Assembly (NCBI RefSeq): GCF_900128985.1
Contig: NZ_FQUC01000003.1
Location: forward strand, 248,001-312,000
DNA length: 64,000 nt
Reading direction: 5' to 3'
Source: Indolivaga macrotermitis
GTDB taxonomy: Bacteria > Bacteroidota > Bacteroidia > Bacteroidales > Dysgonomonadaceae
Shown: piece after piece, positions 1 through 64,000 of the stretch
How positions within the stretch are numbered: position 1 is the first letter of the stretch
Layout: each line of letters begins with the position of its first letter
Translations under genes and position numbers: made by a program
Notes under the pieces: generated by a model
Database searches by the model: none
What the model was told of the DNA's origin: nothing
The model's input: the letters and a program-made list of their open reading frames with translations, nothing else

Positions 1-61
1 AGTATTGTTTTGATTATAAAATGGGTATTGCTAGTATCTATATTTCTATAATAAATATCTA

Positions 62-93
62 TTTGATTTATTAAAAGCTAATTTGTAGTTTTG
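62..93 (+). promoter_or_regulatory. Promoter of the peroxiredoxin gene
   Basis: A Bacteroidetes-type promoter: TTTG at 62-65, a 20-base spacer, then TAGTTTTG at 86-93, which matches TAnnTTTG exactly. It predicts a transcript start near 100 and a leader of about 40 bases before the ATG at 139. Confidence 0.7.
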
Positions 94-138
94 TATCAGA
101 TAACGAAACAAATATTAAATTAAAAAAATTACAAAATT

Positions 139-774
139 ATGGCAGTATTAGTAGGCAAAAAAGCACCGGTGTTTTCAACAGGTGCAGTGATAAATGGTAA
201 TGAAATCGTAGAAAACTTTTCTTTGGAACAGTACATCGGGAAGAAATATGTAGTATTTTTCTTCTATCCTGCAGACTTTACATTTGTATGTCCTACAGAG
301 TTGATCGCATTCCAGGAGCAAATCGCAGAATTCGAATCTCGTGATGTTGTTGTTGTAGGTGCATCTGTTGACTCGGCATTCTCTCACTGGAAATGGCTTC
401 AAACTCCACAAAATGAAGGTGGTATCCAAGGCGTTAAATATCCTATCATTGCAGATCAAACATTATTGATTTCTAAAAATTATGATGTATTGGCTGGCGA
501 TTTTGACTATAACGAAGAAGGTGAAGATATATTTGTTGGAGCACCTCAGGCTTACCGTGGTCTTTTCTTGATCGACAAACAAGGAATTGTACGTCACCAA
601 GTTGTAAACGATATGCCATTAGGCCGTAGTGTAGAAGAAGCTATCCGTGTAATCGATGCGCTTCAATTTACAGAAGAGTATGGAGAAGTATGTCCGGCTA
701 ACTGGAAAAAAGGCAAAGGCGGTTTGAAGGCTACACAAGAAGGTATCTCTGATTATCTATCTCATTCACACTAA
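139..774 (+). CDS. ahpC: Alkyl hydroperoxide reductase C / 2-Cys peroxiredoxin
   Basis: This cytoplasmic peroxidase reduces hydrogen peroxide and organic hydroperoxides. The peroxidatic Cys51 lies in FTFVCPTE and the resolving Cys185 in VCPANWKKG, so it is a typical 2-Cys enzyme of the AhpC/Prx1 class. Thr48 and the PxxxT/C pattern around the active site are intact. The length of 211 residues is slightly longer than the enterobacterial AhpC (187), as in Prx1-type members. No ahpF follows; the next gene is convergent, so the electron donor must be encoded elsewhere or be thioredoxin. The start at 139 is the first ATG after a clear promoter and an AT-rich leader, as is normal in this phylum. 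Confidence 0.96.
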   Translation: MAVLVGKKAPVFSTGAVINGNEIVENFSLEQYIGKKYVVFFFYPADFTFVCPTELIAFQEQIAEFESRDVVVVGASVDSAFSHWKWLQTPQNEGGIQGVKYPIIADQTLLISKNYDVLAGDFDYNEEGEDIFVGAPQAYRGLFLIDKQGIVRHQVVNDMPLGRSVEEAIRVIDALQFTEEYGEVCPANWKKGKGGLKATQEGISDYLSHSH

Positions 775-818
775 ATAAAGGAAAGATAATCTCTTTTTGA
801 TATAATGATTAATGTAAA

Positions 819-851
819 AAGAGTAGTTCATTTGGAACTACTCTTTTTTTT
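819..851. terminator. Bidirectional terminator between ahpC and gapA
   Basis: An 11-bp perfect stem (819-829 with 835-845) with a 5-base loop is followed by a run of T on the plus strand and preceded by a run of A, which is a T run for the minus strand. It sits between two convergent genes and can serve both. Confidence 0.85.
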
Positions 852-868
852 GGCTAATATTTATCTAT

Positions 869-1885
<1,017 letters not shown>

Positions 1886-1926
1886 CTAAATTTTAATTAT
1901 TAATACCTTGTTTAACTTCTGTATTA

Positions 1927-1934
1927 CAAATGTA
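1927..1934 (-). promoter_or_regulatory. Probable -7 element for gapA
   Basis: The plus strand CAAATGTA reads TACATTTG on the minus strand, matching TAnnTTTG, about 50 bases upstream of the gapA start. No good -33 TTTG at the usual spacing was found. Confidence 0.45.
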
Positions 1935-2039
1935 CTTATTATATCTCTTGTCTGTTATGACAAAAAATATGAAAATTCTGCCATATGATGTTTACTTCCG
2001 GCTGGAATTATTAATTTTGAGTTAACTAATATAATTGGT

Positions 2040-3038
2040 ATGGATAAGACTCAAGATATAAGACATATTGTGATCGTAACTCCACCTTATTCGACCTTAT
2101 TGAATACGGCCGGGCCATTAGAAATTTTCAGTAAAGCCATTGATAAGTCGGATTTGATACTTGACAAGGTCGATTTCAGATACGAAACGCATGTTGTATC
2201 AGTTGAAAAATCGACTCATATAATTACATCATCGGGGCTGCCGATTATAGCGGAAGGGTCTTATTCGAATATTTCGTATCCTATAGATACGCTTTTAATA
2301 TCGGGTTTGCCAAACGATCCTGCTTATAAATTCGATCCGGCTTTCATCAAATGGTTGAAAGATCAGTACCAAAAGGTAAGGAGGATGTGTTCGGTATGTT
2401 CGGGTGCTTTTCTATTGGCGGAAGCAGGTATATTGGATGAAAAAAAAGCCACAGCACATTGGTCCAGATGTGATAAATTGCAACAGGATTATCCTCAGGT
2501 CGATGTAGAAATATCACGTATCTTTGTCAAAGACGGAAAAGTTTATACTTCAGCGGGAATTACCTCAGGCATGGATCTGGCGATTGCTTTAATCGAAGAA
2601 GATTTCGGTCAGTCGTTTGCATTATATATTGCCCGGTGGATGGTATTGTCATTGAGACGGCAGGGTAATCAGGTTCAATATTGTACATTTCTGGATTGTC
2701 AGAGTATTGAAAACCCCGTGATGCGGAAAATCTGCCAGTGGATAATAATGCACCTCAACGAAGATCTTACGGTAGATACTATAGCCGAAAATGTAGCTAT
2801 GAGTCCCCGTAATTTCGCCAGAGTGTTCGCGCGCGAATTCCGCATAACACCAGCCAAATACATCAACCGGCTCAGAGTGAATTATGCCTGCCAGTATTTG
2901 ATAGATACAGAAATGTCTTTGGATGAAATAGCGACGGAATGCGGACTGAAAAATGCGGAGAACTTACGCCGCCTCTTTCTTAGCATATTGGAAGTGACTC
3001 CCAGCCAATACCGTAAAAGTTTTCAAACCTCATTATAA
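2040..3038 (+). CDS. GlxA-family transcriptional regulator (DJ-1/PfpI-like domain plus AraC DNA-binding domain)
   Basis: The protein has two domains. Residues about 10-190 form a DJ-1/PfpI-like sensor, with the nucleophile-elbow region CSVCSGAFLLAEAG and an ATAHW stretch typical of GlxA regulators. Residues about 230-330 carry the two helix-turn-helix units of the AraC family (LTVDTIAENVAMSPRNFARVF and LDEIATECGLKNAENLRRLF). It probably binds DNA in response to a small ligand that cannot be named from sequence. It is divergent from gapA and about 115 bases upstream of nadE; control of either is possible but not shown. The 332-residue length is normal for the family. Confidence 0.9.
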   Translation: MDKTQDIRHIVIVTPPYSTLLNTAGPLEIFSKAIDKSDLILDKVDFRYETHVVSVEKSTHIITSSGLPIIAEGSYSNISYPIDTLLISGLPNDPAYKFDPAFIKWLKDQYQKVRRMCSVCSGAFLLAEAGILDEKKATAHWSRCDKLQQDYPQVDVEISRIFVKDGKVYTSAGITSGMDLAIALIEEDFGQSFALYIARWMVLSLRRQGNQVQYCTFLDCQSIENPVMRKICQWIIMHLNEDLTVDTIAENVAMSPRNFARVFAREFRITPAKYINRLRVNYACQYLIDTEMSLDEIATECGLKNAENLRRLFLSILEVTPSQYRKSFQTSL

Positions 3039-3047
3039 TATTGAAGA

Positions 3048-3083
3048 AAGAAAGTATCTGTTCGTGGTACTTTCTTTTTTTTT
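3048..3083 (+). terminator. Terminator after the GlxA-type regulator
   Basis: AAAGAAAGTA at 3048-3057 pairs perfectly with TACTTTCTTT at 3068-3077, and the T run continues to about 3083. It separates the regulator from nadE. Confidence 0.75.
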
Positions 3084-3153
3084 ATCTTTACAAGTTATAC
3101 AAAGAATAAGAAAAAACTGACAGGTTTAGATACCTCTAAATATATCGAATGTT

Positions 3154-5097
3154 ATGGGTAATTACGGGTTCATAAAGGTAGCGGCCGCCACGCCTAAATT
3201 GAAGGTTGCAGATTGTGTATTCAATACTACTGAGATATTGAAAGTAATAGCGGATGCCGAAAAGTCGGGTGTTAAAGCTATTGTATTTCCCGAAGCCAGT
3301 ATAACCGGATATACAGCGAATGATCTTTTCCATCAGCGCCTGCTCATTGAAGGCGCAGTTAATTCGATTGACGGGATAAAAAGGGCTTTGGCCGAGTCTG
3401 ATATTATGGCAATAGTAGGTACCCCATTGGAAATAACTAACCGGTTGTATAATGTAGCTGTAGTTATACATAGAGGTCAGATACTGGGAGTGGTTCCTAA
3501 AACATTCTTACCGAATTACAACGAATTCTACGATAAACGGTGGTTTTCGTCAGCCAGAGAACTAAGTCAGCCAGAAACAGAATTATGCGGACAGACTGTA
3601 CCTGTAGGGACAGATTTGATTTTCGAGACAAAAGATTTTCGCTTTGCTATCGAAATATGCGAGGATTTATGGACTCCGGTTCCGCCTTCCGCTATTCATT
3701 CGCTTTATGGGGCGGAGGTAATATTTAATTTGTCGGCAAGTAATGAAACAATCGGAAAGAATGAATACCGCCGTTCGTTAGTTAACCAACAGTCGGCACG
3801 CTGTATTGCCGGATATGTATATGCTGCCGCAGGGAATGGAGAATCTACGACCGATTTGGTATTTTCGGGCAGTAGTATGATTGCCGAGAATGGAAATATA
3901 TTGGCAAGCAGCGAACGGTTCAGTTTCGACTCTCAATTTTGTGTGGCTGATATCGATATTGACCGCTTGCGCAATGACCGTTTGAAAAACAAATCCTTTA
4001 CTCCATCTGAATATAACCATTTTAGCAGTATAAAATACCGTACTATAACGATTGATACAATCGGTGATGATAAGAAGGCTGATTATAAACTAGATCGTTA
4101 TGTAAATCCTATGCCTTTTGTACCTTCCAAAGAAAATATGGATGCCCGTTGTTCAGAGATATTTGCCATACAGGTAGGAGGACTGGCTAAACGCCTTTTG
4201 CATATTAATGCACAGACGGCAGTAGTAGGTGTTTCCGGAGGACTGGATTCTACTTTGGCTCTGTTGGTTATGGTAAAGGCTTTTGATAAACTGAATATTC
4301 CCCGTGCCAATATTTATGGGATCACTATGCCTGGCTTCGGGACTACTGACCGTACGTATAATAATGCATTGAAGCTGATGCAGTCTTTGGGGGTGACAAT
4401 ACGTGAAATACCTATACAAGATGCCGTAATGCAGCACTTTAAGGATATTGGCCACGATAAGGATGTACATGATATAACTTACGAAAACTCTCAGGCCCGC
4501 GAACGTACACAGATACTTATGGATTATGCCAATAAGGTAAACGGGCTGGTGATAGGTACAGGCGATTTGTCGGAACTGGCATTAGGCTGGTGTACATATA
4601 ATGGAGACCATATGTCTATGTATGCCGTGAATACCAGCATTCCTAAAACACTGGTTAAAACCTTGGTAGGATGGATCGCCGGCAGTCAGTTAGATAAATC
4701 TTCGCAAGAGATACTTATAGATATATTGGATACACCGGTCAGCCCCGAGTTGCTTCCTGCCGGAGAAAACGGAGAAATATTACAGGTAACGGAAGAAACC
4801 GTAGGACCCTATATTTTGCATGATTTCTTCCTGTACAATATGCTGCGCTTTGGGTATGAGCCGCGTAAAATATATTTTCTGGCGAAGATCGCTTTCGAAG
4901 GGAAATATGATGATGCCATAATTTTGAAATGGCTGAGAACTTTCTATTGGAGATTCTTTTCTCAACAATTCAAGCGTAATTGCATTCCCGACGGGCCTAA
5001 AGTCGGATCTATAAATCTTTCACCTCGTGGAGATTGGCGTATGGTTAGCGATGCATCTGTAGCTTTATGGATGCAACAACTGGACGCCATGCAATAG
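3154..5097 (+). CDS. nadE: Glutamine-dependent NAD+ synthetase
   Basis: It catalyses the last step of NAD synthesis, amidation of deamido-NAD using glutamine and ATP. Residues 1-290 form a nitrilase-type glutaminase with the triad Glu47 (FPEASITGY), Lys116 (VVPKTFLPNYNEF) and Cys169 (EICEDLW). Residues about 340-640 form the synthetase, with the PP-loop motif VSGGLDSTLALLV and the later GTGDLSELALGWCTYNGDHMSMY block. The 647-residue two-domain form indicates use of glutamine rather than free ammonia. It stands alone, with no other NAD genes adjacent. Confidence 0.96.
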   Translation: MGNYGFIKVAAATPKLKVADCVFNTTEILKVIADAEKSGVKAIVFPEASITGYTANDLFHQRLLIEGAVNSIDGIKRALAESDIMAIVGTPLEITNRLYNVAVVIHRGQILGVVPKTFLPNYNEFYDKRWFSSARELSQPETELCGQTVPVGTDLIFETKDFRFAIEICEDLWTPVPPSAIHSLYGAEVIFNLSASNETIGKNEYRRSLVNQQSARCIAGYVYAAAGNGESTTDLVFSGSSMIAENGNILASSERFSFDSQFCVADIDIDRLRNDRLKNKSFTPSEYNHFSSIKYRTITIDTIGDDKKADYKLDRYVNPMPFVPSKENMDARCSEIFAIQVGGLAKRLLHINAQTAVVGVSGGLDSTLALLVMVKAFDKLNIPRANIYGITMPGFGTTDRTYNNALKLMQSLGVTIREIPIQDAVMQHFKDIGHDKDVHDITYENSQARERTQILMDYANKVNGLVIGTGDLSELALGWCTYNGDHMSMYAVNTSIPKTLVKTLVGWIAGSQLDKSSQEILIDILDTPVSPELLPAGENGEILQVTEETVGPYILHDFFLYNMLRFGYEPRKIYFLAKIAFEGKYDDAIILKWLRTFYWRFFSQQFKRNCIPDGPKVGSINLSPRGDWRMVSDASVALWMQQLDAMQ

Positions 5098-5150
5098 TTG
5101 TTTGTGCAATAAATGATTGAAAATAAATGTATTAAATAAATGTAGTTTCT

Positions 5151-5180
5151 TTTGAAACTAAAATAATATTAATACATTTG
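5151..5180 (+). promoter_or_regulatory. Promoter of the FadL-like porin, overlapped by an inverted repeat
   Basis: TTTG at 5151-5154 and TACATTTG at 5173-5180 are separated by 18 bases. A perfect 7-bp inverted repeat (TAGTTTC at 5143-5149, GAAACTA at 5154-5160) straddles the -33 element and could be an operator. Confidence 0.55.
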
Positions 5181-5209
5181 CTGCCCAAATTCAATTATTT
5201 CTAGAATTC

Positions 5210-6607
5210 ATGAATAAGACTAAACTTGTAGCAATTGCTATATCATGTAATGTATCAGCGGCAGTATTTGCCGGAGGCCTGTTAACTAATACTAACCAGA
5301 GTGCACACTTCGCAAGGAACTTGGCAAGAGATGCTTCGACCGAAATAGATGCGGTTTATACCAATCCTGCAGGGTTGATTAAATTGAGCGACGGTTTCCA
5401 TTTTTCATTTACTAACCAAAGCGCGTTTCAGACCAGAACAATAACATCTACTTCTCCTATATTCTTGATGAATGGAGGTAAAGATACCCGCGAATTTGAG
5501 GGAAAGGCTTCTGTGCCTATTATTCCAAGTTTTCAGGGAGCCTATAAAAAAGGTAACTGGGTACTTTCGGGATCGATAGCTGTTTCGGGAGGTGGAGGAA
5601 AAGCCACATTCGATAACGGACTACCTTCATTCGAAGTATTAGCCGGAAGTGCGACACAGATAATACAGAACGCAGGATATAAAGCCAATCAGTATACAGT
5701 AGATCAGTACATGAAAGGATCTAACATGATAATTGGAGGTCAGTTGGGTGGAACATACAAGATCAATGAAATGTTTTCTGCTTATGCCGGATTCAGATTG
5801 AATGTTGTCTATAATAGCTATGAAGGCTATCTGAGAGGATTGAAAATGAACGTTACTCCGGTGGCTTCTGAAGAATATTCAACTCAGATGGTATACGGAC
5901 AGCAAATATTGGATGCAATATTAGCCAGTCCTGCTTTGACTCCTGAGCAAAAAGCTCAAATTGGAATTATGTCAAAAGCTTCATCTGATGAAGGAGCTAT
6001 GCTCAAAAGTTCTCAAAGAGGATGGGGAGTTGCTCCTATTCTGGGTTTCAACTTTAATTACGATAAATGGAATGTCGGTGTAAAATATGAGTTTAAAACT
6101 GCTCTTGATGTAGAAAATAATACTAAACGTGATGATACGGGGATGTTTTCGGATGGAGTGAATACAGCTCACGATATACCATCGTTATTGACAGTCGGTG
6201 TGTCTTATAAAATTTTACCAAGTTTGACAGCCAGTGCCGGATACCACCATTACTTCGATTCGAAAGCAAAGATGGATGGAGGAAAACAAAAAGATGCAGG
6301 TTCTACGAACGAATATTTACTGGGATTAGAATATCAGATCGACAGGATGTTTCTGGTAAGTGCCGGAGGACAGATTACAAAATATGGAGTAGGGGATACT
6401 TATCAGAGAGATTTAAGTTTTGCCTGCGACTCTTATTCGATCGGTTTTGGTGGAGCAGTGAATATATCACCTACAGTAAAATTGAATATAGGTTATTTCT
6501 GGACAACCTATTCTGACTATACAAAAGAACCCGGTGGCGGAACAACGAAAGATGTATTCTCGAGAACAAATAAGGTATTTGCTGCTGGTGTAGACTTTTC
6601 TTTTTAA
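5210..6607 (+). CDS. OmpP1/FadL-family outer membrane transport protein
   Basis: This is a predicted outer-membrane beta-barrel for hydrophobic compounds. It has a signal peptide (MNKTKLVAIAISCNVSAAVFA), then the family hallmark in which the mature N-terminus carries NxxxSAHFARNLARDASTEIDAVYTNPAGL, equivalent to the plug/hatch with the NPA motif. Alternating hydrophobic strands fill the rest, ending in FSF, the usual outer-membrane C-terminal aromatic. The length of 465 is within the family range. It is monocistronic between its own promoter and a strong terminator. Substrate identity (fatty acids or aromatics) cannot be told from the sequence. Confidence 0.88.
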   Translation: MNKTKLVAIAISCNVSAAVFAGGLLTNTNQSAHFARNLARDASTEIDAVYTNPAGLIKLSDGFHFSFTNQSAFQTRTITSTSPIFLMNGGKDTREFEGKASVPIIPSFQGAYKKGNWVLSGSIAVSGGGGKATFDNGLPSFEVLAGSATQIIQNAGYKANQYTVDQYMKGSNMIIGGQLGGTYKINEMFSAYAGFRLNVVYNSYEGYLRGLKMNVTPVASEEYSTQMVYGQQILDAILASPALTPEQKAQIGIMSKASSDEGAMLKSSQRGWGVAPILGFNFNYDKWNVGVKYEFKTALDVENNTKRDDTGMFSDGVNTAHDIPSLLTVGVSYKILPSLTASAGYHHYFDSKAKMDGGKQKDAGSTNEYLLGLEYQIDRMFLVSAGGQITKYGVGDTYQRDLSFACDSYSIGFGGAVNISPTVKLNIGYFWTTYSDYTKEPGGGTTKDVFSRTNKVFAAGVDFSF

Positions 6608-6637
6608 CCTGACTTATTATATGTTCATCTTAAAAAA

Positions 6638-6659
6638 ACTGCCACCGGCAGTTTTTTTT
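6638..6659 (+). terminator. Terminator of the FadL-like gene
   Basis: ACTGCC at 6638-6643 pairs with GGCAGT at 6647-6652 around a 3-base loop. It is preceded by A7 and followed by T8, so it may be longer and work in both directions. Confidence 0.85.
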
Positions 6660-6692
6660 ATTACCACCCTATTAAAATGTAAAGAAAGTAAT

Positions 6693-6700
6693 TAGCTTTG
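6693..6700 (+). promoter_or_regulatory. Probable -7 element of the SGNH/MBOAT cassette
   Basis: TAGCTTTG matches TAnnTTTG about 70 bases before the start at 6772. No convincing -33 box lies upstream. Confidence 0.4.
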
Positions 6701-6771
6701 CACCGAATTTGAACAATCGATGCTGAAGATAATATGCGATTCGAAAGCATTGTGCTGATATTCTTTATTTT

Positions 6772-8139
6772 ATGAGTAAAAAGACAAAAAACTATTTTGT
6801 AAAATCATTTTTAGCTATAGTGATAGCAATAGGAGTTTTCTTTGGTTTGAAGCAGGTGATGCCTAAGAATATATTTTCGGACACTAAATCGGGTAGCGAC
6901 GGCATTGTTGTAGACAGTTTAGCTTTGGCAGCAATGAACGATAGCACTGGCGCTCAGGAGGAGAATTTACCTGACTCGCTTATGGAAGATTCATTACAGA
7001 ACAGGATAAAATTACATGTATCTGATAATAGTGAAGGCTTAGGATATCTATCCTCCTTCTACGAAAAGTTATATAAACTCGAAAGTACAGGTAAGGGTAA
7101 AGTCCGTATTGCTTATTTTGGAGACTCGATGACCGACGGCGACTTTATAGTTCAGGATATACGGAATTCGTACCAGAGTGCATACGGAGGTAAAGGTGTG
7201 GGGTTCGTAGGAATCACTTCCCTGTCAGCGTCAGCCCGTGGCACAGTTAGCCACCAATATTCGAAAGATTGGCTAACACAATCGTGCCTGACGGTGAAAA
7301 ATCCGAAAAGATCTTTCGGGATAGATGGACAGGTATTCTTTGCTGCACGGGGTGGTTCATCGTGGGTAAAATTTACAGCCGGTAATCAGGAGAATATATC
7401 GATGTTGTATAATCCCACATTGTTTTACGGGAGTTCGGGTAACGATAAGGCATCAATAACAGTATCGTCGGGTAAGAAGGATTCAGCTTCGGTATATATG
7501 CTGCCTGCCGGCGAATTATTGAATACCGTATCGTTGGGTAATACCGCCAAGTCTTTGAAAATATCAGTGCAAAATGGCGATTCGATACCTTTTTACGGAG
7601 TTAATTTTGATGATGGGGTTGGAGTTCATGTCGATAATTTTTCAATACGTGGAAACTCGGGGTTACCTTTGTCACTGTATAATAAAAATCTGATGAACGC
7701 ATTGGATAATGTATTACAATACGATCTGATCGTATTACAGTATGGTACAAATGTACTCGGTTATAATACTCTTGATTATACTTGGTACGAAAATAAGATG
7801 ATAGCTGTAGTCAACCACTTGAGGGAATGTTTTCCGAAAGCCGATATACTGATCGTTTCGGTTGGTGACCGGGCTAAAAAGGTAGAAACGGAAATGCAGA
7901 CAGATAAAGCTGTGGCTCCACTGATAAAAGCTCAGCGTAAATATGCAGCCGAAGCATATGCCGGATTCATCAATCTACAGGCGCTGATGGGTGGTGATGG
8001 TGCTATCGTAAACTGGGTGAATGACGGGTTTGCAAACAAGGATTATACCCATGTGAATGCAAAAGGAGCCCGTAAACTAAGTTCTCTGATCTATGACGAA
8101 TTAGACAAGGGCTATACAGAATATAAGAAAACAAAATAG
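6772..8139 (+). CDS. Membrane-anchored SGNH/GDSL hydrolase-like protein, O-acetylation cassette
   Basis: An N-terminal membrane segment (about residues 10-28) anchors a periplasmic SGNH-type domain. Block I is YFGDSMTDGD with Ser119; LQYGTNVLG at 322-330 supplies the block III Asn; and KDYTHVNAKG with Asp424 and His427 supplies the rest of the triad. Roughly 180 residues rich in beta strands sit between blocks I and III, which suggests an inserted carbohydrate-binding-like domain. The next gene encodes another SGNH protein and the third an MBOAT transferase, with short gaps, so the three likely form one operon. By analogy with PatA/PatB and alginate O-acetylation it may move or remove O-acetyl groups on peptidoglycan or an exopolysaccharide. 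The substrate is inferred, not shown. Confidence 0.8.
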   Translation: MSKKTKNYFVKSFLAIVIAIGVFFGLKQVMPKNIFSDTKSGSDGIVVDSLALAAMNDSTGAQEENLPDSLMEDSLQNRIKLHVSDNSEGLGYLSSFYEKLYKLESTGKGKVRIAYFGDSMTDGDFIVQDIRNSYQSAYGGKGVGFVGITSLSASARGTVSHQYSKDWLTQSCLTVKNPKRSFGIDGQVFFAARGGSSWVKFTAGNQENISMLYNPTLFYGSSGNDKASITVSSGKKDSASVYMLPAGELLNTVSLGNTAKSLKISVQNGDSIPFYGVNFDDGVGVHVDNFSIRGNSGLPLSLYNKNLMNALDNVLQYDLIVLQYGTNVLGYNTLDYTWYENKMIAVVNHLRECFPKADILIVSVGDRAKKVETEMQTDKAVAPLIKAQRKYAAEAYAGFINLQALMGGDGAIVNWVNDGFANKDYTHVNAKGARKLSSLIYDELDKGYTEYKKTK

Positions 8140-8165
8140 TATCCGGATACCGGACTTATGTATAG

Positions 8166-9629
8166 ATGATTTATAGAAATACAATAGTATTATTATTAAT
8201 AATATGGTCGCTTTTAGACTGCCGTTTGGTTTCGGCAAGTAACGATAAAGGAGACGATGGATATTTCTATAATTTGTCTCAACTGGAAACGGTATTTGAA
8301 AAGCTTCTCCAATTGGAGCAAAATAAGTCGGGGAAACTTAATATCGTACATATCGGCGATTCTCATATTCAGGCTGATATGTTAACAGATGCCATTAGAC
8401 AGATACTACAATCAAGGTTTGGAAACGGAGGATATGGTTTTACATTTCCGTATTCATTAGCCAAGACCAATGGAGCCGGTTATGTTAAGTACAAATCGGA
8501 TGCTGTATGGAATAGCCGCAGGAATATTTATCCGGTTACCGATGTATCGATAGGTTTGAGCGGTATCGGGCTCTATACAAATAATCCGAATCTACGCATA
8601 AGGGTGGAAGCTGATCCCCTTTATGCTTTTAACAGCGTCAAAGTTTTATCTACTACTACCGAGCCGGGATTTGAAGTTTCATTTTCGGAAGAAAAATTTA
8701 TACCAAAGGAAAACAATAGCAGGGAAGAGGTTGTTCTCTCCACGAAAGTCGAGAGAGATAACCCAATGGTAAAAGCCCACATTGTTCAACGAGGAGAGAC
8801 TTTATACCGGATTGCGCTCAATAATAATACTTCGGTAGACAGGCTAAAAGAACTGAACGGGTTACAGTCGAATGTAATAAAAACAGGTATGACTATTATT
8901 CTTCCTGATGACAATAAAGCAGAGGCTGTTTTGGAAGAGCCGCATCCTGAGGAAATAAAAGTGATAGAACCGCCTGCTCCAAAGAAACAAAAAGAAGCAG
9001 GTGTGTTATCCGGAATGTATTTTACTGAAACAAAAGATACCATTCTGACGAATATTGCTTTTATAGATTCAAAAGATAAACGGCCTGAATATAATCTTAG
9101 TGGTATAGTTCTGGAGAACGATAAACCGGGTGTTGTTTATCATAGTATTGGTGTAAATGGGGCGAAAGTATCCGACTATAACAAGTATCCTTTGTTTTTC
9201 AAACAACTGCCGGTTTTGAATCCTGATCTCGTTATCATATCTTTGGGAACTAATGAATCTTTTGGGAAGTGGTCTGCACCGTATTACATGGATCAGTTAC
9301 ACCAATTGGTTCAGAATATAAAAAATACAAATCCTAATGCGGTGATTTTGGTCACTACACCACCGCCTTCGTTATTCAGAAGAAAAAATCCGAATGAGTT
9401 TATTGAAGGGTACAGAGAGGCGATGGTACAATCGAAAGAATATGTCGTTTGGGATTTATTATCGAGACTGGGAGGAATTAATGCTCCCAAAGGAAAAACC
9501 TTGTCGGATATGATGGCCAGAGACAAGGTACATTATACCAAAGACGGGTACGAAGAACAGGGACGGTTATTTGCCACTGATTTCCTGACAGCTTACGATC
9601 GTTATGTAAAAAACAGAAGAGTCCATTAA
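8166..9629 (+). CDS. SGNH hydrolase-like protein with an internal LysM domain
   Basis: After a signal peptide (about 1-24) the SGNH fold begins with HIGDSHIQADM (Ser66). The block II Gly/Asn lie at SIGVNGAKV (329-331), LGTNESF gives Asn363, and RDKVHYTKDGY gives Asp453 and His456, so the catalytic set is complete. A LysM domain (about 203-247, VQRGETLYRIALNNN to MTIILPDD) and a charged Pro/Glu-rich linker lie inside the fold between block I and block II, rather than at an end. LysM binds N-acetylglucosamine glycans, so peptidoglycan is the likely target. It starts 26 bases after the previous gene and ends 3 bases before the MBOAT gene, giving tight coupling. Confidence 0.85.
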   Translation: MIYRNTIVLLLIIWSLLDCRLVSASNDKGDDGYFYNLSQLETVFEKLLQLEQNKSGKLNIVHIGDSHIQADMLTDAIRQILQSRFGNGGYGFTFPYSLAKTNGAGYVKYKSDAVWNSRRNIYPVTDVSIGLSGIGLYTNNPNLRIRVEADPLYAFNSVKVLSTTTEPGFEVSFSEEKFIPKENNSREEVVLSTKVERDNPMVKAHIVQRGETLYRIALNNNTSVDRLKELNGLQSNVIKTGMTIILPDDNKAEAVLEEPHPEEIKVIEPPAPKKQKEAGVLSGMYFTETKDTILTNIAFIDSKDKRPEYNLSGIVLENDKPGVVYHSIGVNGAKVSDYNKYPLFFKQLPVLNPDLVIISLGTNESFGKWSAPYYMDQLHQLVQNIKNTNPNAVILVTTPPPSLFRRKNPNEFIEGYREAMVQSKEYVVWDLLSRLGGINAPKGKTLSDMMARDKVHYTKDGYEEQGRLFATDFLTAYDRYVKNRRVH

Positions 9630-9632
9630 AAA

Positions 9633-11138
9633 ATGCTGCTTACCGCACTCGAATCATTATTAACTCAGATTCCGAACCGGGACGAAATAGTGTCTTGGTT
9701 TGTTTACGATCCCAAATATCCGTTGTTATTCAGTAGCGGTTTGTTTTTGGGTTTCTTTCTGGTTTTCTACCTGATTTATATATTTACCCGTAACCACAGG
9801 GCTTTCCGGACGGTATATGTTATTCTGTTCTCCCTTTTTTATTATTATAAGGCAGGAGGGGAATTTGTTTTGTTATTGGTGTTTTCGGCTGTGATAAATT
9901 ATATCCTGTCGGAAACGATGGATTTATCCCGAAAGCAGTTTAAAAGAAAACTGATACTTACATTTACTGTTCTGTTGAATCTTTCGGTTCTAGCCTATTA
10001 TAAGTATACTAATTTCTTTATCGATAATATAAATACGTGGTTTGGCGAGAGTATTCCGTTACAGAATATTATTTTACCGATCGGTATTTCGTTTTATACA
10101 TTTCAGGCAATCAGTTATTCTGTCGACCTCTACAGGAAACAGTTGAGACCTGCGCGTAATGTTTTTGACTTTGCATTTTATCTGTGTTTTTTTCCGCAGC
10201 TGGTAGCAGGGCCTATTGTCAGGGCAAAAAGCTTTCTGCCTCAGGCACTCCGTAAGATCAATCTGACGAAACAAGAGGCTGGGTTTGCTTTATTCTTGAT
10301 TATTAGTGGATTGATAAAAAAAACGGTTATATCGGACTATATATCTATTAATTTTGTTGACAGGGTGTTTAGTAATCCACTTGTCTACACTCCATTTGAG
10401 TCGTTGATGGCTGCTTATGGATATACATTGCAGATATTCTGCGACTTTTCGGGATATTCCGATATGGCTATAGGTATAGCATTGTTGATGGGATTCAAAC
10501 TACCCGAAAACTTTCGCACTCCTTATAAATCTACCTCGGTTACCGAGTTCTGGAAACGTTGGCATATTTCGCTGTCATCGTGGTTGAGGGATTATCTGTA
10601 TATCCCTTTGGGCGGAAACCGCAAAGGTAAGTTCCGTACATATCTCAATTTATTTCTGACTATGCTTATCGGAGGCCTGTGGCATGGTGCAGCATGGAAA
10701 TACATCATCTGGGGAGCGTTACATGGTGGCGCTTTGGTTGTAGAACGGTTCTTTAAGCAATGGATAAGGTTGCCCGAAAAAAATATTCTGGTGAATTTTA
10801 TCTGCGCACTCCTTACTTTCCATTTTGTAGTATTTTGCTGGATATTCTTTAAAGCAGATAGCTATGAAACAGCTGTGAGTATGATAAACCATATCTCTAC
10901 TATTGATTATGCCCCTGATGAATGGCTTGTGATTCTCGAAGCATACCGGAATGTATTTATTGTGATCCTGATAGGATATGCTATGCATTTTACACCCAAT
11001 AAGGTGGTAAATACTATACAATCAGGATTCGAAAAACTTCCTTTTTGGGGAAAAGCAATTATTGTCGGCTTCGTATTCTGGTTGGTATATGTAACTGCAT
11101 CAAGTGAGCCGCAACCATTTATTTATTTTCAATTTTAA
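9633..11138 (+). CDS. MBOAT-family O-acyltransferase (AlgI/PatA/DltB-like)
   Basis: A polytopic membrane protein of 501 residues with about ten to twelve hydrophobic segments. The two family histidines are His311 in WKRWHISLSSWLRDYLYIP and His351 in IGGLWHGAAW. LPIGISFYTFQAISYSVDLYR and FFPQLVAGPIVRA are also family signatures. Members carry an acyl group, usually acetyl, across the inner membrane for transfer to a polysaccharide or peptidoglycan. The gene sits 3 bases after the LysM-SGNH gene, and this pairing suggests a transfer and esterase partnership. It could act on alginate-like polymer, but no polymer-synthesis genes are nearby, so cell wall is preferred. Confidence 0.92.
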   Translation: MLLTALESLLTQIPNRDEIVSWFVYDPKYPLLFSSGLFLGFFLVFYLIYIFTRNHRAFRTVYVILFSLFYYYKAGGEFVLLLVFSAVINYILSETMDLSRKQFKRKLILTFTVLLNLSVLAYYKYTNFFIDNINTWFGESIPLQNIILPIGISFYTFQAISYSVDLYRKQLRPARNVFDFAFYLCFFPQLVAGPIVRAKSFLPQALRKINLTKQEAGFALFLIISGLIKKTVISDYISINFVDRVFSNPLVYTPFESLMAAYGYTLQIFCDFSGYSDMAIGIALLMGFKLPENFRTPYKSTSVTEFWKRWHISLSSWLRDYLYIPLGGNRKGKFRTYLNLFLTMLIGGLWHGAAWKYIIWGALHGGALVVERFFKQWIRLPEKNILVNFICALLTFHFVVFCWIFFKADSYETAVSMINHISTIDYAPDEWLVILEAYRNVFIVILIGYAMHFTPNKVVNTIQSGFEKLPFWGKAIIVGFVFWLVYVTASSEPQPFIYFQF

Positions 11139-11171
11139 CATATTATTTAAACAGGGTACTGTTTTATAACA

Positions 11172-11179
11172 TATCTTTG
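11172..11179 (+). promoter_or_regulatory. Probable -7 element of the B12 operon
   Basis: TATCTTTG matches TAnnTTTG and lies just upstream of the cobalamin riboswitch. It predicts a transcript start close to 11187. A -33 box is not clear. Confidence 0.5.
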
Positions 11180-11194
11180 TATCGTTGTTTTGTT

Positions 11195-11335
11195 TCTATT
11201 AATATAGATTTAATCTATTAGGATGGAATGCAAAAGGGTAATCAGGTGAAAGACCTGGACAGACCCGCTACTGTAAGCAATTGTTTCGATAAGAAGCATT
11301 GTAAGTCAGAAAACCTGCAAAACAATATAAATACT
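11195..11335 (+). promoter_or_regulatory. Cobalamin (B12) riboswitch
   Basis: The conserved B12-box elements appear in order: the GGGTAATCAGGTGAAAGACC block (from 11235), then GACAGACCCGCTACTGTAAG (from about 11259), and the 3' block GTCAGAAAACCTGC (around 11305-11320). This is the aptamer that binds adenosylcobalamin or a related corrinoid. It is followed by about 145 bases of leader before btuB, which should hold the expression platform. No strong terminator is seen there, so block of btuB translation is the more likely mode. Ends are approximate. A 68-codon open frame covering the element is not a gene. Confidence 0.93.
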
Positions 11336-11479
11336 TCCGACAGCTTTCGAGGCATAAAGCTTAAGATAGAAAACTTCACAAGTTCTCTCCTTTCAGGCAG
11401 TAACCGCTGCAACTTTATCTCTACAGAATGCTGATACGGTTTTTATAAAAACAGGAATTCGCAGTATTAGTTGTCTGTA

Positions 11480-13471
11480 ATGAAATTACTTTACACATCA
11501 CTGGTTTTATTTATCCAATCTATTTTTGTAGGAGCTATTGCCCAGACAAACGATTCTATTGATATGCAATATATCAAAGAAGTGCAGGTGTCGACCAAAG
11601 CAGCTCCCCCTACCGTTTTATCGACTGTTCCGGTTCAGGTATTAACAAGCGAGTCTATGGACAAAATAGGAGTAGTCTCTGTAGCCGATGCAGTACGCCG
11701 TTTCTCGGGTGTTGTTGTAAAAGACTTCGGTGGAATAGGGGGGATGAAAACAATTGCCATACGCGGAGTAGGCTCAGAGCATACTGCTGTTCTCTATGAT
11801 GGTATAGCGGTCAGTAATGCACAGTCGGGTCAGATTGATATAGGTAAGTTTTCGTTAGACAATGTGGAAATGTTGAGCCTGACCATCGGGCAATCCGACG
11901 ATATATTCCGTACAGCCAGAGCTTCGGCCTCGGTAGGGGTATTGAATATACAGACTGCTACACCACACTTTAAGAATAAGGATTATCTGGCAAGGCTGCA
12001 ATTAAGAGCAGGTTCGTGGGGACAGTTCAATCCTTATTTGTATTATGCCCATAAACTAGGTGAGAAGTTTTCTTTTTCAGTAGACGGAAGTTGGCAAAGG
12101 GCTGATGGTAGATATAAGTTCGAAAGAAAAAATGCTACAGAAGTCATTAAAGGTAAAAGACGGAATACGGATGTAGATATTAAACGTACGGAGCTAAACC
12201 TGTTCGGAAATTTGAGTGAAACACAAAAACTATCGTTCAAAGTATATTATTTCGATTCGGAGCGGGGATTGCCCGGTTCAATAGTGCTTTACTACGATGG
12301 TAATAAAGAGCGTCTGTGGGATAAGAATTTTTTCACACAGGCAAAATATGTGAATTACCTGAACGATAAATTCAATTTTCAGGTACAGGCAAAATATACT
12401 CACACCGAGACCAGATACGAAGATACGGACGGCAAATATGTAAATGGCTGGCTTATGAATAAATACATTCAGAATGAACTGTATCTGACAAGTACAGCTT
12501 TGTATAATCTGAATAAGGATATTTCGTTCTCACTGGCCGAAGATATTAGCTATGCAACATTGAATGCCAACCTCGCACAATTTGCTTTTCCCGAAAGATA
12601 TAGCTCATTAACGGCATTATCAGCCAAATACGATAACAATCGATTGTCGATTGTCGGAAAATTGCTGGGTACCTATGTCTCAGAAAATGTAGATTACGGA
12701 ACAGCCGCTAAAGATAAAAAGCGATTATCGCCTTCGCTCAGCATGTCGTACCGGCTGCTGGACGTTACAAACCTGAGGGTAAGGGCTTCGTACAAGGATA
12801 TTTTCAGAGTACCTACTTTCAATGACCTGTATTATACAGGTACAGGAAATTCGTCGTTGAGCCCTGAGAAGACACAGCAATATAATCTGGGTCTTACATG
12901 GACAAATTCGTTCTCCGATCTTTTCAATTATTTTTCTGTGACAACCGACATTTACCACAATAATGTTCGGGATAAGATCATTATTTATCCATCTTCCTTC
13001 TACCCCAAATCGGTAAATCTGGGTAAGGTCGAGATCAATGGCTTCGATATAAATATGAATGCCCGTTTTGATATGAGCAGTAAAGTGAACTTACAACTGT
13101 CGGGTAATTACACTTATCAGGATGCAATTGATAAAACAGATCCCGAAGATAAGAATTACAAAGACCAGATACCTTATACTCCGAAACATTCGGGAGCAGG
13201 TTCGGTTACCCTCGAAAATCCTTATGTAAATATCTCTTATTCTATCGTAGCGAGTGGTATTACATACGCCTTACCACAGAATACAGATATGAATAAAGTA
13301 AAAGCTTATACAGACCAGACTATATCGGTGAATAAATCATTCGAGTGGCAAGCTATAAAATTCAGGGCGCAGGCCGATATATCTAACTTGTCTAACAAAA
13401 CTTATTATGTAGTGAAAGATTATCCGATGCCGGGACGCGCATACCGTTTTACGTTACGAATGGATTTTTAA
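11480..13471 (+). CDS. btuB: TonB-dependent outer-membrane cobalamin receptor
   Basis: The 663-residue protein has a signal peptide ending near AIAQ, an N-terminal plug (PVQVLTSESMDKIGVVSVADAVRRFSGVVVKD, with IRGVGSEHTAVLYDG) and a 22-strand type barrel ending in RFTLRMDF. The ATG at 11480 is preferred over an upstream TTG at 11471 because it begins directly with the signal peptide (MKLLYTSLVLF). The upstream cobalamin riboswitch and the downstream btuG/F/C/D genes assign its substrate as a corrinoid. It is shorter than SusC-type receptors and lacks their N-terminal carboxypeptidase-like domain, as expected for BtuB. Confidence 0.93.
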   Translation: MKLLYTSLVLFIQSIFVGAIAQTNDSIDMQYIKEVQVSTKAAPPTVLSTVPVQVLTSESMDKIGVVSVADAVRRFSGVVVKDFGGIGGMKTIAIRGVGSEHTAVLYDGIAVSNAQSGQIDIGKFSLDNVEMLSLTIGQSDDIFRTARASASVGVLNIQTATPHFKNKDYLARLQLRAGSWGQFNPYLYYAHKLGEKFSFSVDGSWQRADGRYKFERKNATEVIKGKRRNTDVDIKRTELNLFGNLSETQKLSFKVYYFDSERGLPGSIVLYYDGNKERLWDKNFFTQAKYVNYLNDKFNFQVQAKYTHTETRYEDTDGKYVNGWLMNKYIQNELYLTSTALYNLNKDISFSLAEDISYATLNANLAQFAFPERYSSLTALSAKYDNNRLSIVGKLLGTYVSENVDYGTAAKDKKRLSPSLSMSYRLLDVTNLRVRASYKDIFRVPTFNDLYYTGTGNSSLSPEKTQQYNLGLTWTNSFSDLFNYFSVTTDIYHNNVRDKIIIYPSSFYPKSVNLGKVEINGFDINMNARFDMSSKVNLQLSGNYTYQDAIDKTDPEDKNYKDQIPYTPKHSGAGSVTLENPYVNISYSIVASGITYALPQNTDMNKVKAYTDQTISVNKSFEWQAIKFRAQADISNLSNKTYYVVKDYPMPGRAYRFTLRMDF

Positions 13472-13529
13472 GGTAATGCTTACTGTCTCTTAAATACTAA
13501 CTAATATATAATTTTAATTATACTTCGAA

Positions 13530-14630
13530 ATGAATAAAATGTTTTTCCGCAGTGCTTTGCTACTGTTCTCTTCTATGGTATTATTTGCTTGTAGCGATGA
13601 TGATAATAACGATAAAGGTAATCCTACCCAGCCCGAATTTACTCCCAATGGTGCATATGTTCTGAGCAGTGGCGGTAAAGGTAATAATGCAGCTACCATT
13701 GCTTATTACAGTATGGATACGAAAGAAGCTACGCAGCATGTTTTTACCTCAGCTAACGGGATTAATCTGGGAGATACCGGAGAAAGTATGATAGCTTACG
13801 GATCGAAAATATATGTAGCCGTTTATAATTCTGGTATTATCTATGTTCTGGATAATAATTGTAAAATATTGAATACCATTGTTGCAGCAGAAGGAGAGGA
13901 TAAACTTCAACCACGTGAAATGGATGCGGCAAACGGAAAAGTATATGTAACATTATATGACGGTTATCTGGCGAGGATAGATACTACTTCGATGACTATT
14001 GACAAGCGTATAGCCGTAGGTCCTAATCCCGAAGGTGTACAAGTGGTAAATAATAAGGTCTATGTTGCCGATTCGGGCGGACAGAATTCTGCTAACGGAT
14101 ATAATAATACAGTCTCGATTACAGACCTGAACCTGACAACGGTTAAAACCATTACTGTAGGAATGAATCCTCAGGAGTTCGCTGCAGATAAATATAATAA
14201 TCTGTATCTGGTTTCGAGAGGTAATTATAAAACAGATGACACTAAAGTCCCCAATAAGTTGCAACAAATCAATACTGCGACAGATGAAGTTACCATTCTT
14301 GATGAAGACCGTACCTTCACTATGTATCCAAACGGCGATAAAATATACCTGATCAATAAAGTATATGTAAACAGTTTGCCGACAACAACTATAGCCTGTT
14401 ACAATATCCTGACAAAAACCGTTACCGACGAAAGCTTTATAACTGACGGTACTACTATTTCTGATATAAGCTTTGTTGAAACAGAACCTGTTTCGGGCGA
14501 TATATATGTGGCGGCTGCTAATAAAAAGAACAATGGCGATGTGTACATCTTTTCGTCAGAGGGTAAATTCCAACGTAAATTTGATACCGGAAGCTCTTAT
14601 CCGATGGGAATAGCTTTTATTCAAAAATAA
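13530..14630 (+). CDS. btuG: BtuG-like surface lipoprotein, beta-propeller (first copy)
   Basis: The signal peptide ends in LFACSDDDNND. Cys21 followed by Ser and acidic residues fits the Bacteroidetes signal for surface display of lipoproteins. The remainder consists of repeated propeller blades of the YncE/DUF5074 type (for example GKVYVTLYDGYLARIDTTS, NNKVYVADSGG). BtuG proteins of Bacteroides are surface lipoproteins next to BtuB that bind cobalamin with very high affinity; position in this riboswitch-led operon, 58 bases after btuB, supports the same role here. It shares long identical stretches with the next gene, so the two are tandem paralogues. B12 binding is inferred from family and location. 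Confidence 0.8.
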   Translation: MNKMFFRSALLLFSSMVLFACSDDDNNDKGNPTQPEFTPNGAYVLSSGGKGNNAATIAYYSMDTKEATQHVFTSANGINLGDTGESMIAYGSKIYVAVYNSGIIYVLDNNCKILNTIVAAEGEDKLQPREMDAANGKVYVTLYDGYLARIDTTSMTIDKRIAVGPNPEGVQVVNNKVYVADSGGQNSANGYNNTVSITDLNLTTVKTITVGMNPQEFAADKYNNLYLVSRGNYKTDDTKVPNKLQQINTATDEVTILDEDRTFTMYPNGDKIYLINKVYVNSLPTTTIACYNILTKTVTDESFITDGTTISDISFVETEPVSGDIYVAAANKKNNGDVYIFSSEGKFQRKFDTGSSYPMGIAFIQK

Positions 14631-14703
14631 TAACCGGAACTGTTTTATCTATAAGGAAAACAGATAAATGCAGATACGGAAAATAAAAAATAGCGAAATA
14701 TGT

Positions 14704-14791
14704 GTCACTTTTGTCACCTTTGTCACTTTTAACAGGATAGAGTGTTGATCTTTAATAGTATATAAAGGTGACAGGTGCACACAAAAGTAAC
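14704..14791. repeat. Three 9-bp direct repeats with an inverted partner between the btuG copies
   Basis: GTCACTTTT (14704-14712), GTCACCTTT (14713-14721) and GTCACTTTT (14722-14730) are consecutive 9-base units. AAAGGTGAC at 14764-14772 is the exact inverse complement of the middle unit, and AAAAGTAAC at 14783-14791 is a near inverse of the outer ones. The purpose is unknown; it could be a protein-binding array or a folded leader of the second copy. Confidence 0.6.
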
Positions 14792-14872
14792 AAGGCTGTA
14801 TAACTTTTTGTACACGAATGTTTACTTTTTGTAACCTGATAGTTGAACACAGATTAAAATGATTATAAGAAA

Positions 14873-15967
14873 ATGAAATTACAAAAGAATGTTTTATGGG
14901 CTTTGTCGCTGGCTGCGGCTACCCTGATAGGTTTCGCTTCGTGTAGCGACGATGATGATAATAAAGGAACTGATCCTGTAGTAGAAGAATCGGTAGGTGC
15001 TTATATCCTGAATAGCGGTTCATACACCAATAACAATCCCGCTTTTGTGTATTATGATATGACAACAAAAAGTGTGACTAATGCCTTCCGGTCTGCCAAT
15101 GGTATTGATCTTGGAGATACAGCGCAGGATGCTGTTATATATGGTAGCAAGAAATACATAGGTATGTACGGATCGGGATTGATTTATGTATTGGATACTA
15201 ATAACAAAATAATATCAACTATCAAAGCTGCCGATGGCGAAGATAAACTTCAGCCACGTGCATTCGAAACATATAACGGTAAAGTATATGTTACCCTGTA
15301 TGACGGATACTTAGCCCGGATAGATACTACTTCATTGACAATAGACAAGCGTATAGCTGTAGGGCCTAATCCCGAAAGCGTGAAGTTTGTGAATAATAAG
15401 TTCTATGTAGCCAATTCGGGTGGTTTTGTTCCGGGGTATAACAATACACTCTCTATTGTGGATGTTGATTTAAACAGTCAACGCGAAATAGAAGTGGGAT
15501 TGAATCCTTGCGAATTAAAAGTAGATAAAAACAAAGATTTGTATGTAATTGCCAGAGGTAACTACGGATACGGAGACCCCGATGTTCCGGGAGTTGTTCA
15601 ACATGTAGATTTGTCAACAGATAAGGCTACCACTATCTTTAGCGGACGTGCTTATTCTGTCTATCCAATTGACAATAAGTTGTATATTTTGGATAAACCA
15701 TATGTCGATAATAAACCTGTTTCGACAGTTACATATTATGATCTGAGTACAAAGAAACTGGTTGATCAAAGCTTTATTACAGATGGCACTGCTATTGCAG
15801 ATATAAGCTACATAACAAAAGAAGAAGCGAGTGGAGATTTCTATGTGTTGGCAGCTAATGGTACTAACAGTGGAGACTGTTACATCTTCTCATCGGAAGG
15901 TAAACTGAAATCAAAATTCGATACTGGAGCTCCATATCCGGTTTCTATTTCGTTCGTAAGTAAATAA
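14873..15967 (+). CDS. btuG: BtuG-like surface lipoprotein, beta-propeller (second copy)
   Basis: This 364-residue paralogue of the preceding gene has the same plan: signal peptide, lipobox GFASC, then SDDDDN, an acidic surface-export tail, and propeller blades with near-identical segments such as GKVYVTLYDGYLARIDTTS and DKRIAVGPNPE. Blade loops differ more, for instance GGFVPGYNNT against a longer loop in copy one, as expected if ligand preference or partner receptor changed. The 242-base gap to copy one is unusually long for this operon and carries a repeat cluster. Cobalamin binding is inferred from the BtuG family and the operon. Confidence 0.8.
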   Translation: MKLQKNVLWALSLAAATLIGFASCSDDDDNKGTDPVVEESVGAYILNSGSYTNNNPAFVYYDMTTKSVTNAFRSANGIDLGDTAQDAVIYGSKKYIGMYGSGLIYVLDTNNKIISTIKAADGEDKLQPRAFETYNGKVYVTLYDGYLARIDTTSLTIDKRIAVGPNPESVKFVNNKFYVANSGGFVPGYNNTLSIVDVDLNSQREIEVGLNPCELKVDKNKDLYVIARGNYGYGDPDVPGVVQHVDLSTDKATTIFSGRAYSVYPIDNKLYILDKPYVDNKPVSTVTYYDLSTKKLVDQSFITDGTAIADISYITKEEASGDFYVLAANGTNSGDCYIFSSEGKLKSKFDTGAPYPVSISFVSK

Positions 15968-15982
15968 TTTTCAGATAAAGGA

Positions 15983-16021
15983 AAGAAGGCTGGGGTAATC
16001 CGGCCTTCTTCTCTCCTTTTT
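15983..16021 (+). terminator. Terminator-like hairpin inside the B12 operon, between btuG2 and btuF
   Basis: AAGAAGGCTGG (15983-15993) pairs with CCGGCCTTCTT (16000-16010), 11 bp with one G-T pair, and five T follow shortly after (16017-16021). It may end part of the transcripts and so lower btuFCD relative to btuB/btuG. Confidence 0.6.
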
Positions 16022-16034
16022 AATAGAGTATTAT

Positions 16035-17192
16035 ATGTTAGCATTAAGATTGAATAAGTTTACAACACTGATATTGTTATTGTCAGTCTTGATTTTAGGT
16101 TCTTGTTCCGGTAATAAGACCAAGGATCAGAGTACACCGGAAAGTGTTGCTGATACAGCATACACAACCCACTATGCTAAAGGTTTTAAGGTGAAGTTCT
16201 ATACCGATTATAAAGAAGTGACAGTTGTAGACCCTTGGGATTCGACCAAGATTCTCCAACGGTACATCTTGGTTGATAAGAAGAAAGACTTGCCAAAGAA
16301 TCTTCCGCAAGGAACGCTGATCCGTACACCTTTGACTAATGTCGTAGCTTATTCGACCATTCATTGTGCTACTCTGAATGAGTTGGGCATGATTACTACT
16401 GTAAAAGGAGTCTGTGAACCTCGTTATATCGATATCGACTATATAAAGGATGGAGTTGAAAACGGATCTATTGCCGATTTAGGGCAGGCTGCAAATCCTG
16501 TAATAGAAAAGATTGTAGATGTAGATCCTGAGGCAATACTGGCAACACCAATACAAGGCCGTACTTACGGTAGCATCGATAAGACGGGGATACCTATTAT
16601 CGAAACACCGGATTACATGGAACCATTGCCTTTGGGACGTGCCGAATGGATACGTTTTTATTCGTTATTCTTCGATAGTGAAGAAAAGGCCGACTCTCTG
16701 TTTAATATAACAGAAAGTAACTATAATTCGATCAAAGAGAAGGTTGCTCACGTTGCTCATCGTCCTACAGTCTTCCTCGACAGAACGTACAGCGGTGTGT
16801 GGTATATCTCGGGAGGCGAAAGTTTTATATCGCGTATGTTGGGTGATGCCGGTGCTACCTATGCATGGTATGATAACGGAAAAGTAGAATCCGTTCCTTT
16901 ACCTTTTGAGCAGATACTGGAACATGCAGGAGATGCCGAATACTGGCTTATAAAGTATAACAATCCGCAGGGAGACCTCACTTATTCGGCTTTGGCTGAC
17001 GAGTATAAACCGTATAGTTATTTCGGCGCATACAAGAACCGGAATATATACGAGTGCAATGCTGCGAAGAAAACATATTATGAAGACTTACCTATACATC
17101 CCGATTATATTCTACAGGATTTTGCATATATATTTCATCCCGATCTGTTTCCCGGTTATGTGCCGCGATATTATGAAAAGATGAAAGAGTAA
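16035..17192 (+). CDS. btuF: Periplasmic cobalamin-binding lipoprotein of the ABC importer
   Basis: A class III (TroA/BtuF-like) binding protein of 385 residues. The lipobox is LILGSC-SG near residue 24. The first lobe contains VVAYSTIHCATLNELGMITTVKGV and the second begins near RPTVFLDRTYSGVWYISGGESFISRMLGDAGA. The family handles cobalamin or iron-siderophore; the riboswitch and btuB/btuG upstream and btuCD downstream favour cobalamin. It has no acidic run after the Cys, consistent with a periplasmic rather than surface location. Confidence 0.88.
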   Translation: MLALRLNKFTTLILLLSVLILGSCSGNKTKDQSTPESVADTAYTTHYAKGFKVKFYTDYKEVTVVDPWDSTKILQRYILVDKKKDLPKNLPQGTLIRTPLTNVVAYSTIHCATLNELGMITTVKGVCEPRYIDIDYIKDGVENGSIADLGQAANPVIEKIVDVDPEAILATPIQGRTYGSIDKTGIPIIETPDYMEPLPLGRAEWIRFYSLFFDSEEKADSLFNITESNYNSIKEKVAHVAHRPTVFLDRTYSGVWYISGGESFISRMLGDAGATYAWYDNGKVESVPLPFEQILEHAGDAEYWLIKYNNPQGDLTYSALADEYKPYSYFGAYKNRNIYECNAAKKTYYEDLPIHPDYILQDFAYIFHPDLFPGYVPRYYEKMKE

Positions 17193-17257
17193 GCCGGTTA
17201 ATTCAATATTCTGATGTACTTTTACTGACTGGAACTTAATAGAAGAACGAGCTAAGA

Positions 17258-18301
17258 TTGAAAACTAATCCTAAAATAACCACAACATATATATTTCTGA
17301 TCATTGCAGGGATTATATTGTTGTTCTTTGCTAATCTTTTCATCGGTTCGGTAAAAATCCCTTTCGATGCTATCATTGATATTCTGCTGGGTAACGGTGC
17401 TACCAAAAAATCATGGGAACATATTGTTCTGGAAGTTCGTTTTCCTCAGGCAGTAACAGCACTGTTTACAGGAGCAGGAATTGCCGTTTCGGGATTGTTG
17501 CTGCAAACAGCTTTCCGGAATCCATTAGCTGATTCAAGTATACTCGGTATCAGTGCAGGTGCCAGCCTCGGGGTGGCTGTTGTTATTATGTTGTTCGGTG
17601 GCGTTATCGGTAATTCTGTTGGGTTTAGTTTTTCTGCATCTATGACTGTTGTAGTCGGTGCATTTATCGGTGCAGGGTTGATCTTACTTATTATAATGGG
17701 TTTTGCATCTATTGTCCGGAACAATATAATGCTGCTGATCATAGGTATTATGGTCGGTTATCTGACATCTTCCGTTATATCATTGCTTAAATACTGGAGT
17801 ACGAGCGAACAAGTGTTTTCGTATGTTATGTGGGGAATGGGAGATTTCTCGGGAGTATCTATGCAGCAACTTCCTTTCTTTTGTGCAATAGTTACACTGG
17901 GGCTTATAATGTCTATATTACTTATAAAACCACTTAATGCTCTGTTGTTGGGCGAAAGGTATGCTGCTAATTTAGGCGTGAATATCAAGCAGGTCAGATT
18001 CCTTCTTTTATTCTGTGCTGGAATACTTACGGCTGTAACTACAGCGTATTGCGGACCTATATCGTTTATAGGACTGGCAGTACCTCATATTGCCCGTCTG
18101 GTGTTGGGTACGACAAATCATAAGTCACTTCTACCGATGACTATTCTTGTGGGGACATTTATGGCGCTACTTTGCAACCTTATCAGTGTTATTCCCGGAT
18201 CGGCAGGACTGATTCCTCTCAATGCTATTACTCCGATATTCGGAGCTCCCGTTATTATCTATGTGATTGTTAACCAAAAGAAGATTCAATATTTCAATTA
18301 A
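17258..18301 (+). CDS. btuC: Cobalamin ABC importer permease
   Basis: A FecCD/BtuC-family permease of 347 residues with about ten membrane segments. Landmarks are LEVRFPQAVTALFTGAGIAVSGLLLQTAFRNPLADSSILGIS near the start and the cytoplasmic ATPase contact ALLLGERYAANLGVN, followed by GPISFIGLAVPHIAR. The start is a TTG; no ATG is available before the first membrane helix, so a TTG start is accepted. The stop codon overlaps the btuD start by one base (TAATG), which indicates translational coupling. It forms the channel for BtuD. Confidence 0.92.
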   Translation: MKTNPKITTTYIFLIIAGIILLFFANLFIGSVKIPFDAIIDILLGNGATKKSWEHIVLEVRFPQAVTALFTGAGIAVSGLLLQTAFRNPLADSSILGISAGASLGVAVVIMLFGGVIGNSVGFSFSASMTVVVGAFIGAGLILLIIMGFASIVRNNIMLLIIGIMVGYLTSSVISLLKYWSTSEQVFSYVMWGMGDFSGVSMQQLPFFCAIVTLGLIMSILLIKPLNALLLGERYAANLGVNIKQVRFLLLFCAGILTAVTTAYCGPISFIGLAVPHIARLVLGTTNHKSLLPMTILVGTFMALLCNLISVIPGSAGLIPLNAITPIFGAPVIIYVIVNQKKIQYFN

Positions 18302-19308
18302 TGAAGCGGCAATCAATCATATCGGCACGAGGTCTCAGTATCGGATATCCCAAGACAAAGGGACGTTCGACCTCTGTTTTATATGAAGACATGTCGTTCG
18401 ATTTATATTCAGGAGAGTTGACTTGTCTTTTAGGTTCGAATGGAGCAGGGAAGTCCACTTTGCTACGTACTCTTACAGCTTTACAATCTCCATTAAAAGG
18501 CTCGGTGATACTGAATGGTAAACCTATAATCCAGTACAGTGAGCAGGAGGTATCGATGCTTATTGGCTTGGTTCTTACCGATAAGACTGCTTCGGGCGGC
18601 TTAACTGTATCAGAGTTGGTTGCTTTGGGACGTTATCCTTATACAGGATTTTTTGGACGGTTGTCTAAGCATGACGATGCTATTATAAATAAGGCTATGT
18701 CTGATGTCTGCATCATTCATAAACGGGACGAGTATATTGCCGAACTTTCGGATGGAGAGCGTCAGAAAGTAATGATTGCTAAAGCTCTTGCTCAGGAGTG
18801 CCCGATTATTATATTGGATGAACCAACTGCCTTTTTGGACATTGTAAACCGGATCGAGATTACCAACCTTTTGCACAATTTGGCGGTATCTCAGAATAAG
18901 ACAATCCTTTTGTCGACACATGATATAGAATTAGCTTTGACTTTATCAGACCAATTGTGGCTCTTATCCAGAAACAAAGGGCTAACCTGTGGCGTTACTG
19001 AAGATATTATATTCTCTGATTCTATTGATCAGTTCTTGGGTAATAGCCAGATTAGTTTCGATAAGCATTCCGGGTCGTTTGTAACTAAGCATCAAGCCAA
19101 GCGCGATATTAATCTGATTGCCGAAGGGGAATTATATTATTGGGCTAAGAACTTCTTGCAACGTAATGGCTTTAGTATATCTGAAAATACAGATGCTACC
19201 TTATCACTAAAGGTTATATCTGCTTCTGAGATAGAAGTCGTAAAAGATGGATCTACTTACTCGACTTCTTCGTTCGGAGAATTAAAGATACTGTTATCGC
19301 AGCTATAA
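18301..19308 (+). CDS. btuD: Cobalamin ABC importer ATPase with C-terminal extension
   Basis: Residues 1-250 are the nucleotide-binding domain: Walker A GSNGAGKST (Lys51), signature LSDGERQK at 149-156, Walker B IILDEP with Glu174, and a switch His in STHDIE. Family members are usually about 250-265 residues; this one has 335, with an extra C-terminal part (about 255-335, from KRDINLIAEGELYYWAKNF on) that has a small alpha/beta character and no motif I recognise. It may be regulatory. The gene overlaps btuC by one base and is followed 73 bases later by the predicted start of a small TonB-C protein. Confidence 0.93.
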   Translation: MKRQSIISARGLSIGYPKTKGRSTSVLYEDMSFDLYSGELTCLLGSNGAGKSTLLRTLTALQSPLKGSVILNGKPIIQYSEQEVSMLIGLVLTDKTASGGLTVSELVALGRYPYTGFFGRLSKHDDAIINKAMSDVCIIHKRDEYIAELSDGERQKVMIAKALAQECPIIILDEPTAFLDIVNRIEITNLLHNLAVSQNKTILLSTHDIELALTLSDQLWLLSRNKGLTCGVTEDIIFSDSIDQFLGNSQISFDKHSGSFVTKHQAKRDINLIAEGELYYWAKNFLQRNGFSISENTDATLSLKVISASEIEVVKDGSTYSTSSFGELKILLSQL

Positions 19309-19381
19309 AAACTTCTGTTATTTTATGGAATTAGATTTTCTGTTTTATCTATATGATAGAAACAGTAGATTTAATGTGTTT

Positions 19382-19777
19382 ATGAAAATACTAATTTGTA
19401 TTCTTTTATTCGCTTACGGATGTAACTTTTGTATAGTTAGCCAGGATTCAGGTGTTGATATTTTTCCGGATCATTGTGATATGCCGCAATATGTAGGAGG
19501 CGATGAAGCTCTTAGTAATTTTATTTCTAAAACGCTTGTTTATCCAGTTATAGCGAATGATTCAGCCTTAGTTGAGGGTAGAGTCATTGCCCGTTTTTAT
19601 ATAAATGAGGAAGGGAAGGCTTCAGATATTCATATTGTAAAATCTCAGGGCTATGCTTTCGATGAGGAAGTTTTTAGAGTACTAAACTTAATGCCTAAAT
19701 GGATACCTCCGAAAAGGTTTAATAAGGAAAAGCCTTTTTATTTGACGATACCTATTGTTTTCAATTTGAAGAAATGA
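19382..19777 (+). CDS. Small exported TonB-C-domain protein (first)
   Basis: The mature part is a TonB C-terminal domain (MPQYVGGDEALSNFISKTLVYP to the end). The ATG at 19382 begins a hydrophobic export signal (MKILICILLFAYGC); an upstream ATG at 19325 would add 19 residues before it and is less likely. The possible lipobox FAYGC is poor at the -3 position. Unlike TonB, the protein has no proline-rich spacer and no inner-membrane helix other than the signal. Its position right after btuD suggests it belongs to the B12 transcript. A role as an accessory TonB-box-binding protein is only inference. Confidence 0.75.
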   Translation: MKILICILLFAYGCNFCIVSQDSGVDIFPDHCDMPQYVGGDEALSNFISKTLVYPVIANDSALVEGRVIARFYINEEGKASDIHIVKSQGYAFDEEVFRVLNLMPKWIPPKRFNKEKPFYLTIPIVFNLKK

Positions 19778-19803
19778 TTAGCTTTACATCAAAACGTATT
19801 TGT

Positions 19804-20190
19804 ATGCGATATATCATAATAATTTGCTGTTTGTTGTCTTTGACCGCTTTTAGTTGTTCTGGTCAAACAGATAAAGTATATGTATCTGTAGAGCAAATGC
19901 CTCAATATCCGGGAGGTGATGCTGAAATGATGAAGTATCTGGGATCTAATATAAAATATCCGGAGGTAAGCGAGGAAGAAATATTAAATAGCCGTATTAT
20001 TGTTCGGTTTGTAATTACTAGCAAAGGAAAAATACGAAATGTGGAGGTAAAGCGTTCTTTGTCAAAAGTATTCGATACTCATTTTATTGAGGTAGTCGAA
20101 TCTATGCCTGATTGGATTCCGGGTAAACAAAATGGTAAGACAGTAGACTGCTATTATACATTACCAATGACAATTTGTTTCCAGAAATGA
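19804..20190 (+). CDS. Small exported TonB-C-domain protein (second)
   Basis: A paralogue of the preceding gene: a signal with lipobox-like TAFSC, then MPQYPGGDAEMMKYLGSNIKYP and the rest of a TonB C-terminal domain, ending in TLPMTICFQK. The ATG at 19804 gives a clean export signal. An ATG at 19774 overlaps the previous stop as ATGA and would allow coupling but adds ten residues before the signal. It lacks the spacer and anchor needed to drive a receptor as classical TonB does. It is the last gene of the presumed B12 operon. Confidence 0.75.
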   Translation: MRYIIIICCLLSLTAFSCSGQTDKVYVSVEQMPQYPGGDAEMMKYLGSNIKYPEVSEEEILNSRIIVRFVITSKGKIRNVEVKRSLSKVFDTHFIEVVESMPDWIPGKQNGKTVDCYYTLPMTICFQK

Positions 20191-20194
20191 TTAA

Positions 20195-20226
20195 AATAAA
20201 AAAGCACCCCGAAGAATCGGAATGCC
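20195..20226 (-). terminator. Terminator of rpmE
   Basis: On the minus strand GCATTCCGA (20226-20218) pairs with TCGGGGTGC (20212-20204), allowing two G-T pairs, and is followed by a T run. It lies between the convergent B12 operon and rpmE. Confidence 0.75.
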
Positions 20227-20256
20227 CTAAGTTTCATATCTTAATCGTTGATCAAA

Positions 20257-20508
20257 TTATTTCTTACGATTAGCATAACGGCTCATGAACTTGTCAACAC
20301 GTCCTGCAGTATCTACAAGTTTTTGTTTTCCTGTGTAGAAAGGGTGAGACGCACTAGTGATTTCTAGTTTTACTAGAGGATAGGTAACACCATCGATTTC
20401 TATTGTATCTTTAGCGTTGATAGTAGAACGAGAAATAAATATTTCGTCATTTGACATATCTTTGAAAACAACAGGACGATAGTTTTCTGGATGTATTCCC
20501 TTTTTCAT
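20257..20508 (-). CDS. rpmE2: 50S ribosomal protein L31, type B
   Basis: The protein opens with [19 protein letters not shown] and ends in a basic RYANRKK tail, as type B L31 does. It has no CxxC zinc motif, so it is the zinc-independent form, but in this order it is commonly the main form rather than a zinc-starvation reserve. It has 83 residues, standard length. Confidence 0.95.
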
Positions 20509-20558
20509 TTCTTATATTGTTATTTGATTATATGCTGGTATATCATTATTTCGGATGG

Positions 20559-20566
20559 CAAAGATA
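20559..20566 (-). promoter_or_regulatory. Probable -7 element for rpmE
   Basis: CAAAGATA on the plus strand reads TATCTTTG on the minus strand, matching TAnnTTTG, about 50 bases before the rpmE start. Confidence 0.45.
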
Positions 20567-20643
20567 GCCTTTTTTTTGATTATAAAAAATATTGTCTTTG
20601 AATTTTTCTGTTTAAATATCGCTCGATGAGCTCTTTTATTATT

Positions 20644-20651
20644 TATATTTG
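20644..20651 (+). promoter_or_regulatory. Probable -7 element for the lactonase-fold gene
   Basis: TATATTTG matches TAnnTTTG about 40 bases before the ATG at 20692. The -33 region is not clear. Confidence 0.4.
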
Positions 20652-20691
20652 TTTTATACAAAACGAATATTAAAATTAAGATACAAATTAT

Positions 20692-21849
20692 ATGTTGAAA
20701 CAAATTATCACGATGTCAGTATCCGCTTTATTATTAGCAAGTTGTTCAAATAAAAGTTCAACAACAGAAAGTCAGCAATCAACTGATTCAATATCCGGTA
20801 ACGAAATGTATATGTTAGTGGGTACATATACTTCCGGTGAGAGTAAAGGAATATATGTTTATAAATTAGATACAGCAGAAGGTAAGTCTACTTATGTAAG
20901 CGAGGTAAATGTAGACAATCCATCATATCTGAATTTAGACCCGACTGAGAAATTTGTATATGCAGTTACCGAAGAAGATGTAGAGACAGGTGCTGTTAAT
21001 GCATTCTCTTTTGATAAAGCTTCCGGTAAACTCACCTTTATAAATAAGGAGTTGACAAAAGGAGGAGCACCTTGTTATGTGAGTGTCGATCCATCCGGAA
21101 AACATTTGGTTGTAGCTAATTATTCGGGAGCAAGTGTGTCTGTATTCTCAACAAATGAGCAGGGTGGGGTAAACCCATTATCTCAATTGATTTCGTTTAC
21201 AGGAAAAGGATTAGATCCTGACAGACAAAAGCAGCCACATTTACATTGTGTGAGATTTTCTCCGGACTATAAATATCTGTATGCCGATGATTTGGGTACA
21301 GATAAGATACATAAATTTAATGTGAACCCCGAAGGCAAAGATTTCCTGACCCAAGGTACTCCTGATGCATTTGCATTAAAACCGGGTTCAGGACCTAGAC
21401 ATCTGACTTTCCATCCCAACGGAAAATATGCTTACTTAATAACCGAACTATCAGGTGATGTTGTCGTATTTGATTATAAGGATGGTAATTTAGCCGAGAA
21501 GCAAACAGTAAAAGCCGATACCTTAAATGCACAAGGCAGTGCCGATATACACCTTACACCTTACGGACGTTTCTTATATGCATCCAATCGTCTGAAAGGA
21601 GATGGCTTAGCTATTTTCTCGGTTAATCAAGAAGATGGCACATTGGCTAAAGTCGGATATCAGGAAACGGGTATTCATCCACGTAATTTTGCTATAACGC
21701 CTAATGGGCGATTACTGTTAGTCGCTAATCGCGATAGTGATAAGATACAGGTATTTAAAATTAATCCGACAACCGGATTCTTGGAAAATACCGGATTCGA
21801 TATTCAGTTGGATATGCCTGTTTGCATAAAATTTGCATCTCTCCAATAA
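20692..21849 (+). CDS. Lactonase-family beta-propeller lipoprotein (6-phosphogluconolactonase-like)
   Basis: The sequence matches the seven-bladed lactonase/Pgl family: MLVGTYTSGESKGIYVYKLD, YVSVDPSGKHLVVANYSGASVSVF, QPHLHCVRFSPDYKYLYADDLGTDKI, GPRHLTFHPNGKYAYLITEL and GIHPRNFAITPNGRLLLVANRDSDKI. The cytosolic E. coli enzyme hydrolyses 6-phosphogluconolactone. Here a signal peptide with lipobox LLASC (Cys18) places the protein outside the cytoplasm as a lipoprotein, so a pentose-phosphate role is doubtful and the substrate is unknown. A hairpin at about 21863-21891 follows without a strong T run. Confidence 0.88.
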   Translation: MLKQIITMSVSALLLASCSNKSSTTESQQSTDSISGNEMYMLVGTYTSGESKGIYVYKLDTAEGKSTYVSEVNVDNPSYLNLDPTEKFVYAVTEEDVETGAVNAFSFDKASGKLTFINKELTKGGAPCYVSVDPSGKHLVVANYSGASVSVFSTNEQGGVNPLSQLISFTGKGLDPDRQKQPHLHCVRFSPDYKYLYADDLGTDKIHKFNVNPEGKDFLTQGTPDAFALKPGSGPRHLTFHPNGKYAYLITELSGDVVVFDYKDGNLAEKQTVKADTLNAQGSADIHLTPYGRFLYASNRLKGDGLAIFSVNQEDGTLAKVGYQETGIHPRNFAITPNGRLLLVANRDSDKIQVFKINPTTGFLENTGFDIQLDMPVCIKFASLQ

Positions 21850-21862
21850 AATAGAAACGAAA

Positions 21863-21891
21863 GGGCGCTTTTTTATAAGTAAAAGCGTCCT
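21863..21891 (+). terminator. Weak terminator-like hairpin after the lactonase gene
   Basis: GGGCGCTTTT pairs with AAAAGCGTCC (10 bp with one G-T pair). There is no T run after it on the plus strand, so termination would be weak. Confidence 0.4.
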
Positions 21892-21930
21892 TAGTATGAT
21901 AAAACATTAGAACACTGTTTTTTTTATTAT

Positions 21931-21938
21931 TATATTTG
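21931..21938 (+). promoter_or_regulatory. Probable -7 element for the DUF3078 gene
   Basis: TATATTTG matches TAnnTTTG, 67 bases before the ATG at 22006. No -33 box is clear. Confidence 0.4.
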
Positions 21939-22005
21939 TAGCATTAGCTAGCCGGTAGTATCAGGTTATACTCAAATCAGAGTATCATAGATTTTATCCT
22001 TACTT

Positions 22006-23436
22006 ATGAAAAAGTTTGTTTACAGTCTCTTTTTTCTAATAACTTTTGTCTCCAGTTTTTCATTATCAGCTAAGTCGGATTTTGTAAAAGCCGATTTAGA
22101 GTTACAATATTTTTCTCCAAGGAGAAAGTTATTAATGAAGGATTCATTAACGATAATAGACAAAAATCGTCCTGATACAGCTTTTATATATACGAGAGGC
22201 GCCAACGGATTGATAGAGATGCCTCAAAATAACTGGACTCCGTTTCCTTATAACGTAAGTTTCAGGGATACTGTAATATATAATCCTGCTTATCTCCCAG
22301 TTGTATTCGATGGAAAGATACTTCCACCCGATCTCGATTTTATGTCAAAGTCGACAGGGTTCCCTTCTGCACCATTGCAACTCATACCCGAAGACAGTAC
22401 ATTTGTCCCGACTCTGAAAAGACTAGAGCAGGTTCAGTTATTGCGCCGGGATTTTTATACCAATATGAATAATATAGAGAATGTACGGTATAATGCTTTT
22501 ACACTGAAAAAACTGCCACAGATTAATCAGGATGAAGTAACAAAGCGGAATATCCTGCATGATTTAATCACGGCCGAAGATCCTATAACAGTAGCTCCTG
22601 TTGAACTGCCTAAAATTGCGCCTAAATTTATCTACTGGACTTATAATGGCGAGCACCAATTACAGGCGACACACAATTTTATTTCGGATAATTGGTATAA
22701 AGGCGGAAATAGAAGTTTCTATATTGTAAATAGTCATAAACTTTATTTGAATTATAAGAAAGATAAGTTATCATTTCAGAATACTTTTGAATGGAGATTA
22801 AATATAGCGCAGGTTCAAGCTGACAAGGTTAATAAATATAGTGTGAATGAAGATTTAGTCCGTTTAATAAACACCTTAGGTTATAAGGCCTTCAATAATT
22901 GGGAATATACAGTTAAGTTAGAAAGTCAGACACAGTTATTAACGAATCATCCAATAAACTCAAAAGATAAAACAACTTCATTTCTTTCTCCTTTAACAGA
23001 AAACTTTGCTGTCGGTATGAAGTATTCTAAGGAAAAGGCATTTGCAAGCGATAAGTATAAGAAATTGGCATTCTCTATAAACTTATCACCTACCTCTTTG
23101 AACTATATTTATATAAGAGACAATGAGATAACCAACAGGCAGGGAATTGCAGCCGATAAGCACTCAAAATTAGAGTTTGGTTCTACTATAAACGCTGATC
23201 TCAAGTTTACATTCAACCGTTTTACGACATGGACATCTCGATTTAAATATTTTACCAATTACGAGAAAGCACAGATGGAATTTGAGAACAGCTTTAATAT
23301 GCAGTTAAACCGATTCTTTTCCGTCAATACTAATGTATACCTACGATTCGACGATACAGGAAAAAAAGGGGAAGGCGATTGGGGTTATTTCCAGATGAAT
23401 GAGATCTTGAGTTTTGGTTTATCCTATAACTGGTAA
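22006..23436 (+). CDS. DUF3078 outer-membrane protein
   Basis: The protein has a signal peptide (about 1-22), a linker of about 180 residues, and from WTYNGEHQLQATHNFISDNWYKGG a DUF3078 region of alternating strands that ends in LSFGLSYNW, an outer-membrane-barrel type C-terminus. Members are conserved in Bacteroidetes with no settled function. The gene is monocistronic and followed by tRNA-fMet on the same strand. Its length of 476 is at the long end owing to the N-terminal linker. Confidence 0.82.
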   Translation: MKKFVYSLFFLITFVSSFSLSAKSDFVKADLELQYFSPRRKLLMKDSLTIIDKNRPDTAFIYTRGANGLIEMPQNNWTPFPYNVSFRDTVIYNPAYLPVVFDGKILPPDLDFMSKSTGFPSAPLQLIPEDSTFVPTLKRLEQVQLLRRDFYTNMNNIENVRYNAFTLKKLPQINQDEVTKRNILHDLITAEDPITVAPVELPKIAPKFIYWTYNGEHQLQATHNFISDNWYKGGNRSFYIVNSHKLYLNYKKDKLSFQNTFEWRLNIAQVQADKVNKYSVNEDLVRLINTLGYKAFNNWEYTVKLESQTQLLTNHPINSKDKTTSFLSPLTENFAVGMKYSKEKAFASDKYKKLAFSINLSPTSLNYIYIRDNEITNRQGIAADKHSKLEFGSTINADLKFTFNRFTTWTSRFKYFTNYEKAQMEFENSFNMQLNRFFSVNTNVYLRFDDTGKKGEGDWGYFQMNEILSFGLSYNW

Positions 23437-23508
23437 TAGTTCAATAACCCGAATATGAGGTGTATAGCCAGATTGTGATAATTATTCTGGAAAATAGTAT
23501 CCAAATAA

Positions 23509-23539
23509 TTTGCATCGTAAACAAAAAGCCGTACCTTTG
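23509..23539 (+). promoter_or_regulatory. Promoter of tRNA-fMet
   Basis: TTTG at 23509-23512, a 19-base spacer, and TACCTTTG at 23532-23539 make an excellent Bacteroidetes promoter 12 bases before the mature tRNA. Confidence 0.8.
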
Positions 23540-23551
23540 CAATCGAAATAT

Positions 23552-23624
<73 letters not shown>

Positions 23625-23636
23625 CTAGAAAGAAAA

Positions 23637-23662
23637 GCAATCGAAAAATCGGTTGCTTTTTT
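23637..23662 (+). terminator. Terminator of tRNA-fMet
   Basis: GCAATCGA (23637-23644) pairs with TCGGTTGC (23649-23656), with one T-G pair, around AAAA, and a T6 run follows. Confidence 0.85.
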
Positions 23663-23770
23663 GTTTTGAATTAATTGATTGAGAAGTTTAATAAAATTAT
23701 TAATTACCGATATAACACTTAAAGAAAGGTCTTTCTTTGTAAATAATTATTTTGTCATAGTCATCAGAAT

Positions 23771-24231
23771 TTAAAAAGGGTACTTATTATATGTGTATAT
23801 TTGTCCTGATTCATCAATATAACTATGGCTAACTGTTTCAAGAATATCTTCTGCCGAATAACCATCGGGCATGTCTAAGAACTCTGTGTGAAAAGTAGTA
23901 CCAAAAACCTATATTTACATCATCTTTCATTTTACCAACAAAACAAGTCCAATTCATGGTTAATGTCTTCTTGTATTTGCCTTAAAGTTGAAATAGGGAA
24001 AGCATATTGGCTTTTTTCTATCTTAGCAATATCATATCCGTTTAAGTGGCTCCCTTTAGCCACAAAAGATTTTTCAATATCATAATAACCCATCCCTGAG
24101 CTTTTACTAAAAATCCCATCTCCTGTTCTTTATTTTTTTAGTCTCTTTATTGCTAAATTGACTATCTTAGATGGACTTCTAAAAATAGCATAAGGCAAAT
24201 AAGCGCCACAGATGTCTATATTCAAGCCCAT
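23771..24231 (-). pseudogene. Broken small gene or two overlapping broken frames, function unknown
   Basis: Reading the minus strand from an ATG at 24231 gives MGLNIDICGAYLPYAIFRSP and a stop at codon 34 (24130-24132). The same frame then continues with coding-like text (YDIEKSFVAKGSHLNGYDIAKIEK, here shown only in part) to a stop at 23932. A second frame from 23957 gives MNWTCFVGKMKDDVNIGFWY and needs a shift of one base near 23880 to continue as EFLDMPDGYSAEDILETVSH and reach a stop at 23771. The pattern looks like one or two decayed genes of about 60-150 codons. I do not recognise a family; size and placement resemble immunity-type orphans but this is a guess. Confidence 0.4.
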
Positions 24232-24697
24232 AGAAAAGATCAACAGAAAGGAGGAGAAAAATTGGGATAGACTAGATTCCAGTCTTTATGTTTTTTAGTT
24301 TAAAATAATATTGAATCAGGACTTCTATTTTATCTTTTCTCATTTACAGCGTAGAGTTGAATAATACACTCAGAGAATACGAATAACTTTTTTATAAAAA
24401 GTTTATTATGAAGTTGTTTTATGAGAAAAACAGAAAAAAAACTTGGAATTTATTTATTATTTATTAATATTGTAAGACGATTTACAAAACTATAATTACT
24501 TAATCAGACAAAGATTTCGACAACACAAAATAGTGGTATTATCTTTATTCATTTAATTATTTTTTATGGCAGCTTTTACATAACAGTGTGCTAATGTAGA
24601 AAATTATATTAAAAGAATAGAGATCAATAATCGATCTATATTTACAAAATTTCAAAGTGCATTTATTGCATAAAACACAAATTTAAACTTTACTAAA
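24232..24697. other. Gene-free AT-rich stretch before the metzincin-like pair
   Basis: I see no supported gene. The only suggestive site is TATATTTA at about 24638, one mismatch from the -7 consensus, about 55 bases before the first lipoprotein gene. It may be the promoter of the two-gene unit. Confidence 0.4.
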
Positions 24698-26482
24698 ATG
24701 AAGAAGAATCCATTTTTTATGGTGCTGTTCACTCTGGCATTATTAATCTCCTGTGCAGATGCAGATGAAAGGTATGCTCAAGAATCTTCGGAAACGCAAG
24801 CTTCTAATAGAGCAAAATATGTTTTTGCCTACATAACGGATTTGGAAAACAATTTACTTACTACAAGGGCAACATCTCTGAATGGTAAGACTTGGAACAG
24901 CGGATCTACGATTCGCATCAAGTTTTTGAATGGCAGTAGTTTCGCACAAAATAAAGTAAAAGAGGTTGCTGCAGAGTGGCTTAATTACGCAAACCTGAAA
25001 TTTGAGTATGTAGATTCATCCGAAAATGCAGATGTTAAGATTGCGTTTCATTGGAATAATGAGCAGGTATCATGGTCTTCGATAGGAATCGATTGTAAAA
25101 GTATTGCACAGAATGTACCTTCTATGAATATTATGTTATTTGATGAGAATGATTCAAACGAAATTAATTCAGAAGATTTTGCTGCTATTATTTTAAGAGA
25201 ATTCGGACATGTATTAGGGCTTGTATTTGAACACCAAGGCCCTGATTCGAAATTCAACTGGAATGTCGCACGTGTCAGGAATTACTTTTTGGCACAAGCA
25301 TGGACTAGTGCTCAGATAGATAACCTTCTAACAATTTACAATACTTCGCAAACCAATTATTCCCAGTTTGACGATGAATCTATTATGTTATTATATTTTC
25401 CTGATTTTTTGACAACAGATGGAAAAGGGTCGAAATGGAATTCCAAGTTATCGGAAATGGATAAAGAATTTATTAGTACACTTTATTCCGGAAAACCAAT
25501 TGAGATTCCTCACACAGTAAATCTTAAATATACACAGGATAATGGTACTACCAACTATCAATATACAGGAGTTCGTGTTGGTGAATATTATTGGGTAAAC
25601 AACAATTTTTACCATCAGGTTCCCGGAGCTTGGGAAAATAGTTATCCCATAACACAGGCGCGTTTGGATAAATACCTGCCATGTGCACGTCTGGATATAT
25701 CGCAGTATCAGATAAATATCGCAGATTTTGAGAGATACTACGGTATTTATTATTGTAGGGCAAGCGTAGATTATATGTCACAAAACGGTAAAATGTTTGA
25801 AAATCAAAATACTATCGCATCAAATTGGGAATTACCCTCTGCTGTAGATTTTCAACAACTATTTGCTATGTGTCCTTTTTCTGTCAGTACAGACGAAGTT
25901 CTGAGAGAAGCTGATGTCCGTTTTGCCTTAAGTCCAAAATTAAATGACAATCCTCTTGCATTTAATATTTCAGATCCTACAGGTGGTCCATATAGAACTT
26001 ATTGGTTTATGACTGGTGACAATATTGATATTTATGATTTTAATATGATGCCTGGCGGAGCAAAGCTTAATGGTACTACAAATTGGAACAATGGAGTAGA
26101 TGATCCGCATCCCGGAGTTATCGGCGATATATATCATTTGTTCTATACAGTTGGTTATTATACAAAAGAATCGAATGTATACATACATGATTATCTGGAT
26201 ACTAAAAATCCATATAGCTATCATTGGTTCAACGTTCGCTGGTGCCGTAAACTAACAGATGCAGAACTTGGCTATAAACTATATATTAATGGAGCTCAAA
26301 CGGATATAAAGAAACTTGCACTAACAGAAGCTGTACCATCTGGATATTCAGAATTGGCAAAAGGTTATATTCGAGGATTTTATGTGCAATATATTTTAGA
26401 TAATCCTTCACCTGTATATACAGTTTCGGACATAGTAAGGCTGGCTGGAAACGTATCAGATCTCACTAAAAACAACTGGTAA
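24698..26482 (+). CDS. Lipoprotein with degenerate metzincin domain and FISUMP-like C-terminal domain (first paralogue)
   Basis: The lipobox is LISC (Cys19). Residues about 60-270 resemble astacin-type zinc proteases (WNSGSTIRIKFLNGSS, then the active-site region, then the Met-turn-like DDESIML). In a working enzyme the motif would be HExxHxxGxxHE; here it reads REFGHVLGLVFEH, so His167 is Arg and His177 is Phe, while Glu168, His171 and Gly174 remain. Two of three zinc ligands are lost, so protease activity is unlikely. The C-terminal half (about 280-590) looks like the Fibrobacter-type FISUMP domain (GVRVGEYYWVNNNFY, RWCRKLTDAELGYKLY). The next gene is a paralogue of the same layout 45 bases downstream. 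Confidence 0.75.
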   Translation: MKKNPFFMVLFTLALLISCADADERYAQESSETQASNRAKYVFAYITDLENNLLTTRATSLNGKTWNSGSTIRIKFLNGSSFAQNKVKEVAAEWLNYANLKFEYVDSSENADVKIAFHWNNEQVSWSSIGIDCKSIAQNVPSMNIMLFDENDSNEINSEDFAAIILREFGHVLGLVFEHQGPDSKFNWNVARVRNYFLAQAWTSAQIDNLLTIYNTSQTNYSQFDDESIMLLYFPDFLTTDGKGSKWNSKLSEMDKEFISTLYSGKPIEIPHTVNLKYTQDNGTTNYQYTGVRVGEYYWVNNNFYHQVPGAWENSYPITQARLDKYLPCARLDISQYQINIADFERYYGIYYCRASVDYMSQNGKMFENQNTIASNWELPSAVDFQQLFAMCPFSVSTDEVLREADVRFALSPKLNDNPLAFNISDPTGGPYRTYWFMTGDNIDIYDFNMMPGGAKLNGTTNWNNGVDDPHPGVIGDIYHLFYTVGYYTKESNVYIHDYLDTKNPYSYHWFNVRWCRKLTDAELGYKLYINGAQTDIKKLALTEAVPSGYSELAKGYIRGFYVQYILDNPSPVYTVSDIVRLAGNVSDLTKNNW

Positions 26483-26527
26483 AAACAGGCAACAAACTTA
26501 CTTAAACACAATTAAAATTAAAGAAAA

Positions 26528-28357
26528 ATGAAAAAACAACTCTTTTTCGTAGTGCTTTCTATGTTGGCACTATTGTTAGGCACATCTTGTTCGCAGGATT
26601 TGGAAACTATCGGAAGTACCGATGTAGGTGGCATAGCAGCTGATTTAAAAAATAATTATGTATTTGCATTAAAACCAACTACTCAATCGGGTATTGAAAC
26701 AAGAGCGTCTGTTAATAAAAATTATCGGTGGGATAATTATTCAATAATAAACATTGCCTTCCTTAATGGGAGTACGATTGCTCAGAATAAAGTGAAAGAG
26801 ATTGCACAGGAATGGCAGAAACTTATTAATCTAAAATTTGTCTATACGACAGATATATTAGATGCAGATGTTAAGATAGGCTTCAAATACAATGGAGATC
26901 GTGTAAACTGGTCATCTTTAGGTACTGAATGTTGGGACTATTGGGGTACAGACGAGCCTACAATGAATATACTCTTAAATGATGAGAACAGTGCTGCCGA
27001 ATTAAATACGGAAGACTTTTCAGGAGTTGTTCTAAGGCTATTCGGTCATATGCTTGGTCTATTATATGAACATCAGGGACCGAATGCAGCTCTAAAATTA
27101 GATGAAACTAAAACATATGCGTATTTCAAACCTTTTGGATGGACTGAAGATGCTATTGACTCCTATATATTAAAGCTATACAATACAAAACAAGCTAATC
27201 CAAGTACACCTGTGTACGACGAAAACTCAATAATGAATCTATTTATACCTTCGCATTTAGCTGCTAGTTCAGATAATACAACGGGAACTAATAGATATAT
27301 AACTGTGCTTTCGGACATGGATAAAGAGTTTATCGCTTCTATATATCCAAGACCAGAGTATGTACCTGGTGCCGAAGGAAGTGTATATCTTGTTATTCCT
27401 ACCGGAGAAAATGGTGGATATGGCCTTTTAGGTTGGAATTTCGATACTGAAACACAGCAGGCATGGGGTAATATTGAAAAAACATATAAGACAATAGAAG
27501 TCGGGGAATATGTTTGGACAGCAGAGAATCTGAAACTCAAATATTGGAATCTTTGGTCTACCCTATATGAATTTATGAATCATACCCAAGCGAAAATAAA
27601 TACAGTAACTGGAACAAATAATGTCTATACAGTAAAGCAATTCGAGGATGTTTTCGGAACGTGGACTAATTGTTATCAAGAAGCTAAGTTTTATAAAGAT
27701 AAATTCAAGTTCTATACAATCAAAGGAGGAACTGAGATTCAAGGATTTAATTTGCCTGATAAAAATGATGTTCTTCAACTGATAGGACAAATGCCGATTA
27801 AGACAGGCAATATGTACAAAGATTTTATAGACTTTACTTTTGCGAACACAGATGCAGTAAAAAAACTAAGTAGCAATTCGATCGCTGATCAAAATCTGAC
27901 TTTTGGTTCTCCGTATATCTCCAACTCTAGTAATACATCTCAATTGAATCTGACTCCTCTGGGTTTCAAAGGTAACGAACCCGATGATAGTGGTCAACAT
28001 TATTCATTCGGATATGGACTTGGATTGCAGATGAGAGAAGACGGCAGGATGCTTTATGCTGGAGATATAAGTGGGCTTGTTGTTAATCAGTATTTGTATC
28101 ATTTCTGCCAGGCTAGGTATTGTAGACAGATGACAGCTACTGAACGTGGTTATGAGTTATACATTGATGAAGCAAATGATCAGGTAGTTGCAAAAAAGCC
28201 AGCACAAAGTGCAACAGGCCTTACTATTCTGCCAATAGGTTTGGAGAGGGGAATTGCCTTGCGTAGCTTTATTAAGGATGATATGATTGTGATCGACTCA
28301 TGGAGTTCGATTAAGGCAGAAGCAGCACGAATAAGAGCTTCTATTAGCATCCAATAA
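26528..28357 (+). CDS. Lipoprotein with degenerate metzincin domain and FISUMP-like C-terminal domain (second paralogue)
   Basis: The lipobox is LGTSC (Cys21). The protein is colinear with the previous one: IINIAFLNGSTIAQNKVKEIA, then the site RLFGHMLGLLYEH. Against HExxHxxGxxHE, His170 is Arg, the catalytic Glu is Leu171, and His180 is Tyr; only His174 and Gly177 are kept. It is therefore more degraded at the active site than its partner, yet the open frame is intact over 609 codons, and the Met-turn-like NSIMNLF is retained. The C-terminal part has the FISUMP signature (IEVGEYVWTAENLKLKYWN, then ARYCRQMTATERGYELY). A binding or structural role is inferred; possibly a decoy or adhesin at the cell surface. 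Confidence 0.75.
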   Translation: MKKQLFFVVLSMLALLLGTSCSQDLETIGSTDVGGIAADLKNNYVFALKPTTQSGIETRASVNKNYRWDNYSIINIAFLNGSTIAQNKVKEIAQEWQKLINLKFVYTTDILDADVKIGFKYNGDRVNWSSLGTECWDYWGTDEPTMNILLNDENSAAELNTEDFSGVVLRLFGHMLGLLYEHQGPNAALKLDETKTYAYFKPFGWTEDAIDSYILKLYNTKQANPSTPVYDENSIMNLFIPSHLAASSDNTTGTNRYITVLSDMDKEFIASIYPRPEYVPGAEGSVYLVIPTGENGGYGLLGWNFDTETQQAWGNIEKTYKTIEVGEYVWTAENLKLKYWNLWSTLYEFMNHTQAKINTVTGTNNVYTVKQFEDVFGTWTNCYQEAKFYKDKFKFYTIKGGTEIQGFNLPDKNDVLQLIGQMPIKTGNMYKDFIDFTFANTDAVKKLSSNSIADQNLTFGSPYISNSSNTSQLNLTPLGFKGNEPDDSGQHYSFGYGLGLQMREDGRMLYAGDISGLVVNQYLYHFCQARYCRQMTATERGYELYIDEANDQVVAKKPAQSATGLTILPIGLERGIALRSFIKDDMIVIDSWSSIKAEAARIRASISIQ

Positions 28358-28375
28358 AAATATAGGATCAATTTT

Positions 28376-28421
28376 AAGCCCTCCAATAGTTCATGTTAAG
28401 AGCTTTGGTGGGCTTTTCTTT
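28376..28421 (+). terminator. Terminator of the metzincin-like pair
   Basis: AAGCCCTCCAA (28376-28386) pairs with TTGGTGGGCTT (28405-28415) with one mismatch, followed by TTCTTTTG. It closes the two-gene unit. Confidence 0.6.
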
Positions 28422-28430
28422 TGTTAAAGG

Positions 28431-28778
28431 TTAGGGTTTAGAAAGTTTTCCGAACACATAGTCATATTTAGCTATAACTTTTTCATAAAATTTAAATTCA
28501 ATTACTATACGTTCCGGTACCTTTATACTTTGGTTTTGTCCTGTCGGATGATGGCAGTAAAATAATTAAACTCTCCCCATAGCAAATGCGATCTGTGTCG
28601 AATAATATATCTGGACTTCGAGATCTTGTTTTTCACTGCTCTTATCCAGTAATATTTTCCCTTCGTACTTCTTTTAAGGTGAATGATTGACGGAGCTGAC
28701 CAGTTGCTCACATTCTTTCCGATCAATAAGGATATCATACATGGATCGGGTTCCAGCAACTGAAAAAGAAAAAATCAT
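28431..28778 (-). pseudogene. Broken small gene with two in-frame stops, function unknown
   Basis: On the minus strand a single frame from ATG at 28778 to a stop at 28431 reads like protein throughout (RSMYDILIDRKECEQLVSSV, KYEGKILLDKSSEKQDLEVQ, KVPERIVIEFKFYEKVIAKY) but is cut by TAA at 28674-28676 and at 28566-28568. The frame is kept on both sides of each stop, which points to point mutations in a gene of about 115 codons. A 78-codon open frame in another phase covers part of it and looks less protein-like. I do not recognise the family. Confidence 0.4.
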
Positions 28779-28848
28779 TGAAAAGAGGTTCTTTCTATAA
28801 ACTTTAATATCAATTATAATTAATCAAGCAAATAGATAACAGATCAGT

Positions 28849-29235
28849 CTATCTTACGGATTCTCGTTTTATTAGTATAGAAATACTTAACGATATTATT
28901 CCCAATATAAAGGTTATCCAGGCAAAAGGATTATCACTCATATAGAAAACAGACAGTATTCCGTTTAAACAAAGAAATGATCCGATAAATAATATAGGAG
29001 TACTTACCCAAGTAAACCTATCGGCTTTATTCAAAAGAGTGAATAGTAGTCCACCACTCAAGATTAGCGATGTACCGCAGATCAGGCTCATATAAACCAT
29101 TGCATCCAGATCTGGTTTTGACAGGCACTCTAGACCCTCCTGTATCAAGGGCGTAAAAGTTGCTATATCATGGATAATTCCTAGAAGTAAGAGACTAATA
29201 GCTGTAATTTTACCCGAAATAATAATCTTGCTCAT
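28849..29235 (-). CDS. Small four-helix membrane protein, unknown function
   Basis: The 128 residues contain four hydrophobic segments (about 10-26, 47-66, 77-95, 102-121) with an Arg/Lys-rich C-terminus (KRESVR). No catalytic motif is visible. It is divergent from the DUF4923 gene. The frame is compact and has a plausible start (MSKIIISGKITAISLLLLGI), so I treat it as a real gene. Confidence 0.65.
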   Translation of the reverse strand: MSKIIISGKITAISLLLLGIIHDIATFTPLIQEGLECLSKPDLDAMVYMSLICGTSLILSGGLLFTLLNKADRFTWVSTPILFIGSFLCLNGILSVFYMSDNPFAWITFILGIISLSISILIKRESVR

Positions 29236-29310
29236 CTTAATCTTGGTTTGGATGTTGTATTTTTTCTCTATGCTAAGTTAGAGGTTTTATACAATAAAAT
29301 AGGGGAATTT

Positions 29311-29341
29311 GAGACGAAACGTGGTATTTCTGAGACGAAAC
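29311..29341. repeat. Direct repeat GAGACGAAAC, two copies one 21-bp period apart
   Basis: GAGACGAAAC occurs at 29311-29320 and 29332-29341, with preceding T and similar following bases (GTGG and ACGG). The 21-base period equals two DNA turns. It lies in the divergent gap between 28849-29235 and 29478-30059 and may be an operator. Confidence 0.5.
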
Positions 29342-29477
29342 ACGGCTTAGTACGGATACTTATGCAGAAAATAGAGAATATTTTAAAAGTTAAATATTGT
29401 AAATGTGTTATCCGAAATAAATCTATTGCAATAGTTAACTGTTATATACTTCAAAGTAGTAAAGAAAATAAAAGAAC

Positions 29478-30059
29478 ATGAAAAAGAATCGTTTTTATTT
29501 ATTGATGGCATGTATATTCCTATTCACGGGAGCAGTAAACACTATGCAGGCTCAATCTGTTTCAAAGATATTTAAATCGGCAGTTAATCATTTCTCGTCT
29601 CTGGATCTCGAAGGTACCTGGGTATACCAAGGAGCAGTCGTTCAGTTTGAATCAGACAATTTATTGAAAAAAGCGGGAGGAAAAGTCGCTGCTGCAAGTT
29701 TAGATAAAAAAATCAATGATCAATTGAACAATATTGGTTTTCAGGCGGGAGTAACAGTTTTTACATTTAATGCCGATAGTACATTTACAAATACTACAGG
29801 AGGCAAAAAGATGAGTGGTAAATATACCTATGATAGTAATACTAAATATATAACATTGAAATATCTGAACCACGTTCCTTTAAAAGCAAAATTGTCGGGA
29901 TCGGGTGATAGTGTTTCATTATTGTTCGAAGCAAATGGATTCCTGTCTATGATAACATTCATAGGAGGTCATACCGGCATATCTGCCGTCAGTAGCCTGA
30001 ATTCGATATTAAAATCGTATGATGGTATGATGGTGGGAATGGAGCTTAAGAAGCAATAA
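29478..30059 (+). CDS. DUF4923 lipocalin-like exported protein
   Basis: After a signal peptide ending near MQAQ, the protein has the LDLEGTWVYQGAVVQFESDNLLKKAGG opening and the FTFNADSTFTNTTGGKKMSGKYTYD strands typical of DUF4923, a lipocalin-like family common in Bacteroidales with no known ligand. The length of 193 residues is normal. A strong terminator follows. Confidence 0.8.
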   Translation: MKKNRFYLLMACIFLFTGAVNTMQAQSVSKIFKSAVNHFSSLDLEGTWVYQGAVVQFESDNLLKKAGGKVAAASLDKKINDQLNNIGFQAGVTVFTFNADSTFTNTTGGKKMSGKYTYDSNTKYITLKYLNHVPLKAKLSGSGDSVSLLFEANGFLSMITFIGGHTGISAVSSLNSILKSYDGMMVGMELKKQ

Positions 30060-30083
30060 ACAAAAGTAAAATTCTTATTATTG

Positions 30084-30120
30084 AGAAAGAATCATTGAAA
30101 GGTGGTTCTTTCTTTTTTTT
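30084..30120 (+). terminator. Terminator of the DUF4923 gene
   Basis: AGAAAGAATCA (30084-30094) pairs with TGGTTCTTTCT (30103-30113), and eight T follow. Confidence 0.8.
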
Positions 30121-30152
30121 ACGAAACTCAATAAAACGAAGATACTCGCAAT

Positions 30153-31253
30153 TTAAACGGTGCTTTCTATTCTTCGTATTATTTTTCGCCCTAATTCAAG
30201 AAAGGGCTTTTCGATACACCTATATGAAATAGATGACAATAGCACAGACATAAATAATAATATGACAAACCTGATTCCAAAGTTTAGATTACTGGTGAGA
30301 AATGATCCCGAAGATTCAACAAAGTTCAATAAATTCCATTTTGCCATCCAATGTAACACGACAAAATGCATCAGGTACATACTAAAACTTATTTTTCCTA
30401 AATATCTGGTTATAGGGTTTACAAAGAGTTTTATTTCTTTGAGAGAAAGCGCATATCCCAGAAAAACAAAGGCTATTCCGTATATAACGTGATTTGAGTA
30501 TAGTTCCCTTCCCGTTGTTATTTGTAATAAAGCTCCTAATGCGAACAGGACAATCACATAAGGAGAGATACTCCATTCTTTTTTAGGTACAGTGATGAGG
30601 AAAAACATGAATATACCACAAGCAAATACCGGTAACTGATTGGGCAGATAATAATATAGAAAATGTTGGTTTAAAGTTGGGTCATCAGTAAAAGGATATA
30701 CTTTTAACAGATTGGTAATTACATGTTGCAGGAGTATAGTAATCAAAATAAATATAGAAGCCTGATTCATATTCTTTATTTTCATGAATAGGAATGGAAC
30801 CAAACAATAAAAGACCATTTCGACGGAAATAGTCCAGCCTCCCGGCACTACTGTATTTATCCAATAAGGATTAAATCCGTGCACAAAGAAAAATGTAGAA
30901 ATAATGGATGAGCTTGTTAATTCAGGAGGTATATCAGGTGTAAGCACTCCCCAAAAATATCGTTCTATGGTAAAATATATTATTGCCAGATAGAACATTG
31001 GGGCTATACGGAAAAAACGCCGGATAAAGAATCCCCGGTAAATATTTGTATTCTTATCATTCCTCCGGCTTAATGAAAGGAATAGAGTAAATGCACTTAC
31101 AATAAAAAAGAGTTGTACACCACGCCCGCCATTCTCCGCTATATCATTTAGTATTGAAGGATAGATCTCATTTCCGTATCCCAGACAATGCACTAATAAA
31201 ACACCTATTACAGCCCATCCTCTAAGGGCATCTATATATCCAAGTTTAAGCAT
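30153..31253 (-). CDS. Acyltransferase 3 family (OafA/YrhL-like) membrane protein
   Basis: A polytopic inner-membrane protein of 366 residues. It starts IDALRGWAVIGVLLVHCLGY, with the His of the acyltransferase 3 family, and continues with GVQLFFIVSAFTLFLSLSRR, FFIRRFFRIAPMFY and VPGGWTISVEMVFYCLVPF, which hold the conserved Arg and Ser/Glu patches. It ends in a YRCIEKPFLELGRK signature. Members add O-acetyl or other acyl groups to polysaccharides or lipids. No polysaccharide genes are nearby, so the target is unknown. It lacks the C-terminal SGNH domain found in longer OafA proteins. Confidence 0.9.
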   Translation of the reverse strand: MLKLGYIDALRGWAVIGVLLVHCLGYGNEIYPSILNDIAENGGRGVQLFFIVSAFTLFLSLSRRNDKNTNIYRGFFIRRFFRIAPMFYLAIIYFTIERYFWGVLTPDIPPELTSSSIISTFFFVHGFNPYWINTVVPGGWTISVEMVFYCLVPFLFMKIKNMNQASIFILITILLQHVITNLLKVYPFTDDPTLNQHFLYYYLPNQLPVFACGIFMFFLITVPKKEWSISPYVIVLFALGALLQITTGRELYSNHVIYGIAFVFLGYALSLKEIKLFVNPITRYLGKISFSMYLMHFVVLHWMAKWNLLNFVESSGSFLTSNLNFGIRFVILLFMSVLLSSISYRCIEKPFLELGRKIIRRIESTV

Positions 31254-31312
31254 TAGTTGTTTTTTATTCTTACTAAAGAGATCAGACTTTTAAAGGGTTA
31301 TGACTTGTAATA

Positions 31313-32140
31313 TCAGGTAAGTTTCTGACAACTTGGGCAATAATAAACGGTTCCGCCCAAATATGCTTCTTTGATTATTGTATCTCCGCAATTCGGACAA
31401 GGAGATTTATATGTATTTTTCGATAAAATACATGCGTAGCCCCCTTTATTACCATAGAAATCTTTTTCAGTATCACGACCTCCTTTATCGGTCATATTTT
31501 GTAACGTAAATTTCAGGCAGTGGAACAAGTCGCTTTTCTCTAAATCGCTGATTGTTGAGATTTTTCTCTTTGGATGTAGCCCGGCTTTGAATAGTATATC
31601 CTGTAAAACGCCATTACCCAGACCCGGAATCCGTTGTTCTGTGGCTAACAATGCTTTAATAGATAAATCTTTTGTGGTGTCCTTAAATAAGCTATTAAGG
31701 TAAATCTCGTCAAAGTGTTCATCTAGCGGAGATATTTTAGCCAGACTACCACTATAATAGGGATTATCTAAGTCTCCCTCAAATGCTAAGATACTACCGT
31801 ACATCGAAACAGTGAATGCAAGAAAAGTTTTATCCTCAAATTCGATCAACAATTGATGTTTTCCCGGATGAGGCTCTATTGCAGGATAGTATTTCATATT
31901 CACACCGTCACTTATAGCGATACGGATGTTGTTGTCACAGAGCAGGCTTACGAAGGCTCCATGCCCGATAGCAGACTCTATTTGCCTTCCTACCAATAGT
32001 TTCGAATATGCTTCGGGGTTACCATGATACCATGTAAATCGATGCGGGCTAGTCGCCAATACAACTTTAGATATAATTTTATCTAATAAAATACTTTCAG
32101 CTTGATGTGCTATTGTTGTAGATTCAGGTATTTCAAGCAT
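31313..32140 (-). CDS. Fpg/Nei-family DNA glycosylase-like protein, non-canonical active site
   Basis: The protein has the Fpg/Nei layout: N-terminal beta-sandwich, H2TH region (GIGNGVLQDILFKAGLHPKRK) and a C-terminal zinc finger with CPNC and CPSCQ. Canonical enzymes start MPE, with Pro2 as the nucleophile. Here the start is MLEIPES, so Pro is residue 5 and cannot be the N-terminal residue after Met removal. The finger Arg that normally sits five residues before the third Cys is also absent (YLGGTVYYC). I recall similar MxEIPE proteins annotated as endonuclease VIII-like in other bacteria. DNA binding is likely; glycosylase activity is uncertain. Confidence 0.8.
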   Translation of the reverse strand: MLEIPESTTIAHQAESILLDKIISKVVLATSPHRFTWYHGNPEAYSKLLVGRQIESAIGHGAFVSLLCDNNIRIAISDGVNMKYYPAIEPHPGKHQLLIEFEDKTFLAFTVSMYGSILAFEGDLDNPYYSGSLAKISPLDEHFDEIYLNSLFKDTTKDLSIKALLATEQRIPGLGNGVLQDILFKAGLHPKRKISTISDLEKSDLFHCLKFTLQNMTDKGGRDTEKDFYGNKGGYACILSKNTYKSPCPNCGDTIIKEAYLGGTVYYCPSCQKLT

Positions 32141-32297
32141 TTGTTAGTTGTTTTAGATTTATGACAAATATAAGAAACAATGCCAAAATAATATTCCGAA
32201 AATATGCTTTAAATGAAATAATACAAACAATAGAAAGAAATGTGGTTATCTTATTAACTTTCCATTATAAAGCCAGTAAGAAGAACACATACCTTTA

Positions 32298-32951
32298 TTA
32301 CAGAAATTCGATCAGATCATTATATAGAATATCCTGATCAATTACATATCCGGCATGATCGTATCCATTCATAATTTTCAATTGTGCATTAGGTATTATT
32401 GCTGTAATATCGTGAAATAGTTGTTCTTTGAAAAGATCGTCCTCTGCTGCGACAACTAATGTCGGGTTAGAGATGCTTTTCAATGAATCTAATTCGATAT
32501 TAGGCTCTTCCAGCATCAACCGGAGTAATGGATCATTTGTATTTCTGTATTCGGTTTTTAACCATTCCAGATTCTCTTCTTTAAAATCAGAGGGTTTAAG
32601 ATTTACTCCCAGTAAGACAATTTTATTGAATATCGAATTATCTTGCAGAGCTATTAGTAGACTGATGATCGCACCATCGCTAAAGCCAATGATCGATGGC
32701 TTTTGTAAACCAACATTCCGGATAAAACCGATAATATCAGTAGCCATAATCTCGTACCCGAAATCAGTTGTTCTAGAACTTAATCCATGATTACGGCTAT
32801 CGATAGCATATACTGTAAAGTCATTTTTCAATTTCAGGATTAAAGCATCAAAAATATGATGATCTTCGCCATTACCATGTAAAAGGATGATGGGCAGGCC
32901 ATTCCCTTCTTTTGTATAATGGAGTGTAATATCATTTACTCTTATTTCCAT
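32298..32951 (-). CDS. Alpha/beta hydrolase
   Basis: A compact alpha/beta-hydrolase of 217 residues. The oxyanion-hole region is IILLHGNGEDHHIF, the nucleophile elbow is GFSDGA, the acid is likely in VVAAEDDLF, and the base His is in NGYDHAGYVI. The substrate is not evident. It starts 12 bases after the HAD phosphatase gene on the same strand, so the two are probably one operon. Confidence 0.88.
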   Translation of the reverse strand: MEIRVNDITLHYTKEGNGLPIILLHGNGEDHHIFDALILKLKNDFTVYAIDSRNHGLSSRTTDFGYEIMATDIIGFIRNVGLQKPSIIGFSDGAIISLLIALQDNSIFNKIVLLGVNLKPSDFKEENLEWLKTEYRNTNDPLLRLMLEEPNIELDSLKSISNPTLVVAAEDDLFKEQLFHDITAIIPNAQLKIMNGYDHAGYVIDQDILYNDLIEFL

Positions 32952-32963
32952 CTACTAGAGGTT

Positions 32964-33659
32964 TTAAAGAATACAACGAAGTTCGTCTAACGATTCTATA
33001 GTATAGCTGGGTGAGATACCATTACTGTCGGCTACCTTTTTAGGATTGAACCACACCTGGTCCATTCCTGAATTCTTTGCTCCGATAATATCCGTATTAA
33101 TATTATCGCCAATCATAATACAGTCCGCTTTTGATACACCGGCTTGTTGCAATGCATAATCGAAAATGATAGGGTGGGGCTTATTCTTACCAACCTGATC
33201 GGATAATATCACTTTCTTAAAATAATGTCCGACTCCGGCATTATGTATCTTTTTGTCTTGTACCTCTTGAAAACCATTAGAAAGTACATACATATTATAT
33301 CGCGGCTGTAAATAATCCAGTATTTCTTTAGCGCCGTTAATTATATTTTTACGGGACGAAACTCTTCCCATAAAGTCCTGATTGATATCTAAAGACTGTT
33401 CTTTGGTTATATCCGTATATCCTTCGAGGGTTTTGGAAAAACGCTCCGACATGAGATGGTCTTTTCCTATCAGATTCTGTTCGTATAAGTCCCAAAGATG
33501 AAGATTCACCGATTGGTATCTGGTATAAAAATCGTCGAATGTCGGGAAATAATTATCGTATTTATAATCGGTATAAATCTCACTTATGGCATCCTTACTG
33601 TTTTGTTGAGTATCTAAGATAGTATCGTCTAAATCGAAAAAAATGGTTGAATATTTCAT
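32964..33659 (-). CDS. HAD-superfamily hydrolase, YjjG-type nucleotidase
   Basis: Motif I is FFDLDDTILDT (DxD), motif II is the Ser/Thr in YVLSNGF, motif III Lys is in VGKNKPHP, and motif IV is MIGDNINTDIIGA. The helical cap and overall sequence (FYTRYQSVNLHLWDLYEQ) fit the YjjG/noncanonical pyrimidine nucleotidase group, which hydrolyses nucleotide monophosphates. The 231-residue length is usual. It is upstream of the hydrolase gene at 32298 in the same operon. Confidence 0.88.
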   Translation of the reverse strand: MKYSTIFFDLDDTILDTQQNSKDAISEIYTDYKYDNYFPTFDDFYTRYQSVNLHLWDLYEQNLIGKDHLMSERFSKTLEGYTDITKEQSLDINQDFMGRVSSRKNIINGAKEILDYLQPRYNMYVLSNGFQEVQDKKIHNAGVGHYFKKVILSDQVGKNKPHPIIFDYALQQAGVSKADCIMIGDNINTDIIGAKNSGMDQVWFNPKKVADSNGISPSYTIESLDELRCIL

Positions 33660-33712
33660 TGGTGTGAGTGTATCTGGAAAGTAAATTTTATTTATTGTGT
33701 TATACCTGTACT

Positions 33713-33753
33713 TTAAAAATAAACACTGGTAAGGGAGTTATCCTTACCAGTGT
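33713..33753 (-). terminator. Terminator of the coiled-coil lipoprotein gene
   Basis: A perfect 12-bp stem (33723-33734 with 33742-33753) with a 7-base loop; on the minus strand it is followed by a T-rich stretch. Confidence 0.8.
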
Positions 33754-33780
33754 CCGTATTATCTAAAAATCTTCATTTTT

Positions 33781-34653
33781 TTAGTCAACCTGAATAACTA
33801 AGAACTGTCCTAAGCTCCAGAAACGTTTATAATCGTTTATCTTTATTATAGCCTGATTATTAGCATCCTTAGCAATAGTATAACTATCCTTTGGCTGATC
33901 GGACAATACTTTTGCTTTTTTAGCATAAACAGGAATTTCTTTTACATCACGGATATCGACTTTAATAAATATTGATTTATCAATCGATTCTTTCAAAACT
34001 TTAGTCGAAGAGAGGAATCCTCCGCTAACAACTTTTGCTTCTTTCAATTCTTTAGATGTTCCGAATATGTAGTAACCTGTATTCAGGGCTTTTTCTTGTT
34101 CCTTCAATTTATTAGCTTGCTCCACATTTTGAGCGGAAAGATCCTGAACATTGGTATTTAGCTGTTCTACAGCTCCTGTTAAGGATGCAATCTGAGCATC
34201 TCTCGTAGCTAAAGCATCACGAAGTTCGATAATTGAAGCACTGCGTTGCTCTAATTCAGCAGTTAACCGGTCTACGGTTTGTTTCAGTTGAGTAGCTTGT
34301 CCGCCTGCACCTTTCAGTTTTTTATTCAGTGCTTCGATATCAGCTTTGTTCTTTTTCAGAATATCATTGATCATCTGAAAATTCTCAGTAACCCGGGTTT
34401 TGGTATCAGAAGACATTTCTCCTTTAGCTTTGGACTGAACTGTCAGGTATTTTTCAGCTTCTTTTATTTGGTTAAAGTTGTTCTCAACTTCATTTATAAT
34501 CGACATCAACTCAGAAATATCCGTCTGATCTTTGTTTGATACCTGTAATAAAGAATCTCTTTCGGCTTGCAGAGCTTTATATTCATCCGAGTTTCTCACA
34601 TTACATGATGCTAAAACTCCAATACAAAGACATCCTAAAATTACTTTTTTCAT
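33781..34653 (-). CDS. Coiled-coil lipoprotein, unknown function
   Basis: The ATG at 34653 opens a signal peptide with lipobox GVLASC (Cys16); an ATG at 34689 would add 12 residues and is less likely. Residues about 20-190 are a long coiled coil (heptads through EAEKYLTVQSK, AELEQRSASIIELRDALATRD and LNTNVQDLSAQNVEQANKLK). The C-terminal 90 residues form a small globular part (YYIFGTSKELKEAKVVSGGF) seen in conserved Bacteroidales lipoproteins. It probably faces the periplasm. No enzymatic motif is visible. Confidence 0.8.
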   Translation of the reverse strand: MKKVILGCLCIGVLASCNVRNSDEYKALQAERDSLLQVSNKDQTDISELMSIINEVENNFNQIKEAEKYLTVQSKAKGEMSSDTKTRVTENFQMINDILKKNKADIEALNKKLKGAGGQATQLKQTVDRLTAELEQRSASIIELRDALATRDAQIASLTGAVEQLNTNVQDLSAQNVEQANKLKEQEKALNTGYYIFGTSKELKEAKVVSGGFLSSTKVLKESIDKSIFIKVDIRDVKEIPVYAKKAKVLSDQPKDSYTIAKDANNQAIIKINDYKRFWSLGQFLVIQVD

Positions 34654-34765
34654 AACTATATACTTTTTTTGACTTTCTCTAATTAACATTCAATACTAGA
34701 AATAAGTTTTAAAGAACCTCAGCAAAATTAATTTTTTTTATTTAAAGCTCTTTCTTTTTTCTAAT

Positions 34766-35446
34766 TTATTGATCTTTTCCTGCAATTATTAGGACAAATT
34801 CACCTCTCGGCTCCTTTTCGGTGAAGTGATTCACCAGTTCACGCAAAGTTCCGCGAACAGTCTCTTCATGCATTTTCGATATTTCGCGGCAAGCTGCGGC
34901 TTGCCTGTCTCCGCCCAAATATTCGGCAAGTTGTGTAAATGTCTTTACAACCCTGTAAGGCGATTCGTATAACACAATGGTAGTTGTGACTTCAGCTAAA
35001 GCCTGTAAACGAGTCATACGTCCCTTCTTTTGTGGAAGGAAACCTTCGAAGTAAAATTTGTCACAAGGTATCCCCGAGGTTACCAGTGCCGGAACGAAAG
35101 CTGTAGCTCCCGGTAAACATTCAACCTCTATCCCTGCTTTGATACACTCACGGCTGATAAGAAAACCCGGATCCGAAATACCGGGAGTTCCGGCGTCTGA
35201 TACGAGCCCGATGTTTTCTCCGGCATTCAACCTGTCTACAATATGGGCTATTGCTTTGTGTTCATTAAATTTATGATACGATTGCATTTTATTTACAATC
35301 TCGAAATGTTTTAACAGAAAGCTGGTTGTACGTGTATCTTCAGCCAATATCAGGTCTACTTCCTTTAACAGACGTATTGCCCTGAAAGTCATATCTTCCA
35401 GATTTCCTACGGGAGTCGGTATTATGTATAGCTTGCCTGTTGCCAT
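34766..35446 (-). CDS. rsmI: 16S rRNA 2'-O-ribose C1402 methyltransferase
   Basis: A tetrapyrrole-methylase-fold protein with LYIIPTPVGNLEDMTFRAI at the start, the SAM-binding SDAGTPGISDPGF, and FEGFLPQKKGR; all are RsmI signatures. It methylates the ribose of C1402 in 16S rRNA. The 226-residue form lacks the C-terminal helical extension of the E. coli enzyme (286), as is common in Bacteroidales. It is 12 bases after the nucleoside-transporter gene and probably in the same operon. Confidence 0.93.
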   Translation of the reverse strand: MATGKLYIIPTPVGNLEDMTFRAIRLLKEVDLILAEDTRTTSFLLKHFEIVNKMQSYHKFNEHKAIAHIVDRLNAGENIGLVSDAGTPGISDPGFLISRECIKAGIEVECLPGATAFVPALVTSGIPCDKFYFEGFLPQKKGRMTRLQALAEVTTTIVLYESPYRVVKTFTQLAEYLGGDRQAAACREISKMHEETVRGTLRELVNHFTEKEPRGEFVLIIAGKDQ

Positions 35447-35458
35447 CCTCGATGTTTA

Positions 35459-36739
35459 TTACGCTTCTTGTGTATTGGTCTGCTTGTCGCCTGATTTTCC
35501 TTTAAACGAAAATATAAACAAGACAGCTATAACCAGAGCATATCCGGCAAAACAATACCAGATGGTTGGCCAATCGCGGCTCAGAACCTGCCCGTTTGAA
35601 GCATATTCTGAAAAATGATCCACAACAGCACCACTGGCATAGCCTCCGATAATGGCTCCAAGTCCATTAGTCATCATAAAGAACAGACCTTGCGCACTTG
35701 CCCTTATCTTATGATCGGCTTCTTTTTCGACAAATAGCGATCCCGATATATTGAAAAAGTCGAACGCCATACCATAGACAATCATTGACAAGATAAATAA
35801 TATCAGCCCGTCACCCGGGTTACCGAGTCCGAAGAGTCCGAAGCGCAATACCCAAGCCACCATACTCATTAGCATTATTGTTTTGATTCCGAACCTACGG
35901 AGTACAAATGGTATAGCGAGTATAAATAATGTTTCGGATATCTGCGATATCGATAAAAGTATTACAGAGTGTTTCACTCCGAATGAATCGGCATATTCCG
36001 GGATGTCTCTAAAACTACCTAAGAATAAATCTCCGTAGGTATTGGTTATTTGTAATGCAGCCCCCAATAACATTGAGAAGAAAAAGAATATAGCCATTCT
36101 CTTCTTTTTGAAAAGGATTAAAGCATCCAACCCGAATGACGATAAAACGGTTTTATTTTCTGTTTTAGCAGGAGGGCATTTAGGCAATGTAAATGCATAC
36201 AACCCTAAAATCAGAGCAGCACAGGCAGCAACATATAGTTGAGCGTTAGAATGCTTAAATCCGGTAAGGTCTACAGTCCACATAGCCAGAATAAAACCAA
36301 CCGTACCCCAAACACGGATAGGAGGGAAGTCTTTTACTACATCCATATTTACTTTTTCCAAAGCATTATAAGATACAGTATTAGTTAACGACAGGGTGGG
36401 CATATACACCATCAGATTCAGTAACATTGCCAGGTGCATTTCCTGATAAGTGGTTGCTGTAGAAGCATACAATAAGAACACAGCACCTAATAAGTGACAA
36501 ATACCATATAAACGTTCGGCATTGACCCATTTATCGGCAATGATTCCTGTGAGTCCGGGCATAATTAAAGAGGCTATACCCATAGCCGCAAATATGGCTC
36601 CGATTTGTCCGCCTTCGAAATGAAGTTCTGCACCAAGGTAACCACCAAGTGAGATAAGCCACGAACCCCATACAAAGAACTGTAAGAAGTTCATTATAAT
36701 AAGGCGATACTTAAGGTTAACAGTATTATTCATAAGCAA
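35459..36739 (-). CDS. Nucleoside:H+ symporter (NupG/XapB-like MFS transporter)
   Basis: A twelve-helix MFS protein of 426 residues with NFLQFFVWGSWLISLGGYL in helix 1 and IGAIFAAMGIASLIMPGLTGIIADKW after it, a hallmark of the nucleoside H+ symporter family. Conserved polar residues are found in RVWGTVGFILAMW and FFMMTNGLGAIIGGYASG. It imports nucleosides with protons. It lies between the EEP-family gene and rsmI on the same strand. Confidence 0.9.
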   Translation of the reverse strand: MLMNNTVNLKYRLIIMNFLQFFVWGSWLISLGGYLGAELHFEGGQIGAIFAAMGIASLIMPGLTGIIADKWVNAERLYGICHLLGAVFLLYASTATTYQEMHLAMLLNLMVYMPTLSLTNTVSYNALEKVNMDVVKDFPPIRVWGTVGFILAMWTVDLTGFKHSNAQLYVAACAALILGLYAFTLPKCPPAKTENKTVLSSFGLDALILFKKKRMAIFFFFSMLLGAALQITNTYGDLFLGSFRDIPEYADSFGVKHSVILLSISQISETLFILAIPFVLRRFGIKTIMLMSMVAWVLRFGLFGLGNPGDGLILFILSMIVYGMAFDFFNISGSLFVEKEADHKIRASAQGLFFMMTNGLGAIIGGYASGAVVDHFSEYASNGQVLSRDWPTIWYCFAGYALVIAVLFIFSFKGKSGDKQTNTQEA

Positions 36740-36787
36740 TGGTATATTTATTATGTAATATTTTTTGAACTATGATTGAGGTGGTTC

Positions 36788-37816
36788 TTATTTTTTTCCT
36801 TTTTTGAGGTAAATAAGGGTAGGAAGGTGGTCGCTGTAACCATTCAGAAAGTTAGTTCCCGAAAAAGTACGCAACGGATAGCCTTGGTATTTACCCGATT
36901 TTTGAAACAAATAGTCACGGCTGAAAATTTCCGATTTTATATAAGAAAGATTACTTTTACCTGTTTTCAAAAGGCTTTCGGATATAATAATCTGATCGAA
37001 CAGATTCCATTCTCCTCTGTAGCATAATGTACCTTTTCCGCTTTCATGTATTTTCCATAATGTATTAAATAAACCTCCGGCTTTGACCTGGTTCATCTCT
37101 TTTTTAGCTCCCAGAGCTATGCTGGTACTTTTGTCTTTAGGGTCATCATTCATGTCACCCATGATCACAATCGCCACAGCCGGATTCGCTTTGTATATAG
37201 AATCACTGATGTGTTTACAGATACTAGCAGCCCTTTCCCTTAAAGGAGAAGAATCTTCGCCACGACGTGAAGGCCAATGGTTTACCAGTACACTGAAAGG
37301 TTCTCCTGCCAATAATCCGCTGACAACAAGGATATCGCGTGTACGGGTTTGGCTGCTTCCGGGAATGGTGAAAGGATAAACTTTATAAGATATTACTTTA
37401 AAATATTTCGGATTGTATATAAGGCCTACATCTATACCTCTGGCATCAGGTGAGTCCTGATGTACTATCTGATAGTTAGTTTGCGAAAGTTTTGTTTTAG
37501 AGATCAGGTCTTGCATTACTTTACGGTTTTCGACCTCGGCTACTCCTAGAATGGCAAAACCGTCTTTATTCTGTTCACGCCCCAATTGACTGATTACTTC
37601 CGCCAGATTATTCAATTTCTGCTTATATCTGTCTTCAGTCCATTTGTATTTTCCTTCAGAGGTGAAGTCTTCATCCTGTATGGTATAATCGCGTTGGGTA
37701 TCGAAAAGATTCTCTACATTGTAGAATGCGACCGGATAGATCTCATTTCCTGAAGTCTGTGCGGAAACGTGTATCGCTACACAGGCAAAAAATATCAGAA
37801 GAAGTTTTTTTATCAT
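36788..37816 (-). CDS. Exported endonuclease/exonuclease/phosphatase-family protein
   Basis: A signal peptide (about 1-19) leads into an EEP domain: VAFYNVENLFD (metal-site Asn/Glu), ILGVAEVENR, VLVNHWPSRRGE, IVIMGDMNDDP and GYSDHLP supply the conserved metal and catalytic residues. Members cleave phosphodiesters in nucleic acids or small molecules; the export signal suggests scavenging of extracellular nucleic acid. Its place 48 bases upstream of a nucleoside importer supports a salvage route from nucleic acid to nucleoside. Confidence 0.85.
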   Translation of the reverse strand: MIKKLLLIFFACVAIHVSAQTSGNEIYPVAFYNVENLFDTQRDYTIQDEDFTSEGKYKWTEDRYKQKLNNLAEVISQLGREQNKDGFAILGVAEVENRKVMQDLISKTKLSQTNYQIVHQDSPDARGIDVGLIYNPKYFKVISYKVYPFTIPGSSQTRTRDILVVSGLLAGEPFSVLVNHWPSRRGEDSSPLRERAASICKHISDSIYKANPAVAIVIMGDMNDDPKDKSTSIALGAKKEMNQVKAGGLFNTLWKIHESGKGTLCYRGEWNLFDQIIISESLLKTGKSNLSYIKSEIFSRDYLFQKSGKYQGYPLRTFSGTNFLNGYSDHLPTLIYLKKGKK

Positions 37817-38545
37817 TAATTTATCATATTAAATACACCGGACTGCAATTCTGCAATATGGATTGTACAAATTTAATAAATAAAAAACGACTATTTATGA
37901 TATCTATTCATAAATAGTACAGTTGAGAAATCACGAAGTTACTAAAAAAGTCGTATAAACATCCTCAAAGAATAGAAACTCTTTAATACCCACCTTCTTT
38001 CTTGGAACGAACCCCTTGCTGAAATCACACCCCAATATAATCAACTCGTATTTATTTATAAATAGTTATAGGAATAATATAAATAAATGAAAGTTATGGC
38101 AAAATATGGATTTGCAAATCTCGTGTCTAAACAAATCGTATATACTACAATACTCGACTGCACCTTAGCTGTCTATTCTTTCTTCAGGATTATAACATTT
38201 TTTTAGATATGTGTTTAAAAACACACTTTTCTTTTTTAGAATAAATTGATTTTATTGTAGATTTGCAGAGTTCAGCACAGTATAGACCAGTATAGATATT
38301 CGTGCTGAATAAAAAAATTAACCTATTAAATAAAATCAGTGTACAGCATATCGATGAAACACCCCTTTTTTGTCGATTTTTTACCCTGAAAATTTTGGTC
38401 TCTAGCTTTCACTTATTACGAGTGGAATCAATAAACATTGGTTTTGCTCTATTAAAAACTTATCCCGTAATAGGGTTCTTGCATATTTATGAAAAAATCG
38501 AAGCCTGAAAATCTATTCATTAACCTTTTTAATTATTATTTTTTT
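37817..38545. other. Regulatory gap before the SusC gene
   Basis: No gene is supported. It holds CAAATTTA (37868-37875), reading TAAATTTG for the minus strand operon; an 11-bp perfect inverted repeat at 37890-37900 and 37908-37918 just upstream of that element; a related ATAAATAGT at about 38058; and TAGATTTG at 38258-38265, a -7 match for the SusC gene. A 68-codon frame at 38302-38508 is not convincing. Confidence 0.55.
37890..37918. repeat. 11-bp perfect inverted repeat, possible operator
   Basis: ACTATTTATGA at 37890-37900 and its exact inverse TCATAAATAGT at 37908-37918, loop of 7. It covers the place where the -33 box of the minus-strand EEP operon should be. The half ATAAATAGT recurs about 140 bases away. 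Confidence 0.55.
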
Positions 38546-41500
38546 ATGGAAAGTGCTAATCTACAACCAATCAAACGTAAGCCTGCCACGAAAGGCTTAT
38601 ACAGGAAAATGGGATTCATTCTTCTATGCTGCTTTGCTTTTGCCTTGCAGGCACAAGCGCAGAAACAAATTAATGTATCGGGTACGGTAGTCGATCCGAT
38701 AGGCGAGCCCATTATCGGGGCTACGGTTGCGGTCGAAAAATCGACTCAGGGAACAACAACCGATCTGGACGGAAAATTCGTCTTGTCGGTTTCTTCTAAT
38801 GCAGTGCTGAAAGTGTCTTATCTGGGGTATCTGCCACAGACAATAGCTGTAAACAATCGCACTTCTATTTCGGTCACTTTACAGGAAGATTCGGAAAATC
38901 TCGATGAGGTTATCGTAATCGGCTACGGTACTGTGAAGAAAAAAGACCTGACAGGTGCAGTATCATCGGTGAGGAACGAAGATATTGTGATAGCTCCCAC
39001 AAGCGACGTTATGGAGGCTTTGCAAGGTAAAATATCAGGAATGGATATTAATAAATCGACCGGACAGATCGGTCAGAAAGTTGATATTCGCTTGCGTGGT
39101 AACCGATCTATTTACGGAAGTAACGAACCTTTATTCGTTATTGACGGTATTATTTCGGGTTCGGACGGATATAGTCAAATTAACCCATCGGATATAGAAA
39201 GTGTAGATGTTTTGAAAGACGCATCATCGACTGCGATATATGGTTCGGCAGGAGCCAATGGGGTTGTTATTATTACTACTAAGCGAGGAAAAGAAGGTAA
39301 AGCTATTGTCAATTTCGATGCCTATTACGGATTCAGCGGAACACCCGAATTTTATCATGGTATGACAGGAGATGAATGGACAAATTACAGACGCGAAGCT
39401 TATAAATATAAAAACGGACAATATCCGGCCGATATGGGCGCGATTTTGACCGATGCCGATAAGTTGGCTGCATATAATGCCGGAAAATGGATAGACTGGG
39501 TGGATCAGCTTTCGGGCAATACAGCTACCATGCAAAAGTATAATCTATCAGTAAGTGGTGGGAATGCCAAAACAAAAGTGTTCGGTTCGGCATCTTACGA
39601 GCAGCAGAAAGGGTTGCTCGAAAACGAAGACCTGAATCGGTATGCCATGCGCCTGAACGTAGATCAGGAGATATTTCCATGGGCAAAAGCCGGTTTTATC
39701 TCTAACCTGACACATAGCCTGACCAATGCAGGTGTAAAAAATACTTTTACAAAAGCACTGGCTGCATTTCCATTAGGAGACATGTACGATGCTGAAGGTA
39801 ACCTTAACTACGAGTATGCAACCGACAGTTATACTCCATTGGGTGACTTTATACCTAACCAATTTGTAGACAATACCCGATATACATATATTAATCCGAG
39901 TGCTTATCTTGAGCTGACTCCAATTAAAGGATTGATGTTGAAATCGGTAGCAAGTGCCAGACTTACCAATTCGCGACGTGGGCAGTATTGGGGAGCTAAG
40001 GCCAATGCCAACCGTCCATCTTATGCCGGAACACCTCATGCCGGAGTGACCAATACATATACTTATAATTATATGTGGGATAATATTGTAACGTATAATC
40101 ATACTTTCAATAAAGACCATGACCTGACTGCTACATTTGTAACATCGTGGGAAAAAACGACGAATGAAGACAATAAAGCAGAAGCCAGTGGACAAAACCT
40201 CGACTCATGGAGTTTTTACCGTTTATTAGCCGGAACATCGGCTCGAGTGGAATCAAACTACATACAGTCTCAAAAGATGTCATACGTCGGCCGTCTTAAT
40301 TATTCGTATAAGAGTAAATACTTATTATCAGTATCGAGTCGTTGGGACGGGGTATCGTGGTTTTCCGACGGACAGAAATGGGATGTATTCCCTGCCGGAG
40401 CATTGGCATGGCGTATTTCGGAAGAATCGTTTATGGAAAATACCAAAGATTGGCTTGATAACCTGAAACTCAGATTTGGCTATGGAGTAACCGGGAACTC
40501 GGGAGGTGTAGCCCCTTACAGTACGCAAACTAATGCCTATGCTTACTCGTCGGCCGGAATTTCTATTGATGGTAAAAATGTACCGTTCACTCAATACACA
40601 GGTACATACGGAAGTAAAGGTTTGGGCTGGGAAAAATCGTATAATATGAACATCGGACTAGACTTTACGTTATTCGGCGGCCGTATCGATGCGGCATTCG
40701 AATGGTTTAATACCAAAACCAAAGACCTCTTGTTTATGCGTACTATGCCTATTACCAGCGGTGCGACCGGTTGGGGATCACCTCTGAAAAGCTGGGAAAA
40801 TATAGCTGAAACCAGTAATAAGGGAATAGAACTGACAGTTAATTCGCGTAATATCCGTACCAATGATTTTACGTGGAACTCGACCTTAACATTTACATGG
40901 AGCAAAGAAAAAATAGAATCGTTACCTAGCGGTGATCTGGTCGCCGAAAATCTATTCGAAGGCCAGCCTATCGGTAGTTTCTATGATTATAAGTATCAGG
41001 GTATCTGGGGATCTGATACTCCGGCATCGGTACTCGAAGCTTATGGCGTGAAACCCGGCTGGATTATACTGGCGACCAATCCGCAGATAGTGGACGGCGT
41101 TAGTGACGAAGGTGTACATAAATATAGCGAGAAAGACCGTTACTTGCTCGGACATTCAAATCCCGATTGGATTGTCGGATTCAACAATACATTCCGGTAC
41201 AAAGATTTCGATCTGTCTGTTTTTGTGATGGCACGTTACGGACAAACAGTTAAAAGTAACCTGATGGGTTGGTATAATGCTAAGATAGGCGATAATAATA
41301 ATCAGATATCGGGTGCCGATTATTGGACGGAAACTAATCAGGGAGCTTACTTTCCGGTAGCAGGTAGCGGCGATGAGCAAGCCGCTTATATGCCTTCACT
41401 TCAATACCGCGACGGATCGTTCGTGAAAGTGAAGAACATCACGTTAGGTTATACATTGCCCCTGCGAATATCGCAAGTAGCGTTGATGGATCGCTGCCGG

Positions 41501-41635
41501 TTTTATTTCACAGCTTATAATCCGTTTATCTATGTAAAAGACAAACAACTGAGAGGTACTGATCCCGAAACAAAGGGCTCTGATTCGTTCCCCCTATACA
41601 AGCAGTTTGTATTTGGCGTGAATCTCACATTCTAA
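38546..41635 (+). CDS. SusC/RagA-family TonB-dependent outer-membrane transporter
   Basis: The 1029-residue protein has a signal peptide (GFILLCCFAFALQAQAQ), then a carboxypeptidase-regulatory-like domain (INVSGTVVDPIGEPIIGATV), a TonB-box-bearing linker, a plug (EVIVIGYGTVKKKDLTGAVSS) and a large barrel ending in VFGVNLTF. It imports a glycan or other large nutrient together with the SusD gene 46 bases downstream. I chose the ATG at 38546 over 38489 because the upstream stretch adds a second hydrophobic run before the signal. No glycoside hydrolase, sigma/anti-sigma pair or hybrid sensor is adjacent, so the nutrient is unknown. Confidence 0.92.
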   Translation: MESANLQPIKRKPATKGLYRKMGFILLCCFAFALQAQAQKQINVSGTVVDPIGEPIIGATVAVEKSTQGTTTDLDGKFVLSVSSNAVLKVSYLGYLPQTIAVNNRTSISVTLQEDSENLDEVIVIGYGTVKKKDLTGAVSSVRNEDIVIAPTSDVMEALQGKISGMDINKSTGQIGQKVDIRLRGNRSIYGSNEPLFVIDGIISGSDGYSQINPSDIESVDVLKDASSTAIYGSAGANGVVIITTKRGKEGKAIVNFDAYYGFSGTPEFYHGMTGDEWTNYRREAYKYKNGQYPADMGAILTDADKLAAYNAGKWIDWVDQLSGNTATMQKYNLSVSGGNAKTKVFGSASYEQQKGLLENEDLNRYAMRLNVDQEIFPWAKAGFISNLTHSLTNAGVKNTFTKALAAFPLGDMYDAEGNLNYEYATDSYTPLGDFIPNQFVDNTRYTYINPSAYLELTPIKGLMLKSVASARLTNSRRGQYWGAKANANRPSYAGTPHAGVTNTYTYNYMWDNIVTYNHTFNKDHDLTATFVTSWEKTTNEDNKAEASGQNLDSWSFYRLLAGTSARVESNYIQSQKMSYVGRLNYSYKSKYLLSVSSRWDGVSWFSDGQKWDVFPAGALAWRISEESFMENTKDWLDNLKLRFGYGVTGNSGGVAPYSTQTNAYAYSSAGISIDGKNVPFTQYTGTYGSKGLGWEKSYNMNIGLDFTLFGGRIDAAFEWFNTKTKDLLFMRTMPITSGATGWGSPLKSWENIAETSNKGIELTVNSRNIRTNDFTWNSTLTFTWSKEKIESLPSGDLVAENLFEGQPIGSFYDYKYQGIWGSDTPASVLEAYGVKPGWIILATNPQIVDGVSDEGVHKYSEKDRYLLGHSNPDWIVGFNNTFRYKDFDLSVFVMARYGQTVKSNLMGWYNAKIGDNNNQISGADYWTETNQGAYFPVAGSGDEQAAYMPSLQYRDGSFVKVKNITLGYTLPLRISQVALMDRCRFYFTAYNPFIYVKDKQLRGTDPETKGSDSFPLYKQFVFGVNLTF

Positions 41636-41681
41636 GGCATTACCGTATGTTTGTTTAACTCATTAATAAAAGAAATCCAAT

Positions 41682-43520
41682 ATGAAAAAGATATTTAATA
41701 AAAATATATTATTAGCCGTAATGCTGGCATCTGGCCTTTGCCTTCCTTCTTGTTCACTTGAAGAAGAGAATCCGGCCGGTTTTACTCTGGAGATTACAGC
41801 TGAAACAATTCAAGGGTACGAATCGCTGATCAATCAATGTTATTTCTCGATGCAGCGTTATTTCTACGGAACCGATAACTGGATGACATTGACAGAAGGG
41901 GGAACCGATTTATGGACATATCAGGGCAATCTGTCTACAACGTGGACTCAGTGGTTCTGGTATTTTGCCGGAGCAGCACCCAATACCACTTATACTAATG
42001 GATGGTGGAATGGTACTTACGATGGTATCGGCTCATGTAATGTAGCTATCTCGCTGGTTAATAAGCCACCATATAAGACTGAAGAGGAGCGGAATGCAGT
42101 TGTGGCACAGGCTTACTTTCTGCGTGCGGTATATTATTTCAATGCCGTGGAACAATTCGGAGGGGTAACTATGATAACCGAACCTGCAACAGGAATGAAC
42201 TTCCATCCCGACCGGACAGACCCGCTTACGATATACAAGGAGGTAATTATCCCCGATCTCGAATTTGCATTCAAATGGTTACCTAAAGGAGATGATAATA
42301 CGACAAAACCGACTAAAAAAGCAGCTCTCGGATTTTTGGCGAAAGCTTGCCTGCAAACAATAGAGTATGATGCCGGAAAAGAGTATGCGGCCAAAGCCCT
42401 CGAATATGCCAAAATGCTGATACAGGATGCCGAGTCGGGTGGGGCGCAATACAATGCCTATATGTATGAGCAGTATACCGATGTATTTAAAGAATCGAAT
42501 AACTGGACAAATAAAGAAGCTCTGTGGAAGCATCGCTGGTATGCCGGATCTGATGGACATGGTTCGAGTAACGGAAACTATAAGCTGAACCGTAACAATG
42601 AATATTTCTACTGTAAAGTAACCAATTTCGGTGCGCGTATCGACGATCAGGCTACCCGTCTTCTTTGGGGTGGTAATCAGCCCGGAATATTTATGCCTAC
42701 ACAACATTTGTTAGAATTATTCGTGCAGGAAGACGGAACTCTCGATCCGCGTTTCCACGAATCGTTCCAGACCGAATGGGATGCAAATACCGTTTACTCG
42801 TGGGATGAAAGTTCCGTGAATCGATTTGATAAAGTAGCAGCCGTTAAAGGTAAAAGTTTGGCGGTAGGAGATTTGGCCATTAAATTTATTATGCCACAAG
42901 ATGCCGATTATGCCACCGAGTCGAAGGCGAAACATACAAGTCCTTATCTTACTATCGACTATAAAGATGTATATAACGATGCGGCAAAGAACATAAATAT
43001 GACTTATATTTATCAGAATCCAACAGCCGGCTATAACTCTAACGGTACTTCGGAGAACTTGTTTAATGTATTTTATCCATCGTTGACCAAACACAATAGT
43101 AGTAACTATTTTGTGGCCAATGCTGGTAATAAACGGAACGGAAACCTCAATGCGACATTTATTATGCGTATGGCTGAAGTTTATCTTATTGCAGCCGAAG
43201 CTGACCTATATGTCAACGGCGGATCGTCGGCTTTAGGCTATATAAATAAGATACGAACCAGAGCCGGAGCCAAAAGCCTGACAGGTACACCTACTATCCG
43301 TACTATTCTCGACGAACGCGGACGCGAATTGTGTGGCGAGTACAATCGCTTCTATGACCTGAAAAGAACAGGTATGCTAAAGGATGTGAACTATTTGAAA
43401 ACGACACATCCCGATCTTGCTAAATTCTTTAAGGCTGAGTATGCTTTACGTCCTATCTCGACTACTTATACCGAAGTACTTGAAGGTGGCGGAGCATATT
43501 ATCAGAATCCCGGATATTAA
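41682..43520 (+). CDS. SusD/RagB-family surface lipoprotein
   Basis: The lipobox LPSC (Cys24) is followed by SLEEE, a surface-export signal. The remaining 580 residues show the RagB/SusD pattern: four TPR-like helical pairs (AVVAQAYFLRAVYYFNAVEQF) and the C-terminal MRMAEVYLIAAEADLY, YINKIRTRAGA, ILDERGRELCGEYNRFYDLKR block. It forms a lid on the SusC barrel and binds the nutrient at the surface. It is coupled to the SusC gene by a 46-base gap and closed by a terminator. Confidence 0.93.
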   Translation: MKKIFNKNILLAVMLASGLCLPSCSLEEENPAGFTLEITAETIQGYESLINQCYFSMQRYFYGTDNWMTLTEGGTDLWTYQGNLSTTWTQWFWYFAGAAPNTTYTNGWWNGTYDGIGSCNVAISLVNKPPYKTEEERNAVVAQAYFLRAVYYFNAVEQFGGVTMITEPATGMNFHPDRTDPLTIYKEVIIPDLEFAFKWLPKGDDNTTKPTKKAALGFLAKACLQTIEYDAGKEYAAKALEYAKMLIQDAESGGAQYNAYMYEQYTDVFKESNNWTNKEALWKHRWYAGSDGHGSSNGNYKLNRNNEYFYCKVTNFGARIDDQATRLLWGGNQPGIFMPTQHLLELFVQEDGTLDPRFHESFQTEWDANTVYSWDESSVNRFDKVAAVKGKSLAVGDLAIKFIMPQDADYATESKAKHTSPYLTIDYKDVYNDAAKNINMTYIYQNPTAGYNSNGTSENLFNVFYPSLTKHNSSNYFVANAGNKRNGNLNATFIMRMAEVYLIAAEADLYVNGGSSALGYINKIRTRAGAKSLTGTPTIRTILDERGRELCGEYNRFYDLKRTGMLKDVNYLKTTHPDLAKFFKAEYALRPISTTYTEVLEGGGAYYQNPGY

Positions 43521-43583
43521 CCTTGAATCAGTAATATTCTTCAGGATTTGTTAATCGACAGGATTAATACATCTGAACATTGA

Positions 43584-43637
43584 AAATGCCATTCCCTCGC
43601 CTCTACATAGAGATTAGAAAATGGCATTTCTTTTTTA
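43584..43637 (+). terminator. Terminator of the SusC/SusD unit
   Basis: AAATGCCATT (43584-43593) pairs with AATGGCATTT (43620-43629), with an inner small hairpin, and a T6 run follows. Confidence 0.75.
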
Positions 43638-43706
43638 TATATAGCGTTTTGTAATTATTATTCACTTAACAAAAATCGCATCTTTATCATTAACAAAAAG
43701 CAGATT

Positions 43707-44927
43707 TTAGCCGAACATAGTTACAATTCGTTTTATACCTTCAACCAAACGGTCTACTTCTTCGTGTGTATTGTAAAAAACAAACGAAGCTCTTACAGTT
43801 CCTTCTATACCCAGAACATCCATTAGCGGTTCGGCACAATGATGTCCGGTACGTACTGCAATTCCCATCTTATCAAGTAACATACCCATATCATAATGAT
43901 GAATATTTCCTACAAGAAATGAAATAACCGCACTTTTGTGTTCAGAAGTTCCGAATATTTTTAGTCCATCTATATCAGACAGGCGCTTTGTAGCATATGC
44001 AAGAAGTTCGTCTTCATAGGCTTTGATATTTGCTATACCCAAAGACTCTATGTATTCTATGGCTGTACCTAATGCTATGTAGTCAACATAATTAGGAGTA
44101 CCTGCTTCGAACTTGAAAGGTAACTCATTGAACGTTGTTTTAGCAAATGAAACTTTACCGATCATTTCGCCTCCTCCCTGATAAGGCGGCATTTGGTTTA
44201 GTAGCTCTTCTTTTCCATAAAGAACACCGGTACCGGTAGGACCATATATTTTATGACCGGAAAATACCAAGAAATCACAATCCAACTTCTGCACATTTAT
44301 CTCAATATGCTGAACAGCTTGAGCTGCATCAAGCAGTACAGGGATATTATGCTTATGAGCTATTTCTATTACCTTTTCTACGGGATTAATAACTCCCATC
44401 ACGTTAGAGACATAGGTAATAGACACTAACTTCGTCTTGTCTGAAATAAGTTTTTCGAACTCATCCAAAATAATCTCGCCCTTGTCATTTATAGGAATCA
44501 CACGGAGTTTTACTCCCGTAATGCTTTCCTGTAATTGCCATGGAACTATATTGGAATGGTGCTCCATTGCACTTACGATTATTTCATCCCCTTCTTTACA
44601 AAACTGGCGGCAAAAGCTGTGAGCAACCAAATTAATACTTTCGGTTGTGCCTTTTGTAAATATGATTTCATGAGAATGTTGGGCGTGAATGAATCTTTGC
44701 ACAATCTTCCGGGCATCTTCGGTTTGTTCTGTAGCCACCTGACTTAGGTGGTGCACCCCCCGGTGGATATTAGCATTAATAGTTGAATATACTTCAGCTA
44801 TTTTATCTATCACACACTGGGGTTTTTGTGTTGTCGCCCCATTGTCGAAATATACAAGCGACTTCCCGTATATTTCTGTCGAAAGTATAGGGAAGTCTTT
44901 TCTTATTTTGTTTATATCTAATGACAT
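43707..44927 (-). CDS. sufS: Cysteine desulfurase SufS
   Basis: A class II (SufS) PLP enzyme of 406 residues. The PLP-binding Lys226 is in VFSGHKIYGPTG, and the sulfur-accepting Cys364 is in RTGHHCAEPLMD. It takes sulfur from cysteine for Fe-S cluster assembly. It is the last gene of the suf set, and starts 6 bases after a DUF1272 gene. No sufE or sufU gene is adjacent. Confidence 0.95.
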   Translation of the reverse strand: MSLDINKIRKDFPILSTEIYGKSLVYFDNGATTQKPQCVIDKIAEVYSTINANIHRGVHHLSQVATEQTEDARKIVQRFIHAQHSHEIIFTKGTTESINLVAHSFCRQFCKEGDEIIVSAMEHHSNIVPWQLQESITGVKLRVIPINDKGEIILDEFEKLISDKTKLVSITYVSNVMGVINPVEKVIEIAHKHNIPVLLDAAQAVQHIEINVQKLDCDFLVFSGHKIYGPTGTGVLYGKEELLNQMPPYQGGGEMIGKVSFAKTTFNELPFKFEAGTPNYVDYIALGTAIEYIESLGIANIKAYEDELLAYATKRLSDIDGLKIFGTSEHKSAVISFLVGNIHHYDMGMLLDKMGIAVRTGHHCAEPLMDVLGIEGTVRASFVFYNTHEEVDRLVEGIKRIVTMFG

Positions 44928-44933
44928 AATCTT

Positions 44934-45224
44934 TTACCTGTCCTTAGGTTCTATATTCTTGAATTTTTCGAGCAAGTCTCTAAATTCATTTTCAATAACC
45001 GGCTTTATAATACGCTTGCCCGAAATTGGATATTTGTCCAGATAGCTTTGTGGTCTTATAGGCCTCCTTTCAAAGCCACCACCACAATTGGGGCAGACAT
45101 TAAAGAATACCTTCTCCACACAATCTTTACAGTAAGTACATTCGAAAGAACATATCATAGCTTCTGTACTGTTGTAAGGAAGATTTTTACCACAATTTTC
45201 GCAACAAGCTCTTATATCAAGCAT
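44934..45224 (-). CDS. DUF1272 cysteine-rich protein in the suf operon
   Basis: The ATG at 45224 begins MLDIRACCENCGKNLP, the family's opening; the longer open frame from 45266 overlaps sufD and adds a poor leader. The 96-residue protein contains nine Cys, including CENC, CSFEC, CKDC and CPNC, the pattern of a small zinc- or iron-binding domain. DUF1272 genes are scattered in many bacteria with no assigned role. Here it sits 7 bases after sufD and 6 before sufS, so it is co-transcribed with the Fe-S assembly genes. Participation in sulfur or iron handling is an inference from place and cysteines only. Confidence 0.82.
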   Translation of the reverse strand: MLDIRACCENCGKNLPYNSTEAMICSFECTYCKDCVEKVFFNVCPNCGGGFERRPIRPQSYLDKYPISGKRIIKPVIENEFRDLLEKFKNIEPKDR

Positions 45225-45231
45225 CGTCAAA

Positions 45232-46572
45232 TTATTTACAAATAGCACAATCCCCGCACCGGGCATCTTCCCCTCTAAAACGCTTTTCGACTAATTCTTC
45301 AAGACGGGCTCTCAGCACATCTATATGTATTAGTTTCAAAACATCAGCAGTAAACGCCTGCATTAATAGCAGTTCGGCATCAGCTTTAGCAATACCTCTT
45401 GCGCGAAGATAAAATAATGCATCTTCATCCAATTGACCGGTTGTCAGTCCATGTGAACATTTTACATCATCAGCATATATTTCGAGCTGAGGTTTTGAAT
45501 ACATATGGGCATCATGAGAGGCACATAAGTTATTGTTAGTCTGATAGGCTTGTGTTTTCTGCGCATCCTTCTCTACAAGTATACGTCCACAGAAAACTCC
45601 TTTGGAATGATCCTGTAAAACGTATTTAAATAACTGTGTACTTGTACAATGTGGTTTAGCATGATCCATAAAGACAAAGTTATCTACATGCTGTTCTTTA
45701 TCGGAAATAACAACACCGGCAACTTGTGCTTCCGAATGCTCACCACCAAGAACCACATTATAATTGTTACGGGTAAATCCGCAGTTTAATGTGATGTTAT
45801 TTAATAAAGTAGTAGAATTCTTACCTTGTTTTACAAATGTCGAAGAAAGTCTAGTTACCTGATTCGAGTTTTCTTCCAGTTCGTAAAACTCTACATGTGC
45901 ATCATCATCAGCAAATATCTCAGTAACCTGTGTTGCCAAAAACTTATTGTCAGTGACAGTATGGTCACAAGCTAACATTTTTACCTGTGCATTTTTACCA
46001 ACGATAATCAGTAGGCGGCGGTTTACCAGATAATCCGTATTAGCGGTAAGTATATTGATCAGCTGTATAGGATGCTCGATAACTTTATTATCGGGAACAT
46101 ATACAACAAAACCATCTTGAGCAAACATGGTGTTGAAAGCTGCAACTCCGTTTTTTTCTATTTGGGCGATCTTGCCGTAATATTTAGCACAAATATCAGT
46201 GTGCTGTTCCGCAAAATCATTAAGGCTTCCGATGAATACACCGGAAGGGAAATCCATTTCGGGAAGGCCTGCTCCATGAAAACCATCATTCAAAAGAAAG
46301 AATAGATTGGTTGATAATTCAGGAACATTGCATTTATATGATTTATAAGGATCTACTTTTACAGGAAAACGGTTTAAATTAACACCGAAATCAGGGGCAA
46401 ACTCTCCTGCGACATCCGAATATTGGAAGTCTTCGAGTTGCCGGTTGGGAAAACCTATTTTTTTGAAAACCTCGAACGCTTTATCCCGTTGACTGTTCAG
46501 CACATTGGCTGATTTACTGTCAATAAGATCGCGATGTTGGTTAAACAAGTCTATATATTGAGTTTCTATCAT
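45232..46572 (-). CDS. sufD: Fe-S cluster assembly scaffold protein SufD
   Basis: A SufBD-family protein of 446 residues with a right-handed beta-helix core (VKMLACDHTVTDNKFLATQV, then NITLNCGFTRNNYNVVLGGE) and the C-terminal CSHGLTTGQLDEDALFYLRARGI containing the conserved His. It works in the SufBC2D complex. It ends in CGDCAIC, a C-terminal Cys cluster. It is separated from sufC by 155 bases, and no sufB gene lies before sufC or after it in this window. Confidence 0.93.
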   Translation of the reverse strand: MIETQYIDLFNQHRDLIDSKSANVLNSQRDKAFEVFKKIGFPNRQLEDFQYSDVAGEFAPDFGVNLNRFPVKVDPYKSYKCNVPELSTNLFFLLNDGFHGAGLPEMDFPSGVFIGSLNDFAEQHTDICAKYYGKIAQIEKNGVAAFNTMFAQDGFVVYVPDNKVIEHPIQLINILTANTDYLVNRRLLIIVGKNAQVKMLACDHTVTDNKFLATQVTEIFADDDAHVEFYELEENSNQVTRLSSTFVKQGKNSTTLLNNITLNCGFTRNNYNVVLGGEHSEAQVAGVVISDKEQHVDNFVFMDHAKPHCTSTQLFKYVLQDHSKGVFCGRILVEKDAQKTQAYQTNNNLCASHDAHMYSKPQLEIYADDVKCSHGLTTGQLDEDALFYLRARGIAKADAELLLMQAFTADVLKLIHIDVLRARLEELVEKRFRGEDARCGDCAICK

Positions 46573-46727
46573 CGAATCTTTACTATAAAATGTAGTGAAT
46601 AAAATAAGAATAAAGGTCTCAAACCTATTTATTACTTTTGCAAGTAAAGAGCAATACCATTTGTTATGATTTGAAAATACGTTATAAGATATTTGCCTTT
46701 ACTTAATATAAATCATTAATCCGGAGA

Positions 46728-47489
46728 TCAGTCTTTATATTCTTTAATAATCCAGTCATAGCCTTTTTCTTCAAGCTCAAGAGCTAGTTCCGGGCCTGCA
46801 CTTTTCACAATACGCCCTTTGTAAAGAACATGTACAAAATCGGGCTTAATATAGTCTAGTAACCGTTGATAGTGAGTAATTACAATAGTAGCATTGTCTT
46901 TGCGTCTCAGCTTATTTACACCTGCTGCAACAATACGCAAAGCATCGATATCGAGACCTGAATCTGTTTCGTCCAAAATGGCTAATTTAGGATCTAACAT
47001 AGCCATCTGGAATATTTCGTTACGCTTTTTTTCTCCTCCGGAAAAACCTTCGTTAACCGAACGGCTGGCAAGTGTACTGTCCAGTTCAACTAATTCACGT
47101 TTTTCTTTCATTAATTTTAAGAAATCTGAAGCGGGAATCGGGTCTAATCCTTTATGTTTGCGGGTTTCGTTTACCGCTGTACGCATAAAGTTTACCATAC
47201 TTACACCCGGAATTTCTACCGGATATTGGAAACTAAGGAACAAACCTTCGCAGGCTCTTTCTTCAGGATCAAGTTCAAGCAGGTCTTTACCTTGAAATTC
47301 TACTTCACCTTCAGTTACTTCGAAAGCAGGGTTACCAACCAAAACTGAAGCAAGAGTACTTTTTCCGGCTCCGTTAGGTCCCATGATAGCATGGATTTCG
47401 CCTTCTTTTACTTCAAGGTCTAAACCTCTTAAAATCTCATTTCCTTCTACATTTGCATGTAGATTCTTTATACTTAATAATTTAGTCAT
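46728..47489 (-). CDS. sufC: Fe-S cluster assembly ATPase SufC
   Basis: An ABC-type ATPase of 253 residues: Walker A GPNGAGKST, Q-loop FLSFQYPVEIPGV, signature FSGGEKKRNEIFQM and Walker B LAILDETDSGLDIDAL, all in the SufC form. It powers the SufBD scaffold. In most relatives sufB lies just before sufC; here the upstream gene on the same strand is xth at 47658. Confidence 0.95.
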   Translation of the reverse strand: MTKLLSIKNLHANVEGNEILRGLDLEVKEGEIHAIMGPNGAGKSTLASVLVGNPAFEVTEGEVEFQGKDLLELDPEERACEGLFLSFQYPVEIPGVSMVNFMRTAVNETRKHKGLDPIPASDFLKLMKEKRELVELDSTLASRSVNEGFSGGEKKRNEIFQMAMLDPKLAILDETDSGLDIDALRIVAAGVNKLRRKDNATIVITHYQRLLDYIKPDFVHVLYKGRIVKSAGPELALELEEKGYDWIIKEYKD

Positions 47490-47563
47490 TATACTTTAAT
47501 AAATTATATGAATAAAACCGGGCTTTTCCGGCTCTCATCCAGACAAGGATATCTTGCCAGAGA

Positions 47564-47571
47564 CAAATTTA
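47564..47571 (-). promoter_or_regulatory. Probable -7 element for the suf operon
   Basis: CAAATTTA reads TAAATTTG on the minus strand, matching TAnnTTTG, 75 bases before the sufC start. It implies that sufC is the first gene of the transcript. Confidence 0.4.
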
Positions 47572-47657
47572 TTCTTAAACAGAGTTAATTTGTGATTTAG
47601 AACAACGAAAATAGTAAAAAGTTTTACTATACCGTCTCTATTGAGGATATAATAAAT

Positions 47658-48431
47658 TTATAAGGTCATATCCAGTTCCACTCTAACCGGGCAATGGTCT
47701 GAGTATTCGATCTCGCGGAATATGGATGCGCTTTTCAGCCTGTGTCTGGCTTCTTCGGATAATAAATGATAATCGATCCGCCAGCCCAGGTTTTTACCCT
47801 TAGCTCTGGCTCTAAAACTCCACCATGTATATCTTTCGGGGCTTTTGTCGAATACGCGGAAAGTATCGATCATTCCCGTAGCAACAAAACCATCGAACCA
47901 TTCTCTTTCTTCGGGAAGGAAGCCCGACATTGTGGTATGTTTCTCCGGATTGTTTATATCTATAGCCTTGTGGCATATATTGTAGTCTCCGCAAATCAGT
48001 ATTTCTTTGCGTTCCTTTCTTAATTCGGAAATAAAGACAGTAAAGTCGGCCAGAAATTCCATTTTAAAAGCCTGGCGGGCATCGCCGGTTGTACCCGACG
48101 GCATGTAAACACAGATAATAGTTAATGGACCGAAATCGGCACGGATTACGCGGCCTTCGTCATCGTATTTTTCTATTCCCATTCCTATCTTAACAAGATC
48201 GGGCTGGGTTTTAGAGATAAGGCCTACGCCACTATACCCTTTCTTTTTAGCCGGATGAAAATAACAATAAGGATATCCTATCGAATTCAAGCTTACAGTA
48301 TCAATCTGATCTTCTTGTGCTTTTAGTTCCTGAAAACAAGCTACATCAGGTTGTGAAATCTCGAGCCAGTCATGCAGACCTTTACTTGCGGCCGAACGAA
48401 TACCATTGACATTATATGATATAATCTTCAT
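47658..48431 (-). CDS. xth: Exodeoxyribonuclease III (AP endonuclease)
   Basis: An ExoIII/XthA-type protein of 257 residues: MKIISYNVNGIRSA, CFQELKAQEDQ (metal Glu), CVYMPSGTTGD, ILICGDYNICH and YSDHCPVRVEL. It repairs abasic sites and removes 3' blocks in DNA. It is downstream of mlaE-mlaF-like genes with a 33-base gap and may share their transcript. Confidence 0.94.
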   Translation of the reverse strand: MKIISYNVNGIRSAASKGLHDWLEISQPDVACFQELKAQEDQIDTVSLNSIGYPYCYFHPAKKKGYSGVGLISKTQPDLVKIGMGIEKYDDEGRVIRADFGPLTIICVYMPSGTTGDARQAFKMEFLADFTVFISELRKERKEILICGDYNICHKAIDINNPEKHTTMSGFLPEEREWFDGFVATGMIDTFRVFDKSPERYTWWSFRARAKGKNLGWRIDYHLLSEEARHRLKSASIFREIEYSDHCPVRVELDMTL

Positions 48432-48464
48432 GAATGTAAAAAATAGAATATGTGAAAAAAGAAT

Positions 48465-49241
48465 TTATTCTTGATCTCTAATTTCTTTAATCTCAACCTC
48501 TTTTACCTTTTTAAACAAATCGGAAGCGAATACAAAGTCATTCAGGGCTTCATTATCAGCCATCAGTATATCCTGATTTGTACCTTCCCATTCGAGATTA
48601 CCTTCCTTTATAAAGAAAATCTTTTCTCCGATATTCATAACGGAGTTCATGTCGTGGGTATTTATTATGGTTGTGATTTTGAATTCAGTAGTAATCTCAT
48701 GTATTAACTGGTCTATAACCAGAGATGTCTGCGGATCGAGACCCGAGTTGGGCTCATCGCAATACAGATATTTCGGGTTGAGCGATATGGCTCTGGCTAT
48801 GGCTGCACGTTTCATCATACCTCCACTTATTTCAGAAGGATATAAGTGTCCTGCATCAGAAAGGTTTACACGATCGAGACAAAATTGGGCTCTTTCTTTC
48901 TTTTCGCTTCTAGACATGGAAGAAAACATATCTAGCGGAAAATAAACATTTTCGAACACTGTCATTGCATCGAAAAGTGCTGATCCCTGAAAAATCATGC
49001 CCATTTCCTGACGCAAAGCTTTCATCTGGGCTGTAGACAGTTTTGTGAGATCCCTCCCATCATAAAGTATCGAACCGCTGGTAGGGCGCATCAGTCCAAC
49101 CAGATTTTTCAGTAATACCGTTTTACCCGAACCGCTTCGTCCGATAATCAGGTTTGTTTTGCCTTCTTCGAATATCATGCTTACTCCTTTGAGTACTTCA
49201 CGACCTTCGAATGATTTCCTCAGATTTTTTACTTCTATCAT
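48465..49241 (-). CDS. mlaF: ABC transporter ATPase, MlaF-like
   Basis: Walker A GRSGSGKTVL, signature ISGGMMKRAAIARA and Walker B YLYCDEPNSGLD match the Mla/Ttg2A-type ATPase group that acts with MlaE in phospholipid transport between membranes. It is 258 residues long with the usual short C-terminal tail. It begins 1 base after the permease gene, so the pair is coupled. A MlaD (MCE) gene is not found next to it and would be elsewhere. Confidence 0.9.
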   Translation of the reverse strand: MIEVKNLRKSFEGREVLKGVSMIFEEGKTNLIIGRSGSGKTVLLKNLVGLMRPTSGSILYDGRDLTKLSTAQMKALRQEMGMIFQGSALFDAMTVFENVYFPLDMFSSMSRSEKKERAQFCLDRVNLSDAGHLYPSEISGGMMKRAAIARAISLNPKYLYCDEPNSGLDPQTSLVIDQLIHEITTEFKITTIINTHDMNSVMNIGEKIFFIKEGNLEWEGTNQDILMADNEALNDFVFASDLFKKVKEVEIKEIRDQE

Positions 49242-49242
49242 C

Positions 49243-49989
49243 TTATCCCATCATTAAATCGGTGATTACTAAGTCTGAAATAAGTATCAGTATACTCGTA
49301 ATAACAACGGCATTTGTACTGGCTTTACCTACATCAAGCGACCCTCCTTTGGCATAGTATCCATAGTATGCAGATATGGAGGCTATTAAGAAAGCGAAAA
49401 ATATAGTTTTCATGATGGCATACCAAATGTAGAATTCTTTGAAGAAGCTTTGGAGCCCGTATTCAAAGTCGACAATAGTCACAGCATGGGTTATAAAACA
49501 CACGGCAAACCCTCCGAGTATACCGAAGAACATACTCAATACGACTAGTACGGGAACAAATACCATTAACCCGATAGTTTTCGGTAATACTAGGTAATTA
49601 GCAGAGTTAACTCCCATTATTTCAAGTGCATCGATCTGTTCGGTAACTCGCATAGTCCCTATTTCGGATGAAATATTCGAACCTACTTTTCCTGTTAGTA
49701 TGAGGCACATGATGGTTGATGAGAATTCGAGAAGAATAATCTCTCTGGAAGTAAACCCGACAGTATAACGGGGTAGAAGGGGATTGGATATGTTTAACGC
49801 GATTTGTATTACGATTACAGCACCGATAAATAACGAAATTATAATAACAATGCTGATTGAATCTACCCCTAATTTATTGATCTCCTTTATTAGCTGATTG
49901 AAAAATACTCTCCATTTTTGAGGACGGGTGAATACTTTCCGCATCAATAAGATATACTGTCCCAGTTTTTCGAATGAACTTAGCAACAT
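49243..49989 (-). CDS. mlaE: ABC transporter permease, MlaE-like
   Basis: A MlaE/DUF140-family permease of 248 residues with the family block SIVIIISLFIGAVIVIQIAL, the acidic IGTMRVTEQIDALEIMGVN stretch (coupling helix for the ATPase) and a C-terminal membrane segment. It forms the transmembrane part of a lipid transporter with MlaF. CAAAGGTA at 50044-50051, reading TACCTTTG on the minus strand, is a good -7 element upstream. Confidence 0.9.
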   Translation of the reverse strand: MLLSSFEKLGQYILLMRKVFTRPQKWRVFFNQLIKEINKLGVDSISIVIIISLFIGAVIVIQIALNISNPLLPRYTVGFTSREIILLEFSSTIMCLILTGKVGSNISSEIGTMRVTEQIDALEIMGVNSANYLVLPKTIGLMVFVPVLVVLSMFFGILGGFAVCFITHAVTIVDFEYGLQSFFKEFYIWYAIMKTIFFAFLIASISAYYGYYAKGGSLDVGKASTNAVVITSILILISDLVITDLMMG

Positions 49990-50043
49990 ATGATTGGTTA
50001 TTTCTGCTTGTGACTAATTACGATTGATAACTTATCAACTGGA

Positions 50044-50051
50044 CAAAGGTA
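50044..50051 (-). promoter_or_regulatory. Probable -7 element for the mlaE-mlaF-xth unit
   Basis: Reads TACCTTTG on the minus strand, matching TAnnTTTG, 55 bases before the mlaE start and just after the EcsC stop. Confidence 0.4.
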
Positions 50052-50059
50052 TAAAAAAA

Positions 50060-50686
50060 TTACAGATTTACGGTGTTCATGCTTTGGGGTTCGTTAATAT
50101 TAACCATCCCATTATCGTTATTGATAAATGTTTTTTTCGCTATATTCCCTGCTATTTTAGTCGTGGCTGCATCGAACGAAGCTCCTATGATACCCCCCAT
50201 GAACGGAATCATTTTTGTAATATTCCCCAGGCTTTTACCTCCGGCTTTAGTTGCGGCTTTTTGGGCTGCTTTTCTAATCATTTTTTCACCGGCTTTTATC
50301 CCCGATTCTTTTGCCAATTCTTTAGCTCCGTTGCCTGCCATACATATATAGATCATCGATTTTACCCGGTCGCTTTGCAAGTCATGACCACCCATATAAG
50401 CAATAGCGGCAATCATTCTTATTTGTATGTATATCACGCTGGCTATATTTGCCGGAACTGCAAATGGCATCATGGTAAAACCTCCGAATCCGGTGATAAA
50501 TCCGCTTGTGGCAGATTTGGTTACCTGCCATTTAATCAGACGGTCAGCCTTTTGTTCAAGTGTTCCCTGGGTAATCATATAATTGTGCGCCAGAGAATAT
50601 GCTGATTCGGTACCGCTGAACCCTGTCAAGGCCTTATTATAAGCCCAGTCCAGGAGTTTTGTGGTGATACTTTTATTATTTGACAT
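50060..50686 (-). CDS. EcsC-family protein
   Basis: The 208-residue protein fits the EcsC family (GFTMMPFAVPANIASVIYIQIRMIAAIAYMGG, LQSDRVKSMIYICMAGNGAKEL, IPFMGGIIGASFDAATTKIAG). It has small hydrophobic, Gly/Ala-rich segments that can associate with membranes. EcsC in Bacillus is tied to the Ecs ABC transporter; the family role is not settled. It is upstream of the Mla-like pair on the same strand with a 70-base gap. Confidence 0.85.
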   Translation of the reverse strand: MSNNKSITTKLLDWAYNKALTGFSGTESAYSLAHNYMITQGTLEQKADRLIKWQVTKSATSGFITGFGGFTMMPFAVPANIASVIYIQIRMIAAIAYMGGHDLQSDRVKSMIYICMAGNGAKELAKESGIKAGEKMIRKAAQKAATKAGGKSLGNITKMIPFMGGIIGASFDAATTKIAGNIAKKTFINNDNGMVNINEPQSMNTVNL

Positions 50687-50713
50687 ATTATTTATTTATG
50701 TTGATTTGAATAT

Positions 50714-50721
50714 CAAATATA
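50714..50721 (-). promoter_or_regulatory. Probable -7 element for the EcsC gene, within a small palindrome
   Basis: CAAATATA reads TATATTTG on the minus strand, matching TAnnTTTG; ATTTGA-ATA-TCAAAT (about 50705-50719) forms a 6-bp inverted repeat that overlaps the element. Confidence 0.35.
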
Positions 50722-50785
50722 TAATAAGATATGGGATTATATATTTAAGAAAATCTAATATTATTAAATTTATCCGGTCAGATAT

Positions 50786-50816
50786 AAAAACGGAACAAGC
50801 ATTACGCTTATTCCGT
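50786..50816 (-). terminator. Terminator of the sigma-factor unit
   Basis: The 11-bp stem ACGGAACAAGC / GCTTATTCCGT has a single mismatch, and on the minus strand it is followed by a T5 run. It closes the TPR-sigma unit. Confidence 0.75.
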
Positions 50817-50846
50817 CCTAATAAAATATATTGATGTTGTTTAAGT

Positions 50847-51296
50847 CTACTTACGACCGTGCCTGTTACTGAGCGTCTGTTTCATAAAGTCCTCTTCTGC
50901 CTGTAGGTATTTGTATATTTTTTCGGCAGAAAGTACTTTTTTGAATTTAACCAGATATTCTTTATTTAACTGGGCTTCTTTTAGTTTCGCTTCTGTACTT
51001 TCATTGATTAAGCGTTCGTAATCCGCTTCGGTCTTATTATTTTTTTTCCGGAGTTCACGTACATTCTTTCTAACCTCTCTGTTTATTTCGAAACGTTTAT
51101 CCATTAATTCGTTCGTAATGGGGATAAATGCTTTTGCCTCGGCGTCAGTCAGTCCTGTTTTCTTAATTATAAATTCAGCTTTCTTCTTTTTGAAATCATT
51201 TATATCGAAAGCATTTTTTTGGGCCAACAATTGTATGTTACAACTCAAAAGAAGCAACAGTGTTAAGAGTGTATATTTAAATTTTGAATTTGACAT
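50847..51296 (-). CDS. Exported Spy/CpxP-like periplasmic helical protein
   Basis: A signal peptide (about 1-25) precedes about 120 mostly helical, highly charged residues (KKKAEFIIKKTGLTDAEAKAFIPITNEL and ERLINESTEAKLKEAQLNKEY, shown in part). LTDAEAKAF is at the place where Spy/CpxP and CnrX-like periplasmic sensors carry their helical hairpin. It is the last gene of an ECF sigma unit, which suggests a periplasmic stress or chaperone function. This assignment is by pattern and position, not by a certain family match. Confidence 0.65.
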   Translation of the reverse strand: MSNSKFKYTLLTLLLLLSCNIQLLAQKNAFDINDFKKKKAEFIIKKTGLTDAEAKAFIPITNELMDKRFEINREVRKNVRELRKKNNKTEADYERLINESTEAKLKEAQLNKEYLVKFKKVLSAEKIYKYLQAEEDFMKQTLSNRHGRK

Positions 51297-51317
51297 AATC
51301 TTGTTCAGAATTAAAAA

Positions 51318-51653
51318 TTATTCATAAAAAGAATCTTTATAAGCGAGTAACGTAGCTTCCTCTTCGATAAAATCATAATAATCATTTTCGAGAGAAGCCG
51401 TAGTGTCAGTAGTAGAGCCAGATTCTATGGACGTTGGGTGTGAACTGTTCGATTCCAGATAATTGATACCTACCAGTGATACGGCAACAAATACAGCTGC
51501 AGCCGCAGACCAAGTCGTGATAGATCTCCACAGAGGCACTTTCTTTACCGAAGGAGCCTTTTCGGGGAGCTTATCCATAATCTCGAGATTAAAGTTCTCA
51601 AAATAATTTTCGGGAACTCTAAACGGATTTCTTTTGTCATTGTCGTTTAGCAT
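51318..51653 (-). CDS. Single-pass membrane protein, candidate anti-sigma factor
   Basis: The 111-residue protein has a cytoplasmic N-terminus (NPFRVPENYFENFNLEIMDK), one membrane segment (about 50-68, ITTWSAAAAVFVAVSLVGIN) and an acidic periplasmic tail. FRVPENYFENFN is a motif seen in small proteins encoded beside ECF sigma factors in this phylum. It lies between the sigma gene and the Spy-like gene on the same strand. It lacks a zinc motif HxxxCxxC, so if an anti-sigma it is of a non-ZAS type. Confidence 0.65.
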   Translation of the reverse strand: MLNDNDKRNPFRVPENYFENFNLEIMDKLPEKAPSVKKVPLWRSITTWSAAAAVFVAVSLVGINYLESNSSHPTSIESGSTTDTTASLENDYYDFIEEEATLLAYKDSFYE

Positions 51654-51779
51654 ATATTCTCCTTTCTTTATAATAAAGTCTCAACTTACTTTTTTGCAGA
51701 AATACAATAGCTTACAGTTAGTATATACTATTGATTTCTGATCTTTACATATTAATAGACTAACCAAAAAACAAAAGGT

Positions 51780-52331
51780 TTAATTGGGTAGTGATAAAAA
51801 TTCTTCAATTTTTTTTACGGCATGGTGGTAGGATGCTTTTAATGCACCTACGGATGTGTCGAGTATTTTCGACATATCTTCATATTTCATGTCGTCAAAA
51901 TATTTCATATTAAATACAATCCTTTGTTTCTCCGGAAGAGTAAGTATTGCCTTCTGTAGCTTCAATTGGGCTTCATCGCCGTCGAAATACGAATCACCTT
52001 CGAGTTTCGAAAGCAGGAAGGAATCGTCGTCGTCGATAGCTATATTCTGGGACTGTTTTTGTTTATTGATAAAGGTAATGCTTTCGTTTATAGCTATTCG
52101 GTATAGCCATGTTACTAATTTAGCATCGCCACGGAATGAGTCCAGATTTGTCCAGATTTTTATAAATGTATTTTGTAATACATCATTTGCATCATCATGA
52201 GATAATACCATCTTTCTTATCTGCCAGTACAGTTGTTCACTGAAAGCCTTTACAAGATCACTGAAAGCTGCTTTTTGCTCTTTCGGATCCTGTAACCTGT
52301 CGATCAATTTATGTTCGGCTTCTTCGGTCAT
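51780..52331 (-). CDS. RNA polymerase ECF sigma factor
   Basis: A sigma-70 of the extracytoplasmic type, 183 residues: region 2 (FSEQLYWQIRKMVLSHDDANDVLQNTFIKIWTNLD, beginning residues given only in part) and region 4 (TLPEKQRIVFNMKYFDDMKYEDMSKILDTSVGALKASYHHA, partial) are clear. It directs transcription of a stress or envelope regulon. It is 43 bases after the TPR gene and followed by a candidate anti-sigma and a Spy-like gene, all on the minus strand. Confidence 0.93.
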   Translation of the reverse strand: MTEEAEHKLIDRLQDPKEQKAAFSDLVKAFSEQLYWQIRKMVLSHDDANDVLQNTFIKIWTNLDSFRGDAKLVTWLYRIAINESITFINKQKQSQNIAIDDDDSFLLSKLEGDSYFDGDEAQLKLQKAILTLPEKQRIVFNMKYFDDMKYEDMSKILDTSVGALKASYHHAVKKIEEFLSLPN

Positions 52332-52374
52332 AATTTGTTTTCAAATATAAGGCAAATAATAAAATATTGGATTA

Positions 52375-53412
52375 TCACATGTCGGAGTCGTCCCCGAAAT
52401 CGTCATTGTCGTTGGCTGTTGTACCTTGTCCGTCTTCGAACCATGAGATGAATCCATCAACTTTATTTGTGTTGCTGTTCCACCATTCGAGTGAAACAGG
52501 GAAATAAGAAACGCTTGTATACCTGCAATAGGTGTCAAAATATCCGGATTCTAAAATTTCAGAATAGATAGGAACGAAAAAATCCCAAAGAAGACCTTTA
52601 CGCGAATCGTCTTGCATCTGTCCTAGTGTGAAAAATATCTGGCGTGACGCTTGTTCGAAAAAAGCATATTGGAAACGCTGGTCGTCTATCTTGGGTTGTA
52701 TATTTCTTAATTGGTCATATAACTTCTGACGGTCGATACCATCTTCCGGAGTCAAAAGAGGCGAGCCATTCGGTATTTTTTGAGTAATTATATCATACAT
52801 CTCGCCGAATGCATCTTTAGACCTGTCAGTATTAGGTTCGAGTAAAAGGAAGAAATGGAATGCCATGAAGCTTTGTACCCATCTTTCCGAATCACTTAAT
52901 ACATACGCATATAATAGGAAAGCACTGGGATGTGTGGTATCTATTTCTATAGCCTTTTGTAAATGATAGATAGATAACCTAAGGTTCTTCATTTTGAAGT
53001 AACTTAACCCCAGATTATAGTGTATCAAATACTCATCGCCACATCTCTCCAGCCCTTCATTCAATAACTTAATAGATTGATCCAGTTTGTTCATTTCCGA
53101 TAAAGCCGTGCTCTTTACACAGTACGCATCTACTAAAAGAGGCTTGAAGTTGGCATTGATAACCTTGGTACTATATTTTAGAGCATTATCGTAATCCTTC
53201 AGCATCAGATATGAAAGAGCCATTTCGTAAGTGGCAGACATAGACGAAGGGTTTGCTTTTAATGCTTGCTGATAATAGCTGATAGCATCATTGTATCTAC
53301 CCTTATCGTGTAAGCTAACTCCTTTACGGATTAATTTATCCGATGAAGGTTGAGAGTATGCTGTTAATGAGCAAGAGATGAAAATAAAAAATGAAATAAG
53401 TAAAAAACGCAT
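52375..53412 (-). CDS. Exported TPR-repeat protein
   Basis: A signal peptide (about 1-20) precedes at least four TPR units (DKGRYNDAISYYQQALKANP, KDYDNALKYSTKVINANF, LDQSIKLLNEGLERCGD, KNLRLSIYHLQKAIEIDTTHP) and a longer C-terminal region. It ends in a run of acidic residues (NDNDDFGDDSD). It is upstream of the ECF sigma gene. Its role in that unit is not known. Confidence 0.85.
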   Translation of the reverse strand: MRFLLISFFIFISCSLTAYSQPSSDKLIRKGVSLHDKGRYNDAISYYQQALKANPSSMSATYEMALSYLMLKDYDNALKYSTKVINANFKPLLVDAYCVKSTALSEMNKLDQSIKLLNEGLERCGDEYLIHYNLGLSYFKMKNLRLSIYHLQKAIEIDTTHPSAFLLYAYVLSDSERWVQSFMAFHFFLLLEPNTDRSKDAFGEMYDIITQKIPNGSPLLTPEDGIDRQKLYDQLRNIQPKIDDQRFQYAFFEQASRQIFFTLGQMQDDSRKGLLWDFFVPIYSEILESGYFDTYCRYTSVSYFPVSLEWWNSNTNKVDGFISWFEDGQGTTANDNDDFGDDSDM

Positions 53413-53773
53413 CCCGAATTATATATGTGTGTAAAAATCAGATATATTTTACATATAACTGACAATAAAAGCATTGCAGCCTTTGAGAAATAATTTAACC
53501 CTAAAAATACAGGTCAAATACTAAAAGCGTGTAAAATTAAGAAAAAAGTAGCTTATAATCTAATGATTCGAAAAGACATGTTCTGTAAAAATTCTAAACG
53601 GTTCCTTTTTTTACTTTGATATTAATTAAGTCTGGAGTTTGGTGCAAAAAAAGCTTAAAATATTTTACCTTTGTGAGCTAAACCAAATCTGCAATTTACA
53701 GATGAGGTGTGAATAAGGTGCTTTTTTTATTAAAGCTTGATAATGAGCTAATAAATAATTATATAGAAAGAAG
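53413..53773. other. Divergent promoter region between the TPR gene and serS
   Basis: No gene is supported. It contains TACCTTTG at 53666-53673 (exact TAnnTTTG) as the -7 element for serS, with TTTG at 53638-53641 but a long spacer (24). A small hairpin, ATCTG/CAGAT near 53690-53706, lies in the 100-base serS leader. Confidence 0.5.
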
Positions 53774-55045
53774 ATGTTAACACTGAAGACTATCAATGAT
53801 AATCCGGAAGCGGTTATCTTGAAACTGGCAAAAAAGCATTTCGATGCCAAAGAATTGGTTTATAAAGTACTGGATGAAGATAAAAGACGTAAAGAAACTC
53901 AGTCGGAACTAGACGGCCTGTTGTCGGAAGTGAACTCTAAATCGAAGAGTATTGGCGCTTTAATGAAAGAAGGTAAAAAAGAAGAAGCCGAAACTGAGCG
54001 GAATTTTGTACAGGAACTAAAAGTCCGTATCCAAAGTTTAGAAGCCAATCTTAAAGAAGCGGAACGTGAATTGCAGGAGCTATTGGTTTTATTACCCAAT
54101 ATTCCATCTGATGAGGTTCCGGAAGGACGTGTAGCTGAAGATAATGTCATAGAGAAGACCGGTGGAATTGTACCCCAACTGGAAGAAGGTGCTGTTCCCC
54201 ATTGGGATTTAGCAAAGAAATACGATTTGATCGATTTTGAACTGGGTGTGAAAATATCCGGAGCAGGCTTTCCTGTATATAAGGGAAAAGGCGCACGTTT
54301 ACAGCGCGCACTTATAAACTTCTTTCTGGATAAGGCTCGTGAAGCCGGATATCTTGAAGTACAACCACCATATGTTGTAAATGCAGCATCGGGATATGGA
54401 ACAGGGCAATTGCCCGATAAAGAAGGACAGATGTACCACGCAACAGCAGACGACCTTTATCTGATTCCTACAGCCGAAGTACCTGTAACCAACATCTACC
54501 GGGATACTATTCTGGAAGAAAAAGACCTGCCGATAAAAAATACAGCATATTCGGCATGTTTTCGCCGTGAGGCAGGCTCATACGGAAAGGATGTACGGGG
54601 GCTTAACCGCCTGCATCAGTTCGATAAGGTGGAAATTGTTCGTATAGATACGCCCGAACATTCTTATGAATCGCTCAAGGAAATGGTTGCTTATGTAGAG
54701 TCTCTGGTTACAGAGCTCGAACTACCTTGGCGTATACTCCGGTTATGCGGAGGCGATATGAGTTTTACTTCAGCCTTGACGTTCGATTTTGAAGTATTCT
54801 CAGCAGCACAACAGCGATGGCTGGAAGTAAGTTCCGTTTCCAACTTCGAAAGCTATCAGGCAAACCGTTTGAAATGCCGCTATCGTACAACTGATAAAAA
54901 GACCCAACTGGTGCATACATTGAACGGAAGCGCATTAGCATTGCCACGTATTGTAGCAGCTTTACTCGAAAATAACCAGAAGTCTGATGGTATACATATA
55001 CCCAAAGCATTAGTTCCTTATACAGGATTTGATATAATAGATTGA
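53774..55045 (+). CDS. serS: Seryl-tRNA synthetase
   Basis: A class II synthetase of 423 residues. The N-terminal long coiled-coil arm is intact (about 30-105). Motif 2 is AYSACFRREAGSYGKDVRGLNRLHQFDKVE, given in part, and motif 3 includes LNGSALALPRIVAALLENNQ. It charges tRNA-Ser. It is followed 11 bases later by a lipocalin-like gene, so the two may share a transcript. Confidence 0.96.
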   Translation: MLTLKTINDNPEAVILKLAKKHFDAKELVYKVLDEDKRRKETQSELDGLLSEVNSKSKSIGALMKEGKKEEAETERNFVQELKVRIQSLEANLKEAERELQELLVLLPNIPSDEVPEGRVAEDNVIEKTGGIVPQLEEGAVPHWDLAKKYDLIDFELGVKISGAGFPVYKGKGARLQRALINFFLDKAREAGYLEVQPPYVVNAASGYGTGQLPDKEGQMYHATADDLYLIPTAEVPVTNIYRDTILEEKDLPIKNTAYSACFRREAGSYGKDVRGLNRLHQFDKVEIVRIDTPEHSYESLKEMVAYVESLVTELELPWRILRLCGGDMSFTSALTFDFEVFSAAQQRWLEVSSVSNFESYQANRLKCRYRTTDKKTQLVHTLNGSALALPRIVAALLENNQKSDGIHIPKALVPYTGFDIID

Positions 55046-55056
55046 TATAGACTGAA

Positions 55057-55473
55057 ATGAGATTGAAAGAATTAAATATTTACATGGTATTACTGTCTGT
55101 AGTTCTACTTCTGTCATCGTGCGGAGACGATTACAAAGAAAGTGGTATAGAAGGGCAATGGCAATTACAGACAATAGAAATGGCCAATGGAAAAAGCGTC
55201 AAAGTTGATACTGTCTTTTATTCTTTCAAAAAAGATGTTTTTCGTTATCTGAGATTGAAGACAAACACACAGACATTTACCTGTTTCGGTAATTATTCTG
55301 TATCGGATGAGAAATTGGAAATAGATGTAAACAGAGACTCATTTGAGCCGAACGATGATACAGCCGGGTTGGATTGGGATACCCTGATACGTACTTTTAC
55401 AATCAAGAAGCATTCGTCATCGACTCTTGAGCTTGAATTCGAGGGAGATACTTACTATTTCCGCAAGTATTGA
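55057..55473 (+). CDS. Lipocalin-like lipoprotein
   Basis: The lipobox is LLSSC (about residue 22), with GDD next, so surface display is possible. A small beta-barrel pattern follows: GIEGQWQLQTIEMANGKSVKVD, FRYLRLKTNTQTFTCFGNYS, and LELEFEGDTYYFRKY at the end. It resembles Bacteroidales lipocalin-like proteins of about 140 residues. It begins 11 bases after serS. Confidence 0.7.
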   Translation: MRLKELNIYMVLLSVVLLLSSCGDDYKESGIEGQWQLQTIEMANGKSVKVDTVFYSFKKDVFRYLRLKTNTQTFTCFGNYSVSDEKLEIDVNRDSFEPNDDTAGLDWDTLIRTFTIKKHSSSTLELEFEGDTYYFRKY

Positions 55474-55642
55474 GAGGCTTGTTCAGCTATTATTTTACTA
55501 TCTGATGAGGTCGAAAGATATAATTCTTATCATTATTTAAAGGATATTAGCAGAAAATGTTTAAACTATTTTAAGTATTGGGCTGTTATTCCATATAAAC
55601 TAAATTTATTACTTTTGTAAAATAACTATTAACAGTGAGATT

Positions 55643-56176
55643 ATGAATAAACTACTAGGGTTTGGATTGATGTTGTCTTTGCTGGTTGCATTTGGCTCTT
55701 GTAAGCCTAAGCAAAGCGCATATAAATCTATATACGAATCGGCAAAAGAAAGAGAATTAGAAGAAAATAAAACAGCCAGTAATTCTGCTGCTGCACAACC
55801 TTCTACGCCGGCTTATCCCGTATATAACTCAGATGTTTCGAACGAAGCCGTTAGATCTGAAAAAATTACACCGGTTTACGATTCGGATGCAGCAGGTCTG
55901 AGAGCTTACAGTGTAGTAATTGCTTCACTTAGTGTAAAACCAAATGCAGAGGCTCTAAAAGCTAGAATGGAACAAGAAGGATACAGCATTATCTTGGCTC
56001 AGAACGAACAAGGTATGTATCGTGTTATTATTGCCAGCTACGATGATAAGGCATCTGCTGTAAACAGTAGAAATGCTATCCGTGACAAATATTTGGCAAA
56101 AGGTTCGAGTGATGTTCTAAGAAGAACTTACGGTATACCTTTCGATGATCTTTGGATACTTCAAAGACAATATTAA
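55643..56176 (+). CDS. SPOR-domain lipoprotein
   Basis: The lipobox AFGSC (Cys20) is followed by a low-complexity linker (about 25-90), then a SPOR domain (YSVVIASLSVKPNAEALKAR, GMYRVIIASYDDKASAVNSR), which binds denuded peptidoglycan at the septum. The length is 177 residues. It may act in cell division or envelope integrity. Confidence 0.85.
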   Translation: MNKLLGFGLMLSLLVAFGSCKPKQSAYKSIYESAKERELEENKTASNSAAAQPSTPAYPVYNSDVSNEAVRSEKITPVYDSDAAGLRAYSVVIASLSVKPNAEALKARMEQEGYSIILAQNEQGMYRVIIASYDDKASAVNSRNAIRDKYLAKGSSDVLRRTYGIPFDDLWILQRQY

Positions 56177-56207
56177 AAACTGGGAAGATATATAAAACTT
56201 TAAAACG

Positions 56208-56245
56208 AATGGCTATTTCTGGAAAACAGGATAGCCATTTTGTTT
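56208..56245 (+). terminator. Terminator of the SPOR gene
   Basis: AATGGCTA (56208-56215) pairs with TAGCCATT (56232-56239) with an inner 5-bp stem, then TTTGTTTG. It overlaps an in-frame TTG at 56240, which argues against that codon as the start of the next gene. Confidence 0.75.
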
Positions 56246-56263
56246 GATTCTTTAATAATCATT

Positions 56264-57025
56264 ATGCAGATTCGTTTTTTAGGCACAGGTACATCAACAG
56301 GGGTACCCGAAGTAGGATGTAATTGTGATGTGTGTAAATCGTCGGACAAACGCGATCAGCGCTTGAGAGCATCTGTCTTGGTCCGTACAAGAGGTAAAAA
56401 TATACTCATCGATTGTGGGCCCGACTTTAGGTATCAGATGCTACAGACCGAATACGAACCTATTGCAGGGCTTCTTATTACACATGAGCATTACGATCAT
56501 GTAGGAGGTATAGATGATTTACGTCCTTTTTGCCGTTTTGGAGATATAGAAGTGTATGCCGAATCGTATGTAGCTGATGCCATCGTAAAACGTATACCTT
56601 ATTGTTTTTCAGAGTACAAGTATCCGGGAGTTCCCAATTTAATATTGAGCAGGCTCGAGAATAAATCTTTTTTATTAGGAGATATTGAGATTACCCCTAT
56701 CCGTGTATTGCATGCCCAACTCCCTATATTCGGCTATCGAATAGGAAATATGGCTTATCTTACGGATATGAAAACCCTTCCGGAAGAAGAATACTCAAAA
56801 CTTCAGGGATTAGACATTCTTGTAATGGATGCCCTTCGTATCAAAGAACACATATCACATCAAAATCTCGCAGAAGCATTGATTCAAGCTAAACGAATAG
56901 GTGCTAAGCGTACTTATTTTGTCCATATGAGCCACCATATAGGCTTACATGCCGAAGTTGAGAAAACACTACCCGAAAATGTGTATTTAGCTTATGACGG
57001 GCAGGAAATAGAAACTATGGATTAA
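56264..57025 (+). CDS. MBL-fold metallo-hydrolase, PhnP-like
   Basis: The ATG at 56264 opens the fold at once (MQIRFLGTGTSTGVP). Metal-binding motifs are THEHYDHVGGIDDLRP (HxHxDH), DCGPDFRYQM at the core strand, and the later HAQ, LTDMKT and HMSHHIG ligand sites. The N-terminal CNCDVCKS resembles the extra zinc site of PhnP-type phosphodiesterases. It probably cleaves a cyclic or linear phosphodiester, but no phosphonate genes are near. The length is 253 residues. Confidence 0.88.
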   Translation: MQIRFLGTGTSTGVPEVGCNCDVCKSSDKRDQRLRASVLVRTRGKNILIDCGPDFRYQMLQTEYEPIAGLLITHEHYDHVGGIDDLRPFCRFGDIEVYAESYVADAIVKRIPYCFSEYKYPGVPNLILSRLENKSFLLGDIEITPIRVLHAQLPIFGYRIGNMAYLTDMKTLPEEEYSKLQGLDILVMDALRIKEHISHQNLAEALIQAKRIGAKRTYFVHMSHHIGLHAEVEKTLPENVYLAYDGQEIETMD

Positions 57026-57045
57026 TCTCTTTTATCCGTATACTT

Positions 57046-57846
57046 TTAGGGCAAACTTTTAAAATAGAAATGTGCGTTTTGTTCCTTCATCTTAAGTATC
57101 TCTAAAGGTGGCATACCCGATAATAACCTGCATTCTTTGATAAAATGCGCCTGGTCGAAATAACCGTTATTTAAAGCAATCTGTAAATAGTCTTTATCAG
57201 GCGATAGTAGCAATGCTCTGATAGTCGCTTGGAACCGGCTCGTAATCTGAAACTTTTTCGGACTGATATTAAATTCATTTTTGAATAAACGTTCAAAATG
57301 CCTAAGGCTGATATTTAAATCTTTAGCTAATAAGCCTAGCGAAAGACTATCGTGATTCCCATAAATATAAGAGATTGAATGATCAAGTAGGGGGATAATA
57401 CTACTATGTTTATAGAATTGCTTTAAAAAGAAATCATTTAATATATCTATTTTACGGCTCCATAATTGTTCTTCCTGTAGTCTATCTACAGTATTTTTCC
57501 CTTCGTTAGCCCAAATCTCATTAAATGAAAGAAAGTTATTGGAGAATTCTTTAAAGTTTAACGAGCAGAAATGGCGGAACGCTCCACTCCTGAATCTGAT
57601 CGCCAGAAAGTCTAAATCTCCATCAGAGGATATTAAGATTGGTTTTCGCGGACAAAAAATATGAGATGTTGGCAATATATTTTCCTCTGTACGAAATGAA
57701 GACGAAAAGTGTATAAATAGATCAAGCCCTGTACCTGTAAATAAAGGGAATAATCCGGGCGATTTTTCTCCATTGGAATTACAACGCCAATACCTGTCGA
57801 TATAAGGCCGTAAAGATATTGGCGGTTTGTAATATGTATACTGCAT
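57046..57846 (-). CDS. AraC-family transcriptional regulator
   Basis: The N-terminal part (YYKPPISLRPYIDRYWRC) is of the DUF6597 type common in Bacteroidetes AraC proteins. The C-terminal domain (about 160-260) holds two helix-turn-helix units (LGLLAKDLNISLRHFERLFK and LQIALNNGYFDQAHFIKECR). The ATG at 57846 is preferred; the frame open from 57879 overlaps the upstream gene. It is 13 bases downstream of the monooxygenase-like gene and may regulate it. Confidence 0.85.
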   Translation of the reverse strand: MQYTYYKPPISLRPYIDRYWRCNSNGEKSPGLFPLFTGTGLDLFIHFSSSFRTEENILPTSHIFCPRKPILISSDGDLDFLAIRFRSGAFRHFCSLNFKEFSNNFLSFNEIWANEGKNTVDRLQEEQLWSRKIDILNDFFLKQFYKHSSIIPLLDHSISYIYGNHDSLSLGLLAKDLNISLRHFERLFKNEFNISPKKFQITSRFQATIRALLLSPDKDYLQIALNNGYFDQAHFIKECRLLSGMPPLEILKMKEQNAHFYFKSLP

Positions 57847-57859
57847 TATTATTAAGCTA

Positions 57860-58141
57860 TCAAGCGATAATTTTAACAATGGCTTCTTTCGACTGTAGAC
57901 TATTCAACACAGCAGAAAAAGATAAATAATGTCCGGTTTTTAAGTGAAAATTAAAACTTTCGGAATCTTTAAATTTTTCATAAAAGATAAAATCTGTCGG
58001 ACTTTCGATAGATTGGTATAGTTCATAAAATAAACAGCCCGATTCTGATCTTGTTCCTTTTATTAAGTCTACTGTTTCAGCTTTAAATTTATCAATACAT
58101 TCTGGTTTCACAAAAAACTGCGCGATTATAACTTGTTCCAT
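57860..58141 (-). CDS. Antibiotic biosynthesis monooxygenase (ABM) domain protein
   Basis: A compact 93-residue ABM/quinol-monooxygenase-like protein: IIAQFFVKPECIDKFKAETVDLI, SGCLFYELYQSIESPTDFIFYE, WKFKD-like KFKDSESFNFHLKTGHYLSF. Members oxidise quinols or decorate small aromatics without a cofactor. It forms a pair with the AraC regulator. Confidence 0.85.
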   Translation of the reverse strand: MEQVIIAQFFVKPECIDKFKAETVDLIKGTRSESGCLFYELYQSIESPTDFIFYEKFKDSESFNFHLKTGHYLSFSAVLNSLQSKEAIVKIIA

Positions 58142-58211
58142 CTTGATAAAAATTAGGTCGATTAATAAATTTTTTTCTGGAGTAAAAGTATTAAAGACCT
58201 ATATTCTATGA

Positions 58212-58258
58212 TTGTAAAAAAACGACATCGGGCAAATTTATAATAAAATTTGCCCGAT
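58212..58258 (-). terminator. Terminator of speA
   Basis: A perfect 14-bp stem (58225-58238 with 58245-58258) and a 6-base loop; on the minus strand it is followed shortly by a run of seven T. Confidence 0.85.
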
Positions 58259-58284
58259 GAGAGTTTTATCTCGAAAGATGGAAC

Positions 58285-60177
58285 TTACTCTAAGTAAGTA
58301 TATCCGTACAGTCCCGAACGATAATTGGACAAGAATTCTTTGCCTTCTTCTACTGTTATCGACCCTTGTTTTACACAACTTGTCACCCATGTTTCGACAG
58401 TCCGAACCAATTTCTTTGCATTGTATTGCGCGTAATCAAGAACTTCTGCAACAGTTTCACCATCGATCATTTGTTCAATCTTATAGCCCGATTCGTCAAC
58501 CGAAACGTGTACAGCATTAGTGTCACCAAACAGATTATGAAGGTCTCCTAAAATCTCCTGATAAGCACCTACAAGGAAAACTCCTAAATAGTAAGGTTCA
58601 TTCTTTTTCAGAGAATGTACAGGTAGATATGCCGACTGGTTAGCAGCGGGGATAAAATTGTCAATTTTTCCGTCCGAATCACAAGTTACATCTTGTAATG
58701 TTGCCATCTTGTCTGGCTTTTCACCTAATCTGTGTATCGGTATGATCGGAAATATCTGGTCTATAGCCCATGAGTCCGGTAGAGATTGGAACAGTGAGAA
58801 GTTACAGAAGTATTTATCCGGTAAAAGCTTCGACAATTGTTTCAATTCTTCGGGAGCATGTTTTATTCTTCCTGCCATCGAACACACTTCGCGGGCGATA
58901 GAAAAGTATAAACGTTCTACCTGAGCCCGTGTTTTCAATGTTACCATTCCGAGGCTGAATAGGTCAAGCGCTTCTTCCCTTATTTGTTGCGAATCGTGCC
59001 ATGCTTCGAGCATACTTCTCTGATTCAGGTCGTCCCATATTTGGTACAGTTCACGAACTAATTCGTGATCATCCTCTGCAATTTCTTCATTTTCATTCCA
59101 TTCGGGTAATCCGGCTGTTTCGAGAACTTCGAATACCAATATGGAGTGATGTGCTGTCAGAGAACGCCCCGATTCAGTTATGATATTAGGGTGGGGCAGA
59201 TTATTCTTATCGGCGGCATCTACTATTGTCGAGATTGAGTCATTTACATATTCCTGTATGCTATAGTTTACACTACTCTCGCTGTGAGAAGAGCGTGTTC
59301 CGTCATAGTCGATACCCAAGCCTCCGCCGATGTCTACAAACTCAACATTAAAACCTAATGAATGAAGTTGTACATAGAACTGAGATGCCTCACGCAAAGC
59401 GGTTTTGATGCGTCGTATTTTTGTAATCTGACTGCCAATATGAAAATGGATCAACCGAAGAGACGATTGCATATTGTTTTTCTCAAGAAAAGCCAGTGCT
59501 TCTAATAATTCACTGGAATTGAGCCCAAACTTACTGCCGTCTCCACCCGATTCTTCCCATTTTCCACTTCCGCTGCTCGCTAATTTGATACGTATTCCGA
59601 TATTCGGTTCAATCTTCAGACGTTTAGCTATTCGGGTTATAAGGGACAATTCGTTCAGTTTCTCGACAACAATAAATATGCGTTTACCCATCTTTTGAGC
59701 TAACAATGCCAATTCTATATAACTTTCGTCTTTATATCCGTTACAGATAATTAAAGAATTGGGATCGGTATTGATTGCGATTACAGCGTGTAGCTCAGGT
59801 TTAGAGCCGGCTTCGAGTCCGATATTAAACTTTTTACCGTGACTGACCAATTCCTCTACTACAGGGCGCATTTGATTAACCTTGATCGGATAAATAATAT
59901 GGTTCTGAGCCTGATAACCATATTCTTTTGATGCTTTCTGAAAGCACGTCGAGATTTTCTCGATACGGTTATCCAAAATATCCGGAAAACGAACTAATAC
60001 AGGTGCTGCTACATCCCGTAACTGCAACTCGTCAACTAGTTCCTTAAGATCAACTGCTACTCCGTCTTTACGTGGAGTAACTATGACATTACCTTTGTCA
60101 TTGATTGAAAAATAATTAACACCCCAACTGGTGATGTTATACAATTCTTCCGAATCTTCAATACGCCATTTTCTCAT
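58285..60177 (-). CDS. speA: Biosynthetic arginine decarboxylase
   Basis: A fold III PLP enzyme of 630 residues. The PLP Lys is in IIYPIKVNQMRPVVEE, the glycine-rich phosphate loop in VDIGGGLGIDYDGT and the distal block in PITHRLGEK-like IPIHRLGEKPDKMA. It decarboxylates arginine to agmatine in polyamine synthesis. The length and start MRKWRIEDSEELYNITSWGVNYF match SpeA of other Bacteroidales. It is alone between the ABM gene and the flavin reductase gene. Confidence 0.95.
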   Translation of the reverse strand: MRKWRIEDSEELYNITSWGVNYFSINDKGNVIVTPRKDGVAVDLKELVDELQLRDVAAPVLVRFPDILDNRIEKISTCFQKASKEYGYQAQNHIIYPIKVNQMRPVVEELVSHGKKFNIGLEAGSKPELHAVIAINTDPNSLIICNGYKDESYIELALLAQKMGKRIFIVVEKLNELSLITRIAKRLKIEPNIGIRIKLASSGSGKWEESGGDGSKFGLNSSELLEALAFLEKNNMQSSLRLIHFHIGSQITKIRRIKTALREASQFYVQLHSLGFNVEFVDIGGGLGIDYDGTRSSHSESSVNYSIQEYVNDSISTIVDAADKNNLPHPNIITESGRSLTAHHSILVFEVLETAGLPEWNENEEIAEDDHELVRELYQIWDDLNQRSMLEAWHDSQQIREEALDLFSLGMVTLKTRAQVERLYFSIAREVCSMAGRIKHAPEELKQLSKLLPDKYFCNFSLFQSLPDSWAIDQIFPIIPIHRLGEKPDKMATLQDVTCDSDGKIDNFIPAANQSAYLPVHSLKKNEPYYLGVFLVGAYQEILGDLHNLFGDTNAVHVSVDESGYKIEQMIDGETVAEVLDYAQYNAKKLVRTVETWVTSCVKQGSITVEEGKEFLSNYRSGLYGYTYLE

Positions 60178-60300
60178 TATTGCAAATAGCCTCCTTTTTA
60201 TAAAATTAATACTCTGAAAACTAAGGTACCAGACCTCTTTTATTATTTTATAAAGCGTAACAAATCAAGGGCTGTTACGACTTCGAAATGTGTTACAAAT

Positions 60301-60807
60301 TTATTCCTTTTCCAATACTTTGGTTATTTCTGCTATATATAAGTAATGGAAGTCTTTGCTTGGATACCAATGGCCGATTAAGCCTTTCTCTAAAAAAGAA
60401 TTTTCGGTTATTTCCTGTACAAACAATTTCCTCGCAAAAATACTGGTATGCGCTTCCTCGAAGAATGGAACTTTATTGTCATGGATAATATGTAAATCTG
60501 CTTTTAAGATTTTATCTTCGTCCCGTCCGGAGGCATTTCCCAGATATGCAAGCTTCTTCTTAAATGAATTATCGAAAAATGTCAGGGAAAAAGAATCAGC
60601 ATTGTCTACAAACTCTTTAGTATAACGCTGTGGACGTATAACAACAAATACTACCTCCTTGTTCCACATAATACCTAGTCCGCCCCAACTGGCAGTCATT
60701 GTATTGACTACTCCGTCTTTTTCGGCAGTAACGAGCATCCATTCGTTTTTGAGATCAAAAGGCGAAAATTTCAACTCATTAGCTTTTATTTCTTTGAAGT
60801 TATCCAT
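60301..60807 (-). CDS. Flavin reductase family protein
   Basis: A FMN-binding split-barrel protein of 168 residues (LVTAEKDGVVNTMTASWGGLGIMWNKEVVFVVIRPQRYT, partial). Members reduce flavin or bind FMN for electron transfer. It is 24 bases after the aminotransferase gene on the same strand. Confidence 0.9.
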   Translation of the reverse strand: MDNFKEIKANELKFSPFDLKNEWMLVTAEKDGVVNTMTASWGGLGIMWNKEVVFVVIRPQRYTKEFVDNADSFSLTFFDNSFKKKLAYLGNASGRDEDKILKADLHIIHDNKVPFFEEAHTSIFARKLFVQEITENSFLEKGLIGHWYPSKDFHYLYIAEITKVLEKE

Positions 60808-60831
60808 ATCAGTACTTGTTTAATAAGATTC

Positions 60832-61959
60832 TTAATCTACTAATAACAAATCTAATCTGTCAACCAAAGTATCCAGATCAGTTGTAGATATATTAAGAGG
60901 GGGAAGCAGTCGTATAGAATTGTTTTTGTATCCGGTTATTATTCCGTTCTCGAACAATCTGTGATGAATATTTTCTCCATCAATATCCATTTCAAGTTCT
61001 ATAGCCATCATCAGCCCTTTACCCCGTATATCCTTTATTTTTCCGGAATGTTTCTGCTTGATTCTCTCCAGTTGTTCTTTGAAATAAACACCCATATTCA
61101 AAGAAGCTTCAACAAGCTTCTCTTCTTCTATAACTTTAATAACTTCCAAAGCGATAGCACAGCCTAACGGATCATTCTGATGAGATTGGGCATAACGAAA
61201 AGGTTTATTCTCGAATTGTCTGAGTACATCATTACTGATAGTTATCGCACTGATCGGAAAACCATTTCCCAGAGCTTTACCGGATACTACTATATCAACA
61301 GGAATATTGTAGTGCTGATATCCATACCATTTTCCGGTTCTACCCATTCCGGTTGTGACTTCTTCTGCAATAATCATGCAGTTATTTTCTTTCGCCAGAT
61401 TGACAATTTTTCGGACAAACTCATATTCCGGAAATTGGACAATGTCTATTGATGCACCTCCTGTCTCCAGAACAAATGCAGAAATATCTCTGAAATCGAT
61501 ATTCGAAATATCGTCTGTTTTGTTAAACCTGATGTTGACAATATTTTCGTTTTCTTCAGAAATTTGTCCCCAGCCGTATGCACTCAAATAGGTATTATCT
61601 ATTTTCAGTATTTTTTTACGCCCTGTCAGATGACGAGCTAAAGAAATAGCCAGATTTACAGCCTCGGAACCCGAACTAAGAAAAACACTGGAACCATTAT
61701 GTAAACCTGTTATCCTTAATAGTTGTTCAGATAAGTCCTCTGCAAATCGATTCGTGAATTTATATCCGTGATGAATAGCTAGTTTAGTCTGTCTCTCTAT
61801 AACTTCCGTAATTCTTTTGTGGGAATGTCCGATATTGGCACACCATACCCCCGATTCGAAGTCTATATATTGCTTACCATCCGAATCATACTGATAATAT
61901 CCCTCAGATTTTACCAATACTTTTTCCGCAGAGGGATAAAAGGGTATGATTTTTTTCAT
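60832..61959 (-). CDS. Class III PLP-dependent aminotransferase
   Basis: An aminotransferase of 375 residues: GVWCANIGHSHKRITEVI, SGSEAVNLAISLAR, IVSGKALGNGFP with the PLP Lys (SGKALG), and a C-terminal Arg region. The ATG at 61959 matches the family's N-terminus (MKKIIPFYPSAEKVLVKSEG), while an ATG at 62028 would add 23 residues. It resembles 4-aminobutyrate/acetylornithine-type enzymes; the true substrate is not known. Confidence 0.85.
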   Translation of the reverse strand: MKKIIPFYPSAEKVLVKSEGYYQYDSDGKQYIDFESGVWCANIGHSHKRITEVIERQTKLAIHHGYKFTNRFAEDLSEQLLRITGLHNGSSVFLSSGSEAVNLAISLARHLTGRKKILKIDNTYLSAYGWGQISEENENIVNIRFNKTDDISNIDFRDISAFVLETGGASIDIVQFPEYEFVRKIVNLAKENNCMIIAEEVTTGMGRTGKWYGYQHYNIPVDIVVSGKALGNGFPISAITISNDVLRQFENKPFRYAQSHQNDPLGCAIALEVIKVIEEEKLVEASLNMGVYFKEQLERIKQKHSGKIKDIRGKGLMMAIELEMDIDGENIHHRLFENGIITGYKNNSIRLLPPLNISTTDLDTLVDRLDLLLVD

Positions 61960-62064
61960 TATATGTAAGTAGCAGAAACTATTAATAGTATATCTAAACT
62001 TATGATCAGCTTTGTCTTTATTTACCAAAGCTATAAAAAGTATATTCTGTTGAAATGCTTTCTT

Positions 62065-63852
62065 TTAATCCAGTTTCAAAACAGCAAGGAATGCTTTTTG
62101 TGGAACTTCTACGTTACCCACTTGTTTCATACGTTTCTTTCCTTCTTTTTGCTTTTCCAGAAGTTTACGTTTACGCGAGATGTCACCTCCATAACATTTT
62201 GCCGTTACATCTTTACGTACTGCCTTAATAGTTTCACGGGCTATGATCTTTGCTCCGACAGCTGCCTGTATAGCAATATCAAATTGTTGGCGTGGGATAA
62301 GTTCTTTCAATTTCTCACACATGCGCCTACCAAAATTTACGGCATTATCCTGATGGGTTAATGTAGATAGTGCATCCACCGGTTCACCATTAAGCAGAAT
62401 ATCCATCTTGACAAGCTTTGCCTGACGATAATCATGCATATGGTAATCAAAAGAAGCATATCCTTTCGAGATACTTTTCAACTTGTCATAAAAGTCGATA
62501 ACGATCTCACCTAGAGGTATATCGTATGTAATCTCTACACGGTCTCCCGATATATACTCTTGTTTGAGGAGTATACCTCTTTTCCCTAAACAGAGGGTCA
62601 TAATAGGACCGATATAGGTCGTATTGGTAATCACCGATGCCCGTATATATGGTTCTTCTATATAGTCAATAAGAGTAGGATCGGGGAGTCCCGACGGGTT
62701 GTGCACTTCTTTTACATTGCCTTTCTTATCATATACAAGATACGAAACGTTGGGGACGGTAGTAATTACATCCATATTAAATTCTCTGTCGAGACGTTCC
62801 TGTATAATTTCCATATGCAGTAGTCCGAGGAATCCGCAACGGAATCCAAAACCAAGGGCAATCGACGATTCGGGTTGGAATGTCAGGGAGGCATCATTCA
62901 ATTGCAGTTTTTCGAGGGAAGCGCGCAGGTCTTCAAAATCTTCACTTTCGATAGGATATACCCCTGCAAACACCATTGGTTTTACTTCTTCAAAGCCATC
63001 GATCGCTTTTTCGCAAGGATTTTTCACATGAGTGATAGTATCACCTACCTTTACTTCCTTCGATGTTTTTATACCCGATATGATATACCCGACATCTCCG
63101 CAGGTTACTTCCTCACGAGGTGACATATCGAGTTTGAGTACACCAATTTCGTCGGCATCGTACTCTTTACCTGTCGCGAAGAATTTTACAAGGTCCCCTT
63201 TACGGATACTCCCGTTTACTATTTTAAAATATGCTATGATTCCCCGGAATGAGTTGAAAACCGAGTCGAAGATCAATGCTTGTAAGGGAGCCTCCGGATC
63301 ACCTTTAGGTGCGGGAACACGATCTATAATAGCATCTAGTATATCATAAACACCTTGTCCGGTTTTTCCACTGGCGCGGATTATTTCTTCACGTTTACAT
63401 CCAAGTAGTTCAATAATCTGGTCTTCTACTTCATCGGGCATGGCACTCGGTAAGTCTATCTTATTTAAGATCGGGATGATCTCAAGGTCGTTATCGATAG
63501 CCATATACAAGTTCGATATGGTTTGAGCTTGTATCCCTTGTGCGGCATCTACTATAAGCAGTGCACCTTCGCATGCAGCGATAGACCGTGATACCTCATA
63601 GGAAAAATCGACGTGTCCCGGAGTGTCTATCAGGTTCAGTATATATGTTTCATCTTGGTATGTATATTGCATTTGTATAGCATGGCTTTTGATTGTGATA
63701 CCACGCTCTCGCTCTAAATCCATATTGTCCAACACCTGTGCTTGCAGGTCTTTACCTTCTACAGTTTTAGTGTATTCCAGTAAACGGTCAGCCAAAGTAC
63801 TTTTACCGTGGTCAATATGTGCTATAATGCAAAAATTACGTATTTTATTCAT
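62065..63852 (-). CDS. lepA: Elongation factor 4
   Basis: The 595-residue GTPase has G1 [16 protein letters not shown]3 [13 protein letters not shown]4 NKIDLPSA, and the C-terminal LepA-specific [29 protein letters not shown], partly given, ending in [13 protein letters not shown]. It acts on stalled ribosomes. The start at 63852 gives [17 protein letters not shown]. Confidence 0.97.
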
Positions 63853-63915
63853 CTTCTAGAAAGGCAATCTGTTGATTTTTTATCATTGAGATACACTACC
63901 CCAATTTATGGATTG

Positions 63916-63923
63916 CAAATATA
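63916..63923 (-). promoter_or_regulatory. Probable -7 element for lepA
   Basis: CAAATATA reads TATATTTG on the minus strand, matching TAnnTTTG, about 65 bases before the lepA start. Confidence 0.4.
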
Positions 63924-64000
63924 CACAAAGAATTACAGTCTCGAAATAACATTGAGTTATAAAATCACAATGTCAGCCTGTATATCCACAAAAGAATCCC

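Follow-up and report, generated by a model that had tools for sequence, protein, structure and literature searches.

The window analysed here, a 64,000-nt stretch of Indolivaga macrotermitis (NZ_FQUC01000003.1, forward strand, 248,001-312,000), contains two adjacent genes, A and B. Sequence comparison supports their identification as paralogous pseudo-astacins, whose inactive domain is conserved among their relatives. Their products probably act as lipid-anchored, non-catalytic scaffolds that bind something, present exchangeable modules, or both. The features of the two genes are the following, in window coordinates:

24698..26482, + strand: gene A, pseudo-astacin-domain lipoprotein of 594 aa; complete ORF with homology to myroilysin (E 1.6e-34)
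24698..24754, + strand: signal sequence of A up to lipid-attachment Cys19, as read from the sequence; this Cys is present in 17/17 dead rows
24875..25486, + strand: pseudo-astacin domain of A, residues ~60-263 (phmmer range 59-264)
25196..25234, + strand: former zinc motif of A, REFGHVLGLVFEH, residues 167-179, from the sequence and the relatives' alignment
25379..25393, + strand: Met-turn SIMLL of A, residues 228-232; Leu232 replaces the zinc-ligand Tyr
25487..26479, + strand: C-terminal module of A, distantly FISUMP-like, with stand-alone relatives and a mosaic history
26528..28357, + strand: gene B, pseudo-astacin-domain lipoprotein of 609 aa; complete ORF with homology to myroilysin (E 3.1e-28)
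26528..26590, + strand: signal sequence of B up to lipid-attachment Cys21, as read from the sequence
26711..27352, + strand: pseudo-astacin domain of B, residues ~62-275 (phmmer range 49-275)
27035..27073, + strand: former zinc motif of B, RLFGHMLGLLYEH, residues 170-182, from the sequence and the relatives' alignment
27227..27241, + strand: Met-turn SIMNL of B, residues 234-238; Leu238 replaces the zinc-ligand Tyr
27353..28354, + strand: C-terminal module of B, FISUMP-like below threshold and homologous to that of A

Both genes lie on the + strand, separated by 45 bp, and their products share 32% identity across nearly their full length (E 8e-71). The initial annotation had described them as two adjacent lipoproteins with altered zinc motifs, and this description holds: both ORFs are complete and carry Arg at zinc ligand 1 and Phe or Tyr at ligand 3. 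The lipoprotein signal is a reading of the N-terminus, accompanied in two relatives by a weak match to the Pfam model LPAM_1. From the Cys onward the sequence reads, by eye, CADADE in A and CSQDLE in B. Compared with the acidic export signal of surface-exposed Bacteroidota lipoproteins, these stretches are acidic but do not strictly follow any consensus motif found in PMC5080379.

The closest known system is myroilysin, a member of the astacin family M12A (PDB 5gwd, 5czw, 5zjk), with which A and B share a domain of ~205 residues. The motif reads LREFGHVLGLVFEHQ in A and LRLFGHMLGLLYEHQ in B, so that HExxHxxGxxH is absent from both and appears as RExxHxxGxxF and RLxxHxxGxxY, respectively. In the alignment of A with myroilysin, R167 corresponds to the first zinc His, E168 to the catalytic Glu, H171 to His 2, F177 to His 3, E178 to the astacin-specific Glu, and M230 to the Met of the Met-turn; the same positions in B are R170, L171, H174, Y180, E181, and M236. 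This alignment bears out the earlier claim that two of the three zinc ligands are lost in both proteins and that B additionally lacks the catalytic Glu, which is replaced by Leu. A further loss, absent from that annotation, affects the Tyr two residues past the Met-turn Met, described as a zinc ligand of astacins in PMC9848320 and replaced by Leu in both proteins (L232 in A, L238 in B). What A and B keep in common with myroilysin is the astacin-specific Glu, His 2, and the Met-turn (SIMLLY in A, SIMNLF in B), whose SIM had already been recognized. Unlike myroilysin, they have acquired a lipid anchor and a C-terminal module, and A has no Cys between the lipid-attached Cys19 and Cys133. The label "metzincin-like" proposed earlier is correct as to scaffold homology and can be sharpened to myroilysin-like astacin on the E-values given above. 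The Pfam Astacin model stays below its cut-off on A (12.4 of 22.5 bits, E 0.13). When B was compared with solved structures at E up to 1, three myroilysin rows were all the significant matches; eight neuraminidases aligned to residues 244-337 (E 0.52-0.86) were rejected as chance-level hits.

At least 17 distinct relatives carry the Arg-type site, 16 of them in seven of the 101 genomes of the family and one in another family. All 17 listed have Arg at ligand 1 and lack both ligand 3 and the Tyr, which indicates that the dead site of A and B is no local accident. Intact motifs, whose prevalence among homologues the initial annotation would have counted against itself, are not the rule among close relatives: none of the 17 profile matches listed for the 101 family genomes has a full intact site, and the three listed for the genome of I. 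macrotermitis itself are all dead. Outside the close relatives the intact motif is the rule, as 18 of the 18 other homologues with a readable full motif retain it among the matches listed. These searches scored the best 6 candidates per genome (order and phylum) or the best 25 (family); in the order search, G442/L065 was dropped as having no zinc motif, and G199/L064, lacking the start of the motif, was excluded from the intact count. Distant intact astacins exist inside the family too. The Astacin model matches 9 of the 101 family genomes, in every case a distant astacin, and an intact HExxH was read in five of these loci (L035, L038, L039, L042, and L043); no such pattern was read in L036 and L037 (frame with stops), L040, or L041.

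A phylogeny was built without the five active-site columns from 34 rows (16 active, 17 Arg-type, and one HHHH); it omits the cut row L064, the distant hits of the Astacin model, and L087 and L088, both close to L086. It places A and B among ten dead domains that form one clade (99/99). The shared dead ancestor suggested for the two proteins is thereby upheld. The 16 active rows share 16 invariant columns. Five of these belong to the active site and are retained in 0, 9, 10, 0, and 0 of the 17 dead rows; the remaining 11 are retained in 15-17 of them. This pattern, with active-site columns lost and structural ones retained, agrees with the pseudoprotease assignment; E178 and M230 of A, the family-specific Glu and the Met-turn Met, are kept in 17/17 dead rows. 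Within the A/B clade, H171 is retained in 10/10 members, E168 in 9/10, and a His two positions past ligand 3 in 7/10. In the seven members of the sister clade neither His 2 nor the Glu remains, and a further relative (L054) has all three His and has lost the Glu and the Tyr.

The selection on intact frames that had been thought possible is evident from omega values far below 1. For the dead domain these range from 0.008 to 0.10 in the five pairs permitting an estimate, dS being saturated in most pairs, and omega = 1 is rejected in 7/7 pairs (2 delta lnL >=107). The Arg at ligand 1 is encoded in the 17 rows by five different codons (AGA 3, AGG 1, CGC 3, CGT 9, and CGA 1). Five codons for one fixed Arg, together with strong purifying selection, argue that the dead domain is maintained. 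Purifying selection acts on the C-terminal modules too (omega 0.016-0.11 at the same distances, values that give no support to diversifying selection), and in most pairs the dead domain is the more conserved part.

Comparison by hhalign shows homology between the C-terminal modules of A and B (98.8%, E 1.4e-16). Their earlier assignment as a fused FISUMP-like domain stands in part: that of B scores 19-22.3 of 33.9 bits with PF09603 and 19.1 of 41.65 with TIGR02145, below the curated cut-offs, and that of A has no Pfam match. Some relatives of A also resemble FISUMP proteins, below threshold wherever scored, and hhalign of the B module against a protein of the same genome with a FISUMP match gave no support (0.1%). 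A sequence search with the A module, extended to E 5, matched no solved structure, and AlphaFold2 models built from four rows had a mean pLDDT of 42.4 (full A) and 46.7 (A domain), too low for a fold search.

In relatives, the dead domain is joined to unrelated C-termini, such as DUF285 or LRR-like ones, and the C-terminal modules are also found alone, as lipoproteins. In the tree of C-terminal modules, grouping A with the A of UBA10850 is rejected (p 8.8e-52); grouping it with the A of both UBA10850 and G020 is not rejected (p 0.219), so the mosaic claim is limited to A versus the A of UBA10850. Judging from these comparisons, the modules appear to change independently of the dead core. Inspection of the locus for repeats that might explain an exchange revealed short, imperfect ones alone, none of which accounts for it. 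The tandem A-B is present in four genomes (that of I. macrotermitis, UBA10850/G004, G005, and G020), and in the part of the flanking frames that was identified no gene apart from the A-B pair is common to the loci.

These observations fit best with a model in which the astacin domain would have lost catalysis prior to the spread of the tandem among relatives, and would then have been kept as a folded, non-catalytic scaffold, presumably without zinc or peptidase activity. A and B would be displayed on the outer-membrane surface, with Arg occupying the former zinc position; in the A/B clade, this Arg may form a pair with the Glu that most members retain. The vacated cleft, the C-terminal module, or both could bind a peptide or glycan, the outer module being the part varied between species. 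A more specific version, to be taken as rather speculative, holds that Arg replaced the first ligand, perhaps twice independently, and stands in for zinc, so that a secreted protease became a permanent receptor scaffold on the cell surface with swapped modules (FISUMP-like, DUF285, LRR-like), and that A and B act together.

The dead domain could instead be a mere rigid spacer that binds nothing and holds the C-terminal module off the membrane. The unrelated C-termini found on the same domain and the occurrence of the modules as stand-alone lipoproteins fit this proposal. However, a spacer has no need of an Arg fixed in 17/17 rows through five codons, nor of a domain better conserved than its module in most pairs, which makes it a doubtful alternative.

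Pseudopeptidases are described mostly from animals. Those of metallopeptidase families, such as the inactive ADAMs, resemble A and B as inactive homologues retained by selection; A and B differ in being bacterial and lipid-anchored, in deriving from an astacin, and in having Arg fixed at ligand 1. The accessible part of the review PMC11266112 discusses animal proteins and mentions astacins once, and a literature search, with most subscription journals outside its reach, found no paper on this pseudo-astacin family. A frequent role of pseudopeptidases according to that review is regulation, and the A/B pair might likewise regulate or shield an active protease as inhibitor, decoy, or pseudo-subunit. 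The genome has no intact sibling among its listed matches, however, and the Astacin model gives zero matches across the 6/6 genomes of the genus. The target could also be a host, prey, or unrelated protease; overall, such a role seems improbable.

Residual enzymatic activity, metal-free or at a rebuilt metal site, is very improbable as well. Since H171 and the His past ligand 3 are retained in all and most of the A/B clade, respectively, a rebuilt metal site may exist there. The domain is also matched distantly, over the metzincin domain, by the NCBIfam model of AbsR1 (NF050131; E 1.5e-13 for A and 2.4e-20 for B), and AbsR1 itself, the metzincin-like SCO6992, is reported to have beta-glucuronidase and no protease activity (PMC9705864), so that the domain might be a glycosidase. 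Yet the scores, 50.5 and 72.9 bits, are about a tenth of the 650-bit cut-off; SCO6992 is described there as binding zinc and retaining a Tyr along with three His, a set that A and B lack, and both His 2 and the Glu are gone from the seven-member sister clade. As for decaying protease pseudogenes, the lost catalytic residues would suit them, but ~600-codon intact frames, identical losses across several species, and strong purifying selection contradict decay and leave it hardly credible.

For the non-catalytic scaffold, this small bacterial set offers a graded series, from intact sites through L054 and the Arg clade with His 2 to the clade without any ligand, and with it a view of a secreted protease turning into a non-enzymatic lipoprotein. 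The viral_contigs scan contained no relatives among 211 pattern matches, 13 plasmid records carry distant M12-type domains, none spanning 80% of the query, and the genome_contigs scan yielded one relative among six pattern matches. Automatic names such as matrixin, M12 metallopeptidase, or beta-glucuronidase would be misleading for these proteins.

The two genes under study encode lipoproteins with an N-terminal pseudo-astacin (dead protease) domain and a C-terminal module, lie head to tail with 45 bp between them, and are preceded upstream by a tRNA-Met gene (23552-23625):
24698-26482, + strand, gene A, 594 aa
26528-28357, + strand, gene B, 609 aa
The two proteins are 32% identical along almost their entire length, and their N-termini, as read by eye, would be lipoprotein signals. 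The same tandem is present in this genome, in the Dysgonomonas MAG UBA10850 (coordinates identical to G004 C525), and in the genomes G005 and G020, the last three with gaps of 38, 12, and 25 bp, respectively. The relative in UBA10850 is the single one that came out of the named genome collection. Around the pair, the genes that were read are not the same from genome to genome. Here, the approximately 1 kb from the tRNA-Met gene to gene A (23626-24697) contains no frame of 80 aa or more, and a DUF3078 protein (22006-23436, E 2.1e-19) and a DUF4923 lipocalin-like protein (29478-30059, E 5.5e-48) are encoded nearby.

Among solved structures, phmmer matches both proteins to myroilysin (E 1.6e-34 for A, 3.1e-28 for B), an astacin-family (M12A) peptidase, as does a profile of ten relatives (E 2.6e-54); similarity to the Pfam models Matrixin and Astacin is weak and below cut-offs. 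Astacins are described as having in common HExxHxxGxxH with a family-specific Glu right behind it, and a Met-turn, SIMHY, in which the Tyr is one of the ligands of zinc (PMC9848320). The initial annotation held that two of the three zinc His are lost in both proteins and that B additionally lacks the catalytic Glu, and so it proved: at zinc ligands 1, 2, 3 and the Tyr, A has R, H, F, L and retains the catalytic Glu, and B has R, H, Y, L, with Leu for that Glu. The Met-turn Met and the family-specific Glu are retained in both.

Relatives were sought in the family, order, and phylum by profile searches with a ten-row profile (A2), whose counts are lower bounds. The family gave at least 17 matches in at least 7 of 101 genomes; 16 of the 17 listed carry Arg at ligand 1, the remaining one being L054. 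The order gave at least 12 matches in at least 8 of the 393 genomes drawn; among the 12 listed, six are the genes of this genome and G005 over again, G311, which belongs to another family, adds one Arg-type member, three have an intact site, one breaks off ahead of the motif, and one lacks it. The phylum (E 1e-15) gave at least 18 matches in at least 15 of the 395 genomes drawn: three genes of this genome and 15 intact ones. Among the matches listed, this amounts to 17 distinct Arg-type members, one HHHH member (L054), and an intact site in 18/18 others with a readable full motif; all three listed from this genome are dead. The Astacin model nevertheless matches in 9/101 family genomes (0/6 of the genus), which cautions against sweeping statements on dead domains; five of its nine family loci have an intact HExxH, and for these loci profile A2 yields a weak match (E 1.2e-5 at best) or none. 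Two loci above the Astacin cut-off, L040 (G052) and L041 (G063), show no HExxH by motif pattern and are possibly further altered astacins. No paper on the pseudo-astacin family was found among the openly licensed literature.

In a domain tree made without the five active-site columns (the three zinc ligands, the catalytic Glu, and the Tyr), A and B fall inside one clade of ten dead members (99/99) that keeps His 2, in line with the shared dead ancestor previously suggested for them. A second clade of seven (99/100) has Gln or Met in place of His 2, Trp in place of the Tyr, and no catalytic Glu. Branches are long for several of the active rows. The free tree requires two changes at the ligand-1 site, and forcing all 17 Arg-type members together is 6.2 lnL units worse and not rejected (AU p 0.204), so that the Arg may have had one or two origins. 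L054 (G034:C66:1147-1959; motif HHFGHALGLEHEH) has all three zinc His, with His for the catalytic Glu and Leu for the Tyr, and its protein stops after the domain. It could be an intermediate that still binds zinc but does not catalyze, or else an independent loss; since it groups with an active row (91/85), it may be the latter.

Sixteen columns are invariant in all 16 active rows. In the 17 dead rows, ligand 1, ligand 3, and the Tyr are never kept, the Glu is kept in 9 and ligand 2 in 10, and the remaining 11 columns in 15-17. Several less strict columns (13 to 15 of 16 active rows) are likewise altered, columns 124 and 172 of A in 17/17. R167 alone is both conserved in 16 or more of the 17 dead rows and occupied by a residue absent from every active row. 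The ligand-1 Arg uses five codons, some of the CGN block and some of the AGR block, so the residue was maintained while its codon drifted. Maximum likelihood omega for the domain is 0.053 between A and UBA10850's A (dN 0.098, dS 1.83), with two other A pairs at 0.014 and 0.008; it is 0.022 between the B of UBA10850 and that of G020, and 0.103 between B and UBA10850's B. dS reached saturation in the remaining two pairs. For all seven, omega = 1 is rejected (2 delta lnL at least 107), which bears out the earlier suggestion of selection on these intact frames.

It is proposed that a lipid anchor, likely at the cell surface, carries a folded pseudo-astacin module that should not bind catalytic zinc astacin-style any more. 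The acidic residues behind the Cys of A and B resemble the export signal of Bacteroidota lipoproteins (PMC5080379) but give no strict match to it. With both the module and the Arg it has gained under constraint, the module probably uses its cleft or surface to bind some ligand or to pair with the other protein of the tandem; location, ligand, and A-B pairing are what we infer. A passive spacer is possible, but would leave the constant Arg unexplained. Retention as an altered enzyme is unlikely, with two ligands and the Tyr missing in 17/17 and a sister clade without any ligand. Matches to the NCBIfam model NF050131 (AbsR1) reach about one tenth of the cut-off, and three His, a Tyr, and zinc binding are described for SCO6992 (PMC9705864), whose zinc motif is intact, unlike those of A and B. 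Regulation of a sibling protease would have to do without an intact sibling among the matches in this genome, and decaying pseudogenes are contradicted by the open frames and the selection found. The curated NF050131 model ('beta-glucuronidase AbsR1'), which has matches in 24698-28357, covers a metzincin-type domain whose zinc motif is intact in SCO6992; that AbsR1 is such an enzyme is claimed in a single paper, and metzincins may come to be labeled with its name.

With the pseudo-astacin module as the proposed binding part, the C-terminal module would be the part that changes between species. A and B are homologous to each other in their C-terminal parts as well (hhalign 98.8%), and of the FISUMP-like domain initially annotated there, a weak likeness stands. 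Stand-alone lipoproteins without a protease-like domain are relatives of A's C-terminal part (32-44% identity to A and its orthologues). The same N-terminal domain also carries DUF285 C-termini in L006 of this genome (E 1.8e-19) and L029 (E 1.5e-33), and LRR-like ones, judged by eye, in L026, L028, L047, and L048, two of which gave no match in a Pfam scan. In 30-residue steps, UBA10850's A is closer to A in 8/8 over residues 1-240, and G005's A in 7/8 over residues 271-510. Uniting A with UBA10850's A is rejected on the C-terminal tree (AU p 8.8e-52), and uniting it with G005's A is weakly rejected on the domain tree (p 0.033). Judged from these sequences, the two halves of the A genes had differing histories. 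The same reading applies to the halves of B, which shares 55% (domain) and 25% (C-terminus) with UBA10850's B, and 49% and 51% with that of G005. The C-terminal parts are constrained too (omega 0.016-0.11), so their variation is no demonstrated adaptive change.

The region C3:85179-89022 of this genome (L005, L007, L008, L010, L069) holds a relative of the C-terminal module of A that stands alone, near a 941-aa opposite-strand frame matching parts of that module. In G005 (C1:3479567-3481708; L021, L025), two stand-alone modules neighbor each other on one strand, with 45% and 40% identity to A in the search, the comparison having taken one sequence from both overlapping loci.
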